From Verrucomicrobiia bacterium (GTDB lineage Bacteria; Omnitrophota; Omnitrophia; Omnitrophales; Aquincolibacteriaceae): a stretch of DNA of 57,478 nt. The stretch covers positions 1-57,478 of the forward strand of contig DATJFP010000069.1 in assembly GCA_035495615.1 (NCBI GenBank), read 5' to 3'. How positions within the stretch are numbered: position 1 is the first letter of the stretch; every line of letters begins with the position of its first letter. Positions 1 to 57,478 of this stretch are shown one piece after another. The position numbers and the translations under genes are program-made. Under the pieces are notes generated by a model, which saw only the letters and a program-made list of their open reading frames with translations, was not told the origin of the DNA and ran no database searches.

Positions 1-569
1 ACCGTGACGAGCGACTGCCACCGCAGCTGCAGCACGAGGTCCCGCGGTCCGTAAGTCGTGATCAGGATAATGCCCGCGATCCAGCCCACGTTCATGATCA
101 CCGGACCGAAAGAAGATGTGAGAAACTCCTTGTGGCTGTTCAGAACGCCCATGAAAAGCGCGTAGGACGACATGAGCGCCATGTAAGGAAGCAGGAAACG
201 CAAGAGGTCCGCGATGAGCAGCGCCCGCGGCGGCAGGCCTTTGATCTGGAGGAAAAACTGGATGCCGATGAGAAAGACAGCGATGATGACGAGGCAGGAG
301 GTCTCGAGAATACTGAGCAGCGACTTGGAAAAACGGAAAGCCTCTTCCTTGCCCTGGGTCTGATAGATCTCGTTGTACACCGGGATGAAAACGCTCGACA
401 GCGCTCCTTCTCCGACGAGGCGGCGGAAAAAGTTCGGGATCATGAAGGCGTACAAAAACGCGTCCCATTGCCAGGTCGTGCCGAAGGCCTGGGCGCTGAC
501 CACGTCCCGGATCATGCCGATCACCCGGCTGATGAGCGTCATGAAGCCCATGAGCCCGGCCGCTTTCAC
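1..569 (-). CDS. murJ: MurJ-type lipid II flippase, N-terminal part (runs off the left edge)
   Basis: The minus strand reads as the start of a MurJ/MviN protein. A helix beginning VKAAGLMGFMTLISRVIGMI is followed by RDVVSAQAFG and, later, NFFRRLVGEGALSSVFIPVY, all typical of the first two transmembrane segments and the conserved loop of the family. MurJ flips lipid II across the inner membrane for peptidoglycan synthesis. About 189 residues are visible and the C-terminus lies outside the window. The start is uncertain. I chose GTG at 569, where the family's usual first helix begins, with a GGAGG about 14 bases upstream. A stronger AGGAGG lies further upstream but has no ordinary in-frame start codon after it. 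The gene is divergent from rpsT. Confidence 0.85.
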   Translation of the reverse strand, partial: MKAAGLMGFMTLISRVIGMIRDVVSAQAFGTTWQWDAFLYAFMIPNFFRRLVGEGALSSVFIPVYNEIYQTQGKEEAFRFSKSLLSILETSCLVIIAVFLIGIQFFLQIKGLPPRALLIADLLRFLLPYMALMSSYALFMGVLNSHKEFLTSSFGPVIMNVGWIAGIILITTYGPRDLVLQLRWQSLVT

Positions 570-603
570 CAGGTGCCTGCGCCCCTCCCGGGGAGCATTC
601 CCG

Positions 604-632
604 TTGACAGGGGGTACCTCCTGTGTTACATT
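604..632 (+). promoter_or_regulatory. Predicted sigma70-type promoter of rpsT
   Basis: A perfect -35 box TTGACA (604-609), a 17-base spacer and a -10 box TACATT (627-632) lie about 35 bases before the rpsT start codon, which has AGGAATCAGG as ribosome binding region. The box overlaps the 5' region of the divergent murJ gene. Confidence 0.7.
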
Positions 633-666
633 GTCCGGACCTTTTTGAAAGGAATCAGGTTTATCC

Positions 667-948
667 ATGCCGAATATCGAATCTGCTAAGAAAAGAGTGC
701 GCAGCGATGCGAAAAAGCGCGACCGCAACCAGGGCGCCATTTCGGAGCTGAAGACGCTTTCCCAGAAACTCGCGTCTTTGAAAGACCAGCCCGAAAAGGC
801 CCGGGAAGTTGCCATGCGCGCCATTTCGCGTTACGACAGGGCCGTCAACCGGGGCATTATCCCCCGCGGACGCGCTGACCGCCGCAAATCGCGCATTACC
901 CGCTTTCTCGCGACGCTCGAGCCCAAGAAAAAAGCCTCCAAGAAGTAA
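667..948 (+). CDS. rpsT: 30S ribosomal protein S20
   Basis: A 93-residue, very basic protein that starts MPNIESAKKRVRSDAKKRDR and ends in a Lys-rich tail, matching S20 in length and in its pattern of Lys/Arg-rich helices. S20 binds 16S rRNA and takes part in early assembly of the small subunit. It is one of five plus-strand genes here and is convergent with holA. The order rpsT, holA, lptE is common in several diderm lineages and supports the neighbouring calls. A clear promoter stands upstream. No obvious rho-independent terminator follows; a palindromic repeat begins 82 bases after the stop. Confidence 0.97.
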   Translation: MPNIESAKKRVRSDAKKRDRNQGAISELKTLSQKLASLKDQPEKAREVAMRAISRYDRAVNRGIIPRGRADRRKSRITRFLATLEPKKKASKK

Positions 949-1030
949 GCTTTCCCGGTCAAACATTTTCCGTGTTTCCGCAGGCCCTTGGTGTGTTCTC
1001 ATACTTTTTGAACGGTCTCCTTTAAATAAA

Positions 1031-1090
1031 GGGCGCTCACCCTCTCGCGCCCATCGCCAGCATGCGCGACTTATCCGTCGCGCGGCGATT
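1031..1090 (-). repeat. Palindromic double-hairpin element, copy 1
   Basis: Read on plus: hairpin A is GGGCGC (1031-1036), a 10-base loop and GCGCCC (1047-1052). Hairpin B is ATCGCC (1053-1058), a 5-base bulge, GCGCGAC (1064-1070), loop TTATCC, GTCGCGC (1077-1083) and GGCGAT (1084-1089). The same structure recurs at 14600, 14689 and 18180. This copy has one base fewer in the bulge. Its end supplies part of the holA stop codon (TAA at 1089-1091 on minus). Confidence 0.9.
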
Positions 1091-2051
1091 ACGCGCCGCA
1101 CCCAACGATCCATTGTTCCACGGCCAGCGTGTCTTCGGACGCCCTTCCGGTCTTGATCGCCCAATCCAGCTGAAAAAGGCCTTCGACCGTCTTTTCGAGG
1201 CGCAGCCTTGAAACCTGCCGGGCCTGACGCATGAAGTTTCTCCCCTGGCTTTCATACACGCCGCAGCGGAAGAGAATCGAGTTTTCCGACACGCCCTGTT
1301 CCAGCAGTACCGCCGCCAGCCACAGCCGGCGCAATTGCCAGTGCAGGAGGCCCAGGAACGAAAGAATGTCCGCGTCGTTTTCGCGGATGTACTCGTTGAA
1401 GAGTTTCAGCGCGGCCTGCGTCTTTCCGAAGCTGATCGCGTCCACCAGGTGATAGACGTTCACCGCGGTCAGCTTTTCCTCGAACATCTCCAGCATTTCC
1501 AGCGTGATCTCTTCCCGCTCGCCCGCGTACGTGGCCATCTGATTCAGGATCGAATCGAGCATGCCGGGCGCGTCGCCCACCTGCTCTTCTAGACGCCTCT
1601 GGGCGTCCGGCGCCATTTTCTTGCCGTATTGCCTCAGCTTATCCCGAATGAATTTGGAGGCCGCGCCCTGCTTGTCGCGGTCGGAAAAAAGCAGGATCTC
1701 CGCTTTTTCCTTCTGGGCCCATTTGGCCAGGGGATTTTTTTTGAGATCCGTCACCGGAGACTGGAGGATGAAGCACGTGGCCGGAGCCGGCGCTTCCCAG
1801 TACTGGGAAAAGGCCTCGAGGTCGCCCTCCTTCAGGAGGTCCGCGTCCGCGATCTTGAAGATCTGGAGCGAGATGAGGAACGGCAGCGTGCGCGCCTGGG
1901 TCAGCACGGCAGCCAGAGGGGTTTCTTTCAGGCGGAAAGTCTGCTTCGAGACGCCGCCGGGATTTTCTTTTTCAAGGCGGGCGGTGAGCTCCCGGATCTG
2001 CTCGTCCACGATGAAAGGATCGCCGAGAAAAAGATAAAACAGTTTCGCCAT
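1089..2051 (-). CDS. holA: DNA polymerase III subunit delta
   Basis: A 320-residue protein with the HolA pattern: an N-terminal clamp-loader fold (FYLFLGDPFIVDEQIREL), the segment KKNPLAKWAQKEKAEILLFS, then helical domains II and III with DILSFLGLLHWQLRRLWLAA and a C-terminal ASEDTLAVEQW. Delta opens the beta sliding clamp during loading at the replication fork. The delta subunit lacks a functional P-loop, and none is seen. The gene follows the lptE-like gene after about 50 bases and precedes the convergent rpsT. Its stop codon is formed at the boundary with palindromic element copy 1, so the last residues could have been altered by insertion. Confidence 0.93.
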   Translation of the reverse strand: MAKLFYLFLGDPFIVDEQIRELTARLEKENPGGVSKQTFRLKETPLAAVLTQARTLPFLISLQIFKIADADLLKEGDLEAFSQYWEAPAPATCFILQSPVTDLKKNPLAKWAQKEKAEILLFSDRDKQGAASKFIRDKLRQYGKKMAPDAQRRLEEQVGDAPGMLDSILNQMATYAGEREEITLEMLEMFEEKLTAVNVYHLVDAISFGKTQAALKLFNEYIRENDADILSFLGLLHWQLRRLWLAAVLLEQGVSENSILFRCGVYESQGRNFMRQARQVSRLRLEKTVEGLFQLDWAIKTGRASEDTLAVEQWIVGCGA

Positions 2052-2104
2052 GTTTAGCCGTGACAGGGGGAAAGTTTTCTGTTCGATTTCGGTTAGGGCC
2101 GGGC

Positions 2105-2626
2105 TTACCAGTCTTCGACGATCCGGTCCACGACGTTCTTGGCGATTTTTTGGACCGCGTCCGCGGCCGCTTCTTCCCTGTTGATCGTACGAACGGTGCT
2201 GACCTTGTACTCCGCGTCGCCTGAAAAATCCGGCTCATGCCAGATCACGTCCCCGGTCGCCCGGTCGATCAGCTGCACATCCAGAACAATGTACAAGCGG
2301 TATTCCTCCACCGACTCCAGGCTCGTAAACCGCAGCCCTTCCTGCTCGAACTGGATGAGCGTCGGCTCGAGAATCGCGTCGGCTTCTTCCTTCTTCACGA
2401 CTTTCAGATTGCCGTCGCGGTGCAGGCGGTTGATGATGGCGTTGGTGATGTCGATTTCCAGCCCCGGCACGTAAGCGTACACTTCCTGGATCGGAATCTT
2501 GTTTTTCACCGTGTCGACGTAGATCGTCTTGATGTCTTTGGGGAGGACGGTCTTACTGGTATACCCGCAGCCGGGATAAAGCGTGGCCGTCAGGGCAACG
2601 AGCGCAAGCACTGCATATTTTTTCAT
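2105..2626 (-). CDS. lptE: LptE-like outer membrane lipoprotein (LPS assembly)
   Basis: A 173-residue protein with a lipoprotein signal (MKKYAVLALVALTATLYPGC; lipobox LYPGC, Cys20), then GYTSKTVLPKDIKTIYVDTV, a start typical of LptE-like proteins. It goes on with a beta/alpha domain ending in a helix (AADAVQKIAKNVVDRIVEDW). LptE plugs the LptD barrel that delivers LPS to the outer leaflet. Support comes from the lipobox, size and position between a BamD-like gene and holA. Other LptE-like lipoproteins of unknown role share this fold, so an LPS role is inferred. It begins 2 bases after the large upstream gene, so the two are co-transcribed. Confidence 0.8.
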   Translation of the reverse strand: MKKYAVLALVALTATLYPGCGYTSKTVLPKDIKTIYVDTVKNKIPIQEVYAYVPGLEIDITNAIINRLHRDGNLKVVKKEEADAILEPTLIQFEQEGLRFTSLESVEEYRLYIVLDVQLIDRATGDVIWHEPDFSGDAEYKVSTVRTINREEAAADAVQKIAKNVVDRIVEDW

Positions 2627-2628
2627 TC

Positions 2629-5600
2629 TTAGGCTACTTTCGTCTTGCCGGGTTCAAACCGGTCGAGTTCACGGGAAAGAAAACTGTGGCGGGATTCGAT
2701 CTGGACCAGGCGTTCTTCCAGGCGCTCCCTCTCGGTCAAAAGATCCTGGGCCGTGGCTTTGGAGCCGACGCTCTGAACAAGCTGATCGATCTTGTTGATC
2801 TTTTTCTCGATAATCTCGGATTCCTCCTTTTCCAGTTCCCGTTCACGCTGGATCAGTTTGCCTAAGTCGCCTTTGAGGCCATTGAGTTCCTTGAAGAGAT
2901 TCTTTTCCTTGCCGGAAATGTCTTTCTTCTTTTCTTCCCACTTCTTCTCGCCTTTGCTTTGCTCGGCTTCGCGGTCGAGCGCTTCGGCCTCGTGGGAAAT
3001 CATCTGGTTCTGGCGCTGGAAGTCCTGGCGCGCGTTCTGCAGGCGCGCGGCAATGCTCTGGATCTCCTGCTCGAGGGTCTGCTTTTCCACGTCGACCGGC
3101 GCGGCTTCGGCGGCCGGGGCCGTTTGTTCGGGCTGCGCCGCGGTTTCTTCCGCCGGAGCGGCAGGAGCCGCCGGGGCTTCGGGCGCGCCGCCCTTCGCCG
3201 TAATTTCGGATTCGACGCGATTGAGCTCCTGGCGGTACGTTTCGAGCTTGCGCGTTTCTTCGTCGAGGCGGTGGATCAGCCTTTCCTTGCGGTCTTTCTT
3301 GGGAAGGACGCTGCGGGCGCTGTCGACCGCGTCTTCCATGAATTCATACGGCACCTTCACGATCGACGAGCGGAACTTGTAGCCGCCGCCGAGCGACGCC
3401 TTGGCCTTCAGGATGTCGAGCTCCTTCCGAAGCTTGAAGATTTCCTGATTGCGGGCCTCGATGATCATGCTTTCCAGTTCGATCTCTTCTTTCAGGGACT
3501 TCGCACGGTCCGCGTAGGCATCGTTTTCCGGAAGCTTCGCGGCCGTATCGGAGGCTTGGGCGGCCTGGGACTTGCGGCCGAAAATAAATTCGTGCGCGCC
3601 CTTCAGCACGGCGCGGGCGGGAGCAGCAGCCGCGCGGGCCACCGCGGGCACTTTTTCCTTTTCGCGCGTCTGGAGCAGGCCGTTCAATTCGCCGGTCATG
3701 GCCTTGATCTTGTCGTGCCGGTCGTTGATTTCCTGATACGCCTTGCGCATTTCCTTCTCAATGCCTTTGATTTCCTTGCGCAGGTCGCGGACTTCTTTGT
3801 CCGTGGGGTTGCCTGCGCTGAGCGAATCCAGCAGGCGGCGCTGCTCCTGCATGGCCAGTTCTTCGTTGAAGGCCTGCGACATGATGTCCACGATGTTCTT
3901 CTGCGCGGTGATCTTTTCCTGCAGGTGCATCTTGTATTCCAGGAGCTTCTGCACGGGTTCGTCCGAGCCCGTGGACTTTCCGTCAAAAGGGTTGAGGGCA
4001 TCGATCGAACGGCCGACCGCGCCGGTCGAAGCGCCGAGCGATCCCATCATCTTGCCCGGAGCGGACAAAAGAGCCTTCCAGGCGCTGGTCCCGTACTTGG
4101 ATTCGAAGATCTGCTTCTTGTCGTCGAGTTCCTTTTCCAGGGACTTGATGTGCTGTTCGCTGTCGCCGAGATTTTTCTCGCGGCTCTTGATGTCTTCCTG
4201 GCCCGCCTGGAAGGCTTCGTAAAAACCCTTCTGGTCGGATTCGAGGCCGGTCATGGATTCTTCGTGCACGCCCAGCATAGCGGCCACTTCGTTGTAATGC
4301 TTGTAAAGGAGTTCCTTTTCCTCGAGCAGGTCTTTCTTCTCGTCGGAGACCTTGTAAAGCTTGCGGGCTTCGATCTGGCGGACCCTGTCGAGCTCGGTGG
4401 GCTGCTCGCCGACGAACGGCAGGATGTCCAGAAAGCTTCCCTTGGATTCCATGCCGAGCGACTGCTTCCATCCGGTAAGCTGCTTTCTTTCCGCGGCCAG
4501 CCCGTCGCGTTCTTCGTCGAGCGACGACTGCCAGCGGTCCATGGCTTTTTTGAAATCTTCGGACGTGTTCGAAGCGTACTGTTTGCGCTTCAGGTCCAGG
4601 TTCTTCTGTTTTTCCACGAGTTCCTTTTCGCGGCGCTTCAAATCTTCTTCGCGGCTGGACAGGCTCTCTTTCTTGGAAGCCTCAAGGCGCTTGCGCTTCT
4701 GCTTGAGGCGCTCGAGCGTGCGTTCCAGCGTGGAGCGTTCCACGGAATCGCCCTTGGGCAATGCGCCGAGGTTCGCTTCCGTCACCTGGATTTCCTGGTC
4801 GAGCTCGGTTTTCTTGCCGCCGTGATAGGTCACGGGCTCCTGAAGGCTGCTCAGTTTTTCCTTGGCCTTTTGCCCCCACTGGGTGTCGGGATAGCGCTTG
4901 GCCACGTCTTTATAATAAATGAGCGCGCTCGAGAGATAATTCGTCTTTTCGTAATACACGGCGATGCGGTAATTCTTCTCCGCATTTTTCTCGTCGATCT
5001 CCTGGCGGATCTTCTGCGCTTTTTCCGAAACGCTGCTGTCCGGATAACGCGTGAGGAAGCTGTCCATGGAATCGGCGGCGTTGTCGAGGGCGCGCTGGTC
5101 GCGGGCCTGGACGTTGGATTTCATGAAGGACGCTTCCGCCATCTGGTAGCGGGCCTCGGTCACGAGCTCGCTTTTCGGGTAGTTGTCGATCACGGCCTGG
5201 AACGCGTCGACGGCCGCGTCGAAACGGCCGGCCTGCTTATCCGCGAGGCCGAGGTTGAACTGGGCCTTGTCGCCGTATGCGCCATAGGGCGCCTGCTTCA
5301 CGATGTGATCGAAGACGTCGATGGCGCGCGGAAGAGAGGGCAGGATCTCGAGGCCCATCAGCTTGCCTTTGCGGCCGGAAAGGAAAACATTGCCGATGCG
5401 GAATTCGCGCTCGATCACTTCGTCGGCGCGGTTGTTCTGCGGATAACTCTGGAAAAGATCTTTGTACGCCTCGAACGCTTTGAGGTAATCCCCTTTTTCT
5501 TCGTAGAGAATGCCGAGCTGGTACTGGGCCTCGGGCGCCGCTTTGGAGCTGCGGTATTTTTTCAGGAGGTCTTTGAATTCGTCTTCGGCCTTCTTGTAAT

Positions 5601-5778
5601 CTTTGTCGCGGAAAAGTTTCATCGCATATTCGTATTGTTCGTCGGAAGCATCCTGGGCTCCGCCCTCGGAATTGACGAACTTCCCCTGTTCAGGAGACCA
5701 CACCCAGTAAGCATTAGAAACGGCAGAAGGAACAAGAAGGAAGGCGAGGAGGACAAGCGCGCGCTTGTTGATTTTCAT
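2629..5778 (-). CDS. BamD-like TPR protein with giant coiled-coil extension
   Basis: 1049 residues. A signal peptide (cleavage probably after SNA, about residue 23) is followed by YWVWSPEQGKFVNSEG and TPR units over about residues 45-315 (EQYEYAMKLFRDKDYKKAED; LAFEAYKDLFQSYP-type repeats). This resembles BamD/YfiO, the lipoprotein that helps insert beta-barrel proteins. From about 325 to the end the protein is a charged coiled coil (Lys/Glu/Arg/Gln-rich heptads), broken by short Gly/Pro segments near 580 and 730 and an Ala/Pro stretch near 862-895. BamD is usually 240-300 residues and carries a lipobox; no lipobox Cys is seen here. Transcription probably starts at the promoter 5824-5852. It shares an operon with the lptE-like gene and holA. 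Confidence 0.8.
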   Translation of the reverse strand: MKINKRALVLLAFLLVPSAVSNAYWVWSPEQGKFVNSEGGAQDASDEQYEYAMKLFRDKDYKKAEDEFKDLLKKYRSSKAAPEAQYQLGILYEEKGDYLKAFEAYKDLFQSYPQNNRADEVIEREFRIGNVFLSGRKGKLMGLEILPSLPRAIDVFDHIVKQAPYGAYGDKAQFNLGLADKQAGRFDAAVDAFQAVIDNYPKSELVTEARYQMAEASFMKSNVQARDQRALDNAADSMDSFLTRYPDSSVSEKAQKIRQEIDEKNAEKNYRIAVYYEKTNYLSSALIYYKDVAKRYPDTQWGQKAKEKLSSLQEPVTYHGGKKTELDQEIQVTEANLGALPKGDSVERSTLERTLERLKQKRKRLEASKKESLSSREEDLKRREKELVEKQKNLDLKRKQYASNTSEDFKKAMDRWQSSLDEERDGLAAERKQLTGWKQSLGMESKGSFLDILPFVGEQPTELDRVRQIEARKLYKVSDEKKDLLEEKELLYKHYNEVAAMLGVHEESMTGLESDQKGFYEAFQAGQEDIKSREKNLGDSEQHIKSLEKELDDKKQIFESKYGTSAWKALLSAPGKMMGSLGASTGAVGRSIDALNPFDGKSTGSDEPVQKLLEYKMHLQEKITAQKNIVDIMSQAFNEELAMQEQRRLLDSLSAGNPTDKEVRDLRKEIKGIEKEMRKAYQEINDRHDKIKAMTGELNGLLQTREKEKVPAVARAAAAPARAVLKGAHEFIFGRKSQAAQASDTAAKLPENDAYADRAKSLKEEIELESMIIEARNQEIFKLRKELDILKAKASLGGGYKFRSSIVKVPYEFMEDAVDSARSVLPKKDRKERLIHRLDEETRKLETYRQELNRVESEITAKGGAPEAPAAPAAPAEETAAQPEQTAPAAEAAPVDVEKQTLEQEIQSIAARLQNARQDFQRQNQMISHEAEALDREAEQSKGEKKWEEKKKDISGKEKNLFKELNGLKGDLGKLIQRERELEKEESEIIEKKINKIDQLVQSVGSKATAQDLLTERERLEERLVQIESRHSFLSRELDRFEPGKTKVA

Positions 5779-5823
5779 AAGTTGTGTGAATACCTCGATT
5801 TGCGTGGGATTTTAAAACGCCCT

Positions 5824-5852
5824 ACTATAACAAAGCATTTTTAAAATGTCAA
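5824..5852 (-). promoter_or_regulatory. Predicted strong sigma70-type promoter of the bamD-like/lptE/holA operon
   Basis: On minus: TTGACA (5852-5847), a 17-base A/T-rich spacer and TATAGT (5829-5824), about 45 bases before the start codon. This is the best consensus promoter in the window and separates this operon from comEC upstream. Confidence 0.75.
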
Positions 5853-5888
5853 CGAAGGATTTTCCCTTACCCGGCCGCTCCAAATCCT

Positions 5889-8123
5889 TTATCCAGCGGC
5901 GGATAAGAAGCGCGGAACAAGCCTCAAAATCCCGTCTTTTCCGGGTGTAAAACGCACGTCTCCAGACTCGCTCAAATTGAAAATCCGGACCGGCCGCCTT
6001 GCGGAAAATGAAAGCAGCCCCGGATCGCGTCCCGGCAGCACCACCGATTCCATCCCCGTTGCCGCGCCTAATTCCTCCCATAACTTTTCCGGGCTTTCCC
6101 CGGCGCGCGCCAGGATCACGGCCCGGTACCTCTTCCCCGGACGCTTCAAAGATTCCAGGGTTTCCGCGGATAAGTTTTCGAGCCAGAGCACGCAGTCCCC
6201 GCCATAGCAGACCGACAGCGCCAAATTTTTTCCGGCCGACAGGGTTTCGATCCTGCCCCGCGGACCGATGTCCACGTGATTTCCCGGCTGCAGCACGTAG
6301 TGGACAGGACCGGCCGCGGGTTGACGCTTCGGCGGAAGCGCTTCGAAAATCCTTTCGGCCGGAAGCAGCCCCGACGCGGGGGCAGACGGAAGGAAGATTC
6401 CCGCGAGCGGCGGAGCGCCCCGGCCTTCGAAATATTTTTTAAGCGTGCGGTCCGGACGCGCGCCGCTTTGAAGCAGCCAGTGGGAGCTGCCGTCGAAAAC
6501 CGCGTGCGAGGCCGCGCCTTCCCGGACGGAAAAAACCGTGAGCTGGAATTCCGGCTGGGGCCGCACAAAAAAAGTCAGGACAAGGCCCGCCAGGGCGCCG
6601 GACAAGGCCACGCGCAAACGGCGCGTGCCCGGGGCCTGACCGCGCCGAAACATCCACAAGCCGGCCAGGACGAAGTAATACGCGAGCATCTGAAGGATCG
6701 ACGGCTTGGGCACATGAAAGAAAGCGCCGGGCAGGCGCGCGAAAAAAGCGATCGAGGCCAGCGCGGCTTTCAGAAAAAAAGCGGACGCTCCCGCGAAAAA
6801 AGCCGCGGGCGGAAAAGAAAAAGAAAAAGCGAGCGCGGCAAAGGCCAGGACCAGCGCCGCGTGGAAAAGCGGAATGGCCACGAGATTGGCCGGAAGGCCG
6901 GCCGGAGCGAACACGTAAAAATAATAGGCTGCCAGGGGAAACGTGCCGAGCATGACGGCGAGCGTCGCGCCGAACCCCCAGGCCTCGAGCGCCGGATCGT
7001 CCTTGGCGGACGGCGCCGCAAGCCGCAGCATGAAAACCGACAGGAAAGAAAGCTGGAACGACACCTGGCTCAGCGCGCCCGGGTCCGCGGCCGCGAGAAC
7101 AAAATAGGCGAAGAAAAACGAATTCCACGCGGGCCTGTCGCGTTCCAGGAAAAAGGCCGCGAACACAAGGCCGCTCATCCAGCCCGCGCGCATCACAGGA
7201 ATGCCGAGGCCGGAAACCAGGACGTAAAGCAGCACGAATCCCGCGCTCCATGCGGCCGCGGGCCGTCCGGGATAACCGCAGAGAAGGAGCAGCCCGTAAA
7301 AAGTGCCGGCCACAAGCGACACGTGCAGCCCGCTGATCGAGAGGATGTGCGTGGTGCCCGTGGCCAGAAACGCCTGGCGCGCCGCGGGCGAAAGCTGCTG
7401 GCGGTCCCCGAGAACGAGCGCGCGAACGTACGCGGCCGGCTCGGGGTCCCAGAGGCGCGCGATTTGACTGCGGATCGCGGATCGCCAGGCCTCGACGGCC
7501 CGCAGAAATCCGTTTCCCGCTCCGGGACCGCGGGCCAGGACGCGCAGCGACGGGCCGCCGTAGGCCTGCGCCAGCGTGCCGATTCCCCGGCCGCGATAAA
7601 ACGATTCTGCGTCAAAATCATATCGATGCGCGGGCCGCGCCGGTTTGCGGAGCCTCCCGCAGACAAGGACCGCGTCGCCCGCTTCCGGAATTTCTCCCGG
7701 ATGAAACGCGGTGACCCAGGCGCGGCCTTCCACGGGAAACTCCAAACGGCCTCGCGCGGTCACCAGGATGATTCTCTTCGCGCGGAGCACAAACGAAATT
7801 TTCTGGCCCCTTCCCGCGGGTAAAATTTCGGGTGCGCCCTCCACGGTTCCCCCGACATTGGCCTGCTGCTCCTGCGCGTCGAAAATCCAGGATTCCAGGG
7901 GATGCGGCCGGGGCGCGGCGTCGAGCCGGAGACGGAGGGCAAAGGCCGCGGCAAAGAGAAGGACGAAAAGAAAAAGAAAATATTTTCCGCCTCTCGCCTT
8001 CCAGGCAGGCCAGAGTCCGGCAAGGCAAAGCCAGGCCAAAATCTGCGGAGGAACCGGAATAAAAGGCGCGGACAGGATGCCAAGCGTGGCGGCAAGCGCG
8101 GGCCACAAAAAAGGCAGGCTCAA
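5889..8123 (-). CDS. comEC: ComEC/Rec2-family DNA uptake channel with degenerate C-terminal domain
   Basis: About 744 residues. An N-terminal membrane segment and the DUF4131-like domain (about 60-190) precede the Competence domain with the hallmark GTTHILSISGLHVSLV (about 255) and SQVSFQLSFLSV, then many transmembrane helices. ComEC carries single-stranded DNA through the inner membrane during natural transformation. I chose TTG at 8123: it overlaps the stop of a small upstream reading frame (TTGA), has GGGAGAAAGG in front, and starts the protein just before its first hydrophobic helix. A longer reading frame in the same phase exists upstream but is Arg/Pro-rich and unlike the family. The C-terminal region (about 555-744) sits where the metallo-beta-lactamase-like domain belongs but lacks the HxHxDH motif. 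Confidence 0.88.
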   Translation of the reverse strand: MSLPFLWPALAATLGILSAPFIPVPPQILAWLCLAGLWPAWKARGGKYFLFLFVLLFAAAFALRLRLDAAPRPHPLESWIFDAQEQQANVGGTVEGAPEILPAGRGQKISFVLRAKRIILVTARGRLEFPVEGRAWVTAFHPGEIPEAGDAVLVCGRLRKPARPAHRYDFDAESFYRGRGIGTLAQAYGGPSLRVLARGPGAGNGFLRAVEAWRSAIRSQIARLWDPEPAAYVRALVLGDRQQLSPAARQAFLATGTTHILSISGLHVSLVAGTFYGLLLLCGYPGRPAAAWSAGFVLLYVLVSGLGIPVMRAGWMSGLVFAAFFLERDRPAWNSFFFAYFVLAAADPGALSQVSFQLSFLSVFMLRLAAPSAKDDPALEAWGFGATLAVMLGTFPLAAYYFYVFAPAGLPANLVAIPLFHAALVLAFAALAFSFSFPPAAFFAGASAFFLKAALASIAFFARLPGAFFHVPKPSILQMLAYYFVLAGLWMFRRGQAPGTRRLRVALSGALAGLVLTFFVRPQPEFQLTVFSVREGAASHAVFDGSSHWLLQSGARPDRTLKKYFEGRGAPPLAGIFLPSAPASGLLPAERIFEALPPKRQPAAGPVHYVLQPGNHVDIGPRGRIETLSAGKNLALSVCYGGDCVLWLENLSAETLESLKRPGKRYRAVILARAGESPEKLWEELGAATGMESVVLPGRDPGLLSFSARRPVRIFNLSESGDVRFTPGKDGILRLVPRFLSAAG

Positions 8124-8281
8124 GGCCTTTCTCCCGCGGGCGCCGCGTTTTCCCGCACGAGCCGGAAAGCGGGCGGCGGTTCCTTTTGGGGAGAGGAAAA
8201 AATCCGGGCGGCCTGGAAGGCGAGAAAACAAAAGAGCAGCCAGAACAAAAAGGTGTGGTGCAGGAATTTCAGCGCAGGCAT
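8120..8281 (-). CDS. Small single-helix membrane peptide before comEC
   Basis: A 53-residue reading frame: ATG at 8281, a hydrophobic segment (about residues 10-24, FLFWLLFCFLAFQAA) and a Pro-rich tail, stop TGA at 8122-8120 overlapping the comEC TTG start. A GGGGA lies 6 bases before the ATG. The overlap and the membrane helix suggest a real gene co-translated with comEC, but I recognise no family. It also settles the comEC start. Confidence 0.5.
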   Translation of the reverse strand: MPALKFLHHTFLFWLLFCFLAFQAARIFSSPQKEPPPAFRLVRENAAPAGERP

Positions 8282-8327
8282 TCCGGTCCCCGGATTAGAA
8301 AAGCCGCTGACTTCCCGCGAAGAAGGA

Positions 8328-8843
8328 CTACGCGAGCGTCAGGTAGACTTCCCTTCCCTGAGACTCAAGGATCACTCTCCTGCCTTGAATTTCTTTGACG
8401 AGGGCGTTGCCGATACGGTCTCCGACGCCGACCACTTCATCGTTAATTACGGCGAGCTCTTCGTTGCCGTCGATGATGCCGCTCAGCGTAAAGCCCGCGG
8501 AAATCGCGGTCGGAGTCGTAGCAAACGTCCGCACCGGGTGGCGCTCGGGAAAGGTTTTCGGCGCCGCCGGAAGTGGAGAGGAATGCGCGGGTTGGACGTT
8601 CATGAAACGCGCGGCCGTGAAAAGCGGCCACGCGGAAAACAAACAGACGACGGCCAGAAGGCCCCAGAAAACATAAGGCATGCGGGATTCGTGCGCGCGG
8701 CGGGCAGGCGCGGCTTTCGGCATCGCGGCCGCCTGGGACGCGTGCATCACCGCGGGAAGCGGCGCGGCCGGGACTTTCATCGTGGCCATGACCGCGGCCA
8801 AAGGTTTTTTCTTCTGCTGGAGCGCGTCGTGGATCAAACTCAT
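8328..8843 (-). CDS. GspB/ExeB-like type II secretion accessory protein
   Basis: 171 residues: a cytoplasmic N-terminus starting MSLIHDALQQKKK, a transmembrane helix at about 58-76 (VFWGLLAVVCLFSAWPLF), a Pro/Ala-rich linker and a C-terminal beta domain (about 115-171: AGFTLSGIIDGNEELAVIND...VGDRIGNALVKEI...GREVYLTLA). That layout matches GspB/ExeB, which works with the ExeA ATPase to place the secretin or to open peptidoglycan in type II secretion. The start ATG overlaps the exeA stop (ATGA), so translation is coupled. Reading further upstream in this frame gives an Arg/Pro-rich peptide antisense to nothing known and is rejected. No gsp core genes are in the window. Confidence 0.75.
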   Translation of the reverse strand: MSLIHDALQQKKKPLAAVMATMKVPAAPLPAVMHASQAAAMPKAAPARRAHESRMPYVFWGLLAVVCLFSAWPLFTAARFMNVQPAHSSPLPAAPKTFPERHPVRTFATTPTAISAGFTLSGIIDGNEELAVINDEVVGVGDRIGNALVKEIQGRRVILESQGREVYLTLA

Positions 8844-9649
8844 GCTCTTACCCCCTGGAGATCGCCGTAAGCATAATCGACCATGCCGGTGTCGATGAGA
8901 CGGCTGGATTGCGTGAACGCTGCCATAAGCGAGCGGTCCGCCAGTACGTTGATCAGGCGCGGCACGCCGCCGGAAATCTGGTGGATGCGGTCGATGGCTT
9001 CGGGCGTAAAAAAATCGTTTTGGCCGCCGGCGACCTGCAGCCGGTGCCGGATGTACTCGTCGACTTCTTCGCGCGACAGGACCGTGAGATGGTAACGGAT
9101 CGTGATGCGCTGGTAGAGCTGGACCAGGTCCTTGCGGTTGAGCAGGTCCTTCAGCTCGGGCTGGCCCACGAGGATGATCTGCAAAAGTTTCTGCGTCGAG
9201 GTTTCGAGGTTCGACAGCAGCCGGATCTGCTCGAGCGCTTTCGGGCTGAGAAGCTGCGCCTCGTCGATGATGACGATGGCGTTGTAGCCTTCTTCGAGCT
9301 GCTCCAGCAGGAAACGATTCAACGAATCGAAATAATCTTTCCTTTTCTTGCCCGAAGGCTTGATCCCGAAATCTTCGACGATGGTCTGCAGCAGCTCGAA
9401 CTCGGACAGCTTGGGATTGAAGACGAGCGCGCTGTGCACCCGGTCGCTCATGCGCTGAAGCAGCGCGCGGCAAAGCGTGGTCTTGCCCGTCCCGATCTCC
9501 CCCGTGATCTGGATGAAGCCGCGCCGGCTTTCCACGCCGTAGATTAGCGTAGAGAGCGCCTCGCGGTGCTGCTGGCTGAAATAGACGAAGCGCGGGTCGG
9601 GCGTAACGTTGAAAGGGGCTTCTTTCAAATTGAAAAAGGATTCGTACAT
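8840..9649 (-). CDS. exeA: ExeA/GspA-like AAA ATPase
   Basis: 269 residues opening MYESFFNLKEAPFNVTPDPR, the signature start of ExeA-type ATPases. Walker A is GEIGTGKTT (50-58), Walker B AIVIIDEAQ (about 124-132), followed by sensor-like SNLETSTQKLLQIILVGQPE and the C-terminal GGVPRLINVLADRSLMAAF. The family forms an inner-membrane complex with a GspB-like partner that helps the secretin cross peptidoglycan. It lacks the C-terminal membrane helix and peptidoglycan-binding domain of full-length Aeromonas ExeA. The short form is common. It is coupled to the downstream gspB-like gene. Confidence 0.9.
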   Translation of the reverse strand: MYESFFNLKEAPFNVTPDPRFVYFSQQHREALSTLIYGVESRRGFIQITGEIGTGKTTLCRALLQRMSDRVHSALVFNPKLSEFELLQTIVEDFGIKPSGKKRKDYFDSLNRFLLEQLEEGYNAIVIIDEAQLLSPKALEQIRLLSNLETSTQKLLQIILVGQPELKDLLNRKDLVQLYQRITIRYHLTVLSREEVDEYIRHRLQVAGGQNDFFTPEAIDRIHQISGGVPRLINVLADRSLMAAFTQSSRLIDTGMVDYAYGDLQGVRA

Positions 9650-9818
9650 AAAGGCCTCGGCTCGGCTGAGTGTGTGGGAGTGGTCCCCGCTCTCTAATAG
9701 TTCGGCAGGGCGGAAAATATCTTAATGCCGGGTTTCAGGCAGGGCAAGGCTGCCCTTATAGCAATTACGGTCATGGCCTGTTATCCGGGCCTAGCCATGC
9801 GGGGTTTATTAGGTGCTC
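9650..9818. other. 169-base intergenic region with short palindromes
   Basis: Between the GH35 stop and the exeA start. It holds GGGCA-AGGC-TGCCC (about 9744-9757), a hairpin that could end transcription of the glycosidase gene, and a palindrome arm described separately. I see no open reading frame and no strong promoter; TATTAG near 9700 on minus is a weak -10 candidate for exeA. Confidence 0.4.
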
Positions 9819-9821
9819 TTA
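9796..9821 (-). repeat. Solo arm of the large palindromic repeat, at the GH35 stop codon
   Basis: On minus, TAAGAGCACCTAATAAACCC begins at the GH35 stop codon (TAA 9821-9819) and continues CCGCATGG. It closely matches the outer ends of the 18095-18322 palindrome (TTAGAGCACCTATCAAAACC and TTAAGAGCGCCTAACAAAAT). Only one arm is present here. Confidence 0.55.
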
Positions 9822-11858
9822 AACGGGAATGAACTCGAAGACCTTGCCGTCCTTGCGGTGGATGTCGGCGGTAAAGGGCTGGCGGCGCTCGTTCGAAGAA
9901 AGGTCGGTGCGGCCGGTCATGAGGTCCCGGATCTTCATGCGGCCCTTGTAACGCTCCAGCGCCGGCAGGAAGATGCTGGCGCTTTTGTCTTCGCCGCCGT
10001 TGTTGGTGACGACCAGGTAATGGCGGCTGCCGCGCGAAAACAGCGCGGTCTTGATGTCGCGCGTCGGCGAATAGGAGACAAGGCCGATCTTGAGATAGTT
10101 CAGGATTTCCAGGATCAGCTCGCGCGTGGGATCCATGCCGAAATGCACGAGCCTGCCCTTGCCGACTTTTTTGATGTAGCCGACGACGTGCTTGCCGTAG
10201 CTGCCGAAGTCGGCCATGATCCTCTGCCCGCTTCCGTCCGGGAACGTGTAAACCGAGCTGACCTGCCTCACCTTTTGCCGGCCGGGGGCGAGCTGGATCG
10301 TGAATGCTTTCTTGAATTCGAACAGGATGCTTTTCGGATCTTCGAAGCCGATGATGTCCAGGTGCCGGAAGCGGTCGTCTTTGCGCGGGTAATCGCGGAA
10401 CGCGACCAGAGTGCCGCCGTTTTCCACGTATTCGCGCAGGCGCCGGTGCGATGTTTCCTCGAGCCACTGGTTGCCGGAATAAAAAAGGACTTTCTGGTCG
10501 CAGGTCATGACTCTCGGGTCGTAGAGCTGGTAATCGATGTCCGCGTCGTAGAGCCCGACGAGGATCGGGCTTTTCGCGCTGAGCGTGCGCGCGGCATACT
10601 GCAGCGGATTGTAGGTCACGCCCACTTCCGTAATCTTCTTCAGGCTGGGCGGATGCATCTGATGGAACACGGAAACCATCTCCTTGAAGACCTCGTACAG
10701 CTCGCCGCGCACGCGGCCCCACTCGTTGATCGGCGACATATACCAGTTGTCGCGGTTGACCAGCATGTACCAGTTCCAGCCCGTGACGCCGCCCATGATG
10801 GCCGACAGCACGATGAGCCGGTAATGGTTCGGCGTCAGCACGCCGGTCTCGTAATGGCGCGCGTGCCACACACCCGCGGCGAATTCCGCGATGTAGGCGA
10901 CCTTCGACGTGTTCTTGAGGAAACGGATTTTGTCGATCAGCTTGCGCTGCTCGTACTGATCTTCGGCGAGCTCGCTGGACGGATACAAGTCCACGCCGAT
11001 CATGTCGCAGGCCGACTGCATTTCCCGCCAGTCGTGTGCATAAAAAAACGGGTACATGTTCAGGTAGATCGGGACGTCGATGCCCAGTTCGCGGAACGTT
11101 TCCACGTTCCATTCCGCGACCTTGCGCGAATAATCGTATTTGAATTTAAAATAGTCGATGTTGCGCTTGAGCTCTTTGTCGCCCTTCAGCATGAGGCCGG
11201 TCTCGCCCTGCAGCATGGTCGCGATATGCGCCCCCACTTCCTCGAACTTGCGGTATTCCGTGCCCCAGCTCGCGTTCAGGTCGTCGAGGTCCCCGTGATA
11301 GAGCTCGCGGATGAAGTCCTGGAACATGCCGGGGGTATGGCCGAGGCCGTACTGCGGGCCGAAGGTGTCCGGCCACGGGTCGATCTCGTTGTCCGCCTGC
11401 AGCATGATGATGTGGCCGCCGCGGCGCGACGCGAGATACGGCTTTAAAACCGCGCAGACTTTTTCCAGGTACACGCGCGCGTATTTAAGGAACGTGGGAT
11501 GAAGGCGGTGGTATTTGTACGCGTAAGCGGGCGCGCCCTCGTTGGGCCATTCGCTGTAGATGTACGGGCCGGGCCGGATGATGACGTTGAATTTTTCGCG
11601 ACGCGTGAGCTCGAGGAATTTCTTGAGGTTGCGCGTCTGGTCGGTCTTGCCCGTGAAGTCGAATTTGCCGCGGTGGTATTCGTGGTAGTCCCACGGCACG
11701 TAGGTCGCGACCGTCTGCAGGCCCATTTCGCGGACGCGCGCCAGCACTTCCTTCCAATAGCTCGGGTTCAGGCGCCAGTAATGGACTTCTCCCGAAATCA
11801 GAGGAACTTTTTTTGAGCCGGCCCAAATTTCATTTTTTTTGATCTGGACTTTAGGCAT
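9819..11858 (-). CDS. GH35-type glycoside hydrolase (beta-galactosidase-like)
   Basis: 679 residues with no signal peptide, so probably cytoplasmic. The N-terminal barrel reads PLISGEVHYWRLNPSYWKEV, YVPWDYHEYHRGKFDFTG and IIRPGPYIYSEWPNEGAPAY, the classic GH35 fold. The likely acid/base Glu is in MLQADNEIDPW (about 157) and the nucleophile Glu in AYIAEFAAGVWH (about 325). A middle domain (about 440-560) looks like a glutamine-amidotransferase-like trimerisation domain (LREYVENGGTLVAFRDYP), as in GH42/GH35 enzymes, and a beta domain closes the protein. The substrate cannot be read from sequence; beta-galactosides are the family norm. It stands alone between leuS and exeA with no sugar transporter nearby. 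The stop codon lies at a repeat arm. Confidence 0.85.
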   Translation of the reverse strand: MPKVQIKKNEIWAGSKKVPLISGEVHYWRLNPSYWKEVLARVREMGLQTVATYVPWDYHEYHRGKFDFTGKTDQTRNLKKFLELTRREKFNVIIRPGPYIYSEWPNEGAPAYAYKYHRLHPTFLKYARVYLEKVCAVLKPYLASRRGGHIIMLQADNEIDPWPDTFGPQYGLGHTPGMFQDFIRELYHGDLDDLNASWGTEYRKFEEVGAHIATMLQGETGLMLKGDKELKRNIDYFKFKYDYSRKVAEWNVETFRELGIDVPIYLNMYPFFYAHDWREMQSACDMIGVDLYPSSELAEDQYEQRKLIDKIRFLKNTSKVAYIAEFAAGVWHARHYETGVLTPNHYRLIVLSAIMGGVTGWNWYMLVNRDNWYMSPINEWGRVRGELYEVFKEMVSVFHQMHPPSLKKITEVGVTYNPLQYAARTLSAKSPILVGLYDADIDYQLYDPRVMTCDQKVLFYSGNQWLEETSHRRLREYVENGGTLVAFRDYPRKDDRFRHLDIIGFEDPKSILFEFKKAFTIQLAPGRQKVRQVSSVYTFPDGSGQRIMADFGSYGKHVVGYIKKVGKGRLVHFGMDPTRELILEILNYLKIGLVSYSPTRDIKTALFSRGSRHYLVVTNNGGEDKSASIFLPALERYKGRMKIRDLMTGRTDLSSNERRQPFTADIHRKDGKVFEFIPV

Positions 11859-11947
11859 CGAGATCGCGGGACTCCTGTGTCCCGGTGGAGAGAAACCGCC
11901 GCGGGCGCGTCCTGGGTTGCCGTCCTGACAGGCGCTCGGTGCGGAAT

Positions 11948-14419
11948 TTAATTCAAGACGATATTGACGATGCGGCCGGGCACGACCACGACTTGCTTGA
12001 GGGTCTTCCCTTCCAGCCAGGGAACAATGGCCTCGTGTTCGAGGGCCATTTTCCGGATTTCGTCTTCGCTACTCGATGAAGAAACGACTATTTTGGTGCG
12101 AACTTTACCGCCCACCAGGACAGCCAGCTCGGCGCTCGCTTCCGCCAGGCACTTCTCGTCCCATTTCGGCCAAGGAGCCCAGCCCAGGGTTTCCTTGCCG
12201 CCGAGGCGCTGCCAGAGTTCTTCCGACAGGTGCGGCGCGAAGGGCGCCAGGAGAAGAATGAAATTTTTCAACATGGAAGCCGCGTAGGTTTCGTCTTTCA
12301 ACGTTTCGTTGATGAAGATCATGAGCGCCGAGATCGCAGTGTTGTAACGGCCGCCTTCCAGATCTTCGGTCACCTTCTTCACGGTCTGGTTCATGCGTTT
12401 GTTTTCCGCGGGCGTCAATTCCCTGTCCTGGATCTTGGGGCTGAGCGTGCCTTCTCGTTCGATGAAAAGGCGCCACACGCGCGAAAGAAAACGGTACACG
12501 CCTTCCACGCCGTTCATGGACCAGGGCTTGGTCATTTCCAGCGGGCCCATGAACATTTCGTAGAGGCGCACGCTGTCCGCGCCGTAATCGGCTATAAGGT
12601 CGTCGGGATTGACGACATTGCCGCGCGACTTCGACATCTTCTGGCTGTCCTCGCCCAGGATCATGCCCTGGTTGATGAGCTTGTGGAACGGTTCTTTGGT
12701 TTTGACGACGCCGATGTCGTAGAGCACTTTGTGCCAGAAGCGCGAATACAGAAGATGCAGCACCGCGTGTTCCGCGCCGCCGATGTAAAGGTCCACCGGC
12801 ATCCAGTATTTTTCTTTCGCGGGATCGATCAGCGCTTTGTCGTTCTTCGGGTCGATGTAGCGCAAATAGTACCAGCAGGAACCGGCCCATTGCGGCATGG
12901 TGTTGGTTTCACGCAGTGCGGGCTTTCCGGTCTCGTCTTTTGTCTGCACCCAGTCTTTGACCGCGGCGAGCGGCGGCTCGCCGGTTCCCGTAGGCTTGAA
13001 GCTCGACGTCTCAGGAAGGCGCAGCGGCAATTCGCTTTCGGAAATAAGTTTCGGCTTCCCATCCGCGTGAATCACGGGAATGGGTTCGCCCCAGTAGCGC
13101 TGGCGCGAGAATAGCCAGTCGCGTAATTTGTACTGGATAGATTTCTTGCCGATCGTTTTCTGTTCGAGCCAGGCCGTGATTTTTTCCTTGGCCCCGTCGC
13201 TTTTCAGGCCGTCGATCGAGAATCCTTTGTCCGGCGTCGTGGAATTGAAGCAAACGCCCACGCCCGTAAAGGCCTCTTTCTGAAAATCGAAATTCGCTTC
13301 TTCGGGATGCTTGATGACGGGAACGATCTTGATGCCGTACTTCACCGCGAATTCGTGATCGCGTTCGTCATGCGCGGGAACAGCCATGATGGCACCGGTT
13401 CCGTAGCTGATCAGCACATAGTCGGCAATCCAAATCGGGATCTTCTGGCCGTTCACGGGATTCACCGCGTACGCGCCGGTGAACACGCCTGTTTTTTCTT
13501 TATTGAGTTCCGTCCGGTCGAGATCGGATTTCTTCGAGGCGGCATCGACGTATTTTCCGACCGCGGCTTTCTGCGAGTCCGTCGTGATTTTTTTGACGAG
13601 AGCATGCTCGGGCGAAAGCACCATGTAGGTCGCGCCGAAAAGCGTGTCCGGCCGCGTCGTGTAAATGCGGACCGTATCGCCGGCGCCGTCGATTTTAAAA
13701 TCCACTTCCGCGCCGACCGAGCGCCCGATCCAGTTGCGCTGCATTTCCTTGATGGCTTCCGGCCAGTCGAGTTCTTCCAAGTCTTCCAGAAGGCGGTCGG
13801 CGTACTTTGTGATCCTCAGCACCCACTGACGCATGGGCTTGCGGATGACCGGATGCCCGCCGCGCTCGGATTTGCCGTCGATCACTTCTTCGTTCGCGAG
13901 CACCGTGCCGAGTTCCGGGCACCAGTTCACGGGCATCTCGGCTTCGTAGGCCAGGCCCCTTTCGAAAAGCTTCATGAAGATCCACTGCGTCCAGCGGAAG
14001 TAGCCCGGATCGGTCGTGTCGACTTCGCGGTCCCAGTCGTAGCTGAAGCCGAGGCGTTTGATCTGGCGGCGAAAATTGTCGACGTTCTTTTTCGTGGTCT
14101 CGCGAGGATGCGTGCCGGTTTCAATCGCGTACTGCTCGGCGGGAAGCCCGAACGCGTCCCAGCCCATGGGATGAAGCACGTTGAAGCCGCGCATCCTTTT
14201 ATAACGGGCCGTGATGTCGGTGGCGGTGTAGCCTTCGAGATGGCCGACGTGAAGGCCCGCGCCCGATGGGTACGGGAACATGTCGAGCACGTAGTACTTG
14301 GGCTTGTTACTTCCGGGCTCTCCCGGATCGGGCGCGCGGAAGGTCTTGTTCTTTTCCCAGAACGCCTGCCACTTGGGCTCGAGTTCGTCGAAGGGGTAGG
14401 CTTTGAAGCCGGATGCCAT
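11948..14419 (-). CDS. leuS: Leucyl-tRNA synthetase
   Basis: 823 residues, normal for bacterial LeuRS. The HIGH motif appears as HVGH (57-60) within [16 protein letters not shown]. The editing domain includes [19 protein letters not shown], the zinc-like region is present, and KMSKSRGNV (about 594) is the KMSKS loop. The anticodon-binding domain and C-terminal tail end GRIVNIVLN. It charges tRNA-Leu in the cytoplasm. AGGAA precedes the ATG. A tRNA-Leu(CAA) gene lies 52 bases upstream on the same strand. No T-box or leucine leader peptide is visible in the short gap. In many genomes leuS is next to lptE and holA; here a glycosidase, exeA/gspB, comEC and bamD-like genes intervene. Confidence 0.97.
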
Positions 14420-14470
14420 TTGGATTCCTGTGTTTGGTTTTCGAAATCAAGGAGAGAGTTGAAAACAAAA

Positions 14471-14554
14471 TGCGGAGGGAGAGAGTCGAACTCTCATGCT
14501 CTTGCGAGCGCTGGATTTTGAGTCCAGTGTGTCTGCCAGTTCCACCACCCCCGC
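14471..14554 (-). tRNA. tRNA-Leu (anticodon CAA)
   Basis: An 84-base gene. The acceptor stem is GCGGGGG (14554-14548) with CCTCCGC (14478-14472) and discriminator A. The anticodon arm is CTGGA-CTCAAAA-TCCAG, giving anticodon CAA (decodes UUG). A long class II variable arm (CGCTC GCAA GAGCA) and a T arm GAGAGTTCGACTCTC complete it. CCA is not encoded. It lies just upstream of leuS and is the intact partner of the broken copy at 14661-14801. Confidence 0.95.
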
Positions 14555-14599
14555 ATCAAATCTTCTTACTCAAAGATCCGTGCGATATTAATTCATTAA

Positions 14600-14660
14600 G
14601 GGTCCTCACCGTCTCGGACCCATCGCCAAGCGTGCGCGACTTATTCGTCGCGCGGCGATT
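14600..14660 (-). repeat. Palindromic double-hairpin element, copy 2
   Basis: Hairpin A reads GGGTCC (14600-14605), a 10-base loop TCACCGTCTC and GGACCC (14616-14621). Hairpin B has ATCGCC/GGCGAT outer and GCGCGAC/GTCGCGC inner arms. Compared with copy 1, two base pairs of hairpin A are changed on both sides, so pairing is kept. It abuts the 3' end of the broken tRNA-Leu, replacing the last bases of its acceptor stem. Confidence 0.92.
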
Positions 14661-14801
14661 GGAGGGAGAGAGTCGAACTCTCTGTTAAGGGCCCTCACCG
14701 TCTCGGGCCCATCGTCAAGCATGCGCGACTTATTCGTCGCGCGACGATTGAGCGCTGGATTTTGGCCCCGTGTGTAAGCCTGCCAGTTCCACCACCCCCG
14801 C
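14661..14801 (-). pseudogene. Broken tRNA-Leu(CAA) interrupted by palindromic element
   Basis: The 5' half (GCGGGGGTGGTGGAACTGGC from 14801) is identical to the intact tRNA-Leu next door. The D loop then gains GCTT and the 5' strand of the anticodon stem is changed (CACGGGGCCAAAA), so only three pairs remain. The variable arm is replaced after CGCTC by element copy 3, after which the T arm GAGAGTTCGACTCTC resumes. The 3' acceptor strand stops at CCTCC and is followed directly by element copy 2. The result is unlikely to fold or be processed as a tRNA. Confidence 0.85.
14689..14749 (-). repeat. Palindromic double-hairpin element, copy 3, inside a tRNA-Leu copy
   Basis: Hairpin A is GGGCCC (14689-14694), loop TCACCGTCTC and GGGCCC (14705-14710). 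Hairpin B has outer arms ATCGTC (14711-14716) and GACGAT (14743-14748), a compensated change from ATCGCC/GGCGAT in the other copies. It sits exactly in the variable arm of the broken tRNA-Leu. Confidence 0.92.
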
Positions 14802-14822
14802 ATCAAAGCCAAAAGTCCGGAA

Positions 14823-14828
14823 ATTCTA
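14823..14828 (-). promoter_or_regulatory. Predicted -10 box upstream of the tRNA-Leu region
   Basis: On minus, TAGAAT lies 22 bases before the first base of the broken tRNA-Leu. A weak -35 candidate (TTAAAG) stands about 16 bases further upstream. It could drive the broken copy, the intact tRNA-Leu and perhaps leuS. Confidence 0.4.
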
Positions 14829-14856
14829 GCACAAGCGGCTTTAAGAGCAAAGGACG

Positions 14857-15399
14857 CTAATCTTCCTCGTCGTCGACCCAGTAGCGGCCGAATTCTTGCA
14901 AAAAGGTCAGGGTTCTGAGGTCTTTCATGCGGTCGGGATAGACGTGGCCCTGTAAGTGGTCCCATTCGTGCTGGATGACGCGCGCGAAAAAGCCGGAGAC
15001 TTCCAGCGTGAGCGGCTTCCCCTTCCGGTCCAGGCCTTCGCAGATCAGAGACTCATGCCGCGGCACCACGCCCCGCATGTCCGGGATGCTGAGGCATCCT
15101 TCCCACATCGGCACCTTTTTGTCCGACAGGTCTTTCAGCACGGGATTGATGACGCATGTCAGCGGCACCGAAGGCGCCTCGGGATAGCGGGGATTTTTTT
15201 CCACTTCGCAGACGAAGATTTGTTTGGAAGCGTGGACCTGCGGCGCGGCAAGGCCGACGCCGTCGTATTCGCGCATGGTGTCGACCATGTCGTCGAGGAA
15301 GCGCTGGAATTCCGGCGTGCCGATTTCTTTCGGATCCACATTCGCCGCTTTTTGACGCAGCACGGGATGCCCGAGGCGGGCGACTTTCAAGATGGCCAT
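14857..15399 (-). CDS. def: Peptide deformylase
   Basis: 180 residues with the three family motifs: GVGLAAPQV (47-55), EGCLSIP with metal-binding Cys102, and QHEWDHLQG with metal ligands His144 and His148 and catalytic Glu145. The enzyme removes the formyl group from N-terminal Met of new proteins. I chose ATG at 15399 because AGGAGA stands 6 bases before it and the protein then starts MAILKVARLGHPVL as usual; a longer frame upstream overlaps the nuclease gene. It lies only 2 bases after the nuclease stop. Confidence 0.96.
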   Translation of the reverse strand: MAILKVARLGHPVLRQKAANVDPKEIGTPEFQRFLDDMVDTMREYDGVGLAAPQVHASKQIFVCEVEKNPRYPEAPSVPLTCVINPVLKDLSDKKVPMWEGCLSIPDMRGVVPRHESLICEGLDRKGKPLTLEVSGFFARVIQHEWDHLQGHVYPDRMKDLRTLTFLQEFGRYWVDDEED

Positions 15400-15401
15400 G
15401 A

Positions 15402-15965
15402 TTATCTCCTTTTCCGGAAAAGCGGAAGCAGAAAAAGAACCGCAAGAACCGGCGTGACCCAGGCCGCCGCACGCCTCAGCGCCGGGGGCCGGGAATTCCG
15501 GACTGATGTCTTGTCCCACAGGCCGGCTTTTTTCTGCCGCGCCTGCTCTTCCAATTCGAGAAATTCCGCCTGGCGCGGATGCGGAAACGCGCGAGTTGCC
15601 TCTCCGAATCCCAGCGCGATCAAGTCCGCATTGACCAGAACGCCGCCTTCATAAACGTAAGCCAGACGCCTTCCATATTTATCGAAACCTTCAGGCCCGT
15701 TTTCCAGCCTCACGTCTTTGCCTTCGACGCGTTTCTTCAAATACAGCCGCGCTTCTTCGCCGTAATATTCGCCCGGACGGTTGTACCGCGGATGATCGAT
15801 TTCGGGCGTGTCCACGCCGATCAGCCGCACGCGCTGATTGTCTTCGAGAACAAATGTGTCGCCGTCGATCACGTGCCGCACTTTTTCCGCGGACGCCGTG
15901 CCCGCGAGAAAAAACACAAGCGCGAATCCCAACAGGGTGCGGCCGTATTTCGCGTTTACGTCCAT
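15402..15965 (-). CDS. Staphylococcal-nuclease-like protein with C-terminal membrane anchor
   Basis: 187 residues. A signal peptide (LLGFALVFFLAGTASA, cleavage about residue 26) leads into an SNase fold: VRHVIDGDTFVLEDNQRVRL, IGVDTPEIDHP and DKYGRRLAYVY carry the Asp, Arg and Glu residues of the active site and the calcium site. Near the C-terminus a hydrophobic helix (AAAWVTPVLAVLFLLPLF) followed by RKRR looks like a membrane anchor that would keep the nuclease at the inner membrane facing the periplasm. The start ATG overlaps the stop of the upstream TPR gene (TAATG). Substrate (DNA or RNA) is not determined by the sequence. Confidence 0.85.
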   Translation of the reverse strand: MDVNAKYGRTLLGFALVFFLAGTASAEKVRHVIDGDTFVLEDNQRVRLIGVDTPEIDHPRYNRPGEYYGEEARLYLKKRVEGKDVRLENGPEGFDKYGRRLAYVYEGGVLVNADLIALGFGEATRAFPHPRQAEFLELEEQARQKKAGLWDKTSVRNSRPPALRRAAAWVTPVLAVLFLLPLFRKRR

Positions 15966-16327
15966 TACTCGATCGAGGCCAGAATTTTTTTGAACTCCGG
16001 CATTTTGTGCAGGCTTTTCAAGTCCGGGTCCTGTTTCAGGTGCTCGAAGTCTTCGTAGCCCAGAACAAGCGCCCGCCGCAGGGCGCGCAGCGCTTCGCGC
16101 GATTTGCCGAGCAGCGCGAGGCTGCAGGCGAGATTGTAATGGACGATGCCGTCGTCTTTCAAAAGCCGCGCGAGCCTGCGGTCGATTTCCAGCCCTTTTT
16201 CGAACCACCCTTTTTCGGTGTAGGCATGCGCGAGCGGGATCAGGGCATCCACGAAATCTTCCTTGTCCTTGACCAGGCTTTCGTAAAAGGCGATTTCGAA
16301 ATCGATCCGGTCGCTTTTTCGCGTCAT
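15965..16327 (-). CDS. Small TPR protein
   Basis: 120 residues, all helical, with at least two TPR-like units: ALIPLAHAYTEKGWFEKGLE (about 28-47) and GIVHYNLACSLALLGKSREA (about 60-79). The tail LYEDFEHLKQDPDLKSLHK-type sequence is common in bacterial TPR proteins with an incomplete third repeat. There is no signal peptide, so it is probably cytoplasmic. It starts 9 bases after the radC stop and overlaps the nuclease start, so it belongs to the radC operon. Its partner is unknown. Confidence 0.75.
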   Translation of the reverse strand: MTRKSDRIDFEIAFYESLVKDKEDFVDALIPLAHAYTEKGWFEKGLEIDRRLARLLKDDGIVHYNLACSLALLGKSREALRALRRALVLGYEDFEHLKQDPDLKSLHKMPEFKKILASIE

Positions 16328-16336
16328 GGCGGTTCC

Positions 16337-17017
16337 TTACAAAAGTCCGTTTTCGCGGAAACTGAAATAGCGGTTCCCGCCGATGATGATGTGATCCAGC
16401 ACTTTCATGGACATGGCCTCGCAGAGCGAAGCGAGCTTGGCCGTGATTTCCCTGTCTTCCGCGCTCGGCTCGATCTGACCCGACGGATGATTATGCGCGA
16501 GCACCAGCGCGCTCGCATGGAATTCCAGCGCGGCCCGGATAATCTCGCGGGGATGCACCATGGCGCGGTCGACCGTGCCGGTGAACAAAGTCCTCGCCTC
16601 GATCACCGCATGCGCCTTGTTCAGAAACAAAATCTTGAAAGCCTCTTTTTTCTGGTCCTGGAAATCCGCGGTCAGATAATCGACGACAGCCTGCGGCTCC
16701 CGGATGAAAGACTTTCCGATCATCTGCTGCTTCAGGCAGCGCTTGGAAATTTCCGTGACCGCCAGGAGCGTCGCGGCCTTGGCCGGCCCAAGGCCTTTGA
16801 TCTCGCCGAGCCGTTTGCCTTCCTGGCTGAAAAGTCCGCGCAGTCCGCCGAACGCGGCGATCAGATCACGCGCCTGCGTCATCACGCCGGTTTGGCGGAA
16901 GCCGCTGCGCAGGAGCACGGCCAAAAGCTCGGCATCGGTCAGCGAAGCTGGGCCATGCTGGAATAATTTTTCCCGGGGCCGTTCGCCCGCGGGCCAGGAT
17001 TTGAGAGTTTCGGCCAT
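16337..17017 (-). CDS. radC: RadC-family JAB-domain protein
   Basis: 226 residues: an N-terminal helix-hairpin-helix region (ELLAVLLRSGFRQTGVMTQA; IKGLGPAKAATLLAVTEISK) and a C-terminal JAB/MPN domain with LVLAHNHPSGQIEPSAED (about 171-188), which holds the HxH...D metal-binding motif. The upstream Glu expected for the JAMM site is plausible at FHASALVL. RadC was once linked to DNA repair; its true role is uncertain. The ATG has no clear Shine-Dalgarno sequence and its predicted promoter is very close, giving a leader of only about 20 A/T-rich bases. Confidence 0.93.
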   Translation of the reverse strand: MAETLKSWPAGERPREKLFQHGPASLTDAELLAVLLRSGFRQTGVMTQARDLIAAFGGLRGLFSQEGKRLGEIKGLGPAKAATLLAVTEISKRCLKQQMIGKSFIREPQAVVDYLTADFQDQKKEAFKILFLNKAHAVIEARTLFTGTVDRAMVHPREIIRAALEFHASALVLAHNHPSGQIEPSAEDREITAKLASLCEAMSMKVLDHIIIGGNRYFSFRENGLL

Positions 17018-17043
17018 ATTTAACTAAATCATTTTTTTTATTC

Positions 17044-17071
17044 ATTATATGCATACTCTCCCTCCTGGCAA
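17044..17071 (-). promoter_or_regulatory. Predicted promoter of the radC operon
   Basis: On minus: TTGCCA (17071-17066), a 16-base spacer and TATAAT (17049-17044), about 27 bases before the radC start. An AGGAGGGAGAG lies inside the spacer; it precedes an ATG in another frame that I do not consider a gene. Confidence 0.65.
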
Positions 17072-17084
17072 GTCCTTTTGCTGT

Positions 17085-17579
17085 TTAAGAACGCCCGGGC
17101 GCGATGACCTGTTCCAGGGACCAGACCGTGGTCTTTTCGAAATGAAGGCATCCGGCTGTAGGGATCATGGAACAAGTCGCCCAGTTCGAGGGCGTGAGCA
17201 AAGACGCGAGCTGAGGCAGCAACGGAAGATGGGAAACGACCAGAAGCTTTCCTGCGGGGTATTCCACAAAATATTCTTCGATGTTTCCGAACGCGGTTTG
17301 GGGTGAGCTTTCCGGAAAAAGCCAGGCCTTCTGTTCCGCGGCCGGGCACCCCAGTTCTTCCGAAAGAATCCGGGCCGTATCGACCGCCCTTTTTTTCCGG
17401 CTGGTCCAAAGCGTGTCCGGAACCAGGCCGCCGCCTTTCAAAAAAACCGCCAGCTCCCGCGCCTCCCGCTGGCCATAGCCGGACAAAGGCCGTACGTCGT
17501 CGTCCGGACCTTCCATAGCGGCGCCGTGCCGGACCAGATAAAGAACGCCGGTCCCTTGCGGTACGTTTCTCGATTTCAT
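17085..17579 (-). CDS. sixA: SixA-like phosphohistidine phosphatase
   Basis: 164 residues of the histidine phosphatase superfamily. The catalytic RHG is at 17-19 in LYLVRHGAA, followed by DVRPLSGYGQREARELAVFL, SRKKRAVDTARIL and the second active-site His in VVSHLPLLPQLASLL. SixA removes phosphate from histidine of phosphorelay or PTS proteins; the length and motif pattern fit SixA better than cofactor-dependent mutases. The start ATG overlaps the stop of the macrodomain gene (ATGA), so the two are translated together, but no functional link between them is known to me. Confidence 0.88.
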   Translation of the reverse strand: MKSRNVPQGTGVLYLVRHGAAMEGPDDDVRPLSGYGQREARELAVFLKGGGLVPDTLWTSRKKRAVDTARILSEELGCPAAEQKAWLFPESSPQTAFGNIEEYFVEYPAGKLLVVSHLPLLPQLASLLTPSNWATCSMIPTAGCLHFEKTTVWSLEQVIAPGRS

Positions 17580-18094
17580 GAAACGGGCTCCTTGGCCAGC
17601 AGGCGCTCGTAAACTTTCAAATCCGCTTCTTTGAAACAAACGAAGATCACCTTGTCCATCTCCGGCGCTTCGTCGAGAAATTGCCGCGCGGTTTCCACGG
17701 CAATGTGCGCCGCTTCTTCAAACGGAAAATGGTAAACGCCGGTACTGATGGAAGGAAAAGCGATCGAATGGATTTTGTTTTTCCGCGCCAGCTCCAGGCT
17801 GTTGCGGTAACATTTTTTCAAAAGCGCGGCCTCTCCGGATTTGCCGCCGTGCCATACCGGCCCGGGCGTGTGGATCACGAAGCGGGCCGGGAGCCGATAG
17901 CCGGCCGTAAGGCGCGCTTCGCCGGTGGGACAGCCGCCGAGCTTGCGGCATTCTTCCAGCAGTTCCGGACCCGCGGCCCTGTGGATCGCGCCGTCCACGC
18001 CGCCTCCGCCGAGCAGCGTCGTGTTCGCCGCGTTCACGATCGCATCCGCTTTCACTTTCGTGATGTCGCCGAGCAATGCTTCCATCTTGCCCAT
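17576..18094 (-). CDS. Macrodomain protein (YmdB-like O-acetyl-ADP-ribose deacetylase)
   Basis: 172 residues forming a single macrodomain. It shows GDITKVKADAIVNAANTTLL, GGGGVDGAIHRAAGPEL (about 31-47), GEARLTAGYRLPARFVIHTP and FPSISTGVYHFPFEEAA, the ligand-binding loops of the MacroD/YmdB class. Such enzymes hydrolyse O-acetyl-ADP-ribose and mono-ADP-ribosyl groups. The ATG at 18094 has no good Shine-Dalgarno; ATG four codons later, with GGGCAAG in front, is an alternative. Its 5' end directly abuts the large palindromic element. Confidence 0.93.
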   Translation of the reverse strand: MGKMEALLGDITKVKADAIVNAANTTLLGGGGVDGAIHRAAGPELLEECRKLGGCPTGEARLTAGYRLPARFVIHTPGPVWHGGKSGEAALLKKCYRNSLELARKNKIHSIAFPSISTGVYHFPFEEAAHIAVETARQFLDEAPEMDKVIFVCFKEADLKVYERLLAKEPVS

Positions 18095-18322
18095 GTTAGA
18101 GCACCTATCAAAACCCCGCTTGGCTGCAAACTCGCATGCCGGCGGGCTTCGTTGTTCCGCCGGTCAAAAAGTGCTCAGCAATCGCCGCGCGACGAATAAG
18201 TCGCGCATGTTTGGCGATGGGCGCGAGATGGTGAGCGCCCGTCACAACACTTTTTGCCCGTCGCGCCTAGAATCCCTTTGGCCTGCGAGTTTTCGCTTCA
18301 ACCGGGATTTTGTTAGGCGCTC
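18095..18322. repeat. 228-base imperfect palindrome filling the rlmH-macrodomain gap
   Basis: The left arm from 18102 (TTAGAGCACCTATCAAAACC ... CAAACTCGCATGCCGG ... CAAAAAGTGCTC) matches the reverse complement of the right arm ending at 18325 (TTAAGAGCGCCTAACAAAAT ... AAAACTCGCAGGCC ... CAAAAAGTGTTG) with clear but imperfect identity. The double-hairpin element copy 4 forms the centre (18180-18240). The structure begins next to the macrodomain start codon and ends at the rlmH stop codon, which lies at its edge. It has no open reading frame of note. Confidence 0.85.
18180..18240 (-). repeat. Palindromic double-hairpin element, copy 4 (reverse orientation)
   Basis: Inverted relative to copies 1-3. 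Read on minus: GGGCGC, a loop TCACCATCTC, GCGCCC, then ATCGCC, bulge AAACAT, GCGCGAC, loop TTATTC, GTCGCGC and GGCGAT. It is the core of the larger palindrome 18095-18322. Confidence 0.92.
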
Positions 18323-18775
18323 TTAATGCCCCTGATGATAGGGATGTTTCTTTAAAATCGTCCAGGCCCTGTAAACCTGTTCCGCGGCCACGACCGAAGC
18401 CAGTTCATGCGGCAGCGTCAACGGCCCAAAGCTCCATCTGAGGTCCGGCTTCCACAACGCGTCGTCTTTTTCCGTAAACCCGTCGGCCCCGCCGATCAGG
18501 ATGTGGAGTTCCCGCGCTCCGGCTGAGCACGAAGAATCCAAAGCCGCGGCCACGTCTTCGGAACTGAGCGGACGCGCCTTGCGCGCCCTGTCGCACATCC
18601 AGACAAGCACGCCCGCGTTTTTTTTCCACGATTCGGCTCCGCCTCCCACTTCACACGAAGAAAAGCGGCCGATGCGTTCGCAGTACTCGGAAAAAAGGGA
18701 AAAGGTTTCCTTGGACTTGAACGCACGCGCACCCGCGGAACCTTTGGCCCAGGTCAGTCGAAAGACGATTTTCAT
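18323..18775 (-). CDS. rlmH: 23S rRNA pseudouridine-1915 N3-methyltransferase
   Basis: 150 residues, the usual RlmH length. The SPOUT-fold knot region carries ELHILIGGADGF (about 104-115) and the C-terminal tail AAEQVYRAWTILKKHPYHQGH is the RlmH signature that contacts S-adenosylmethionine and the ribosome. It methylates pseudouridine 1915 in helix 69 of 23S rRNA on assembled ribosomes. The start ATG overlaps the stop of the thioredoxin-like gene (ATGA). The stop TAA falls on the edge of the large palindrome. Confidence 0.93.
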   Translation of the reverse strand: MKIVFRLTWAKGSAGARAFKSKETFSLFSEYCERIGRFSSCEVGGGAESWKKNAGVLVWMCDRARKARPLSSEDVAAALDSSCSAGARELHILIGGADGFTEKDDALWKPDLRWSFGPLTLPHELASVVAAEQVYRAWTILKKHPYHQGH

Positions 18776-19362
18776 TTCTTGGCCGTGAAATACGCGGGCG
18801 CAAGCCCTTCTTTCCATTTGATGTTGCAGCCCATGCTCGGCTTCTGTTCGCCGGCCGGCGCTTTGCCCGCGAGCGCCGCATCGAGCGCCTGCCGCAGGTC
18901 GCGGCCCGTGACCGGCTGGCTGTTTCCCGGGCGGCTGTCGTCGAGCTGCCCGCGGTAAACGAGTTTGCGCTTCGCGTCATAGACAAAGAAATCCGGCGTG
19001 CAGGCCGCGGCGTAAGCTTTCGCGACTTCTTGAGACTCGTCGTAGAGGTAAGGGAAACCAAAACCCAGTTCCTGCGCCATTTCCTTGAGTTTGGCCGGGC
19101 CGTCGTCGGGATAATGCTCCGCGTCGTTGGAGCTGATCGCCACGATGCCGAGGTCTTTCGCCGCGTAATCGCGCCCGAGCTTCGCGAGCTCATGCTTCAC
19201 ATGCACAACGTACGGGCAGTGGCGGCAGATGAACATGACGAGCAGCGCCTTGCGGCCTGCGGAATCTTTTAACGAGATTTTTTTGCCGGTCACAACGTCC
19301 GGAAGCGAAAAGTCCGGCGCGGCGCTGCCGAGCGGCTGCATAGTGGATGGAGTGAGGGCCAT
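18772..19362 (-). CDS. Thioredoxin-fold protein of the peroxiredoxin-like family
   Basis: 196 residues. It reads APDFSLPDVVTGKKISLKDS, then LLVMFICRHCPYVVHVKHEL with a CRHC pair at about 46-49 in the place of the thioredoxin active site, SSNDAEHYPDDGPAKLKEMA and a cis-Pro region AACTPDFFVYDAKRKLVYRG. This is the AhpC/TSA-related PRX-like1 group often annotated thioredoxin family protein. There is no signal peptide, so it probably acts in the cytoplasm; substrate unknown. A strong AGGAGG stands before the ATG. It is coupled to rlmH. Confidence 0.88.
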   Translation of the reverse strand: MALTPSTMQPLGSAAPDFSLPDVVTGKKISLKDSAGRKALLVMFICRHCPYVVHVKHELAKLGRDYAAKDLGIVAISSNDAEHYPDDGPAKLKEMAQELGFGFPYLYDESQEVAKAYAAACTPDFFVYDAKRKLVYRGQLDDSRPGNSQPVTGRDLRQALDAALAGKAPAGEQKPSMGCNIKWKEGLAPAYFTAKK

Positions 19363-19399
19363 AAAAACCTCCTAAAGTAATGATGTGCATTCCGTTTAT

Positions 19400-19427
19400 C
19401 TGCCGGCAAAAGCTCGCATGCCGGCAG
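19400..19427. repeat. Hairpin CTGCCGGC/GCCGGCAG sharing a 13-mer with the large palindrome
   Basis: CTGCCGGC (19400-19407), a 12-base loop and GCCGGCAG (19420-19427). The loop and 3' arm contain CTCGCATGCCGGC, also present in the left arm of the palindrome at about 18131-18143, so this may be a remnant of the same repeat. An alternative stem GCAAAAG/CTTTTGC overlaps it. Confidence 0.6.
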
Positions 19428-19451
19428 CGGGACTTTTGCATTCATGCTCAT

Positions 19452-19475
19452 GGGACAGGTCTAAAGACCTGTCCC
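19452..19475. repeat. GGGACAGGTC-type palindrome, copy A
   Basis: A perfect 10-bp stem GGGACAGGTC/GACCTGTCCC with loop TAAA, just downstream of the stop-proximal end of the YkgJ gene on minus. The same stem sequence recurs at 49119-49145. It may act as a terminator for YkgJ, although no run of T follows on minus. Confidence 0.75.
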
Positions 19476-19484
19476 CATCCACAC

Positions 19485-19844
19485 TCACCGCTGATCCGCT
19501 TTCGGAAAAAGCGCTTTCATGCCTTCGCAATACTCGAAGCTTCGCGGCGTGCGCCAGCGCACGGGAAAGTCCCGGCATTGGGCCGGCTTGGCCGCGTGAA
19601 CGGAGCATCCTTCGCGGGTTAGGAAAACGCAGGATTCGTCGGGATTTTTTTTGAGGACGAGTTTTTTCCGGTCCTCGATTTCACAGTAGCGGTTTACAAA
19701 ATCAAAAGGATCGAGGCCGAGAAGCGCTGCCATCGCCTCGGTCTCGGGGGGCGTGACGTAAACAAAGCCGGGCTGTTCGCAGCACCGGTTGCAGCGGCGG
19801 CACTGGAAAGCGGCAAGGCGTTCCTGCAGGTCCGGCGGTTCCAC
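19485..19844 (-). CDS. YkgJ-family cysteine cluster protein
   Basis: 119 residues. Cysteine groups are FQCRRCNRCCEQPG (about 14-27), GCSVHAAKPAQCRDFP (about 80-95) and a late EYCEGM, the CxxCxxCC...C...C pattern of the YkgJ zinc or iron chelating family. The biochemical role of the family is not settled. GTG at 19844 is the likely start, with AGAGGG in front; it lies 3 bases after the fluC stop, so the two are in one operon. Confidence 0.88.
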   Translation of the reverse strand: MEPPDLQERLAAFQCRRCNRCCEQPGFVYVTPPETEAMAALLGLDPFDFVNRYCEIEDRKKLVLKKNPDESCVFLTREGCSVHAAKPAQCRDFPVRWRTPRSFEYCEGMKALFPKADQR

Positions 19845-19847
19845 GGT

Positions 19848-20219
19848 TCACCCTCTTGCTCCGAGCCTCAGGCCAAGCTGCAGCAGAGCGAATCCGCCCG
19901 CGAGGCTGAGAGCCAGATTCAGAAAAACAAGGCCGGTGTTCCCCCCGCGCAGCAGCACGTTCGTGTCCAGCATCCAGGCGGAAAACGTCGTGAACGCGCC
20001 GCAGAAACCCGTGATCAGGAGAAGCGTCCCCGCCACCGGCAGCGTTCCCTTTTCCGCCAGCGCGAAGAAAAGCCCCGCGAGAAAGCATCCCGCGAGATTG
20101 ACGGCAAAAGTTCCGGAGGGAAAAGGCGACGGCCAAGTCCCCTGCACCCACGTGCTGAGGCTGTAGCGGGCCCACGTTCCTAAAATGCCTCCGGCGGCAA
20201 GGATCAATCCTTTATTCAT
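19848..20219 (-). CDS. fluC: Fluoride exporter FluC/CrcB
   Basis: 123 residues with four transmembrane helices. Motifs are GGILGTWARYSLSTWV near the N-terminus, PSGTFAVNLAGCFLAGLFFA (about 34-53) and GFCGAFTTFSAWMLD (about 71-85), including the Asn and Thr/Phe residues that line the double-barrelled fluoride pores. It works as an antiparallel dimer; only one gene is present, so a homodimer is expected. I saw no fluoride riboswitch upstream. A small membrane protein gene ends 9 bases before it. Confidence 0.95.
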   Translation of the reverse strand: MNKGLILAAGGILGTWARYSLSTWVQGTWPSPFPSGTFAVNLAGCFLAGLFFALAEKGTLPVAGTLLLITGFCGAFTTFSAWMLDTNVLLRGGNTGLVFLNLALSLAGGFALLQLGLRLGARG

Positions 20220-20228
20220 AAGAAGGTC

Positions 20229-20372
20229 TTAGGGTTTTGCAGGAGCGCTCTGGGTGGGCGTCGACTTGATTCCCATTTCAGAGGCTTTCTTGGCCATCAA
20301 CTGGGTGAAAAGAACGGCGGCGCCGATGACGAGCGCGCAACTGATGAACAGGACGATAAACGCTTGTTTCAC
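20229..20372 (-). CDS. Small single-pass membrane protein
   Basis: 47 residues: a transmembrane helix at about 5-24 (FIVLFISCALVIGAAVLFTQ) and a short polar tail with Thr/Pro/Ala. GTG at 20372 is chosen because GGGGGA stands 7 bases before it; a longer frame upstream lacks a ribosome binding site. It precedes fluC by 9 bases. I recognise no family. Confidence 0.6.
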   Translation of the reverse strand: MKQAFIVLFISCALVIGAAVLFTQLMAKKASEMGIKSTPTQSAPAKP

Positions 20373-20455
20373 GGATGAATCCCCCTTTAAAGTTGAAAAG
20401 CGGTTTCCCCTATTGTCGGCATCGGGTCCGCTTCCATCCATTACTTTTTGAAGGA

Positions 20456-20869
20456 TCAGGCTTCCTTGGCCGCGCCGAGATCGCTGACGTTGAACGTCTT
20501 CTGGCCGAAAATGCGGTCGTTGGCGTAAATCCGGAATTCGTACTCTCCGGGCTCCATGAATTTCAGCCCCCGAAGATTGAAGACAAGCTCGTGGCTCGTG
20601 AGCGGACTGTCGATCGTGATGTCGTTGGGAATTTCGCCCTGGCCCGTCACGGCGTTCGACTGCAGGTTGACCAGGTCAAGGCGGAAGCGGTAAGTGCCGC
20701 GCGCCTCGGTCAGCTTGATGTAAACAGAGAGGGACGGATGCATGAACGGAAATTTGACCGCGCCGATATTCTCGAAAATGCCAATGAGGCTTTTCTTGTT
20801 GGTCTCCTGCTCCGTGATCACGTAATCACAGATGAGCATGGCGTTGGTCTTGGGTATGGGCGAAATCAT
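20456..20869 (-). CDS. Conserved protein of unknown function (DUF6941-like)
   Basis: 137 residues, no signal peptide. It starts with AMLICDYVITEQETNKKSLI and goes on GIFENIGAVKFPFMHPSLSV, then KLTEARGTYRFRLDLVNLQS and ends PGEYEFRIYANDRIFGQKTF. This beta-rich pattern, a reading from ligand-free memory, resembles the DUF6941 group of small proteins, whose role is unknown to me. A good GGAGG stands 4 bases before the ATG. It lies between the small membrane gene and a receiver-domain gene, each on the same strand but separated by about 75-80 bases. Confidence 0.65.
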   Translation of the reverse strand: MISPIPKTNAMLICDYVITEQETNKKSLIGIFENIGAVKFPFMHPSLSVYIKLTEARGTYRFRLDLVNLQSNAVTGQGEIPNDITIDSPLTSHELVFNLRGLKFMEPGEYEFRIYANDRIFGQKTFNVSDLGAAKEA

Positions 20870-20943
20870 GGTCCCTCCGGGCTCTCAATGTATCAAAAAA
20901 AAGGGAGAGATAAAACCTGAAAATCCCGCGGGGGGCAGGCGGT

Positions 20944-21777
20944 TTAGACCGGATTTGCCTGAAGATGGGCTATGACCTTTGCCAACAGCTCGTCGCCCTT
21001 GGAATAAGGAAGGACCTGCCCGGGCTCAAGCAGCTTCAGCGCTTCCACGGCCATGGTCGCCGGGCAGAAAGCGGCGAACTTGATGCCGTTCGTCTCCGGT
21101 GAGCCTTTCAGCTTTTGATAGAGGGTTTTCGCGTCCAGCGTATTGGGGTCTTCCCAATACTGGCAATAGATGTAGGCGGGCTTCCACTGCTTGGCCTGGC
21201 GAAAGGCGTATTCTTCGTCGCTCGTGGAATCGGCTTCATAGCCCTGCTTGCCCAAATGGGTTTTCAGCTTTTCCACCAGATAATCTTCGATGCCCACGAC
21301 AAGGATGCGATATTTCTCGCCGCTTGCCCGTTTCGCCGGAGCATCGGACGCCGCACCAGACGAAGCGTCGCCCGTCATGCCCGCAGCTTCTTCGGCCGCG
21401 CTGCCGGGCACGGGAATTTTCAACGCATTGTTCACGGCGGTGATCAGCTCGTCACTATTGAACGGCTTGGGAATGAAACTGTGGATGTCCCAGCGGTTGA
21501 AAAAATCTTTCATGCTGCGGCGCGCGGAGATGACGATGATCGGGATGTTCTTGACCTCGGCGCCGCACTTTTTGACTTCCTGGACGAAATCATAGCCCGT
21601 CATTTTGGGCATCAGGACGTCGAGAATGATGAGGTCGGGAGTGGTTTCCTTGATTTTCTTCAGGCCTTGAATCGGATCGAGGGCGGGAACGACATCAAAA
21701 CCGCTCGCGGTGAGACGGGTGGAAAGCAGGGTGAGCGTGTCAGGCTCATCATCGATCAGCATGATTTTCTTGGCCAT
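20944..21777 (-). CDS. Tandem receiver protein: active REC plus degenerate REC
   Basis: 277 residues. The first domain (1-125) is a normal receiver: acidic pair Asp9/Asp10, phosphoacceptor Asp53 in DLIILDVLMP, and IPKPF with the conserved Lys. An Ala/Ser-rich linker (about 125-150) leads to a second receiver-like domain (about 153-277: YRILVVGIEDYLVEKLKTHL) in which the phosphoacceptor strand reads YIYCQYWED, with no Asp at the expected place. No DNA-binding or enzymatic output domain is seen. It may act as a phospho-dependent adaptor. Predicted promoter at 21836-21864. Confidence 0.88.
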   Translation of the reverse strand: MAKKIMLIDDEPDTLTLLSTRLTASGFDVVPALDPIQGLKKIKETTPDLIILDVLMPKMTGYDFVQEVKKCGAEVKNIPIIVISARRSMKDFFNRWDIHSFIPKPFNSDELITAVNNALKIPVPGSAAEEAAGMTGDASSGAASDAPAKRASGEKYRILVVGIEDYLVEKLKTHLGKQGYEADSTSDEEYAFRQAKQWKPAYIYCQYWEDPNTLDAKTLYQKLKGSPETNGIKFAAFCPATMAVEALKLLEPGQVLPYSKGDELLAKVIAHLQANPV

Positions 21778-21835
21778 CTAAAGCTCCGTTCAAAAAACGG
21801 CAAGGCTCGAAAGTTAAGGCCTTAAAACCAAAAGA

Positions 21836-21864
21836 AAGATATCACACTGGGGGGAAGCGGGCAA
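21836..21864 (-). promoter_or_regulatory. Predicted promoter of the tandem receiver gene
   Basis: On minus: TTGCCC (21864-21859), 17 bases, TATCTT (21841-21836), about 59 bases before the start codon. Four or more of six bases match in each box. Confidence 0.5.
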
Positions 21865-21908
21865 GCGGGCCTTAAAAAAATTCGAATCTTGCACAAAATT
21901 AAGTGTCG

Positions 21909-22526
21909 TTAATCCTCGATTTGGTCTTGCAGCTTGGAAGTCAGCTCGTTCATCTGCTGAATAAGGAACTTGGGAAGAAGGCTCTCGTTTTCGAGCTCCT
22001 TCTTGGCCATCGTGATGACCGTGATCACCCGCCGGATCGCGGAATTCCGGCGCTGTTTGCGCACGTCGGCCGGATCCACGGGATCGCGTTCCGAAAGCAG
22101 TTTCTTCACCTGGGCCCGGACTTCCTGCGGTTCGCGCGCCTTTTCGATCACCGATTCGCGGACCTCGGCATAATCCTGGGGCGTCAGCTTCTGGTTTTCC
22201 CTGGCCAGGCGCAGCAGGTTCACGGACTCGAAATTCGGCACCTTGGAAGGCGAGTCCCCATCGTCCCGGGGATCGATCACGCGGGGCTCTTCTTTTTCCA
22301 GAAAGGAGTAGGATTTGAGGAGCTTCGCCGCGGTCGTGGACTTCATGCCCAGTTCCTTCACGCAGTAGGTCTCGAAGCTTAAAAATCCCCAGCTCTTGAA
22401 GTACTTGTCCTTATGAATGCTGAATAAAAACTGCCCCAATTCGATCCAGGAAGCCTTATGCTTCTTGGCGGCTTCCAGGGCCCTCTGTCTCATGGTTTCG
22501 GTATCGTGATCGACTTGCACGGCCAT
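21909..22526 (-). CDS. Helical protein of unknown function
   Basis: 205 residues, charged and helical, no signal peptide. The N-terminal part (about 25-80) contains WIELGQFLFSIHKDKYFKSW and GFLSFETYCVKELGMKSTTA, a Trp/Tyr-rich pattern that looks like a small helix-turn-helix-like or protein-binding domain. The middle contains a conserved-looking Pro/Asp segment, and the C-terminus is a helix (LLPKFLIQQMNELTSKLQDQ). AAGGAGAACGTT precedes the ATG. I do not recognise the family. It could be a DNA-binding regulator, but nothing proves this. Confidence 0.7.
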   Translation of the reverse strand: MAVQVDHDTETMRQRALEAAKKHKASWIELGQFLFSIHKDKYFKSWGFLSFETYCVKELGMKSTTAAKLLKSYSFLEKEEPRVIDPRDDGDSPSKVPNFESVNLLRLARENQKLTPQDYAEVRESVIEKAREPQEVRAQVKKLLSERDPVDPADVRKQRRNSAIRRVITVITMAKKELENESLLPKFLIQQMNELTSKLQDQIED

Positions 22527-22599
22527 AACGTTCTCCTTATTGCGGAATTGCCCATGATATCACGGGCAGAATGTTCTTTCCAGAGGGGTTTGACGGGAA

Positions 22600-22998
22600 T
22601 TATTTTTTCCGTCTGTTTTTCGAGCGCTTCCGGGCCGCTTCCCGGTAATACGTGTACTTGTGCGTTTTTCCGCGCACCTGGGCGGCGGGATACTTGGCTT
22701 CGTTGTGCCGGAGCTTTTTCACGATGGCTTCGGAAAGGTCGATGCCGTAGAGATTGCAGAAATCCATGACGTAAATGGCCACGTCCGCCAGCTCATGCTC
22801 GACTTTCTTGCGCAGGTCCGGCACCAGGGGCTTGCGGTCGGGGGCCTGCCACTGGAAAAGCTCCATGAGCTCCGCGGCCTCGATGGCCATGGACATGCTC
22901 AGGTTCTTCGCGCTATGGAATTGCTCCCAGTCACGGTCCCGGATGAACTTGCCGATTTTCTGCTTGAGGGCGTCGATCGTGGTGGATTTGTCCGGCAT
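22600..22998 (-). CDS. MazG-like nucleotide pyrophosphohydrolase
   Basis: 132 residues. The all-alpha NTP-PPase fold is seen in SMAIEAAELMELFQW (about 36-50) and KVEHELADVAIYVMDFCNLY (about 64-83), which supply the ExxE and ExxD pairs that bind magnesium. A basic tail (EAARKRSKNRRKK) ends the protein. Short proteins of this type (MazG-like, dCTPase-like) hydrolyse non-canonical or excess dNTPs. Exact substrate is not visible. It is divergent from the small secreted protein at 23044. Confidence 0.87.
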   Translation of the reverse strand: MPDKSTTIDALKQKIGKFIRDRDWEQFHSAKNLSMSMAIEAAELMELFQWQAPDRKPLVPDLRKKVEHELADVAIYVMDFCNLYGIDLSEAIVKKLRHNEAKYPAAQVRGKTHKYTYYREAARKRSKNRRKK

Positions 22999-23043
22999 AA
23001 CTGCCTCGCTTTAGTTTCCGCTTTCCGCCGTCGATACCGGAAC

Positions 23044-23289
23044 ATGCGCTCCCGGCTCCTGCGGTGTTTGTCCATTCTATGCATGCTCAGCGTTTTTTCA
23101 ACGCTTCCTTGCGAAGCCGCGAGAAAAGTCCCCTACCAAAAAGAAAAGAGCGCCTACTTCCGCAAACCCAGCGGCTATTGGCGGTCCTCCGAAGATTCCT
23201 TCCTCGAGAAAACAGCCAAAGGCATGGGGACGGGTTTCAAAAACCTCTTCCTGGGGCTGAAGAACCTGATCAACGCGGCGGGCTCGTAA
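23044..23289 (+). CDS. Small secreted protein of unknown function
   Basis: 81 residues on the plus strand. A typical signal peptide (MRSRLLRCLSILCMLSVFST, cleavage about residue 25 after CEA) is followed by a basic segment and a C-terminal amphipathic stretch (GMGTGFKNLFLGLKNLINAA). It starts 45 bases from the divergent MazG-like gene. No strong Shine-Dalgarno is seen, which lowers confidence. No family recognised. Confidence 0.5.
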   Translation: MRSRLLRCLSILCMLSVFSTLPCEAARKVPYQKEKSAYFRKPSGYWRSSEDSFLEKTAKGMGTGFKNLFLGLKNLINAAGS

Positions 23290-23306
23290 CGCTCTTTCGC
23301 GGAATC

Positions 23307-23675
23307 CTACGGAATTGCTTTTTTAACCTGCGAAATGAATTCGTCCGGCTGGAACGGCTTGTTGACGAACGCGACGATGTCTTTGGGCTCGAATTCTTCT
23401 TTGGTTTCGGGCTGGGCCGAAATCACGATGACGGGAGTATCCCGGATGGCGGGAACCTTTTTGATTTCCTTCACGAATTCCGCGCCGTTCATCACCGGCA
23501 GCAGAACATCCAGGATGATGAGGTCCGGCTTTTCCGATTTCGCTTTTTCCAGGGCTTCCCTGCCGTTGTAGGCGGTCACCACTTCGAAACGGTGGACGAG
23601 CAGGCGGGATTTCAGAAGCTTGATGAGGTACTCTTCGTCATCCACCACGAGAATTTTTTTGCGGATCTCGGTCAT
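23307..23675 (-). CDS. Single-domain response regulator (CheY-like)
   Basis: 122 residues made only of a receiver domain: acidic residues Asp12/Asp13 in LVVDDEEYLI, phosphoacceptor Asp56 in DLIILDVLLP, Ser/Thr switch in VIVISAQ and Lys in FVNKPFQ. There is no output domain. GAGGAAG precedes the ATG. No histidine kinase is adjacent; the only kinase in the window is at 52298-54301, and any pairing would be a guess. It is a close relative of the first domain of the tandem receiver at 20944. Confidence 0.92.
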   Translation of the reverse strand: MTEIRKKILVVDDEEYLIKLLKSRLLVHRFEVVTAYNGREALEKAKSEKPDLIILDVLLPVMNGAEFVKEIKKVPAIRDTPVIVISAQPETKEEFEPKDIVAFVNKPFQPDEFISQVKKAIP

Positions 23676-23754
23676 CGGGCTTCCTCAGGGATAGGAAATC
23701 GTAGGGATTATAACGACTTGCGCGGGAAATGTCTTTACGAAACGAGGATCCGCA

Positions 23755-24048
23755 TCAAGAGATTGCGGGTACGACAGGAACGGCGGCGGCCTTCGGCGAA
23801 ACGACTTTTTCGAGGTAGGTTTTGCGGTTAGGTTCCTTGGCCACTTCTTCTCCCTCGCCGCTGCGTGCCAGGATTTCGGCTTCCAGTTCTGCGCGGCGAT
23901 TGGCTTCCGCGAGGGTGATGACGGGCTGGAAACGGCCGCTTTCATCCCGGAGCTGCTCGGGCTCCGCGGAGGCGAAAGGACAAACGACGCAAAGGACCAG
24001 CAGAAGAGCGGGGGCCAGAACTTTAAAAGAGGAGATTTTCAGGTTCAT
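23755..24048 (-). CDS. Small secreted protein of unknown function
   Basis: 97 residues with a signal peptide (about 1-28: VLAPALLLVLCVVCPFASA) and a polar, helical mature part rich in Glu/Ala (EANRRAELEAEILARSGEGE), ending in a Pro/Val/Ala tail. ATG at 24048 gives a normal signal length; a TTG at 24081 with AAAAGGAT in front would add 11 residues and is a real alternative. A strong promoter lies upstream. No family recognised. Confidence 0.6.
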   Translation of the reverse strand: MNLKISSFKVLAPALLLVLCVVCPFASAEPEQLRDESGRFQPVITLAEANRRAELEAEILARSGEGEEVAKEPNRKTYLEKVVSPKAAAVPVVPAIS

Positions 24049-24103
24049 GAGATCATGCTTTCTGACAGAAAATCTTTTCAAATCCTTTTAAAACATGGTT
24101 GTT

Positions 24104-24132
24104 ACTATAAAATGAAACAAGCCGCTTTTCAA
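24104..24132 (-). promoter_or_regulatory. Predicted promoter of the small secreted protein gene
   Basis: On minus: TTGAAA (24132-24127), a 17-base spacer and TATAGT (24109-24104). The distance to the TTG at 24081 and ATG at 24048 is 23 and 56 bases. Confidence 0.6.
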
Positions 24133-24169
24133 TGCTTTTTTGGCTCGGAAGAAGGAAAAAGAGGATCCC

Positions 24170-25678
24170 CTACAGGGCACAAACCTCGTGGATGGCTTTG
24201 AGAAGGTCTTCCCGGTGAGGCTCGAGTTCTGCCGGAGAATACCCGAGGGAAAGCCGGCGGTAGAGCAGGTCGTCGACACTGCGCGCCATTTCCGTCCGGA
24301 CCGCGTAAACCAACTCGGCTTTAATTAAAGGAAGGCCGGGTGAAACAGCTTCGAAAAGCGCGGGATTTTCTTTTCCAAGCTTCAGAAGGTCCGTATACCG
24401 TGCCCCATATTTTTCGACAAGGCCTTGAATCAGCTCCAGCGAAACGCCGTGCTCGCGGGCCGTGCGAGGAAGCCCTTCTTCGTCGATGCGGCCGCTGCCG
24501 TACAAAGCCTCGATTTTTACCATGGAGTTCGGACGGATCCGGTCCACGCAGTCTTCCGCGATGCTGCGGTAGGACGTGAATTTGCCGCCCGCCACGAAAA
24601 ACAGACCGGACGCTGTGGTAAAAACCGCGTGCTCCCGCGACACATTCGACGCGCTGCCTTCCCTTTTCAGCAGCGGCCTCAGCCCGGCGAAGCTCACCTT
24701 GAAATCCTCGCGGTGCAATTCAAGGCCCGGAAAAACACGGCGCGTTTCTTCGATGAGGTACGCGATATCCGCCTCCTCCGGCGCCACCTGGTCCGGCGAA
24801 CCCGAGTAATCCGTGTCCGTCGTCCCGATCATGGAATTATTTTTCCACGGCAGCACGAAAAAGATGCGGTTGTCGCGCTCGGCCGGAATCAGGAACGCGT
24901 GTTTGCAGATTTTTTTCGGCGTCACGATGTGCACGCCTTTGGTCGGCCGGACTTTTTCCGGCGCATGAGGCTCGTCGAGCTTGAGCAGGGCATTGGTCCA
25001 CGGCCCCGCAGCGCAAAAAAAGTTCCTGGCCCGGATCTCGAACTCCGGCTTTTCAGGCGCGAGGCGGTCGCGGGCCCGCACGCCGGTGACACGGCCGTTT
25101 TCCTTGATGAAGGCCGTCACCTCGACGTAGTTGGCGACATGCGCGCCATGGGCGTCCGCGGCAAGCACGTTCTCCAGGCACACGCGCGCGTCGTCCATCT
25201 GCGCGTCGTAATAAAGCACGCCGCCGGTCAGGCCTTCGCTTTTGAGGTTGGGTTCGTGCTTGAGAAGATCGTCGCGGCTCAGAAAACGGTGCTGCCCGAT
25301 TTTCTGGGAACCGGCCAGCAGGTCGTAGAGAAACACGCCGAGCCGCATCATCCAAAGCGGACGCCTGTCCCCTTCGTAGACGGGAATGATGAAAGCCAGC
25401 GGCCGGACCAGATGCGGCGCGGCCTGCACGTGGAAATAGCGTTCCCGGAGGGACTCGCGGACCAGGCCGAATTCGAAGCGTTCCAGATAGCGGATGCCGC
25501 CGTGCATGAGCTTGGAGGATTTGCTGGAGGTGCCGGCCGCGAAGTCGTTTTTTTCGAGCAGCGCGACTTTCATGCGCCGCAGCGCGGCAAGATGGGCGAT
25601 GGAGGCGCCATTGATGCCCCCGCCGATGACCAGAAGATCGTAATTATTTTTTTGATACCGCGGCAGATCGCGCTGCAA
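24170..25678 (-). CDS. glpD: Glycerol-3-phosphate dehydrogenase (FAD-dependent)
   Basis: 502 residues. An N-terminal dinucleotide-binding motif VIGGGINGASIAHLAALR (about 17-34), TSSKSSKLMHGGIRYLERFE, then FFCAAGPWTNALL, TDTDYSGSPDQV and the second FAD region GLFFVAGGKFTSYRSIAED match GlpD. The C-terminal helical domain ends near the last 110 residues. The enzyme oxidises glycerol-3-phosphate to dihydroxyacetone phosphate at the inner membrane and passes electrons to quinones. TTG at 25678 is used as start with GGGAG in front. No glycerol kinase or transporter is nearby. It follows the dienelactone hydrolase gene by 20 bases. Confidence 0.95.
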   Translation of the reverse strand: MQRDLPRYQKNNYDLLVIGGGINGASIAHLAALRRMKVALLEKNDFAAGTSSKSSKLMHGGIRYLERFEFGLVRESLRERYFHVQAAPHLVRPLAFIIPVYEGDRRPLWMMRLGVFLYDLLAGSQKIGQHRFLSRDDLLKHEPNLKSEGLTGGVLYYDAQMDDARVCLENVLAADAHGAHVANYVEVTAFIKENGRVTGVRARDRLAPEKPEFEIRARNFFCAAGPWTNALLKLDEPHAPEKVRPTKGVHIVTPKKICKHAFLIPAERDNRIFFVLPWKNNSMIGTTDTDYSGSPDQVAPEEADIAYLIEETRRVFPGLELHREDFKVSFAGLRPLLKREGSASNVSREHAVFTTASGLFFVAGGKFTSYRSIAEDCVDRIRPNSMVKIEALYGSGRIDEEGLPRTAREHGVSLELIQGLVEKYGARYTDLLKLGKENPALFEAVSPGLPLIKAELVYAVRTEMARSVDDLLYRRLSLGYSPAELEPHREDLLKAIHEVCAL

Positions 25679-25698
25679 GAGGTCTCCCGGGTAAAAAA

Positions 25699-26490
25699 TT
25701 ACGCCGGTGTTTCCGAAAAGATCTCGTTAAAAAACTGCTTGAGCATTTCCCACGAGCGCCGGTCCGCATTGGCATTGTAGGCCATGCCTTTGGAATTGTC
25801 GTTCCCCGCTTCGGCCACGGTAAAGCTGTGGACAGCCCCGGAGAAAAGCACGAACTGCCAGTCCGCGCCGGCCTCGGTCATCTCTTTCTGGAAGGCGTCC
25901 CGTTCCTCTTTCGGAATAAACTTGTCGTCGGCTCCGCTGAAGGCGATAACCTTCGCCTTCACGTTCCCTTTTTCCGCCGGAGCCGGCGTGGAAAGCGCGC
26001 CGTGGAAGCTGGCCACACCCTTCAGGTCAAAACCCGCGCGCGCCATTTCCAGCACGGTCGTACCTCCGAAGCAATAACCGATCGCCGCGATACGTTTTAC
26101 GTCCACGTGAGGGTCGGCCTTGAGGGTGTCGAGCGCGGCCTGCGCGCGCTCACGCATGAGCTTGCGGTCGCTTTTCAGCGCGCCGGAAAGCTTGCCCGCT
26201 TCTTCGTGCGTTTCGGCATGCACGCCCTTACCGTACATGTCCGCGGCAAAAGCCACGTAGCCCATCTGCGCAAGCATGTCCGCGCGGCGCTTCGCGTAAT
26301 CGTTCAGGCCTTTCCATTCGTGAACCACAACAACGCCGGGCCGCGTCCCCTGCACTGCGTCGTCGTAAACGAGATAGCCTTCCAGCACGGTATCGCCTTG
26401 CTTGTATTCGACGGTCTTTCCCTGCAGGGCGGCAAACGCAGGCGTCTGGGCCGCGGCCAGGGCAAGGACAAGCATGAGGATTTTTTTCAC
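25699..26490 (-). CDS. Secreted dienelactone-hydrolase-family protein
   Basis: 263 residues. A signal peptide (about 1-20, ending PAFA) leads into an alpha/beta hydrolase of the DLH type: GVVVVHEWKGLNDYAKRRAD, nucleophile Cys in AAIGYCFGGTTVLEMA (about 141), Asp in FSGADDKFIP and His in SGAVHSFTVAEAG complete the triad. Classic DLH is cytoplasmic; this one carries an export signal, so a periplasmic role on esters or lactones is likely. The true substrate is unknown. GTG at 26490 is the start with GGAG in front. Confidence 0.9.
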   Translation of the reverse strand: MKKILMLVLALAAAQTPAFAALQGKTVEYKQGDTVLEGYLVYDDAVQGTRPGVVVVHEWKGLNDYAKRRADMLAQMGYVAFAADMYGKGVHAETHEEAGKLSGALKSDRKLMRERAQAALDTLKADPHVDVKRIAAIGYCFGGTTVLEMARAGFDLKGVASFHGALSTPAPAEKGNVKAKVIAFSGADDKFIPKEERDAFQKEMTEAGADWQFVLFSGAVHSFTVAEAGNDNSKGMAYNANADRRSWEMLKQFFNEIFSETPA

Positions 26491-26512
26491 GGACGTCTCC
26501 TTCCTCGAAAAG

Positions 26513-26860
26513 TTAAACGGCGGTCAGCGCATTGACTTTGGCCGCGCAGATGAAATCGTTTTCGGAAATGCCGCCGATCGCGTGCGTGGAATAGCGGACC
26601 GTGCAATTCTTGTAGCCGAACTGGATGTCGGGGTGATGGTCTTCCTGGTGCGCGATCCAGGCCACGGCATTCACGAAGGCGGTGGTCTGATAATAATTTT
26701 TGAAGGTAAACGTTTTTTGAACCTGGCCGTCGCGGTATTCCCAGCCGGGAACGTGTTCCAGGTAGGACGTAATCTCAGCGGACGTCATGGGCTGGGTCTT
26801 GCCTTCGCAGGGACGGCACTTTTTGGAGCTGAGGGTTTCGGCGGAAATATCCTGGGGCAT
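26513..26860 (-). CDS. phhB: Pterin-4a-carbinolamine dehydratase
   Basis: 115 residues. The core AYWIAHQEDHHPDI-type motif (here AWIAHQEDHHPDIQF, about 66-80) carries the His-His-Pro triad, and W...V..F.F..Y....AFVNAV comes before it. The family recycles the pterin cofactor of aromatic amino acid hydroxylases and dimerises. No hydroxylase gene is in the window. In bacteria lacking one, the protein may have another role. A good AGGAGG stands before the ATG. Confidence 0.93.
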   Translation of the reverse strand: MPQDISAETLSSKKCRPCEGKTQPMTSAEITSYLEHVPGWEYRDGQVQKTFTFKNYYQTTAFVNAVAWIAHQEDHHPDIQFGYKNCTVRYSTHAIGGISENDFICAAKVNALTAV

Positions 26861-26917
26861 GGCAACCTCCTGGGGAGGATTAGGTGAGACAACGAGATCT
26901 TGGCGAAGAAATACGGC

Positions 26918-28357
26918 TTACGCCTCGACGGTTTCTTCCTGCTTCTTTTTCGGACGCGAGAAGGCATGCGTCGAATGGCCGAAAAACATTTCGGCGGATT
27001 CCATGAGCGTTTCTGAAAGCGTGGGGTGCGGATGCACGCATTCCGCGAGGTCGCGTATCGTAGCCCCCATTTCCACGGCAACGACGCCTTCGGAAATAAG
27101 ATCACCGGCGCCATGGCCCGCGATTCCCACACCAAGCACCCTTTCGGTTTCAGGCTCGACGATGATCTTCGTTACCCCGTCGGTCCGGTCGAGGGTCAGC
27201 GCGCGGCCGGAAGCCGACCACGGAAAGCGCACGACTTCGACGTTGATATTCTTTTTCCGGGCTTCGGATTCCGTAAGGCCGCACCAGGCGACTTCGGGAT
27301 CGGTGAAAACGACAGCAGGAATCACGATATCACGGAAAGCGCTGGGCTCGCCGGTGATGACTTCCACCGCGATGCGCGCTTCCTTCGCAGCCTTGTGCGC
27401 CAGGAGCATGCCGCCGGCCACGTCGCCAATCGCGTAGATAGCCGGATCGGACGTCTGCTGATGCTCGTCCACTTTGATGAAGCCTTTGTCGTCGCGTTCG
27501 ATCTTGGTATTTTCCAGGCCGAGATCTTCGACGTTCGGCACGCGGCCCACAGAAACGAGCACGCGGTCGTAGAGCTCTTCTTTTTTCTTCCCATCGCAGT
27601 CCATGGAAACGAAGATCTGCTTTTTCTGCGTGGCCATTTTCAAAACCTTGGTCTTCAGCCGCACTTCCTTGAAATTCTTTTCCGCGAAGTGCGCCACGGG
27701 ACGCACGAGATCCGGGTCCGCGCCCGCGAGAATCGAGTCCATGGCTTCGACCATGACGATGTTGCTGCCGAGCGCCGCGTATACCGTGCCGAGTTCCATG
27801 CCGATGTAGCCGCCGCCCACGACGAGGAGGCTCTCGGGAATTTCCTGGACCTCGAGAGCTTCGGTCGACGTCATGATGCGCGGATTGCCGAGGTCAAACG
27901 CCGACGGCATGGCCGGCAGCGAGCCCACGGCGACGATGGCCTGGTCGTAACGAATGAACTTCTGGCCTTCGGAAGTCTCGACGCGCAGCGTCTGCGAGTC
28001 TTCGAAATGCCCGCGGCCGTGCCACACTTCCACGCCGCGGCGCGACGCGAGGCCCTGGATGCCCTGACTGAGCTTCGAAAGAATGGATTCCTTCCACGCG
28101 ACGAGCTTCGAGAGCTCGATCTTCGGGTCCTGGAACGTAATGCCGCGCTTGGCCGATTCCTTGGCTTCCTTGATCATCTCCGTCGCGTGCAAAAGCGCTT
28201 TCGACGGAATGCAGCCGCGGTTCAGGCACACGCCGCCGAGCCGGCTTTCCTTTTCGACGAGGATGACTTTCTTGCCCTTGTCGGCCGCGTAAAAGGCCGC
28301 GGCATAACCGCCGGGCCCAGCGCCTACGACGACGATATCGGTCTTGGTCGGATTCAT
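26918..28357 (-). CDS. lpdA: Dihydrolipoyl dehydrogenase (E3)
   Basis: 479 residues: FAD-binding VVGAGPGGYAAAFYAADK (about 11-28), redox disulfide Cys44/Cys49 in GGVCLNRGCIPSK, NAD-binding VVGGGYIGMELGTVYAALG, AIGDVAGGMLLAHKAAKE and the C-terminal His-Glu pair in CVHPHPTLSETLMESA. It re-oxidises dihydrolipoyl groups of the E2 subunit and makes NADH. The start overlaps the aceF stop (ATGA). A Lys-rich tail follows the interface domain. Confidence 0.96.
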   Translation of the reverse strand: MNPTKTDIVVVGAGPGGYAAAFYAADKGKKVILVEKESRLGGVCLNRGCIPSKALLHATEMIKEAKESAKRGITFQDPKIELSKLVAWKESILSKLSQGIQGLASRRGVEVWHGRGHFEDSQTLRVETSEGQKFIRYDQAIVAVGSLPAMPSAFDLGNPRIMTSTEALEVQEIPESLLVVGGGYIGMELGTVYAALGSNIVMVEAMDSILAGADPDLVRPVAHFAEKNFKEVRLKTKVLKMATQKKQIFVSMDCDGKKKEELYDRVLVSVGRVPNVEDLGLENTKIERDDKGFIKVDEHQQTSDPAIYAIGDVAGGMLLAHKAAKEARIAVEVITGEPSAFRDIVIPAVVFTDPEVAWCGLTESEARKKNINVEVVRFPWSASGRALTLDRTDGVTKIIVEPETERVLGVGIAGHGAGDLISEGVVAVEMGATIRDLAECVHPHPTLSETLMESAEMFFGHSTHAFSRPKKKQEETVEA

Positions 28358-29730
28358 TTCTTTCCTTTCTTCACCGGCGCCGGGGCGCTCTTGGAATCTT
28401 TTTTGGCGGAAGCGGGCTCGGCAAGGGACGTCTTTCCCAGCCGCAATTCGTCTTCCGGAAACTTTTCGATCGCCTGAACCAGCTCGCGGATGAAGCGCGC
28501 GCCGTCGGCGCCGTCCACCACGCGGTGATCATAGGAGAGCGAGAGCGGCATCAGGACGCGCTGCTCAATTTTCTTGTCGATCACGACGGCTTTGGCCATG
28601 CCGCGCGAAACGCCCAGGATCGCGACCTCGGGCTTGTTGATGATCGGCGTGAAGTGCTGGCCGCCGATGCCGCCGAGATTCGACACCGTGAACGTGCCGC
28701 CTTTCAGGTCATCCATGCCGACCTTGCGCTGGCGCGTCTTTTCCGCGAGCTCGCCGAGCTCTTTGGAAATGCGAAGCAGGTCTTTCTTGTCCACGTCACG
28801 CAGCACCGGGACGATGAGCCCCTGCTCCGTATCCACGGCAACGCCGACGTGATAATAATTTTTGAGGACGAGCTCGCCTGCCGCCTCGTCGAGGCTGGCG
28901 TTGAAGCCCGGAAACTTTTTGAGCGCGACCGTGCAGGCCTTCAGGATGACGGCGGTCAGCGTGAGTTTCACGCCTTTTTTCTCGTAGTCGGGCGCGTACT
29001 TCTTCACGAGCGCCATGACGGCCGTGACGTCCGCTTCGTCGTTTTGCGTGACGTGCGGGATCGTGGTCCAGGATTCCTGCATCTTCTCCGCGATCTTCTT
29101 GCGGAGCGACGTGAGCGGCTTCTTGGTGACCGGGCCCCACTTGGAGAAGTCGATGCTTTCCGCCACGGGCTTGGGGGCCTGGGCCGCTCCCGCGGGAGCA
29201 GCGCCGCCGGAAAAAACCACGGACTGGAGATAGCGAATGTAATTGGCCACGTCCTGCAGAATGATGCGGCCGCCGCGTTCGGAGCCGCGCACGCGGCCGA
29301 GGTCAATGCCGAGCTCGCTAGCCATTTTGCGGATGGAAGGCGCGGCCGGAGGCGCGAAACCGCTGGAAGAAACGTACTGATAAGCACCGGGCTGGACCGG
29401 ACCCTGCGAAGGGACCGGGGCTGCCTGGACGGGTGCCTGCGTCTTGGACGCGGGAGCCGCCGCGGGTTTTTCCGCGGGTTTTTCTGCGGACGCGCTGCCG
29501 TTTTCGGAAATCGAAAGGATGGCCTGGCCCACGCTGACTTTGTCGCCGACCTTCACGTGGACTTTGGTGACCACGCCGGATTCCGTGGCGGGAATCGGGG
29601 CAACCGCTTTCTCGTTTTCCAGCTCGAGTACGGTCTGGTTTTTCTTAACCTTGTCGCCCTCTTTGACCAAAATGTTAATGACGGACCCGGATTCCGCGGT
29701 CTCACCAAGCTTGGGTACTCTGATTTCCAT
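28354..29730 (-). CDS. aceF: Pyruvate dehydrogenase E2 (dihydrolipoyl acetyltransferase)
   Basis: 458 residues. One lipoyl domain (1-78) has its lipoylated Lys41 in LELENEKAVAPI. An Ala/Pro-rich linker leads to the peripheral-subunit-binding domain (about 125-165: SIRKMASELGIDLGRVRGSE) and then to the acetyltransferase core, which ends SYDHRVVDGADGARFIREL with catalytic His and Asp. A second low-complexity tail (AKKDSKSAPAPVKKGKK) is unusual but short. The protein forms the core of the PDH complex. Many AceF proteins have two or three lipoyl domains; this one has a single one. Confidence 0.96.
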   Translation of the reverse strand: MEIRVPKLGETAESGSVINILVKEGDKVKKNQTVLELENEKAVAPIPATESGVVTKVHVKVGDKVSVGQAILSISENGSASAEKPAEKPAAAPASKTQAPVQAAPVPSQGPVQPGAYQYVSSSGFAPPAAPSIRKMASELGIDLGRVRGSERGGRIILQDVANYIRYLQSVVFSGGAAPAGAAQAPKPVAESIDFSKWGPVTKKPLTSLRKKIAEKMQESWTTIPHVTQNDEADVTAVMALVKKYAPDYEKKGVKLTLTAVILKACTVALKKFPGFNASLDEAAGELVLKNYYHVGVAVDTEQGLIVPVLRDVDKKDLLRISKELGELAEKTRQRKVGMDDLKGGTFTVSNLGGIGGQHFTPIINKPEVAILGVSRGMAKAVVIDKKIEQRVLMPLSLSYDHRVVDGADGARFIRELVQAIEKFPEDELRLGKTSLAEPASAKKDSKSAPAPVKKGKK

Positions 29731-29756
29731 GACTTATCCCTTTGGGTGATTATTTC

Positions 29757-32462
29757 TTAATGGCAGATCGGATAAACTTTTTCGGGGTCGACGCCGAGAT
29801 CCTTGATGGCCTGGGAAACGACCTTGGGCTTGATCTCGCCTTTCTGGGCGAGCGCGTAGAGGCAGGCAATGACCGTGCTTTCCGCGTCCACTTCGAAAAA
29901 CCGCCGGAGATTCTCGCGCGTTTCGCTTCTTCCGAAGCCGTCCGTGCCGAGGCAGAACAGGCCGCCGGGAACCCAATCCTGGATCTGGCCCGGGACGATC
30001 TTCATGTTGTCCGAGACCGCGACGAACGCGCCTTTTTCTTTTTCCAGCGTCTTTTCGAGATACGACTTTTTCGGCGTCTCTTCCGGATGCAGCATGTTCC
30101 AACGCCGGGCCGCGAGAGCTTCGTTTCTCAGGCGCTTGTAGCTTGTCGCGCTCCACACGTCCGCGGACACGCCGTATTTCTCCGCGAGAATTTCCTGCGC
30201 CTTCAGCGCCGACAAAAGGATCGAACCACTTCCGAAGATCTGCACCTTCGGGCCTTTTTCGGACGCGGCTTTGCGGAACTTATAAAGTCCCTGAAGGATG
30301 CCTTCCCGTGCGCCTTCGGGCATGGGCACCTGCGCGTAATTCTCGTTGTAAAGCGTGATGTAATAGAAGATGTCCTCGCCTTCCTTGTACATGCGGCGCA
30401 TGCCGTCCTCGAAAATCACGGCAAGCTCGTACGCGAAAGCCGGATCGTACGCATAGCAGGTCGCGATGGTGCTCGCAGCCAGGAGGCTGTGGCCGTCCTG
30501 GTGCTGCAGGCCTTCGCCGTTCAGCGTGGTGCGTCCGGACGTGGCGCCGAGCAAAAATCCCTTGGCCTTGATGTCGCCCGCGAGCCAGATGAGATCGCCG
30601 ACGCGCTGGAAACCGAACATCGAGTAATAGATGAAAAACGGAATCATGGAAAAGCCGTGCGTCGCGTAGCTGGTGCCGGCCGCGATGAACGAACTCATGG
30701 AGCCGGCCTCGTTGATCCCCTCTTCGAGGATCTGGCCGTCCTTGGATTCCTGATAATAAAGGAGGCTCTCGCTGTCCACGGGTTCGTACAGCTGGCCCTT
30801 GGGCGAATAAATGCCGATCTCGCGGAAAAGGCCGTCCATGCCGAACGTGCGCGCTTCGTCCGGAATGATCGGCACGATGTTGCGGCCTATGTCCGGGTTC
30901 CGGAGCAGCCGGCTCAGAATACGGACGAATGCCATGGTCGTGGAGGCTTCCTGCGTGCCCGGGGAATTCAAAAATTCCTGGAAGTATTCGATGCCCGGGA
31001 CGTTCAGCGGCTTCGCGCGAATCTTGCGCTCCGGCAGAAATCCCCCCAGCGACTTGCGGCGGCTGATGAGGTATTCGTTTTCCTTGCTGTCGACCGGCGG
31101 CCGGTAAAACGGCGCGTCGACCACGTCTTCGTCGGGAATCGGAATGTTGAACCGCGCGCGGAATTCACGCAGTTCTTTTTCGTTCAGCTTTTTCTGCTGG
31201 TGCGTGATGTTGCGGCCTTCGCCCGCTTCGCCGAGGCCGTAGCCTTTCACGGTTTTCGCAAGAATAACCGTCGGACGGCCCTTGGTGTCCACCGCGTTCT
31301 TGTACGCGTTGTAGACTTTTTGCGGATCATGGCCGCCGCGCAGGATCTTGTGGATCTGCTCGTCGGTCATGTGGTTGACCAGCTGCAGGAGCTCGGGATA
31401 TTTCCCGAAAAAGTTTTTGCGGATGTACGCGCCGGATTCCACGGAATATTTCTGGTATTCGCCGTCGACCACTTCTTCCATGCGCTTGCGCAGAAGACCC
31501 GTGGTGTCGCGCTGCAGGAGTTCATCCCACTGCGAGCCCCAGATCACCTTCACGACGTTCCAGCCCGCGCCGCGGAAAACGCCTTCGAGTTCCTGGATGA
31601 TCTTGCCGTTGCCGCGCACCGGGCCGTCGAGACGCTGCAGGTTGCAGTTCACGACCCAGCAAAGGTTGTCGAGATTGTCACGCGCGGGAAGCGTGAGCGC
31701 GCCGAGCGATTCGGGTTCGTCGATTTCGCCGTCACCGACAAAGCACCAGATCTTGGATTCGCGCGCGCCTTCCGGGAGAAACCCACGGTTGCGGAGATAG
31801 CGGTTGAAACGCGCCTGGTAAATCGACATGATCGGGCCAAGGCCCATCGACACGGTCGGGAATTGCCAGAAATTCGGCATGAGGTAAGGATGCGGATAAG
31901 AAGAGAGTCCCCCGCCTTCGGCGAGTTCCTGCCGGAAATTATGCAGGTGCTTGGCATCCAGCCGGCGTTCGAGATAGGCGCGGCCGTAAGCGCCCGGAGA
32001 AGCATGGCCCTGGAAATAAAGGAAGTCGCCGGGCTCGTTGCCGCCCCAGCCGCGGAAGAAATGATTGAAGCCGACTTCATAAAGCGTGGCCGACGAAGCA
32101 AAGGTCGAAATGTGGCCGCCCAGGCCGTTGTGCAGGCGGTTGGCTTTGACGACCATGGCCATGGCGTTCCAGCGGATGTAGCTTTTAATTCGCCGCTCCA
32201 CTTCGCGGTCGCCCGGATAGGCCGTCTCTTCTTCCGGCGGGATCGTATTAATATAAGGAGTGGCCACGAGGTCCGGGGCCTGGACGCCGTTGTCGCGAAG
32301 GCGCTTGATCAAACGGTCGAGGAGAAGATGCGAACCCTTGGCGGACTTTTCTCTGAGGACGGCGGAGACGACGTATTCCAGGGATTCGAGCCAATGGCTA
32401 TCCTGTTCGGAGACAGACGCCGAACCCTGGGAGGCGCCGGTATTGCGTTTCGTATTGGACAT
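29757..32462 (-). CDS. aceE: Pyruvate dehydrogenase E1, homodimeric type
   Basis: About 901 residues, the size of the single-chain AceE E1. The thiamine-diphosphate motif is CFVGDGEIDEPESLGALTLP (about 235-254), ending with the Asn-rich NCNLQRLDGPVRGN segment. The region NHMTDEQIHKILRGGHDPQK and the C-terminal transketolase-like domain (TDGFGRSETRENLRRFFEVD) fit. It decarboxylates pyruvate and reductively acetylates the lipoyl group of AceF. I chose ATG at 32462, with GGAAA upstream; a GTG three codons earlier is possible. aceE-aceF-lpdA form one operon. Confidence 0.96.
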   Translation of the reverse strand: MSNTKRNTGASQGSASVSEQDSHWLESLEYVVSAVLREKSAKGSHLLLDRLIKRLRDNGVQAPDLVATPYINTIPPEEETAYPGDREVERRIKSYIRWNAMAMVVKANRLHNGLGGHISTFASSATLYEVGFNHFFRGWGGNEPGDFLYFQGHASPGAYGRAYLERRLDAKHLHNFRQELAEGGGLSSYPHPYLMPNFWQFPTVSMGLGPIMSIYQARFNRYLRNRGFLPEGARESKIWCFVGDGEIDEPESLGALTLPARDNLDNLCWVVNCNLQRLDGPVRGNGKIIQELEGVFRGAGWNVVKVIWGSQWDELLQRDTTGLLRKRMEEVVDGEYQKYSVESGAYIRKNFFGKYPELLQLVNHMTDEQIHKILRGGHDPQKVYNAYKNAVDTKGRPTVILAKTVKGYGLGEAGEGRNITHQQKKLNEKELREFRARFNIPIPDEDVVDAPFYRPPVDSKENEYLISRRKSLGGFLPERKIRAKPLNVPGIEYFQEFLNSPGTQEASTTMAFVRILSRLLRNPDIGRNIVPIIPDEARTFGMDGLFREIGIYSPKGQLYEPVDSESLLYYQESKDGQILEEGINEAGSMSSFIAAGTSYATHGFSMIPFFIYYSMFGFQRVGDLIWLAGDIKAKGFLLGATSGRTTLNGEGLQHQDGHSLLAASTIATCYAYDPAFAYELAVIFEDGMRRMYKEGEDIFYYITLYNENYAQVPMPEGAREGILQGLYKFRKAASEKGPKVQIFGSGSILLSALKAQEILAEKYGVSADVWSATSYKRLRNEALAARRWNMLHPEETPKKSYLEKTLEKEKGAFVAVSDNMKIVPGQIQDWVPGGLFCLGTDGFGRSETRENLRRFFEVDAESTVIACLYALAQKGEIKPKVVSQAIKDLGVDPEKVYPICH

Positions 32463-32643
32463 GGTTTGCACGTTTCCGTTACCCGCCCTGGGGGCGGACC
32501 TTTTTTTAGTACCTAAGGCTTGATGACTAGAGCATTTAAATGTTTTTTATTATCTCATCCCTGTCAAATCAGTCGGGGGTTGGAGCCGGGGAAGACTCCG
32601 GAGATGTTCCTAAAGCCTGAATTTCTGTATAATAACGCCCTTT
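32463..32643. promoter_or_regulatory. Divergent promoter region between aceE and lplA
   Basis: 181 bases between divergent start codons. For lplA a TATAAT (32628-32633) stands only 10 bases before the ATG. For aceE a TTGACA on minus (32577-32572) is the best -35 candidate, but the -10 at the proper distance (AACATT) is poor. A G/C palindrome (CCCGCCCTGGGGGCGG, about 32480-32495) lies in the aceE leader and could form a hairpin. No known riboswitch was recognised. Confidence 0.5.
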
Positions 32644-33360
32644 ATGAACTGGCTGGACCTGACACTTTCCTCTCCATCCCTGAATCTCGCCCTGGACGAA
32701 GCACTTCTGGACCAGTGCGAAGAAGGCTCTTCCGACGAGGTCCTGCGGTTCTGGGAACCGCGGGAACCCTTCGTGGTCCTGGGGTATTCTAACAAAGTCC
32801 TTTCGGAAGTAAATCTTTCTTATTGCCGGGAAAACAACATCCCGGTCCTGCGCCGGACCAGCGGCGGCGGCACAGTCCTGCAGGGGCCCGGCTGCCTGAA
32901 TTATTCCCTGGTGCTGGCTTCGGAACGCCGGCCCGAAACTTCCAACATCACCCGGACCAACGGCTTCATCATGGAAAAACACCGCGCCTGCCTGGAAGCA
33001 CTGCTCGGATCGCCCGTCCGCGTGCGCGGGCATACGGACCTGGCCCACGGTGATCTGAAATTTTCAGGCAATGCCCAGCGGCGGAAACGGAATTTTCTTT
33101 TGTTCCACGGCACGTTCCTGCTCGACTTCGACCTGCCGCTCGTCGAAAAAACCCTGTCCATGCCGTCCCGTCAGCCGGATTACCGCAAAAACAGGCCGCA
33201 CCGCGACTTCGTGGCCAATGTCCCGCTGAAAAGGGAGACGGTGAAGGAAGCGCTCAAAACCTGCTGGGGCGCGTCGGAACGCATGAAGGAAATCCCCGAG
33301 AAACTCACGGCGGAACTCGACCGGATGTTTTCCGATCCGGAATTCATCCATAAGTTCTAG
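32644..33360 (+). CDS. lplA: Lipoate-protein ligase A family protein
   Basis: 238 residues of the BPL/LplA fold. It shows the adenylate loop LRRTSGGGTVLQGPGCLNYS (about 69-88), DLKFSGNAQRRKRNFLLFHG (about 137-156, with the catalytic Lys) and a C-terminal accessory part. It joins free lipoate, or transfers lipoyl or octanoyl groups, to the Lys of E2 domains such as AceF, whose operon lies divergently next to it. The predicted transcript starts almost at the ATG, so it may be leaderless. Ligase and transferase (LipM-like) roles cannot be told apart by eye. Confidence 0.9.
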   Translation: MNWLDLTLSSPSLNLALDEALLDQCEEGSSDEVLRFWEPREPFVVLGYSNKVLSEVNLSYCRENNIPVLRRTSGGGTVLQGPGCLNYSLVLASERRPETSNITRTNGFIMEKHRACLEALLGSPVRVRGHTDLAHGDLKFSGNAQRRKRNFLLFHGTFLLDFDLPLVEKTLSMPSRQPDYRKNRPHRDFVANVPLKRETVKEALKTCWGASERMKEIPEKLTAELDRMFSDPEFIHKF

Positions 33361-34770
33361 CTACTCCGCGAACAGCACGCGAAGCTTGCGGTCCACGTGC
33401 ACCATGGCGCGCACGTCGTCGAGGTTGTACTGCACCACGCGCTCGCGCCACTCTTCGCCGCCGGTTTCCAGCCAGCGCTTGTACCAGGCCACGCAGTTCA
33501 TGCCGTTCGCATCCTCCCCCTGCCACTCGAATCCGAAATACGGGGCCACGACCTTGATGGAGTAGCCGCGGCACGGCAGCGCGAAATGATCGCGCACGAA
33601 CGCGCACTGGTCTTTCAGGCCGCGGATCAGGTTCTCGTAGCCTTTGCGGTTGCCTTGGAATTTTTTCCAGGAGGATTCCACGAAGTAGCGCTCGTAAAAA
33701 GTCCAGCAGTAGATGGTTTCCGATTTCTCTTCCGCAAAAAAATCCAGCAGCTCGTGCCAGATCTTTTTTTCCTCCTGCGGGGAGCGGGCGAAAAAGGACC
33801 GTTCCTCGGCCTTGCCGTTCCGCACGCGCACGACGCCGTGGCAGAAGACGATGTCGTCGAGCGTTTCGATGTCGTAGAAATAATGCGTGCCGCCCGGCGC
33901 GAAAGACGGTTCCTGAATGACGAACGGCCGGTTTTCGACGCGTGCGCGCGCCGCCTGCACCATGCGCTGCGCGCTTTTGTGCGGGATACCCGTGATTTCC
34001 GACAGCACGGCTTCGTCGCAGGCCGCGACCTGCGCGCAGGTGGAAATGCCTTCCTGCGCGAGCTTGCGCGACATGGTGAGCCCCACGCCTGACAACAGGG
34101 AAATGTGCCCGGTCTCTTCCCACACGGAAAGGCACACGTCCGACCAAAGGCAGCGCGCGCATCCGGAACACCGGACGGGTTCGGTCTCCAATTCCCCGTT
34201 CCGAACCTGTTTCATCTGGCCAAGCAGGTCGAAAAAATATTTTTCCAGATGGGGCGAGAAAGGAACATCGCGCTGCACGCCGTCGGGCGAAATCACGACG
34301 CCTGAGGGAGGCCTGTGCCCAAGCATGGGCTCGAGCAGGTGCGCGTAGAAAAAAAGCTGGAGCCTGTCCTGCAGGCTGAGTGCACGATGGCTTTTGATTT
34401 CGACGGGCTGGTAGGAATAAGGTCCGAGCGCCGAACGCCCGGGGATTTTTTTCAAAAGGTCCGGAATGCCGCACAGGTCTTCGCGCGTGAGCACGCCCTG
34501 CGAGATCCAGGGCGAGCCTTCCGTCATCCATTGCCGCGTGAGCGCCGCGCCCTGCGCCATGTCCGCGTAAGTACTTTCCTGCAGCTTCACTCCCGGGAGA
34601 TTGCGCACGATGGCTTCCTGGAACGCGAGCCCTTCCTGCTTGACGCTTTTTTCCGCGAGGGATTCCTGCCGCTTCTGCGACCGGTCACCGTGGCAGTCGA
34701 GAGCATAGGCGTGCAGGCAGATGTTGCTGCGCAGCAGCTGGCTGGGGCTGATGAGCGGGTCTTTACTCAT
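33361..34770 (-). CDS. TM0106-family RecB/Cas4-like nuclease with RNase H-fold exonuclease domain
   Basis: 469 residues. The first part has PD-(D/E)XK nuclease elements (CGIPDLL; PVEIKSHRALSLQDRLQLFF, about 117-136) and a Cys group RCSGCARCLWSDVC (about 203-216) that may bind an iron-sulfur cluster as in Cas4/AddB. A helix-hairpin-helix-like region follows (LLSGVGLTMSRKLAQEGIST). The C-terminal domain is a DEDD-like RNase H exonuclease: HYFYDIETLDD (about 297) and VVQYNLDDVRAMV. The family is known from genome surveys as predicted RecB-family nuclease; cellular role unproven. It is convergent with lplA (stop codons adjacent). Confidence 0.85.
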   Translation of the reverse strand: MSKDPLISPSQLLRSNICLHAYALDCHGDRSQKRQESLAEKSVKQEGLAFQEAIVRNLPGVKLQESTYADMAQGAALTRQWMTEGSPWISQGVLTREDLCGIPDLLKKIPGRSALGPYSYQPVEIKSHRALSLQDRLQLFFYAHLLEPMLGHRPPSGVVISPDGVQRDVPFSPHLEKYFFDLLGQMKQVRNGELETEPVRCSGCARCLWSDVCLSVWEETGHISLLSGVGLTMSRKLAQEGISTCAQVAACDEAVLSEITGIPHKSAQRMVQAARARVENRPFVIQEPSFAPGGTHYFYDIETLDDIVFCHGVVRVRNGKAEERSFFARSPQEEKKIWHELLDFFAEEKSETIYCWTFYERYFVESSWKKFQGNRKGYENLIRGLKDQCAFVRDHFALPCRGYSIKVVAPYFGFEWQGEDANGMNCVAWYKRWLETGGEEWRERVVQYNLDDVRAMVHVDRKLRVLFAE

Positions 34771-34792
34771 GTAAGGTTCCGTTGCTGTCCGT

Positions 34793-36619
34793 TCAAGACC
34801 GGGGCTGCGAGGAAGAGTTCTTCCCGCCCCCGAAGACCGAATTCAAAAGCTCGCCGACAAGCTCGCCCGTGGGCGAAACCTGTTGTCCCCCGGCCGGACT
34901 CGCGGCCTGCTGCGGCGCCTGACCCTGCTGGGTCTGCGGCTGTTTTTTCTGGAAGAGGCTTCCGAGGAGTTCCTGCGTTTTGGCGGTCGCAAGGCGGGAG
35001 CCGATGTATTGCAAATCCACCATGACTTTCGGCTGGGGCAATTTGCCCTGGATCACGACCGGCAGTTCGAGTTCGCCGTTCCCGTTGGTGAGATATTGAA
35101 GCTCGTTCACGGTGCGGATCATGGCTTCCGAAAGCTGGGGCTCGATGCGCAATTGAAGCCGGCTGGCCACCATGCCGTCAAAGGACGCGTCCAGCGGCCC
35201 GTTCAAAGCGAATTCGTCGGACATCACCGCGATTTCAGGGACATGCAGCTGCTGGTTTTGAAAAACAAAAGGCGTCTGGACCGGAGCAAATCGCGTGTCC
35301 TGCCTTTCCAATCTTTCCTGGTAGGACGGCGGCAGGCGGTCCTTGAGGCGCTGCAAAAGGCCCGGAAGGATGGACAGCTTCTGGAACACGTCCCGGATCA
35401 CGTTCACGTTGTGCAGGGTCCCATCGCGCAGCGTGATCTGCCCCTGGCCCGCAAGCGTCTGCAGGAACGAATTCTTCTCCAGGCCCGAGCCCTGGAGTTC
35501 GAGCGTCACTCCGAGAATCCCGGAAGGCCACGGCTCGGCGTCCGCGTTCCGCACCGGCGCCACTTTCGTCAAATCAAGCCCCGTCAGCGAGGCGCGCAGC
35601 TGCGACTGAGGCTGGCCTTTCAAGCCGCGGACTTCTCCGGAAGCCGCGATCTTGCCGCCCGCGAAATCCGCGCCAAGGCTTCCCAGCGTCAAGACGTCCG
35701 GCGTGGCCTGCGCTTCCGCCCGCAGGTTTTCCAGCGCGGGGAGATCGGGCATCTGCGCGTAGCCTTCTTCGAGCGTGATCTTCACAGGAGAAAAAACCGG
35801 TTCCTGACCCGCCGCGGCCGTAAGATTGTCGAGCACCGCGTTCACGCGCCCGCGGAGTTTCGGAAAACCCGCGGGATCGAAATCCGGCAGGACCTTCGCG
35901 AGACGCGAGGGATCGATCTTCGCAAGGTCGAGGGAAAGACGCGCGCCTTCCACGGTAAATGTCCGGTTGGAAAGCGAATATTTCAGCGAGGCGTTCAGCT
36001 GCACATTATCTTCGCCGCTGTAAAGCCGGGCCGACGCCTGGAGCGGCACCGAACGTTCCAGCGCCACGTCCGACAGCAGCACATCGATTTGCTCGAGGCT
36101 GTATTCGGCAGGCTTGGCCGCGCCTTCGTCACGGAAAATAATCGTGGCGTCTTCGATGACCGCCTTCTTCATGAAAAATGCAAGCGCGAGCGCCGCATTG
36201 GTTTCCTTGCGCGTGGCCTTGGCTTCCCCCGACATCAGCTTTTCGAGGCCTTTGATCGTGCCGTCGGGATTGCGCACGAGCCTAACAAACGGTTTTTCCA
36301 GCCTCACGGCCGAAACCTCGACGCGGCCATGCAGGAGCGAATTCAAATCGACTTCAGCGCTGGCTTCGTCGGCGAGGATGAAAGGCGTTGCGCCCTGCTG
36401 AGGCCCGTCGAAAACCCGCACGCCCTTGATCGCGAGCGCCGCTCCGTTGCTCCAGCCGAGCGTGATCTTCTGGATCTCGACAGGTTCGCCGGTGATTTCC
36501 GAAAGCCGGTTAACAAGGAGCGGCCGGTAATGGTCCACGTTGAACGTGGCGACGAAGGCGACAAGCCCCACGACGAGGACGAGAAAAAGCACGCCGAGAA
36601 CCAGAAGAATTTTTTTCAT
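34793..36619 (-). CDS. AsmA-like envelope protein
   Basis: 608 residues. An N-terminal signal anchor (MKKILLVLGVLFLVLVVGLV) is followed by FNVDHYRPLLVNRLSEITGE and VEIQKITLGWSNGAALAIKG, the usual start of the AsmA/DUF748 domain, and by long beta-rich repeats. Near the end is the AsmA-like C-terminal region (NGNGELELPVVIQGKLPQPK, about 525-545), then a Gln/Ser/Pro-rich tail. AsmA-type proteins bridge the two membranes and are linked to phospholipid transport. The gene follows a SPOR-domain gene by 22 bases and precedes the TM0106 gene by 22 bases. Confidence 0.88.
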   Translation of the reverse strand: MKKILLVLGVLFLVLVVGLVAFVATFNVDHYRPLLVNRLSEITGEPVEIQKITLGWSNGAALAIKGVRVFDGPQQGATPFILADEASAEVDLNSLLHGRVEVSAVRLEKPFVRLVRNPDGTIKGLEKLMSGEAKATRKETNAALALAFFMKKAVIEDATIIFRDEGAAKPAEYSLEQIDVLLSDVALERSVPLQASARLYSGEDNVQLNASLKYSLSNRTFTVEGARLSLDLAKIDPSRLAKVLPDFDPAGFPKLRGRVNAVLDNLTAAAGQEPVFSPVKITLEEGYAQMPDLPALENLRAEAQATPDVLTLGSLGADFAGGKIAASGEVRGLKGQPQSQLRASLTGLDLTKVAPVRNADAEPWPSGILGVTLELQGSGLEKNSFLQTLAGQGQITLRDGTLHNVNVIRDVFQKLSILPGLLQRLKDRLPPSYQERLERQDTRFAPVQTPFVFQNQQLHVPEIAVMSDEFALNGPLDASFDGMVASRLQLRIEPQLSEAMIRTVNELQYLTNGNGELELPVVIQGKLPQPKVMVDLQYIGSRLATAKTQELLGSLFQKKQPQTQQGQAPQQAASPAGGQQVSPTGELVGELLNSVFGGGKNSSSQPRS

Positions 36620-36640
36620 GAGTTCTTAAAGGGGAGGGTT

Positions 36641-37243
36641 TTAAACTTCCGCGTTGCGGACGAAAGCGCCGGGATATTTTCTAAGGAGGCCGTCTTTCTG
36701 GAGGCGCTCTTTAATCGAAGGGGCCTGGCTCTGCGTGTCGAAACGTTCGATGCAGACCAGGTAATACCTGCCTTGTTTGACGCGGAATGCGGCATAGCCT
36801 TCAGCCTTCAATTTGTTGATTTCTTCATCGGCCCGGCTCTGGCTTTTATAGGAAATCAGCTGAAGTGTCAAGGGGCCTGTGGGCGCCGGCGCGAAGAAAT
36901 TGAACTTCTTCGCGGCATGAGCGGGTTTGGCCGGCGTTTTGGGCGAGGCCTTGGCTTCCGCAAAGGCCTTGGTCCGGGAAACGGGAACGCCGGCGGTAAT
37001 CGCCTTTTCGATTTTCATGCCCTGGTGCACGCCGAACATAAAAACCACCAGCGACAGGATCGCTCCCGCGCCGATCAGGACGAAACGCGCCTTCGAAAGA
37101 AATGCCATGAAGCGTTCGAAGCGCGTGGGCGTGCGAAGCTTTTCGTACAAAGGTCCCACAAAAACCGAGTGCGGGCCCGACGACGTTTGCTCGGAGCGCG
37201 AAAGCTTTTGGACTTTTTCGAGAGCTGAAGTGATTTTGCTCAT
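36641..37243 (-). CDS. SPOR-domain membrane protein
   Basis: 200 residues: a cytoplasmic N-terminus with Ser/Lys-rich helix, one transmembrane helix at about 57-77 (FVLIGAGAILSLVVFMFGVH), a Lys/Ala/Pro linker and a C-terminal SPOR-type domain (about 125-195: TLQLISYKSQSRADEEINKL...FRVKQGRYYLVCIERFDTQS). SPOR domains bind denuded glycan strands at the division site. ATG at 37243 is chosen; a TTG 24 bases upstream is an alternative. A GCGCTC-TTA-GAGCGC palindrome lies just upstream (37251-37265). Confidence 0.82.
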   Translation of the reverse strand: MSKITSALEKVQKLSRSEQTSSGPHSVFVGPLYEKLRTPTRFERFMAFLSKARFVLIGAGAILSLVVFMFGVHQGMKIEKAITAGVPVSRTKAFAEAKASPKTPAKPAHAAKKFNFFAPAPTGPLTLQLISYKSQSRADEEINKLKAEGYAAFRVKQGRYYLVCIERFDTQSQAPSIKERLQKDGLLRKYPGAFVRNAEV

Positions 37244-37250
37244 ATTTGGG

Positions 37251-37265
37251 GCGCTCTTAGAGCGC
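37251..37265. repeat. Short palindrome GCGCTC-TTA-GAGCGC
   Basis: A perfect 6-bp inverted repeat with a 3-base centre in the leader of the SPOR gene. It shares TAAGAGCGCC with the outer end of the large palindrome at 18322, which may be chance. Confidence 0.5.
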
Positions 37266-37328
37266 AAAGAGTATTGTGCCCAACCTGAGGGAGGGAGTCA
37301 ATAGGACAGACCTTTTTAAACGACTTTA

Positions 37329-38252
37329 TTAAAGGCTCCCCTTCAGCGCTAAGTCCTTGTTGCGCTTGACCCAATCTTGCGACATGCGGCAGGAATCGTC
37401 GTAGGCCATGTGATAGATGATCTTCTTTAATGCCGTGTGGATGATCTTGATCAAAAGAGATCCTTCACGATAATCCGCGGGCGCGAAGTGGTCGGCGCGG
37501 CGCTCATGGACCATGTCCATGACTTTGGGGGGCACGGCATGACGCGGGTCAAAAACCGCGATCGCGCTGCCCCGATAACGCTGCATGACCGTCATGGACG
37601 GAATGTCCGTAAAACTGTCGCCGATGTAAAGCAGGTTACTGAAAGGAATCCTGCGTTCCGAATCCGGCATATGCGAATTCACGTCTTCGTTGAGGTCGAG
37701 CTTTCCTTTCACGATGCGGAAAAGAAATTGCGTCTTGTTCGTGTCGTTGATGACGAGCTTCGGAAACACGGGGCCTTTTGAGTCGTACTCGTATTCACAG
37801 GCGTAAACACGTTTGAAAAAACGGTAGATGTCCGCGCCTTCCAGGATTTCCTTCATGCCGCTCGAAACCACGTAATGCTCGACCGTGATTCCCAGCTTCT
37901 CGACTTCCGGAATGCTGTTTTGGAATCGGGCGAGATTATCGAAATAATCTTTCACGCCCGGATAATATTCGATCTGGCAGGCGAGCGCCTTCAGGTCCTC
38001 GCGCTGCAGCGGCTTGTCGCGGAACGCGCCGTCGTGAATGAGAAGCTTCAAATAGGCCAGCGTGCGCTCATAGCCTTTTTCTTTGACCAGACGGTCGGCC
38101 TTGGCCCAAAACTCGTCCTTATTGATGCCGTAGGCGCGAAAGATCGTGTCTTCCTGCATGTTGTTCGGGGACAGCGTGCCATCGAAATCGTAAACGATGC
38201 CGATGATGTTCTGGGTGAGCGCCGGAGGTTTGGAAGCGCGAGTCTTTTTCAT
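37329..38252 (-). CDS. HAD-superfamily phosphatase
   Basis: 307 residues. HAD motif I is VYDFDGTLSPN (Asp22 and Asp24), motif II VVSSG (about 135), Lys in the TKTQFLFRIVKGK-like region and motif III/IV in LLYIGDSFTDIPSM (about 207-220). A large cap lies between motifs I and II. It is likely a small-molecule phosphatase; the substrate is unknown. The start ATG overlaps the SGNH hydrolase stop (ATGA), so the two enzymes are made together. A longer reading frame in the same phase is rejected as it runs inside the SGNH gene. Confidence 0.88.
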   Translation of the reverse strand: MKKTRASKPPALTQNIIGIVYDFDGTLSPNNMQEDTIFRAYGINKDEFWAKADRLVKEKGYERTLAYLKLLIHDGAFRDKPLQREDLKALACQIEYYPGVKDYFDNLARFQNSIPEVEKLGITVEHYVVSSGMKEILEGADIYRFFKRVYACEYEYDSKGPVFPKLVINDTNKTQFLFRIVKGKLDLNEDVNSHMPDSERRIPFSNLLYIGDSFTDIPSMTVMQRYRGSAIAVFDPRHAVPPKVMDMVHERRADHFAPADYREGSLLIKIIHTALKKIIYHMAYDDSCRMSQDWVKRNKDLALKGSL

Positions 38253-38971
38253 GACGCCGCCTGCGAACTTTTCGCCCAGGCCTCGAGTGTTGCCGCGAGG
38301 GCTTCGCCGATGCGGCGGTAACCCGCCACGTCCGGATGCAGGCCGTCGTAAGAGGAACTCAGCTCTCCGGGCCTGTCGGGAGATTCCACCACGGCATACG
38401 TGTCGCAGAATCCCATCCCGCGGCGCTGCGCGGTTTCGCGGATCCACGCATTGACTTCCTGCATGCCGCGCCGCACGTTTTCGTCCGCGCCGTTGTAGGG
38501 CAGGATCGTGCAGGCGATCACCGCAATGCCGAGGTCCGCGGCTTTGTTATACATGATCTCCAGATTTTTTTTGATGTCCTTCAACGCAGCCCCCTGGTAC
38601 AGGTCGTTGACGCCCGCGAGAATGATCATGATGTCCGGCTTTGTTTCGGCGACTTCGTAATCGAAACGGGAGCGGATCTGGTCGCTGCGCTGGCCGCGCA
38701 CGCCGCGGTTCAGCACTTTCCATTCCGGATGTTTTTTCATCATCCAGTACGAATACTGGCTTTCGGGATTACCCTGCCCGTCGGGCGGAACCTCACGCGG
38801 CGAAAAAAACTGCGGCGTGCCCGCGGTCGTCGAATCTCCGAGGCCCATGATGGTCAAAGAAGGTGCCGCATTCAGATTTGAAGTCATCGCCATCCCCGAA
38901 AAAAATAAGGCCGCCGCCCACCCCTTCCGGCGCCTGCTTTTTTCCCGGTCTGCGGCAGCGCTATTATACAT
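38249..38971 (-). CDS. SGNH/GDSL hydrolase 1
   Basis: 240 residues. An Arg-rich start and a hydrophobic segment (about 17-34, WAAALFFSGMAMTSNLNA) look like a signal peptide. Block I is IMGLGDSTTAG with nucleophile Ser47; block III IILAGVNDLYQG with Asn; block V DGLHPDVAGYRRIG with the Asp-His pair. It is an esterase or acyl hydrolase of unknown substrate. A TATAAT overlaps the first codons, so the true start could be a downstream ATG (about residue 28-30), which would give a cytoplasmic protein. A close paralog lies at 45154. The gene is divergent from the S4 gene. Confidence 0.87.
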   Translation of the reverse strand: MYNSAAADREKSRRRKGWAAALFFSGMAMTSNLNAAPSLTIMGLGDSTTAGTPQFFSPREVPPDGQGNPESQYSYWMMKKHPEWKVLNRGVRGQRSDQIRSRFDYEVAETKPDIMIILAGVNDLYQGAALKDIKKNLEIMYNKAADLGIAVIACTILPYNGADENVRRGMQEVNAWIRETAQRRGMGFCDTYAVVESPDRPGELSSSYDGLHPDVAGYRRIGEALAATLEAWAKSSQAAS

Positions 38972-38980
38972 GAACGCCTC

Positions 38981-39010
38981 TTGGTGCGCCCGCGCAAGCC
39001 GTGTTAAAAT
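38981..39010 (+). promoter_or_regulatory. Predicted promoter of the S4-domain gene (near-leaderless)
   Basis: On plus: TTGGTG (38981-38986), 18 bases and TAAAAT (39005-39010). Transcription would begin within a base or two of the ATG at 39016, and no Shine-Dalgarno is present. Confidence 0.5.
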
Positions 39011-39015
39011 CCGCC

Positions 39016-39246
39016 ATGACTGAAATCACCATCAAGGGACCTTTCATCGAGCTTTCCAAACTCCTCAAATACAGCGGGCTTGCCCAAACCGGCGGCGAAG
39101 CCAAACTGGCCATCGAGCACGGGGAAATCAAATTGAACGGCGTGGTGGAAACCCGCAAGGGGCGTAAAGTCCGGGATTCTGACCGCGTGGAGTGGGCGGG
39201 CCGCGTCATCACGATCAAATGCCGGACGTCACCGCTTCCAGGCTAA
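39016..39246 (+). CDS. Small S4-type RNA-binding protein (YbcJ-like)
   Basis: 76 residues forming one S4 RNA-binding fold: IELSKLLKYSGLAQTGGEAK, then LAIEHGEIKLNGVVETRKGR and KVRDSDRVEW. This matches the short YbcJ/RqcP-like group, which binds structured RNA or ribosome parts. The last 18 bases overlap the convergent O-methyltransferase gene. ATG at 39016 is preferred to a GTG at 39001 because the latter would overlap the -10 box. Confidence 0.85.
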   Translation: MTEITIKGPFIELSKLLKYSGLAQTGGEAKLAIEHGEIKLNGVVETRKGRKVRDSDRVEWAGRVITIKCRTSPLPG

Positions 39247-39864
39247 GGTCATGCCGTCGCGCACCGGAAGCATGACCGCTTCCACGCGTCCGTCCTGGGC
39301 CACGTGTTCGTTGAAGGCGGCGATGGCCCGGTCGGTCTCGTCCTGCGGATCCAGCACGCGCCCGCTCCATAGCACATTGTCCGCGACGATCAGGCCTCCC
39401 TGCCTCACTTTGGGCAGGCAGGCCTCCCAGTAGTTCTTGTAATTCTCCTTATCCGCATCGATGAAGACCAGATCAAAAGGCCCCGTGAGCGTGGCGAGCG
39501 TCTCCAGCGCGGGCCCGAGCACGAGACGAATTTTTTTCCCCTGTCCGCTTTTGTCCCAGAATTCCCGCGCCATGCGCGTGTTCTCGGGATCCAAGTCCAG
39601 CGTGACGAGTTCCCCGTCCGCGGGCAATCCTTCGGCCATGGCCAATGCGCTGTAACCCGTGAACGTCCCGATTTCGAGGACGCGCCGCGCGCGGCAAATC
39701 CGGACGAGCAGCCTGAGGAACGCTCCTTCCAGATGGCCGACCTGCATCTGCGGCCACTTCGCTTCCGCGTAAGTTCTCCACGCGAGCTCCTTGAAAAGCG
39801 CAGATTCGGCCGCGGACTTTGCGGCCGCATAATTTTCGATAGCTTCGTCCACGAGCGGTTTCAT
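39229..39864 (-). CDS. O-methyltransferase family 3 (SAM-dependent)
   Basis: 211 residues of the catechol-type O-methyltransferase class. SAM motif I is VLEIGTFTGYSALAMAEGLP, motif II ELVTLDLDPENTRMAREFW, and the metal-binding LVFIDADKENYKNYWEACLP with GGLIVADNVLWSGRV follows. Typical substrates are catechols or caffeoyl esters, not decidable here. ATG at 39864 overlaps the EVE gene stop (ATGA). Confidence 0.92.
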   Translation of the reverse strand: MKPLVDEAIENYAAAKSAAESALFKELAWRTYAEAKWPQMQVGHLEGAFLRLLVRICRARRVLEIGTFTGYSALAMAEGLPADGELVTLDLDPENTRMAREFWDKSGQGKKIRLVLGPALETLATLTGPFDLVFIDADKENYKNYWEACLPKVRQGGLIVADNVLWSGRVLDPQDETDRAIAAFNEHVAQDGRVEAVMLPVRDGMTLAWKR

Positions 39865-40322
39865 GAGGTCATCTCCATCACGATTTTCCATTCTTTTTCC
39901 GCCACCGGCTGCACGGAAAGCCGCTGGCCTTTCTGTAAAAGCGGCATCTTCTCCAGCCCCGCCTTGCGCCGGAGCTCCTCGAGCGGTATCAGCGCTGAAA
40001 ACTTCCTCACGAATTTGAGATCGACGCCGTACCAGCCCGGCTTCTCGGGATCGCTGTCCGGATCGTGATAGGGGCTTTTTTTATTGAACGCGCTTTCGTC
40101 GATCCGGCCCTTGGCCGCGACCTCCGCGATCCCGGCAATGCCCGCGGGCTCGGCGTTGCTGTGATAAAAAAACACGAGATCGCCCGGCTTCATGTCGTCG
40201 CGCATGAAGTTACGCGCCTGGTAATTGCGGACGCCGTCCCAGAACGTGGCCTTGTCCTTTTCGAGGTCGGCGATGGAATAGACATCGGGTTCGCTCTTCA
40301 TGAGCCAGTGACGGCGTGCCAT
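39861..40322 (-). CDS. EVE-domain protein
   Basis: 153 residues of the EVE/PUA-like fold: HWLMKSEPDVYSIADLEKDK, then WDGVRNYQARNFMRDDMKPG, DLVFFYHSNAEPAGIAGIAE and PGWYGVDLKFVRKF. EVE proteins bind modified bases (such as methylated cytosine or hydroxymethylated DNA) or RNA. It is stand-alone, not fused to a nuclease. It is coupled to the O-methyltransferase gene and starts 9 bases after the ankyrin protein stop. Confidence 0.93.
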   Translation of the reverse strand: MARRHWLMKSEPDVYSIADLEKDKATFWDGVRNYQARNFMRDDMKPGDLVFFYHSNAEPAGIAGIAEVAAKGRIDESAFNKKSPYHDPDSDPEKPGWYGVDLKFVRKFSALIPLEELRRKAGLEKMPLLQKGQRLSVQPVAEKEWKIVMEMTS

Positions 40323-40330
40323 GGGCGGGA

Positions 40331-42145
40331 TTAATCTTTGGCGCCGTATTGCCGGAGATGCAGCATCACGTCGTGATGCTCCTTCAGGGAAGCCAGGCGC
40401 AGCGCGGTCTGTCCCACAATGTTCTGGGCGTTGACGTCCGCGCCGTGCTGCAGCAGGAGTTTCACTACTTCGAGGCGTCCGTCCTGGGCCGCGAGCATGA
40501 GCGGCGTCATTTCCAGGTCCCCGCGGATGTTCACGTCGAGCCCCTGTGAAATGAGCGATTGGACCGATTCCGGGGTGCCGATGAGCGCGGCGCGCAGCAG
40601 TTCTTCGGGCGCGTGATGGGATTTCGAAAACGTCATTTCGTGCACTTTTTTCTTCATGGGCACCGCCGCCGCTTTCTTGGCAGCCGGCGCAAGAGGCGCT
40701 TTTTTCAGGGGCTTGTTTCCGCGCAGCGATGTCGGAAGGGGCGGCAGCGGCTGGGGCGGTTCCACAACAATCGCTTCCTGGACTTTCTTCTTCGGTGCGG
40801 CGATCGGCGCGACCGCCATGGGTTTCATCGCGGGCACGTGCTGGGCCTGGACCGCAGCCGGCGCTTTCTTCATTTCCTGCGGCTTGAGCATGGGCTTCGG
40901 CGCCCCGGGAAAGGCCGGCATCCGGGCGGCGGACGGCGAAAACATTTCGGGAGCTTTCGGCGCCTTCGGCGCGATATCCGCGACACGCAGGCTGCGCAGG
41001 TCTTTGAGAATGCTTTCAAGTTCGACGTCATCCTGCGGCGAGGATTCCGAATTGAGAGCAGGCGCCGCGACCGGCTGCGGCTCGGGAATCCCGGCCTTCA
41101 CGGGAGGAACGGATTTTTTTGCAGCCGCGGAAACGGGCGCGGATGAAGTCTCCACCGGCGCGGCCTCTTTTTCTTCAGCTTCACGCGCCATGTTTTCCTC
41201 GTCAAAGGAGATGGATTCCTGCGAGATGTTGGCGGCCCATGTCAACGCGTCCAGAGAAGGCGTCGAGGCTTCGTCCCCCTCCGCGGGAGGGAGCGCGGCT
41301 TCCAGCGGCTGAGGAGGATTTTCCACGCCGTCCGCGAATTGAGTCGGCACACGGGCGGGACGGTTTCGCACCACGTTTTCCATTTTCTTGGGCGCCGCGC
41401 TTTTGCGCGCTTCCATCAATTCTTTTCCGGTCGGAGAATGGGAAGGGATAGGCGATTTTTTTTCCGGCGCCGTCTGTTTGAGAATCTCCCGCTTCGGTGC
41501 CGGTTCTTCCTTGGCGCCTGCCTGCTTCAGCCGGTCCACGATCTCATGAAAACCTTTCTTGGCGGCGGTGGAGAGCGCGGTTTCCCCGTCTTCGCTCTTG
41601 ATGTTCACGTCCGCGCCGTGCTCGAGGAAAAGTTCCAGGAGTTTTTCGTCGCCCTGGTTGGCGGCCAGCATGAGAAGGCTGACTCCGAGGCGCTCTTTTT
41701 CGTTCACGTCCGCGCCCTTTTCCAGGAGGATCTTGACCACATCGTAATGGCCCCACAACGTGGCACGGGCAATGGCCCGGATGCCGAAAGAATCCCGCGC
41801 ATTGGCCGAGACCCCGGCGTCCAGGAGCTCCCGGGTCTTCGCCAGGTCCCCGGTCATGGCCGCGACGCAGAGGCCGTGATGCACCTCGTAGGTCTTCTCC
41901 TCGGCCTGGCTTTCGGCCGCGGCCGGTTCCGGTTCCGGGGCAGGCTTCTTTATAAAGGAAGGCCGGAGCATGTCTTTGACGCGCGTGAACAGGGTTTTGG
42001 GCGGACCCGCTTCAGGGAGAGAAGGAAAAGCTTTCTGGGAAGAAGGGACAGGGAGGCTTTCGTAAAAGCCCTCGCCCACGTAAATCATGACGAAGGCTGA
42101 AACGACGAGCATGCAAAGGATGAAGGAGACTTTGATGGTCTTCAT
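40331..42145 (-). CDS. Membrane-anchored protein with two separate ankyrin blocks
   Basis: 604 residues. An N-terminal signal anchor (about 6-25) leads to four ankyrin repeats (about 90-215: ARELLDAGVSANARDSFG-type; VVKILLEKGADVNEKERLG). A long Pro/Ala/Lys-rich, probably disordered linker (about 215-515) follows, and then two or three ankyrin repeats at the C-terminus (about 525-604, VVKLLLQHGADVNAQNIVGQ). The protein is likely periplasmic or exposed at the outer surface. ATG at 42145 is chosen with AAGG 5 bases upstream. The two-block layout is unusual. Confidence 0.85.
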   Translation of the reverse strand: MKTIKVSFILCMLVVSAFVMIYVGEGFYESLPVPSSQKAFPSLPEAGPPKTLFTRVKDMLRPSFIKKPAPEPEPAAAESQAEEKTYEVHHGLCVAAMTGDLAKTRELLDAGVSANARDSFGIRAIARATLWGHYDVVKILLEKGADVNEKERLGVSLLMLAANQGDEKLLELFLEHGADVNIKSEDGETALSTAAKKGFHEIVDRLKQAGAKEEPAPKREILKQTAPEKKSPIPSHSPTGKELMEARKSAAPKKMENVVRNRPARVPTQFADGVENPPQPLEAALPPAEGDEASTPSLDALTWAANISQESISFDEENMAREAEEKEAAPVETSSAPVSAAAKKSVPPVKAGIPEPQPVAAPALNSESSPQDDVELESILKDLRSLRVADIAPKAPKAPEMFSPSAARMPAFPGAPKPMLKPQEMKKAPAAVQAQHVPAMKPMAVAPIAAPKKKVQEAIVVEPPQPLPPLPTSLRGNKPLKKAPLAPAAKKAAAVPMKKKVHEMTFSKSHHAPEELLRAALIGTPESVQSLISQGLDVNIRGDLEMTPLMLAAQDGRLEVVKLLLQHGADVNAQNIVGQTALRLASLKEHHDVMLHLRQYGAKD

Positions 42146-42319
42146 CACATCCTTTTAAGGCTTGTCACTTTGATGCGCAACGTGTCCACCGATTGACGCC
42201 GTAAGCGCCCAAAAAAATCCAAAGAAAACAAAGGGGTCAAAGGAAACGATGAGCTACCTTTTCCATATCATCGTCATCTGTCGAAAAATATCAAGCAAAA
42301 TTATCGTGAGAAAAAAAAT

Positions 42320-42336
42320 CGCGGCGGGATTTCGCG
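42320..42336 (-). terminator. Weak terminator-like hairpin after cysN
   Basis: Just after the cysN stop on minus: CGCG, a 9-base loop, CGCG and then a run of eight T. The stem is only four pairs, so function is uncertain. Confidence 0.35.
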
Positions 42337-44184
42337 TTATTTGGAATCGGAGGGACGAAAAATTTTCGCGGCTTCGAGCAGTTCGATCACTTTAGACGTG
42401 TTTTTTTCCGCGCTGTCTTTCGGATTAAGGTTGAGATCGACGATGCCCTGCCGGAATTCGTTCTTGCCGACGTTGATGATCGTGATCGCGTCGCGGCTCG
42501 TGACTTCCTGGAGCAGGCTCAACTCTTCGTCATTCAAATTGCTGGCGGTCGCGAGCACGATGAGCCCCGCGTCCATCAAAATGTGGGAAACTTCGCCCAG
42601 GCGGCGGACATGTTCGCGGCGCGCCGCCTTGTGTTTTTCCATGTCCGCGTCCAAACCGCGGAGAAGGTTGCCGATGCCGAGGAAATACGTCTTGCAGCCG
42701 CGCTCAAAAAGCGCTTTTTCGACCTCTTTGGCGATAGTCTTCTTGTCCACACCGACTTTTCCCGTGAGAAGAAGCAGCCGCGTCAGATGCCCGTACTTTT
42801 TCCGGCGCTCTTCCGGATCCACGATGCTGAAATCCCACTTTTCCTCGCGGCGCAGCACCTGCTCACGCACGTCGGCCTGCTCGTCCTTGACGAGTTCGGT
42901 GATAATGCCTCCCCCGGCGATGTCGTATTGGTCCACGATGACGAAACGGCCCGTGGCTTCGATGTCCCCGGCCAGGTCAAAGGCAATAGGAGACGAACAT
43001 TCCAGGACGAGCTCGGCCACGTCGTGGCGCTCGATCTTGTTTTTATCCGCTTTCTTGAGCTCGGACGCGTCGATCACCTTCTTGATTTCCTTGAGCGTGA
43101 CCGGAATTTTGGCGGTCCCGAGCTTCAGCTTGTATTCCTTGTCCTTCACCATGGGCTGGCGGCCCATCCAGAAGATCTTCACCTTCACCAGCGTACTGAC
43201 AAGCGGCAGCGGTTCATCCAGCTTGCACATGACGTCGCCGCGGTTGATGTAGATCTGCTCTTTCAGCGTGACCGCGCTGGAAGCGCCGGCCACAATGCGC
43301 TGCTTTGCGGACGCGTTGAAGACTTCGATCGATTTGATCTCCGACCGTTTATTGGAGGGCAGGAAGATGACTTTGTCACCCACGGCCGCGGTGCCCGCCT
43401 CGACTTTGCCCGCCACGATACGGCGCTCGTCGCCCGACTCGGTGAATTTGTAGATGGCCTGCACGGGCATGCGGAACGGCTTTTTATCCAGCGTCGCGGA
43501 TTTTTCGAAAGCGTCGAGCACATCGAGGACCGTGTCAACGTTCGCCCACTCTTTTCCCTTGAGCGAGGATCCCGGGACCATGTTGACGCCGTTCAGCGCG
43601 GAGATCGGGATGAAAAATTTGGGCGTGAGCCCGATCTGCTTCAGGAACGCGCGGTATTCTTTTTCGATTTTCCGGAAAACCTTCTCGTCCCAGTTCACGA
43701 GGTCCATTTTGTTGACGCAGACCGCGACCTGGTTGATGCCGAGCATGGAGAGAAGATAACCGTGGCGCTTGGAATTTTCCTGGATGCCTTCCTTGGCGTC
43801 GATGATGAGAAGCGCGGCTTCGGCGCGCGCGGCGCCGGAGACCATGTTCTTCAGGAACTCGATGTGGCCAGGCGCGTCGATGATGATGTACTCGCGCTTC
43901 TTGCTCTTGAAAAAGCAGCGGGCGGAATCGATCGTGATGCCCTGGGCCTGCTCATCTTTGAGCGCATCGAGGAGAAAGGCGTATTCGAAGGGTTTGGCGT
44001 TGCGCTTGCAGTCGGCCTTCACCTGCTCGAGCTTGCCCTCGGGAAGTGAGCCCGTGTCGGCCAGAAGACGGCCCACCACCGTGCTTTTGCCGTGGTCCAC
44101 ATGGCCCACGATCACGATGTTCATTTTTTCCTGGGGCGCTTTCGCGGACGCTTTGGATTTCGTTTGTTTCTGAGTGGAGGGCAT
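42337..44184 (-). CDS. cysN: CysN-type sulfate adenylyltransferase GTPase with degenerate APS-kinase-like domain
   Basis: 615 residues. The EF-Tu-like GTPase has G1 GHVDHGKS (27-34), a G3 DAPGH and G4 NKMD, then two beta-barrel domains (to about 440). A C-terminal P-loop-like domain (about 465-600) sits where NodQ/CysNC proteins carry APS kinase, but its motif reads LLTGKVGVDKKT instead of GxSGSGKST: the final Gly is Asp and the Ser/Thr after Lys is Lys. CysN uses GTP to drive ATP sulfurylase activity of CysD, making APS. ATG at 44184 overlaps the cysD stop (TAATG). No other sulfate reduction genes are in the window. Confidence 0.9.
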   Translation of the reverse strand: MPSTQKQTKSKASAKAPQEKMNIVIVGHVDHGKSTVVGRLLADTGSLPEGKLEQVKADCKRNAKPFEYAFLLDALKDEQAQGITIDSARCFFKSKKREYIIIDAPGHIEFLKNMVSGAARAEAALLIIDAKEGIQENSKRHGYLLSMLGINQVAVCVNKMDLVNWDEKVFRKIEKEYRAFLKQIGLTPKFFIPISALNGVNMVPGSSLKGKEWANVDTVLDVLDAFEKSATLDKKPFRMPVQAIYKFTESGDERRIVAGKVEAGTAAVGDKVIFLPSNKRSEIKSIEVFNASAKQRIVAGASSAVTLKEQIYINRGDVMCKLDEPLPLVSTLVKVKIFWMGRQPMVKDKEYKLKLGTAKIPVTLKEIKKVIDASELKKADKNKIERHDVAELVLECSSPIAFDLAGDIEATGRFVIVDQYDIAGGGIITELVKDEQADVREQVLRREEKWDFSIVDPEERRKKYGHLTRLLLLTGKVGVDKKTIAKEVEKALFERGCKTYFLGIGNLLRGLDADMEKHKAARREHVRRLGEVSHILMDAGLIVLATASNLNDEELSLLQEVTSRDAITIINVGKNEFRQGIVDLNLNPKDSAEKNTSKVIELLEAAKIFRPSDSK

Positions 44185-45065
44185 TACATGTACCCGCCGC
44201 GCCGGAGGGTCTCGAGGCCGCCGCCGTCTTCTTTGTCCTGCGCGCGGCCCGAACGCTCGGCAATGTTTTTGAATTTGCCGGTCTTCAGCTCTTCGATGAT
44301 TTCTTTCACGTTTTTCGCCGTGGATTCGACGGGAAACGTGCAGGGAAAGCACCCCAGCGAACGGTAGCGCTTGCCCTCGCCGCGGTCGAAATAAAGCGAC
44401 GTGACCGGAATATTTTCGCGGTCGATGTATTCCCAGATGTCCAGCTCAGTCCAGTCGAGCAGCGGATGAATGCGGATATGCGTGCCGGGCGCGAAATCGG
44501 TCTTGAACTGGTTCCAGAGTTCCGGCGGCTGGTCGCCGACGTCCCAGTCGCTGCGCTTGTCGCGCGGCGAAAAATAACGCTCCTTGGAGCGGCTTCCCTC
44601 TTCGTCCGCGCGCACGCCCACGATCACGCCCGTGTAGGGTTCAGTGTTCGTGTCGGTCACATATTTTTTCTTGTCGTGATCCATGCGGTAGCGCGTCCAG
44701 GTGCCGGCGAGCGTATTGCGCAGCGCATCGGTCTTCAGCGCCTTGCAGCAGGACACGCGGTCGAGCGCGCCGTCCGGAAAGGTCTGCTTGGCTTTCAGCG
44801 CCTCGGTGTTCTGGCCGTAGACCATGTTCAGGCCCCATTCGAGCGCGAGCTTATCGCGGTACTCGATCATTTCCGGGAGCTTATAAGAAGTGTCGATGTG
44901 GACGAGCGGGAACGGCACATGGCCGAGGAAGGCTTTGCGCGCCAGCCACAAAAGGACGGTGCTGTCCTTGCCGATCGACCACAGCATTACCAGGCTCTTG
45001 AAGTGGCTGTAGGCCTCGCGAAGGATATAAACCGACTGGCTTTCGAGTTTTTCTAACTGGTCCAT
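44184..45065 (-). CDS. cysD: Sulfate adenylyltransferase subunit 2
   Basis: 293 residues of the PP-loop ATPase family. The PP motif is [20 protein letters not shown] (about 27-46), followed by [20 protein letters not shown], a Cys-containing [13 protein letters not shown] and [20 protein letters not shown] near the end. CysD and CysN together activate sulfate to APS. A TGn-TAGAAT promoter stands 55 bases upstream and AAGGG before the ATG. Confidence 0.94.
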
Positions 45066-45119
45066 CTAAATTACCCTTACAACGATTGGGATTGCCTTTC
45101 TTGGCGGGGTAAGAGGCGT

Positions 45120-45128
45120 ATTCTATCA
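45120..45128 (-). promoter_or_regulatory. Predicted extended -10 promoter of cysDN
   Basis: On minus, TGATAGAAT is an extended -10 box with no convincing -35, about 55 bases before the cysD ATG. Confidence 0.45.
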
Positions 45129-45153
45129 CAGACATCGGTTTTCCGGGAGTTTT

Positions 45154-45747
45154 TTACGGGTTCCCGAGGAACTCGACGGCTTTCACGAGCGCTTCCCCCA
45201 TCCGGCGGTAGCCGTTCACGTCCGGATGCACTTCGTCCGGAGAAACCGCGATGAAACCGGGCCGCGCCGGATCTTCCATGATTTTATAGACGTCCGCAAA
45301 AACAAGCCCGGACTCCCGGGCCCGCGCCCCGACGAGCCGGTTCAACTCCACGATCTTTTTTTTGATTTCGGCGCTTGCGAGATTGAGCGGAATGATCGAA
45401 CACGCGATCACGCGGATGCCCGCCCCCCGCGCTTTTTCGTACATTGCGTCGAGATTGGCCATGGCCTCGGCAGGCTCATGCCCTTGATAAAGATCATTCG
45501 TCCCAGCCATGATGATGACCACGTCAGGATGATTGTCGAGCACGTCGTAGTCGAAACGCAGGAGGATTTGGTCGGTGCGCTGGCCGCGCATGCCGCGGTT
45601 CAGCACTTCCCAGCCCGGGCGGGCTTTCATCATCCAGTAGGCGTACTGGCTTTGTTCGTTGCCCTCGCCTGCGGGCGGACGCTCGCGAGGGGAAAAAAAA
45701 CCGGGCGTGCCGGCCGTCGCCGACGCGCCAAGGCCCACGATCTTCAA
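45154..45747 (-). CDS. SGNH/GDSL hydrolase 2 (paralog)
   Basis: 197 residues, a close paralog of the protein at 38249. They share the layout TAGTP.FFSPRE.PP and QSQYAYWMMK, VLNRG.RGQR.DQI and the NDLYQG block. Here block I reads VGLGASATAG, so the Asp of the usual GDS is Ala; the nucleophile Ser9 is kept. Block V is DEVHPDVNGYRRMG. I chose TTG at 45747, which overlaps the stop of the upstream gene (TTGA). No signal peptide remains, so this copy is cytoplasmic, unlike its paralog. Confidence 0.85.
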   Translation of the reverse strand: MKIVGLGASATAGTPGFFSPRERPPAGEGNEQSQYAYWMMKARPGWEVLNRGMRGQRTDQILLRFDYDVLDNHPDVVIIMAGTNDLYQGHEPAEAMANLDAMYEKARGAGIRVIACSIIPLNLASAEIKKKIVELNRLVGARARESGLVFADVYKIMEDPARPGFIAVSPDEVHPDVNGYRRMGEALVKAVEFLGNP

Positions 45748-46064
45748 GAGATGCTGTCCTCGATCACTTCGCGCAGCTCCTCGCAAAGCGAAGCCAGCGT
45801 GGTGCGGGTCCTGTCGATTTCAATGCGCGCGTTCAGGATGTTATCTTCGGAGTCGTCGCTCCGGTAGCCCGAGCCCAAATCCTGGACGAATTGCTCCACT
45901 TCTTTGGCGCGCGGCACCGACGCTTCCCTGAAAAAGCGCACGAGGCGCTCCTGGATCTCCGGGATGGCGTGCACCCATTTGAGGTCGTCCCTCTTTTTGA
46001 GGACGCGGCAGGCGATCTCGATTTCCTGCATGCAGGCGATGATGCCCGCGAGCTCGCGGTTCAT
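45744..46064 (-). CDS. Small helical protein of unknown function
   Basis: 106 residues, helical, no signal peptide. It contains ACMQEIEIACRVLKKRDDLK, KWVHAIPEIQERLVRFFREA and a C-terminal helix ELREVIEDSIS. AAGGAAAAAG stands before the ATG at 46064, inside the end of the FKBP gene (4 bases from its stop). It is coupled to SGNH hydrolase 2. I recognise no family. Confidence 0.7.
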   Translation of the reverse strand: MNRELAGIIACMQEIEIACRVLKKRDDLKWVHAIPEIQERLVRFFREASVPRAKEVEQFVQDLGSGYRSDDSEDNILNARIEIDRTRTTLASLCEELREVIEDSIS

Positions 46065-46066
46065 GG

Positions 46067-46570
46067 TCAATCTTTTTCCTTATCGTCCGGAAAATCTTCC
46101 ATGAAAGGGAACGGTCCGCCGGACGCGCTTTGCGAAGTCACGCTGACAACCTCAACGCGGTAGGTCAGCGTTTTTCCGGCCATGGGGTGATTGAAATTCA
46201 TGATGACGGAATCTTTTTTGATCTCGTGGATGCGCCCGACTTTCAGGCTGCCGTCCGGCTGTTCTTCCTGAAGAACCATGCCGACTTTGAGCTCGCGGCC
46301 CTGCGGCATTTCGCTCATCGGGAGTTCGACTAAAGCTTCCGGTTTTAAAAGGCCGTAAGCCTCTTCCGGCGCCAGCGTGAATTCCAGCGTCTCGCCCTCC
46401 CGCTTTCCTTCCACCTTGCGCTGCAAGGCGGGAAGCACTCGGGGATTGCCCTGAACATAATAAAAAGGCGGCTTGCCGCGCGTGCTCTCGATGATTTTGC
46501 CTTCGGAGGTCACGGTGTAATGCAGCCGCACGCTTTTACCTTCCTGGATGACTTCATTTTTGGCTTCCAT
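46067..46570 (-). CDS. SlyD-type FKBP peptidyl-prolyl isomerase
   Basis: 167 residues. FKBP core: KSVRLHYTVTSEGKIIESTR, PALQRKVEGKREGETLEFTL, the insert-in-flap region PEEAYGLLKPEALVELPMSE and NFNHPMAGKTLTYRVEVVSV typical of SlyD/FkpB-like proteins. It lacks the His-rich metal-binding tail of E. coli SlyD and ends with an acidic tail. No signal peptide, so it is a cytoplasmic chaperone or prolyl isomerase. The ATG has no clear Shine-Dalgarno. Confidence 0.9.
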   Translation of the reverse strand: MEAKNEVIQEGKSVRLHYTVTSEGKIIESTRGKPPFYYVQGNPRVLPALQRKVEGKREGETLEFTLAPEEAYGLLKPEALVELPMSEMPQGRELKVGMVLQEEQPDGSLKVGRIHEIKKDSVIMNFNHPMAGKTLTYRVEVVSVTSQSASGGPFPFMEDFPDDKEKD

Positions 46571-46602
46571 GGAGAGGTATTCTACGGATTGTCCCGGCGG
46601 TT

Positions 46603-47529
46603 TCAAGCGCCTTGCGTTTCGGGCGGCCGTCTCGGAGAGGCTGTGATGATGAGCGCCACGGAAATGATGATCAAGACGCCGGAAAGGGCGATGCGGAAAG
46701 AGAACGGCTCCCCCAGCACGGTCCAGCCAAGGAGCACGGCGATCAGAGGATTCACGTAAGCGTGCGTGGCCACGATCGCCGGGCTTGTCATCTTGAGAAG
46801 CCATTGGTACGCGGTAAATCCCGCGATGCTGCCGAAGACCACCAGATAGACCATGGCGGCCAGGGAAACCGGCTGCAGCCTTTGGAATGAAAACTCATGC
46901 GTCTGGCCGACCGCAAATGCAAACAGCATAAGCAGCGTGCCTCCGGTCAGCATTTGAATGCTGACGACCATCGCATCCGATTCCGGCGCCGGCAATTTCT
47001 TGGCGAACACGGAACCCAGTGCCCAGGAAAACGACGCCATCAGCAGCGTACATGCGCCTACGGGATTAATGCCGCCCGTCACCGCCGAAGGGCGCGCGAG
47101 CATTGCAATGCCGCAAAAACCCAGAAATAGTCCGGCATAAATGCCGCCATGCGGCCGCTCCCGGTTCCAGGCCCAGTCGACCAGCACCATCCACATGGGC
47201 ACCGACGCCACGAAAAGCGATGCGATGCCGGACGGAACCAGGCGCTGCGACCACGACACCACGCCCGTGCCTCCGAACAAAAGGAAAAAACCCACGGCCG
47301 CATGCGACAAGGCCTCGCGGCGCGGCGGAAACCGGTGCCCCCTGGCTTTCGAAAAAGCAAAAAGCGCCGCGCCCGCGATCAAAAAGCGGAGCGACGATTC
47401 CATGAAAGGCGGAATGCTGCGCAGTGCGAGCTGCCTTGCGAGGAAGGTCGCGCCCCAGAGCACGTAGATACAGAAGAAAGCCGCGGCGATGACCGCGCGG
47501 CTTGGATGCCGGCCGGAAGAAGCGGACAC
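46603..47529 (-). CDS. EamA/DMT-family transporter
   Basis: About 308 residues with ten hydrophobic segments in two EamA repeats: FFCIYVLWGATFLARQLALR, PPFMESSLRFLIAGAALFAF, FFLLFGGTGVVSWSQRLVPS, then TLLMASFSWALGSVFAKKLP and VATHAYVNPLIAVLLGWTVL. Members export amino acids, nucleosides or other metabolites; the substrate is not visible. GTG at 47529 follows the xthA stop by one base and is the only reasonable start; there is no clear Shine-Dalgarno, so coupling to xthA is likely. Confidence 0.9.
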   Translation of the reverse strand: MSASSGRHPSRAVIAAAFFCIYVLWGATFLARQLALRSIPPFMESSLRFLIAGAALFAFSKARGHRFPPRREALSHAAVGFFLLFGGTGVVSWSQRLVPSGIASLFVASVPMWMVLVDWAWNRERPHGGIYAGLFLGFCGIAMLARPSAVTGGINPVGACTLLMASFSWALGSVFAKKLPAPESDAMVVSIQMLTGGTLLMLFAFAVGQTHEFSFQRLQPVSLAAMVYLVVFGSIAGFTAYQWLLKMTSPAIVATHAYVNPLIAVLLGWTVLGEPFSFRIALSGVLIIISVALIITASPRRPPETQGA

Positions 47530-47530
47530 G

Positions 47531-48289
47531 TTAAAAATCCAGGGTGATGCTGACCGGGCAATGGTCCGAGCCCATGATATGCGGGAGGATCGACGAGGCC
47601 TTGAGTTTTGGCCGGAGCGAACCGGAGACGCAGAAATAATCGATGCGCCACCCCACGTTGCGGGCGCGCGCATTGGCGAAGGGCGCCCACCAGGTGTAAT
47701 GGCCGCCTTCTTTCTGAAAGACGCGGAACGCGTCAAGAAAACCCGCGGCCACGATGTTGTCGAAACCCGCGCGCTCCTGCGGCGTGAAGCCGTGGTTTTT
47801 CACGTTCGATTTGGGATTAGAAAGGTCGATCTCGGTGTGCGCCACGTTGAGATCGCCGCAGAAAATGACGGGCTTTTTCTTCTCGAGTTTTTTGACGTGC
47901 TTCAGGAAATCCACGTCCCACTCGAGCTCGCGGTACGGCAGCCGCGAAAGGTCGCGCTTGGAATTCGGCGTGTACACGTTGACGAGAAAAAAATTTTTGT
48001 ATTCGGCGTTGATGACGCGGCCTTCCTTGTCATGCTTGTCCGCGCCGATGCCGTAAGTCACTTTTTCGGGCTTCGTCTTGGTGAAGATGGCGGTGCCGGA
48101 ATAGCCCTTTTTTTCGGCGGCGTTCCAATAGATTTCATAGTGGGAAGGGAGCGGGGTTTCCACGTCTTCGCGGGTCGCCTTGACCTCCTGGAGGCAAAGG
48201 ATGTCGGGATCCTCTTTCTTCACGAAACCCAGGAAATCCTTCTTCAGGACTGCACGCAACCCATTGACATTCCAGGAAATAAGCTTCAT
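47531..48289 (-). CDS. xthA: Exodeoxyribonuclease III (AP endonuclease)
   Basis: 252 residues. The EEP-fold motifs are ISWNVNGLRAVLKKDF, DILCLQEVKA with catalytic Glu, GYSGTAIFTK, VIFCGDLNVAH, the Arg/Asp segment NVGWRIDYFCVS and SDHCPVSITLDF with the final catalytic His. It cuts at abasic sites in base-excision repair. AAAGGGG stands before the ATG. An extended -10 promoter TGC-TATAAT lies close upstream. Confidence 0.95.
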   Translation of the reverse strand: MKLISWNVNGLRAVLKKDFLGFVKKEDPDILCLQEVKATREDVETPLPSHYEIYWNAAEKKGYSGTAIFTKTKPEKVTYGIGADKHDKEGRVINAEYKNFFLVNVYTPNSKRDLSRLPYRELEWDVDFLKHVKKLEKKKPVIFCGDLNVAHTEIDLSNPKSNVKNHGFTPQERAGFDNIVAAGFLDAFRVFQKEGGHYTWWAPFANARARNVGWRIDYFCVSGSLRPKLKASSILPHIMGSDHCPVSITLDF

Positions 48290-48292
48290 AAG
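48264..48292 (+). promoter_or_regulatory. Possible promoter for the riboswitch and protease gene
   Basis: On plus: TTGACA (48264-48269), 17 bases, CATAAG (48287-48292). The transcript would carry about 115 bases before the aptamer. The -10 matches at four of six positions. Position is inside the start of xthA on the other strand. Confidence 0.35.
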
Positions 48293-48312
48293 CGCCCCTT
48301 TCGCAGGCGCGC

Positions 48313-48321
48313 ATTATAGCA
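48313..48321 (-). promoter_or_regulatory. Predicted extended -10 promoter of xthA
   Basis: On minus, TGCTATAAT is an extended -10 box 23 bases before the xthA ATG. No clear -35 box. Confidence 0.55.
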
Positions 48322-48415
48322 TTAAAAGGCGCCGGAAAGGTACTCCGGGCGTTGTAAGGCAGGCCAGGGCCGGGCATACTTTTGGGGAGAACTGAAAACC
48401 CGCATACCGCGGGTC

Positions 48416-48498
48416 TGGCACAACGCGTGCCTTAGGCAAACTGCCCGAAAGGGCAGGACGCAAAGCCACAGTCCCTGAATCATGGGAGGCTGGGCCGC
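48416..48498 (+). promoter_or_regulatory. Cyclic-di-GMP-I (GEMM) riboswitch
   Basis: The plus strand reads TTAGGCAAACTGCCC, GAAA tetraloop, GGGCAGGACGCAAAGCC, then ACAGTCCCTGAATCATGGGA and GGCTGGGCCGCC. The GGCAAAC and GGACGCAAAGCC segments around a GAAA-capped stem, and the closing GGC...GCC stem, are the GEMM-I signature. By eye the base at the position equal to Vc2 G20 is G, which favours c-di-GMP over cGAMP. It lies 65 bases before the start codon of the protease gene on the same strand. I see no clear terminator, so control at translation or by another structure is possible. Confidence 0.85.
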
Positions 48499-48562
48499 CA
48501 CCACTCGGGTCGTCTTCCGCTCCGCGGAATTTGCCGGCAGTTCCCACACAACGGAACCGGCA

Positions 48563-49102
48563 ATGAAAAGAACCGCGGCTTTCTTCGCTTTGATGATCGG
48601 CCTTCAAATGATTTCCGGCGCGCCCTTGCCCGCTCAAGTCTCCTTTCAAGCCGCGCTCCGCATTCCGGCCATGGCGGACCTGATTTCCCTTTCCCCTAAA
48701 GACCTTGCCAGGTTCATGAGGAAAAATTTTCGCTTCCAGGACGACGCGCGGATTTTCCGGCAGGAAGATTACTGGCAATCGCCCGAAGAGTTCTGGCGGA
48801 GGAAAACCGGCGACTGCGAGGATTATGCGCTGTTCAGCCAGTACGTGCTGAGCCTCCAGGGGAAGGAAGCGTTTGTCGTGAGTCTTTACGACATCACGGG
48901 CTACGGCCACACCGTGACGCTCTTCAAGGAAGACGGGCGGTACAACGTCATGAACGAAGACCGCTTTTACGCCTATCGCTCCCCCACGATCGAAGAAGCG
49001 CTCACGCGCATTCATCCGCTATGGACCTGGGCCGCGGTCGCCGTCCGCAACAACACGCGCGGCGAAATGGTCCGGCGTCTCGACAATCCCGATCTCGCCT
49101 AG
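48563..49102 (+). CDS. Secreted transglutaminase-like cysteine protease (BTLCP/LapG-like)
   Basis: 180 codons. A signal peptide (about 1-24) leads into a transglutaminase-like fold: the catalytic Cys is in RKTGDCEDYALFSQ (about 84), His in YGHTVTLFKEDG (about 115) and Asp in NEDRFYAYRSPT. The family includes LapG, which clips large adhesins at the cell surface when c-di-GMP falls. The riboswitch upstream suggests direct c-di-GMP control of its expression. It is shorter than LapG and its target is not known. The ATG at 48563 follows GGAACC; a longer frame starts inside the riboswitch and is rejected. Confidence 0.85.
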   Translation: MKRTAAFFALMIGLQMISGAPLPAQVSFQAALRIPAMADLISLSPKDLARFMRKNFRFQDDARIFRQEDYWQSPEEFWRRKTGDCEDYALFSQYVLSLQGKEAFVVSLYDITGYGHTVTLFKEDGRYNVMNEDRFYAYRSPTIEEALTRIHPLWTWAAVAVRNNTRGEMVRRLDNPDLA

Positions 49103-49118
49103 AACGCTGACTAAAACA

Positions 49119-49145
49119 AAGGGACAGGTTTTTGACCTGTCCCTT
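49119..49145. terminator. GGGACAGGT-type palindrome, copy B, between convergent genes
   Basis: A perfect 11-bp stem AAGGGACAGGT/ACCTGTCCCTT with loop TTTTG, between the stop codons of the protease gene and the FecR gene. It is well placed as a two-way terminator. The core stem is the same as at 19452-19475. Confidence 0.65.
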
Positions 49146-49182
49146 CGCTTATTTATCGTTTTAAAAATCAAATTAGACTTAA

Positions 49183-50280
49183 TTATTCGCAATTCGTTCC
49201 ATCAATTTGGCAACCGCCACCCGGAGGAGGCTCATGCGATTCTTCAGGCGGTAATTCCGGCTCGGAAGACTGTTCCACGCCCGCGGACTGCGTGTCCAGG
49301 AGCGGATCCAGCTTGGTATCGTTTTGTCCGACGTTCTCGCCGCCCGCGTCCAGGCCGCTGCCGCTTGTCGGAGGAAGCGTGGCGCCTTCCTGGTTCTGCT
49401 CGCGCTGTGAGTTGAAATTCGGATCGTAAGACGAAAACTGCTCGAAAATCTGATGACTTTCTTCTTCGACGTCCTTGTCGAGATCACGGATCCCGTCCTG
49501 ATCAGGGCCGTTGTTGCCGTTCACGTCGAGCTGCTTGCCTTCGGGAATCTCGACGCCTTCCCCGCCGTCCAGCGGCGACATTTCGATCTCGCTCTGATGG
49601 TCGTCGTTGTTCGGAATCGTGCCCGCGGACGTCGTGTCGCCCACGACCGAGCTGACCCAGTAAGTGCCGCGCACGCCCATGGACACCGTGTCCGTGGAGA
49701 CGCGGTAGCTTTTGCCGTGCACCAGCGCGTCGAGATAATGGAAAAGCGTTCCCTTTTCCAGATGGATATCGGTGGGTTCGATGCTGCGGAATTCCGCCAC
49801 CGTGCCGGATTCCACCTGGAGCAGGTTCTTGTAATTCTTGTCGTAACGCACGGAGACGCTGCTCTTGTCATAGGTCAGCACCTTGTCGCCGGCCTGGACG
49901 ATCATGCCTTTGTAAACCGGCGTCCAGTATTCCGTGCCTTTCTTCATGATCCGCGCCTTGCCTTTGAAGCCGAAAACTTCGGCCTTGCCGTCGGAGCGGC
50001 TGGCGTTATCCACCGCGCCTCCAGGGTGCGCTGCGAGCGCGGCCGTCGTCATGCCGGCGCCCGTGGGAAAAGCCGGAAGCGGATTGAAGCCGGCCGGAGT
50101 TCCCGTGGCCGGAAGCGAACTGCTCGAAAGCGAAGACGGCCCGGTAAGCGCCGCGTCCACGTCCGCGTCGCGGCTCCAGAGCGTCTCCGCCGCGCGGGCC
50201 GGAACCGAAGTCAGGCAGAAAGCGAGCGCCAAAAGCGCGGCCTCCCCGGATCTCCTGAGAATCAAGTTGAACGACGTCAT
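49183..50280 (-). CDS. Secreted FecR-domain protein
   Basis: 365 residues: a signal peptide (about 1-30, ending ARA), a Ser/Ala/Pro-rich part, the FecR domain (about 95-235: KAEVFGFKGKARIMKKGTEY, QAGDKVLTYDKSSVSVRYDK, VESGTVAEFRS and TVSMGVRGTYWVSSV), then an acidic Glu/Gln/Pro-rich tail. FecR domains bind sugars or peptidoglycan or sense envelope states, often beside kinase or cyclase genes with CHASE2 domains, as here. The last residues hold two Cys (GGGCQIDGTNC). AGGAGG stands before the ATG. Confidence 0.87.
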   Translation of the reverse strand: MTSFNLILRRSGEAALLALAFCLTSVPARAAETLWSRDADVDAALTGPSSLSSSSLPATGTPAGFNPLPAFPTGAGMTTAALAAHPGGAVDNASRSDGKAEVFGFKGKARIMKKGTEYWTPVYKGMIVQAGDKVLTYDKSSVSVRYDKNYKNLLQVESGTVAEFRSIEPTDIHLEKGTLFHYLDALVHGKSYRVSTDTVSMGVRGTYWVSSVVGDTTSAGTIPNNDDHQSEIEMSPLDGGEGVEIPEGKQLDVNGNNGPDQDGIRDLDKDVEEESHQIFEQFSSYDPNFNSQREQNQEGATLPPTSGSGLDAGGENVGQNDTKLDPLLDTQSAGVEQSSEPELPPEESHEPPPGGGCQIDGTNCE

Positions 50281-50313
50281 GTTAAAGTCCTCCTTTGGAC
50301 TCGGAATTGATAT

Positions 50314-50361
50314 CCCCTCTCCTTAATCCTCTCCCCTGAGGGGAGAAGGAAGGGTGAGGGG
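50314..50361. repeat. Long C-rich/G-rich imperfect palindrome
   Basis: CCCCTC...TCTCCCC (50330-50336), TGA, GGGGAGA (50340-50346)...GTGAGGGG. The outer arms (50314-50324 and 50351-50361) also pair nearly fully. It ends at the stop of the TPR/barrel gene and lies in the leader of the FecR gene on minus. It resembles the CTCACCC/GAGGGG short repeats seen in many bacterial genomes. Confidence 0.7.
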
Positions 50362-51762
50362 TTAAAACTTTTTCGTGTAAATCAGCTGCGTGCCGCCGAT
50401 GTGCCGCGTGTAATCGTAGAAATTGTTCTGGTTCCACGAATCAATGAAGCGGTAATAGGCGCGCAGGCCCAGGTCGCGCGTGAGCTGGTAAGTCAGCGCG
50501 GTGTAAATGTCCCAGTCGACGTCGCGGCGCCTTGCAACGTCCGCGGTGGAAAGGGACGAGAAATTCGGATAGTAGCCAAAGCCGAGCCCGGTGGAAAAAT
50601 CCACGGCAAAACGGTTGAGCGGCCGCTTGGTGGAAAGCAGCGAGCGGAAACCCGTGCGCACGTTCCATCCGAGCGAATCGAAATTATCGCCGCGCGTCAT
50701 GGCGCCATTCACTTCGGGCCTCACGAACGCGTAGCGGGCAAAATCCTTGGAGTAAAAATACTGAGTCACGCCGAGGTCCTGGTAATAGCCGTCGCGTGAG
50801 GTCTGTCCCGGGAGAATGCCGTCCTGCCCGAAATTATCGGCGGACGAGCGGCTGTAAGCCACGGTACGCGTATACGGCGTCAGGCGCGTGTCCGCGCTGA
50901 GTGTCCAGATGTTGCGCAGGGAAAACATCTCGTCGTCGAGAAAGCCGAGCATGAGATCGTAGCGCAGGCCCGCGATCACGTCATACTGGCCCATCTGAAG
51001 CCGCTTGCGGAAGCTGATGCCCCATTCCTCGGAATGGAAGTTGAATTCGTTCAGGCTGTCGTCATGGAACGACTGGCGCGTGGCGTAATAAAGATCCACA
51101 GCCTTGTCGCGGTCCGAATACGCGCGGTATCCCAGTGTGAAATCCAGCGTCTGGCGTCCGGCGTTCTGATCGCCCGGGGCCGCAACCGTGCGGTCGTCCG
51201 GCTTCAGGGTCACGTTGCTGTCGTACTCGTAGCCGTAACGCGCGCCGACCTCCCAGCGGTTGGCGGCCGCCGGCTTTTTACCGGAACGTTCGAGCGCTTC
51301 GGACGACCACTGCTGGTAGGCGCTGGCCTCGCCGCGGTCCATCACCCAGCGGTATTCTTTCTGCGCTTCATCGCCGCGGCCCGCGTTTTCGTAAGCCTGC
51401 GCGAGAAAGAAATGCGTGGGCGTGTGGGCCGGGTCCTGGTCCAGGAGTTTCTGGAAAATCGCAATGGCTTCGTCGTTGCGTCCGAGGCGGGAAAGGATAA
51501 TGGCTTTGTAGCGGAGAAGCAGCGGGTCCTCGGGATATTGAACGAGAAGCTCGTCGGTCGCGCTCAGCGCGCCCTGATAATCGCCCTTTTGAAACAAAAC
51601 ACCCGCGGGGCTTTCGATGAAAGATTCCGCGGCGATGCGCTTCACGGAAGCGTCCCCGTTCTCGGCAAAAACGAAAGAATGGCTGGAGATCCTGGCAGCC
51701 GCGAGAAGAACGAGAAAGGCCACGGAGGAACGCAAGACGCGGGATTTGAAGATGCCGGGCAT
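50362..51762 (-). CDS. TPR plus outer-membrane beta-barrel protein
   Basis: 466 residues: a signal peptide (about 1-30), TPR units at about 50-160 (LLLRYKAIILSRLGRNDEAI; THFFLAQAYENAGRGDEAQK), then a beta-barrel (about 175-466) of alternating strands such as VGARYGYEYDSNVTLKPD and LGFGYYPNFSSL, ending in a C-terminal Phe (IYTKKF), the outer-membrane insertion signal. Comparable proteins are the SLAM/DUF560-type barrels and capsule export TPR barrels. Likely role: export or display of surface material, unproven. AGGAAG stands before the ATG. Confidence 0.85.
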   Translation of the reverse strand: MPGIFKSRVLRSSVAFLVLLAAARISSHSFVFAENGDASVKRIAAESFIESPAGVLFQKGDYQGALSATDELLVQYPEDPLLLRYKAIILSRLGRNDEAIAIFQKLLDQDPAHTPTHFFLAQAYENAGRGDEAQKEYRWVMDRGEASAYQQWSSEALERSGKKPAAANRWEVGARYGYEYDSNVTLKPDDRTVAAPGDQNAGRQTLDFTLGYRAYSDRDKAVDLYYATRQSFHDDSLNEFNFHSEEWGISFRKRLQMGQYDVIAGLRYDLMLGFLDDEMFSLRNIWTLSADTRLTPYTRTVAYSRSSADNFGQDGILPGQTSRDGYYQDLGVTQYFYSKDFARYAFVRPEVNGAMTRGDNFDSLGWNVRTGFRSLLSTKRPLNRFAVDFSTGLGFGYYPNFSSLSTADVARRRDVDWDIYTALTYQLTRDLGLRAYYRFIDSWNQNNFYDYTRHIGGTQLIYTKKF

Positions 51763-51784
51763 CGGACTTCCTTTCGGAACCCGG

Positions 51785-51976
51785 TTAAGGGTTCTGCGCT
51801 CCGGGGACTTCTTGTTTGAACCCCGCCTGAGGATCACCCGGTTCCACGGAAGGCGCCTGAGAAGAAGAAACACCCTGGCTCAGTTCGGAATCCACCGCGG
51901 TTTCACGGTTGGAATGAAAGAGGGAGCATCCGGAGAAAAGGACGCAGGTCAAAATCAGCAGGGGGACGAGTCTCAT
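51785..51976 (-). CDS. Small lipoprotein
   Basis: 63 residues with a lipoprotein signal (MRLVPLLILTCVLFSGC, lipobox LFSGC) and a short polar tail rich in Ser, Glu and Pro. It lies 22 bases upstream of the TPR/barrel gene and downstream of the CHASE2 kinase cluster. Function unknown. Confidence 0.7.
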   Translation of the reverse strand: MRLVPLLILTCVLFSGCSLFHSNRETAVDSELSQGVSSSQAPSVEPGDPQAGFKQEVPGAQNP

Positions 51977-52049
51977 AGCGTGACTATCATAGGGAATTTT
52001 GAGGCCGAATCAAGGGAAAATCCCTGACGGGGAACGGACTTACGGCGGT

Positions 52050-52298
52050 TTAACGCGGCGGCTTTGAAAACAAGCGGGTCAAAACTCTCCAAGTCCATGC
52101 GCCGCCGAGAATAAGGACAACGGGAAAGGCGTAGATCACAAAGGGCTGGCTGCCGGGGTAGGCATTAAAAAACCGGCCGATGACCGAAAAATCGCCGTGA
52201 ATGGCGCCCGGCAGGACATAGAAGACGATCATGACCAGAGCGGCCGTGGAAAAAGCGCCGATCAGATTAAAAAGGAAAATCTTCTGAGACTCGTCCAT
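52050..52298 (-). CDS. Two-helix membrane protein
   Basis: 82 residues with two transmembrane segments (about 8-31, FLFNLIGAFSTAALVMIVFY; about 53-73, FVIYAFPVVLILGGAWTW) and a basic C-terminus. The start overlaps the kinase stop (TGATG), so it is made together with the CHASE2 kinase and might be its partner. No family recognised. Confidence 0.75.
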   Translation of the reverse strand: MDESQKIFLFNLIGAFSTAALVMIVFYVLPGAIHGDFSVIGRFFNAYPGSQPFVIYAFPVVLILGGAWTWRVLTRLFSKPPR

Positions 52299-54301
52299 CA
52301 AGCCTGGCTTCCGGTCTTCGGCAGCATGATGTGCCAGGCCGTGCCCTGCCCCTGAACCGTGTTGACCGTGATCTCTCCGCCGTGGTTATGGACGATCGAG
52401 CGCGATACGGAAAGCCCGAGGCCCGTCCCCTGCCCTTCGGCTTTGGTGGTGACAAAAGGCTGGAAGAGTTTTTTGAGAACATGCGGCGGAATGCCGGGGC
52501 CGTTGTCCGCGATGTCGAGATACGCGCTGCTTGCGTCTTCGCGGAGCCGGATCATCACGACCTTGTTCTCGCTTTCTTTCAAGGCGTCGCGCGCGTTATT
52601 GATCATGTTCATGATCACCTGCGACATCTGCCCCGCGTCGAAATCAAAAATCGCGACGTCGTCGAGCTGGGTTTCCACGTGCATGCGCTGGTACAGCAGC
52701 TCCTTGTTGAGGAGCAGCAGCGTGTCCTCGACGGTTTTTTTCAGGCTGCCCGGTTTTTTGTCCGACTGGTTTTTGCGCGAAAACGTCAGGATGCCGTTCA
52801 GGATCATCTCCGCGTTTTCCATGGTCTTAAAAATGACGCCCATGTATTTCTGGATGCGCTCGGGCGAAACGCCTTCGCGCGTGCAGCCTTCCACGTGCAG
52901 CTTGATGGCGTGCAGGATGTTGCGGAATTCATGCGCCATGCCTGACGAGATCTGCCCGACGGTGGCGAGCTTCGCGGAATGGATGAGTTCCTGCTGCATT
53001 TTTTTCAGCTCTTCCAGCGCCGTGAAATAGCGGAAGGACACCATGCTCAGGAAAACCAGCAGCAATCCCGCTTCGGGTTCGGCCACGTCGAGCCAGATGT
53101 TATTCAGAAAAAAAACGTAGGCAGCCAAAAAATAGCCGATGCCCAGCGCGGCCGTAAGCGCCATGGCTTGAGGCAGGGAGAGGAACATGACGACGAACAT
53201 GACGAGCGCCCCCATCAAAAACAGCACGGCCGCCGAAGCCGCGGGTCCGGCGCGGCGGAGTGTTTTGCCCTCAAGGATGCTGGCAAGTCCCTGCGCCCGC
53301 ACCATGAGTCCGGGCTCGCTGTGGTCGAACGGCGTGTTGTGCGTGTCCTGGAGCGACAAGGCTGTCCTTCCGACCAGCACGATCGCGTCCTTCATGGCCT
53401 TTTTCATTTCCTGCGCCTGCGCGGGCGTCATCAGGTCTTCGCTTTCCGAAGCCAGAATGAACGGGTAATACGCCGAAGGCGGCAGGGTCTTGCCGTAAAA
53501 ATTGATCAGCACGTCGCCTTCCGGCGTTAGCGGGATGATTTTTTTTCCTTCTTTTCTTCCGACCACGATTTTGTCTTTCATGACTTTCACGTCGGACGGC
53601 GCCGCGTTCCAGAATTTGAGCAGCAGCATGAGCTCCAGCGAAGGATAGACCGAACCGCGGTAGCCCGCGATGAGCCTGAGGCGCCGCGTCACGCCCTGGC
53701 GGTCTCGCGGGATGTTGGAAAATCCCAGGCTCGTGCTTTTGGCCAGCCCGGAAAAAGGCAGCGCCACTTTGTCGAATTTTTCGAGGTGCGCGGGAGGCGG
53801 CCCGGAAACCGGCAGCGCGAATTCTTTCAGCCGCTGTTCTTTGGCCGGGTCTTTTTCGTAGCGGGAACGGTAGCCCTTCTCGAAGAAGTAACCGAGCGTC
53901 AGCCGGCCGCCCCATTCTTCCGCGCGGACCGTGAGCGAGGAATCGCCGGTCTCGTCTTTCGGGTCTTCGCTTTCGAAAAGAAGGTCGTAGCCCAGCGCCG
54001 CAGGCCTGGACGCGTCCTGATCGAGCTGGTAAAGCAGGCGCGCGTGATTGGACCGCGTCCACGGCCAGGGCCCGGACCGCGGATGGTCGAGGCTGGCCTC
54101 GTCGATGCCGATCATGACCACCCCCGGCGGCAGCCTGCGTTCGCCGCGCATGAGAAAGCGCGCATCCAGCAGCAGCGATTCCACCGGCTCGAGCACGCCG
54201 CGGGACGCGATGAGCAGCATCACCGAAAGCACGCTCAGGCCAATGACGAGTTCCCAACGGCGGTGTTTGTCCGAAAATATTTTTTTTACGGCCTCGATCA
54301 T
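52298..54301 (-). CDS. CHASE2-domain sensor histidine kinase
   Basis: 667 residues. One transmembrane helix at about 17-36 precedes a large extracytoplasmic CHASE2 domain (about 40-335: VVMIGIDEASLDHPRSGPWP; VALPFSGLAKSTSLGFSNIP; AIVLVGRTALSLQDTHNTPF), then three membrane helices (about 350-430). The cytoplasmic HisKA part holds the phospho-accepting His in SSGMAHEFRNILHAI (about 455), and the ATPase domain has NMINNARDALKE, DNGPGIPPHV and GQGTGLGLSVS. No response regulator is adjacent. The start overlaps the upstream gene stop (ATGA). Confidence 0.92.
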   Translation of the reverse strand: MIEAVKKIFSDKHRRWELVIGLSVLSVMLLIASRGVLEPVESLLLDARFLMRGERRLPPGVVMIGIDEASLDHPRSGPWPWTRSNHARLLYQLDQDASRPAALGYDLLFESEDPKDETGDSSLTVRAEEWGGRLTLGYFFEKGYRSRYEKDPAKEQRLKEFALPVSGPPPAHLEKFDKVALPFSGLAKSTSLGFSNIPRDRQGVTRRLRLIAGYRGSVYPSLELMLLLKFWNAAPSDVKVMKDKIVVGRKEGKKIIPLTPEGDVLINFYGKTLPPSAYYPFILASESEDLMTPAQAQEMKKAMKDAIVLVGRTALSLQDTHNTPFDHSEPGLMVRAQGLASILEGKTLRRAGPAASAAVLFLMGALVMFVVMFLSLPQAMALTAALGIGYFLAAYVFFLNNIWLDVAEPEAGLLLVFLSMVSFRYFTALEELKKMQQELIHSAKLATVGQISSGMAHEFRNILHAIKLHVEGCTREGVSPERIQKYMGVIFKTMENAEMILNGILTFSRKNQSDKKPGSLKKTVEDTLLLLNKELLYQRMHVETQLDDVAIFDFDAGQMSQVIMNMINNARDALKESENKVVMIRLREDASSAYLDIADNGPGIPPHVLKKLFQPFVTTKAEGQGTGLGLSVSRSIVHNHGGEITVNTVQGQGTAWHIMLPKTGSQA

Positions 54302-54891
54302 GCGTCTCCCAGGCGCTGGGAATCCCGCGCCGATTTTTTGAATCCCAAAGCATACGTCTGCATGGGCTTGCCTCCGAGTTCCGCGTACAAGGCCGCCCAA
54401 TGGCCGAGCATTTCAGCCGCCGCGCGCCCGCATCTTTCCGCGGCTGCGGCGGGATCGATCCCGGCTCCTGCCGAAGACTCGAGCGCGGTTTCGTACAGCG
54501 CGGCCAGCGCGAACTGGCCCGAGCCCACATTCCTCATTTCCGCGATCAGCGCGCGCGTCTGCTCTTTCAAAAGCGCCGTGGACAATCCCCGCGCCTCTTC
54601 CGGTTTTAATCCGAGCCCCTGCCCGGCTTCCTTATATAAAGCCTTGTAGACCGCTTCGCTTTCGGCTTTGCGCGCTTCGCCGTAACAGAGCGTCATGGCG
54701 CTCACCGCAAAGTTGGCGCCGAAAAGCCGCGCCTGAAAAAGCGCCGCCGGCCCGGGAGTCACGCCGAGATCGTCCGCATCCTGACGGAACCGCTTCTCGC
54801 TGGAGGCCATCAGTTCCCGGCCCTTCTCGTAAGTTTTTTTGTCCGTGCCCGAAAAACGCTCGGGCCGGGCCAGCCAAGACCACAGGTTCAT
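54298..54891 (-). CDS. Ala-rich helical protein of unknown function
   Basis: 197 residues, helical, no signal peptide: NLWSWLARPERFSGTDKKTY at the start, LGANFAVSAMTLCYGEARKA-like core and AAAERCGRAAAEMLGHWAAL near the end. It overlaps the stop of the SWIM-like gene and the start of the CHASE2 kinase gene, so it is translated between the two groups. I recognise no family; it may be a partner of the SNF2/SWIM pair. Confidence 0.7.
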   Translation of the reverse strand: MNLWSWLARPERFSGTDKKTYEKGRELMASSEKRFRQDADDLGVTPGPAALFQARLFGANFAVSAMTLCYGEARKAESEAVYKALYKEAGQGLGLKPEEARGLSTALLKEQTRALIAEMRNVGSGQFALAALYETALESSAGAGIDPAAAAERCGRAAAEMLGHWAALYAELGGKPMQTYALGFKKSARDSQRLGDA

Positions 54892-55604
54892 CTGGAAAGC
54901 CTCCTCTTTGTATCGTCCAACAAGGCGCCGCGCTTTTGCCCCGCCTTTTCCATCAATGCCGCAGATGCTTCCTTGCCTGCGGACCTCTTTTCCCAGGGCC
55001 GTGCGGGCTGGACTTTTTCAAGCGCCCGCGACGCAAGGCCGCGGACCTCCACGGCCGGTTTCCAGAAATGGGCGGCGCGTCCCGATTGCTCCGAAGCGGG
55101 GTTCACGGGCTCCGGCCGCGGGGCTTGCCGCGGTCCGCCTACGGGCGCGTTATGAAGCTCCCGCAAAAGGTCCGCGCCTTTTTTCCCGCGGAAGTCGAAA
55201 AGCAGCAATGGACTCTCCGAAAAATCGCGCGCAAAGCGGGAAACGGCTGCGGAAACGTGCCGGCAAAAGACGGACTCCCCGTCTTCCGAGCAAACAAGCC
55301 GGAACGTTTCTCCGGCCTCGGGAAAAAGCTTCAAACCTTTGCCTTGGAAAAGCGGCTCGAGAGTTTCCGGCATTTCACCCGACATGAGTTTCGCGGCCCA
55401 GATGGCGCGGCCTTTCATTTCCTTCCGCAGGGCTTCCCAGGATTCGCCCGGAATCGCGGGCCAGGCAATCTTGACGAAACACTGGTCGCGCTTAGCCTTG
55501 ATCTCGCCCGGTTCCACCGTAAAAAATTCAAAAACGTCGTCCGCGGGCCCCGGAGCATCGGCCCCAAACGCCGCCAGCCACTTTTGCGCCCACCAGGTCT
55601 TCAT
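54888..55604 (-). CDS. SWIM-zinc-finger-like partner of the SNF2 helicase
   Basis: 238 residues. It starts MKTWWAQKWLAAFG, a pattern seen in SWIM proteins next to SNF2 helicases, and has IAWPAIPGESWEALRKEMKG. The zinc-finger place (about 105-125) reads RLVCSEDGESVFCRHVSAAV: the CxH pair (CRH) is kept but the first pair is Cys-Ser-Glu in place of Cys-x-Cys, so the finger is degenerate. The C-terminal half is Pro/Arg-rich. ATG at 55604 overlaps the helicase stop (ATGA). Confidence 0.75.
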   Translation of the reverse strand: MKTWWAQKWLAAFGADAPGPADDVFEFFTVEPGEIKAKRDQCFVKIAWPAIPGESWEALRKEMKGRAIWAAKLMSGEMPETLEPLFQGKGLKLFPEAGETFRLVCSEDGESVFCRHVSAAVSRFARDFSESPLLLFDFRGKKGADLLRELHNAPVGGPRQAPRPEPVNPASEQSGRAAHFWKPAVEVRGLASRALEKVQPARPWEKRSAGKEASAALMEKAGQKRGALLDDTKRRLSR

Positions 55605-57478
55605 TCCGCCACCGCCCCGCCGCCGAGCTCGACGATTTCTTTCAATTCCTCGATCGGGATTTCCGTGAGGAATTCCTCGAGCCCGCCCATGATCTTGTCC
55701 GCGAGCGCGGCTTTGCGCTCCAGAAGATCGTCGATCTTTTCTTCCAGCGTGCCCGCGGCGATAAATTTGTGCACTTGGACGTTGCGCGTCTGACCGATGC
55801 GAAAGGCCCTGTCCGTCGCCTGGTTTTCCACGGCCGGATTCCACCAGCGGTCGTAATGGAAAACGTGCGACGCCGCAGTCAGGTTGATGCCTAGCCCGCC
55901 CGCACGCGTCGACAGAATAAAAATCGGATAATCCTGCGTTTCCTGAAAAAGCCCGATCATTTCCTCGCGCTCGGCCGCGTCGCTCCCGCCGTGCAGGAAA
56001 AGCACGCGCCGCCTGAGCTTTTCTTCCAGCTCAGGCTTCAGGAGGGCCCCCATTTCCGCGAATTGCGTGAAGACCAGCGCCTTGTCGCCTTCGGCCAGGA
56101 CCTCTTCGAGCATGTCGCGCAGGCGGTTCAATTTGCCGGACCGTTCGCCGAGCGCGCTTTTGTCTCTCAGGATTTGAGCCGGGTGGTTGCAGACCTGCTT
56201 CAATTTCATGAGGCCCGCGAGGATGATGCCTTTGCGCTGGATGCCGGAGGCGTTCTGCGCTTTCGCGAACATCTCCTGCACCGCGGCCGCGTACAGCGTG
56301 GCCTGTTCGCGCGTCAGGTTGCAATAAACCTTCATTTCCATTTTTTCCGGCAAGTCCTGAATGATGCTCTTGTCGGTTTTCAGGCGGCGCAGGAAAAACG
56401 GGCCGATCAGGCGCTTGAGCGTGTCGGCTTTTTTCGCATCACGCCGGTTCTCGATGGGCAGCTCGAAGCGGGTCCGGAATTCCGCCGCGAGGCCCAGGTA
56501 GCCGGGGTTCAGGAAATCCATGATGGACCACAATTCCGAAAGCCGGTTTTCCAGCGGCGTGCCGGTCAAGGCCATGCGGCTTTTGGCGCGCAGCGCTTTC
56601 ACGGCGCGCGTTTGCCGGGCCTCGTCGTTTTTGATGTTCTGTGCCTCGTCGAGCACCACAAGGTCCCATTCCAGGCGCGAGAAAAGATCCTGGTCGCGCA
56701 GGACAAGTCCGTAAGTCGTAATTACAATGTCGGACGCGGATGCGCGCTTTCCGAATTCCGCGCCGGTCAGACGGTCCGCGCCGTGATGCACGGCAACGCC
56801 GAGCGCAGGCGCAAAGCGGGCGATTTCCTTTTCCCAGTTCCGCACGATGGACATGGGGCAAACAATCAGCACGGTCCGGCGCCCCGCGGCGGGATTTTTC
56901 TCACGCAGGAAATGCGTGATCATCTGCACGGTTTTTCCAAGCCCCATGTCGTCAGCCAGGCAGGCACCGAGATTTTTTTCGCGCATGAAGCACAACCAGG
57001 AAAACCCTTTGTGCTGGTATGGCCGCAGCTCGCCTTTGAAGCCTTCCGGGATCTCGACACGCGGGAATTCCAGCGCAGACGCGGAAAGAAGATGCCGGAT
57101 CCAGCCTTCGGCGCGCACATCGACGACCGGAAGCCCGGTCTCGGAAAGATCCCCTTCCAGCGCCGCGTGCAGCGCCTCGCGGACCGGCATGGCGCGCCGA
57201 GGCGCTTTGTCGCGGCCCTGAAAAAACACGAGCGCGTTTTCGATTTCCTGTTCGCGGATTTCCACCCACGCGCCGCGGATTTTCAAAAGCGGCATGCGCA
57301 GCTCCACCAGGGCGCGGAACTCTTCCAGCGTGAGCTCCTGCCCGCCGGCCAGCACCTGCCAGTCGTAATCAAGCAGCGCCTCGAGGCCCGTTCCCTTTCC
57401 GGATGCCGAAGAAGATTTCAATTCCAGGCGCATGCCCAAGCGGTTTTTTTTCTGATGCCAGAAGTCCGGCACGAGCAC
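55601..57478 (-). CDS. SNF2-family helicase, C-terminal part (runs off the right edge)
   Basis: At least 625 residues. Helicase motifs: Walker A LADDMGLGKTVQ (about 174-185), motif II VVLDEAQNIKN (about 274), motif III LTGTPLENRLSELWS, then LVFTQFAEMGALL, STRAGGLGINLTAASHVFHY and DRWWNPAVENQATDRAFRIG (motif VI). SNF2 enzymes move along double-stranded DNA using ATP. The C-terminal helix TLEEKIDDLLERKAAL is typical of the bacterial group paired with SWIM proteins. The 5' part is missing at the window edge. It is the first visible gene of the operon with the SWIM-like and unknown genes. Confidence 0.93.
   Translation of the reverse strand: MLVPDFWHQKKNRLGMRLELKSSSASGKGTGLEALLDYDWQVLAGGQELTLEEFRALVELRMPLLKIRGAWVEIREQEIENALVFFQGRDKAPRRAMPVREALHAALEGDLSETGLPVVDVRAEGWIRHLLSASALEFPRVEIPEGFKGELRPYQHKGFSWLCFMREKNLGACLADDMGLGKTVQMITHFLREKNPAAGRRTVLIVCPMSIVRNWEKEIARFAPALGVAVHHGADRLTGAEFGKRASASDIVITTYGLVLRDQDLFSRLEWDLVVLDEAQNIKNDEARQTRAVKALRAKSRMALTGTPLENRLSELWSIMDFLNPGYLGLAAEFRTRFELPIENRRDAKKADTLKRLIGPFFLRRLKTDKSIIQDLPEKMEMKVYCNLTREQATLYAAAVQEMFAKAQNASGIQRKGIILAGLMKLKQVCNHPAQILRDKSALGERSGKLNRLRDMLEEVLAEGDKALVFTQFAEMGALLKPELEEKLRRRVLFLHGGSDAAEREEMIGLFQETQDYPIFILSTRAGGLGINLTAASHVFHYDRWWNPAVENQATDRAFRIGQTRNVQVHKFIAAGTLEEKIDDLLERKAALADKIMGGLEEFLTEIPIEELKEIVELGGGAVAE

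Follow-up and report, generated by a model that had tools for sequence, protein, structure and literature searches.

One of the questions raised by the DNA analyzed here, a stretch of 57,478 nucleotides from an Omnitrophota genome (the window), is how a single tRNA gene came to be accompanied by a broken copy of itself. The sole intact tRNA in the window is a tRNA-Leu(CAA), located just upstream of leuS (11948-14419, minus strand). Further upstream of it lies a dead partial copy of the same gene (14661-14807, minus strand), which carries two copies of a short hairpin-forming element that we call R1. The initial annotation described this arrangement and considered either a preference of the element for tRNA hairpins or its spread by tandem duplication. 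We analyzed the locus, its counterparts in relatives and the other places in which R1 is found, and the features of the window that bear on the question are collected in Table 1.

Table 1. Positions of the tRNA-Leu(CAA) gene, the parts of its dead copy and the R1 elements within the window.
Feature	Position	Strand	Basis
Intact tRNA-Leu(CAA)	14470..14555	-	ARAGORN; Rfam RF00005, 53 bits
R1 copy 2, two-hairpin, where the tRNA-Leu copy would have its acceptor 3' end	14596..14660	-	R1 model, 91.6 bits
Dead tRNA-Leu copy, T arm with the 3' strand of the acceptor, CAGAGAGTTCGACTCTCTCCCTCC	14661..14684	-	Identity to intact gene
R1 copy 3, in place of the variable arm (10 nt lost)	14685..14749	-	R1 model, 93.0 bits
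Dead tRNA-Leu copy, 5' part with the 5' strand of the acceptor, the D arm, the decayed anticodon arm and a few shared bases of the 5' flank	14750..14807	-	Direct repeat
R1 copy 1, intergenic	1029..1091	-	R1 model
R1 copy 4, intergenic	18180..18243	+	R1 model

The broken tRNA-Leu copy and its empty counterparts

Alignment to the intact gene shows that the upstream copy is a tRNA-Leu, and the direct repeat between the two scores 40, against at most 12-12.5 in shuffles. On the minus strand the 5' part of the copy reads TTTGATGCGGGGGTGGTGGAACTGGCAG..AAAATCCAGCGCTC. It matches the intact gene over 28 bases that begin in the 5' flank and run through the D arm, after which the D loop and the anticodon 5' strand are altered and AAAATCCAGCGCTC follows. 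R1 copy 3 breaks the dead tRNA exactly at the former variable arm GCAAGAGCAT, and beyond it the T arm segment is identical to the intact tRNA-Leu in 22 of 22 positions from GAGAG on. The order of the locus is tRNA-Leu 5' part, R1, T arm, R1, spacer and intact tRNA-Leu; comparison of inverted and direct repeats revealed no inverted arm at this site. The initial annotation was correct in describing a broken copy with two elements, of which copy 3 replaces the variable arm and copy 2 the acceptor 3' end, and in which the anticodon stem has decayed. Between 14400 and 14850 the dead copy is called a tRNA neither by ARAGORN nor by Rfam at E<=5. A tRNA intron was rejected as an explanation: the variable arm has lost 10 bases, the acceptor end is gone and the anticodon stem has decayed, so that excision would leave no complete tRNA.

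R1 copies 2 and 3 are each 65 nt long and 92% identical, and they differ by paired changes (GGGTCC/GGACCC vs GGGCCC/GGGCCC and ATCGCC/GGCGAT vs ATCGTC/GACGAT). They share no flanks, and their mutual identity is not above their identity to copies at other loci (up to 92%), which makes a recent tandem duplication unlikely. The same comparison supports two independent insertions, as had been proposed at the outset, and speaks against the spread of the element by tandem duplication.

All 27 family genomes that were searched gave a leuS-like match. Seventeen relatives carry a tRNA-Leu(CAA) on the same strand beside leuS, and the sequence upstream of it (up to 400 nt, or less where a contig ends) contains R1 in none of them; two further relatives, in which the tRNA-Leu(CAA) is on the opposite strand, were left unscored. 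Such empty sites had been suggested as a check by the initial annotation, which named an arrangement kept in relatives as a result that would contradict it. Since the site is empty in these relatives, a conserved functional arrangement at the tRNA-Leu locus was rejected.

A comparable locus was seen in another genome (L208, G011:C15), where a short tRNA-Leu 5' copy directly ahead of tRNA-Leu(CAA) contains a different palindrome, CCTGCCTGCCGGCAGGCAGG. The palindrome and the 5' copy occur there twice and are followed by the intact gene. This is an independent case of the same kind as the window tRNA-Leu site.

The R1 element and its two settings

R1 is a structured element of ~65 nt that folds into two hairpins, with the near-invariant loops GACGAATAAG and GAGANGGTGAG. 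In an alignment of 47 distinct sequences, which was fitted to a covariance model and so leans towards the model structure, although the stem changes are nonetheless plain by eye, 91.6% of cells form standard pairs, both partners have changed in 17 of the 19 pairs, and covariation scores 0.679 vs 0.158 in shuffles (0/500) and <=0.143 for slid pairings. R1 has no Rfam family match (E<=3 in 10 R1 loci; E<=5 in the window at 14400-14850). A known RNA family was rejected, as Rfam scans of the window, the R1 loci and the tRNA-linked units described below returned only tRNA, tmRNA, one riboswitch and chance matches. At 48426-48503 (+) the window contains a c-di-GMP-I-GGC riboswitch aptamer (60.8 bits at the Rfam gathering score).

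By covariance-model search R1 was found in 23 of 384 Omnitrophota genomes, none of which has more than 8 copies; they include JACQCH01, a Candidatus Omnitrophota MAG. A collection-wide pattern search yielded one true further copy, in JACQCH010000002.1 (Omnitrophota; G084:C16). At this locus (L187/L050) R1 sits where an rplJ-like frame ends and directly before an rplL-like gene, both names coming from reading the sequence. Three pattern matches in Bacteroidales/Saprospirales MAGs were discarded, since the first hairpin is missing and they look like chance, and viral carriers were rejected because the IMG/VR pattern matches are without stems and represent chance.

The genome to which the window belongs (G000; 3.16 Mb, 106 contigs, 44 tRNAs) has eight R1 copies, four in the window and four elsewhere. 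The latter lie one each near tRNA-Arg(CCT), tRNA-Gly(TCC), tRNA-Val(CAC) and tRNA-Arg(TCG), the last being degenerate. Six of the eight copies are within ~200 nt of a tRNA and all six share its direction. Counted by locus, the probability that at least five of seven loci would fall within 350 nt of a tRNA by chance, given 44 tRNAs, is ~3e-9. Copies in G216 follow tRNA-Val, two tRNA-Arg and a tmRNA, and others in G205, G089 and G317 follow tRNA-Leu, tRNA-Arg and tRNA-Trp. The bias is not universal, as no copy in G084 follows a tRNA. Of the two intergenic copies in the window, copy 1 has its left edge straddled by the TAA stop of the preceding open frame, and copy 4 lies between the halves of an imperfect inverted repeat (18158-18173 / 18248-18263). 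Within 18128-18292, nested inverted repeats (16 nt at 88% and 23 nt at 78%) surround copy 4 with no tRNA near, and these surroundings are possibly another hairpin unit at a non-tRNA site.

Two settings of R1 can be recognized. In one of them R1 lies downstream of a tRNA or tmRNA, inside larger units that are bounded by repeats of the tRNA 3' end (L065, L179, L180, L181, L183 and L165). At L183 (G216:C55) the R1-bearing unit is directly downstream of the tmRNA and carries repeats of the 3' end of the tmRNA T arm. In the other setting a truncated 5' copy of a gene is directly followed by R1, and the intact gene begins 12-36 nt after it. Such cases are aroK in two genera (L158, L163), xseB in two genomes (L169, L170), gpsA (L162, with 35/35 positions identical) and tRNA-Arg(CCG) (L171), where the names aroK, gpsA and xseB were assigned by reading translated starts; the repeats of all four genes score above every shuffle. 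The window tRNA-Leu site belongs to this second setting. In gpsA and xseB the duplication ends <=~2 nt from the start codon, which is not predicted by simple staggered cutting. When surroundings were compared with shuffles, most intergenic R1 copies showed no direct repeat, so the duplication may reflect the survival of gene insertions and not the chemistry of insertion. At L163 (G096) an apparent second R1 right hairpin precedes the first copy of the aroK start, and the aroK start together with R1 may thus be tandemly repeated there.

The preference proposed by the initial annotation was borne out for the neighborhood of tRNAs (6/8 copies in the genome) and not for tRNA hairpins as such, since most tRNA-side copies are nested in downstream tRNA-linked units and others lie at protein-gene starts.

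Hairpin units downstream of tRNA genes

Downstream of many tRNAs in this genome, the tRNA's own 3' end recurs in inverted orientation, from the T loop to the acceptor, often with a direct copy after it. The plan of such a unit, downstream of the tRNA, is inverted tRNA 3' end, hairpin scaffold and direct tRNA 3' end. The arms form a stem around the multi-hairpin scaffold, the direct arm starts at about C56/R57 of the tRNA, and the whole unit is ~100-250 nt in size with no gene inside. Downstream sequence of at least 100 nt was available for 41 tRNAs. Of these, 12 score at least 11 for an inverted match, vs 11 of 1640 cross-comparisons, and 14 have an inverted or a direct 3'-end copy.

The arms enclose scaffolds of at least two classes, and several of the class A/B units contain R1. 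Class A is a three-way junction (inverted arm-GAAGGGAG-P2-CGGGYGG..P3..-direct arm) that is found in 27 of 58 related Omnitrophota genomes and in 0/198 Bacteroidota-type genomes, the latter drawn from the phylum of a Bacteroidales MAG. Its pairing shows strong covariation, with 94.9% of cells paired and 28 of 34 pairs altered on both sides, and 67 of the 89 distinct units lie <=160 nt downstream of a same-strand tRNA, covering 29 isoacceptors. Class B occurs in 10 of the 58 related genomes, and one class B unit is directly downstream of a tmRNA (L102, G030:C76), with repeats of the 3' end of the tmRNA T arm. A third scaffold type was seen at tRNA-Lys(TTT) and tRNA-Gly(TCC) of this genome (L025, L037), which have GATCRACGGAG..GCGACCTTATGGGAGC.. 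in common.

The inverted arm of class A matches its own tRNA over at least 10 nt in 73% of cases and other tRNAs of the same genome in 4%. Mean scaffold identity is 0.687 between different tRNAs of one genome, while between genera it is 0.634 for the same tRNA and 0.635 for different tRNAs. The scaffolds thus cluster by genome and not by tRNA species, and the arms fit each host tRNA. In G017, for example, the Ala, Asp and Val units have scaffolds that are 88-94% alike and arms that fit each tRNA over ~8 nt or more. The synteny of tRNA-Ala(GGC) and tRNA-Leu(CAA) provides another view, as G017 has a ~190-nt unit after tRNA-Ala(GGC) and G004, G010 and G006 are empty at this place. The sharing of scaffolds across tRNAs, together with this synteny, indicates that the units move or exchange between tRNAs and that their arms are made to match. 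Such matching might be achieved by fold-back copying of the target or by recombination of a folded strand. An integron-like gene-cassette array was rejected, since repeated unit matches on one contig are mostly separate tRNA genes, each with its own unit. In the literature on tRNA-linked repeats, RttR and Omnitrophota elements, surveyed mostly outside the subscription journals, the units were not found described.

A probable mobile palindrome and its alternatives

How did the tRNA-Leu copy arise? We consider it probable that R1, acting as a small, non-autonomous mobile element, left the window site behind as a dead 5' copy of tRNA-Leu(CAA). R1 copy 2 would have entered the acceptor end of the tRNA-Leu, at CCTCC, and a duplication spanning the gene from its 5' end up to this point would have left an intact tRNA on the other side. 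The spare upstream copy would then have been free to decay, and would later have taken R1 copy 3 in its variable arm. With less confidence, we suggest that R1 moves as a folded single strand whose loops are recognized by an enzyme acting in trans, and that insertions into tRNA genes might survive because the duplication of the tRNA end restores the gene. For mobility speak a dispersed multicopy element, its conserved fold, the tRNA bias, the gene-end duplications and the empty sites. Regarding the enzyme, a retroelement with its own reverse transcriptase was rejected, because this genome and most unit-rich relatives lack RVT_1 (PF00078), and reverse transcription by an RVT_1 enzyme in this genome is unlikely. 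Y1_Tnp genes are present (two in G000), and no R1 or class A copy was found within ~2 kb of either of these Y1/RAYT genes or in eleven further Y1 regions of relatives; mobilization by RAYT was rejected on the basis that the examined Y1 genes have no such neighbors.

One alternative option is that R1 is a functional cis-acting or small RNA, such as a leader or an intercistronic RNA, that is selected at gene starts and tRNA ends and is not mobile. The strong covariation is also expected of a functional RNA, and so are the near-invariant loops. R1 often lies in sense orientation a short way ahead of start codons (L157, L160, L162, L163, L178), and in the two genera of one family that share the aroK arrangement the differences are mostly synonymous. 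Yet, R1 is patchy across the Omnitrophota genomes and multicopy where present, its neighbor genes are unrelated, the orthologous tRNA-Leu site is empty and R1 is nested at differing positions in the tRNA-linked units, and we regard such a function as an unlikely explanation. Even less probable, in our opinion, is that replication slippage or tandem duplication round a tRNA palindrome, and not transposition, produced both the elements and the tRNA fragment. The 65-nt element recurs at unrelated loci and related sequences are found in other families, which slippage does not readily explain, nor does it account for copies 2 and 3 having no common flanks and being no closer to each other than to other copies; what fits it is that tandem units are common at these tRNAs (L135, L138, Pro(CGG), Arg(TCG)) and that L208 has two partial tRNA-Leu copies, each holding an unrelated palindrome.

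Another hypothesis, which is possible but doubtful, is that the tRNA-linked units result from site-specific integration at the T loop, through an integrase att site or an integron-like folded-strand site, with R1 as a passenger. Class A and B units resemble integrase attL/attR in duplicating the tRNA 3' end directly, from the T loop on. The G017 unit with its empty counterparts, and the arms that pair as a stem round a multi-hairpin scaffold, can also be read in this way. However, the units contain no integrase gene, are much like each other at different tRNAs while their arms differ (as in G017), unlike the product of a one-tRNA integrase, and differ from attL/attR in their small gene-free size, in the extra inverted copy and in the use of one scaffold at many tRNA species. 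The window locus lacks an inverted arm and repeats the 5' part of the tRNA, not its 3' end, and many R1 copies lie away from tRNAs.

Mobility of R1, which remains our preferred reading, finds its best parallel in REP-type palindromes. REP/BIME elements are short, dispersed, non-coding, intergenic, hairpin-forming and non-autonomous, and are mobilized by RAYT (IS200/IS605-like) transposases. R1 shares these traits of REP (short, dispersed, non-coding, intergenic, hairpin-forming, non-autonomous) and is closest to this type of mobile palindrome. It differs in being longer and more complex, with two covarying hairpins over ~65 nt against a REP size of 20-40 bp (PMC3733652), as well as in its conserved loops, low copy number, tRNA bias and gene-end duplications, and in that the examined RAYT genes are not flanked by it.

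The units have a parallel of their own in RtT (RF00391) of the E. coli tyrT/tyrV genes. There a tRNA-Tyr is followed by a spacer, an inverted copy of the 3' half (GGGGAAGGAT), a multi-hairpin scaffold and a direct copy of the 3' end (AATCCTTCCCCCACCACCA), in tandem, as verified in NC_000913.3. Class A and B units share this architecture of inverted and direct tRNA 3'-end copies round a scaffold. The differences are that RtT is found at tRNA-Tyr in E. coli, whereas class A is found at 29 isoacceptors and other units at tmRNA, and that the scaffolds differ. The RtT model of Rfam, which gives 133-138 bits on the E. coli control, has no match at E<=1 in 13 unit loci of this genome, at E<=3 in 10 R1 loci or at E<=5 in the window at 14400-14850. 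R1, for its part, is distinct from RtT, and no RtT-like inverted arm is present at the window tRNA-Leu site. It is conceivable, though we hold it with little confidence, that the Omnitrophota units are an active, so far undescribed class of mobile hairpins that lands at the T arm of almost any tRNA or tmRNA and with each move copies the 3' end of the host tRNA into both arms, with R1 as a nested element of the same kind and RtT as a relative in kind that stands alone.

R1 is a covarying element of two hairpins that Rfam does not contain, and around it the analysis describes tRNA-attached hairpin units, a family widespread in Omnitrophota that generalizes the RtT repeats of E. coli. For the annotation of these genomes it also means that tRNA fragments and 3'-end repeats are not all traces of island integration. 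If it is true that the units re-copy the end of each new host tRNA, this would be a mobility unlike that of standard transposons or integrases, and the tRNA ends of many genomes would be natural records of its mechanism.
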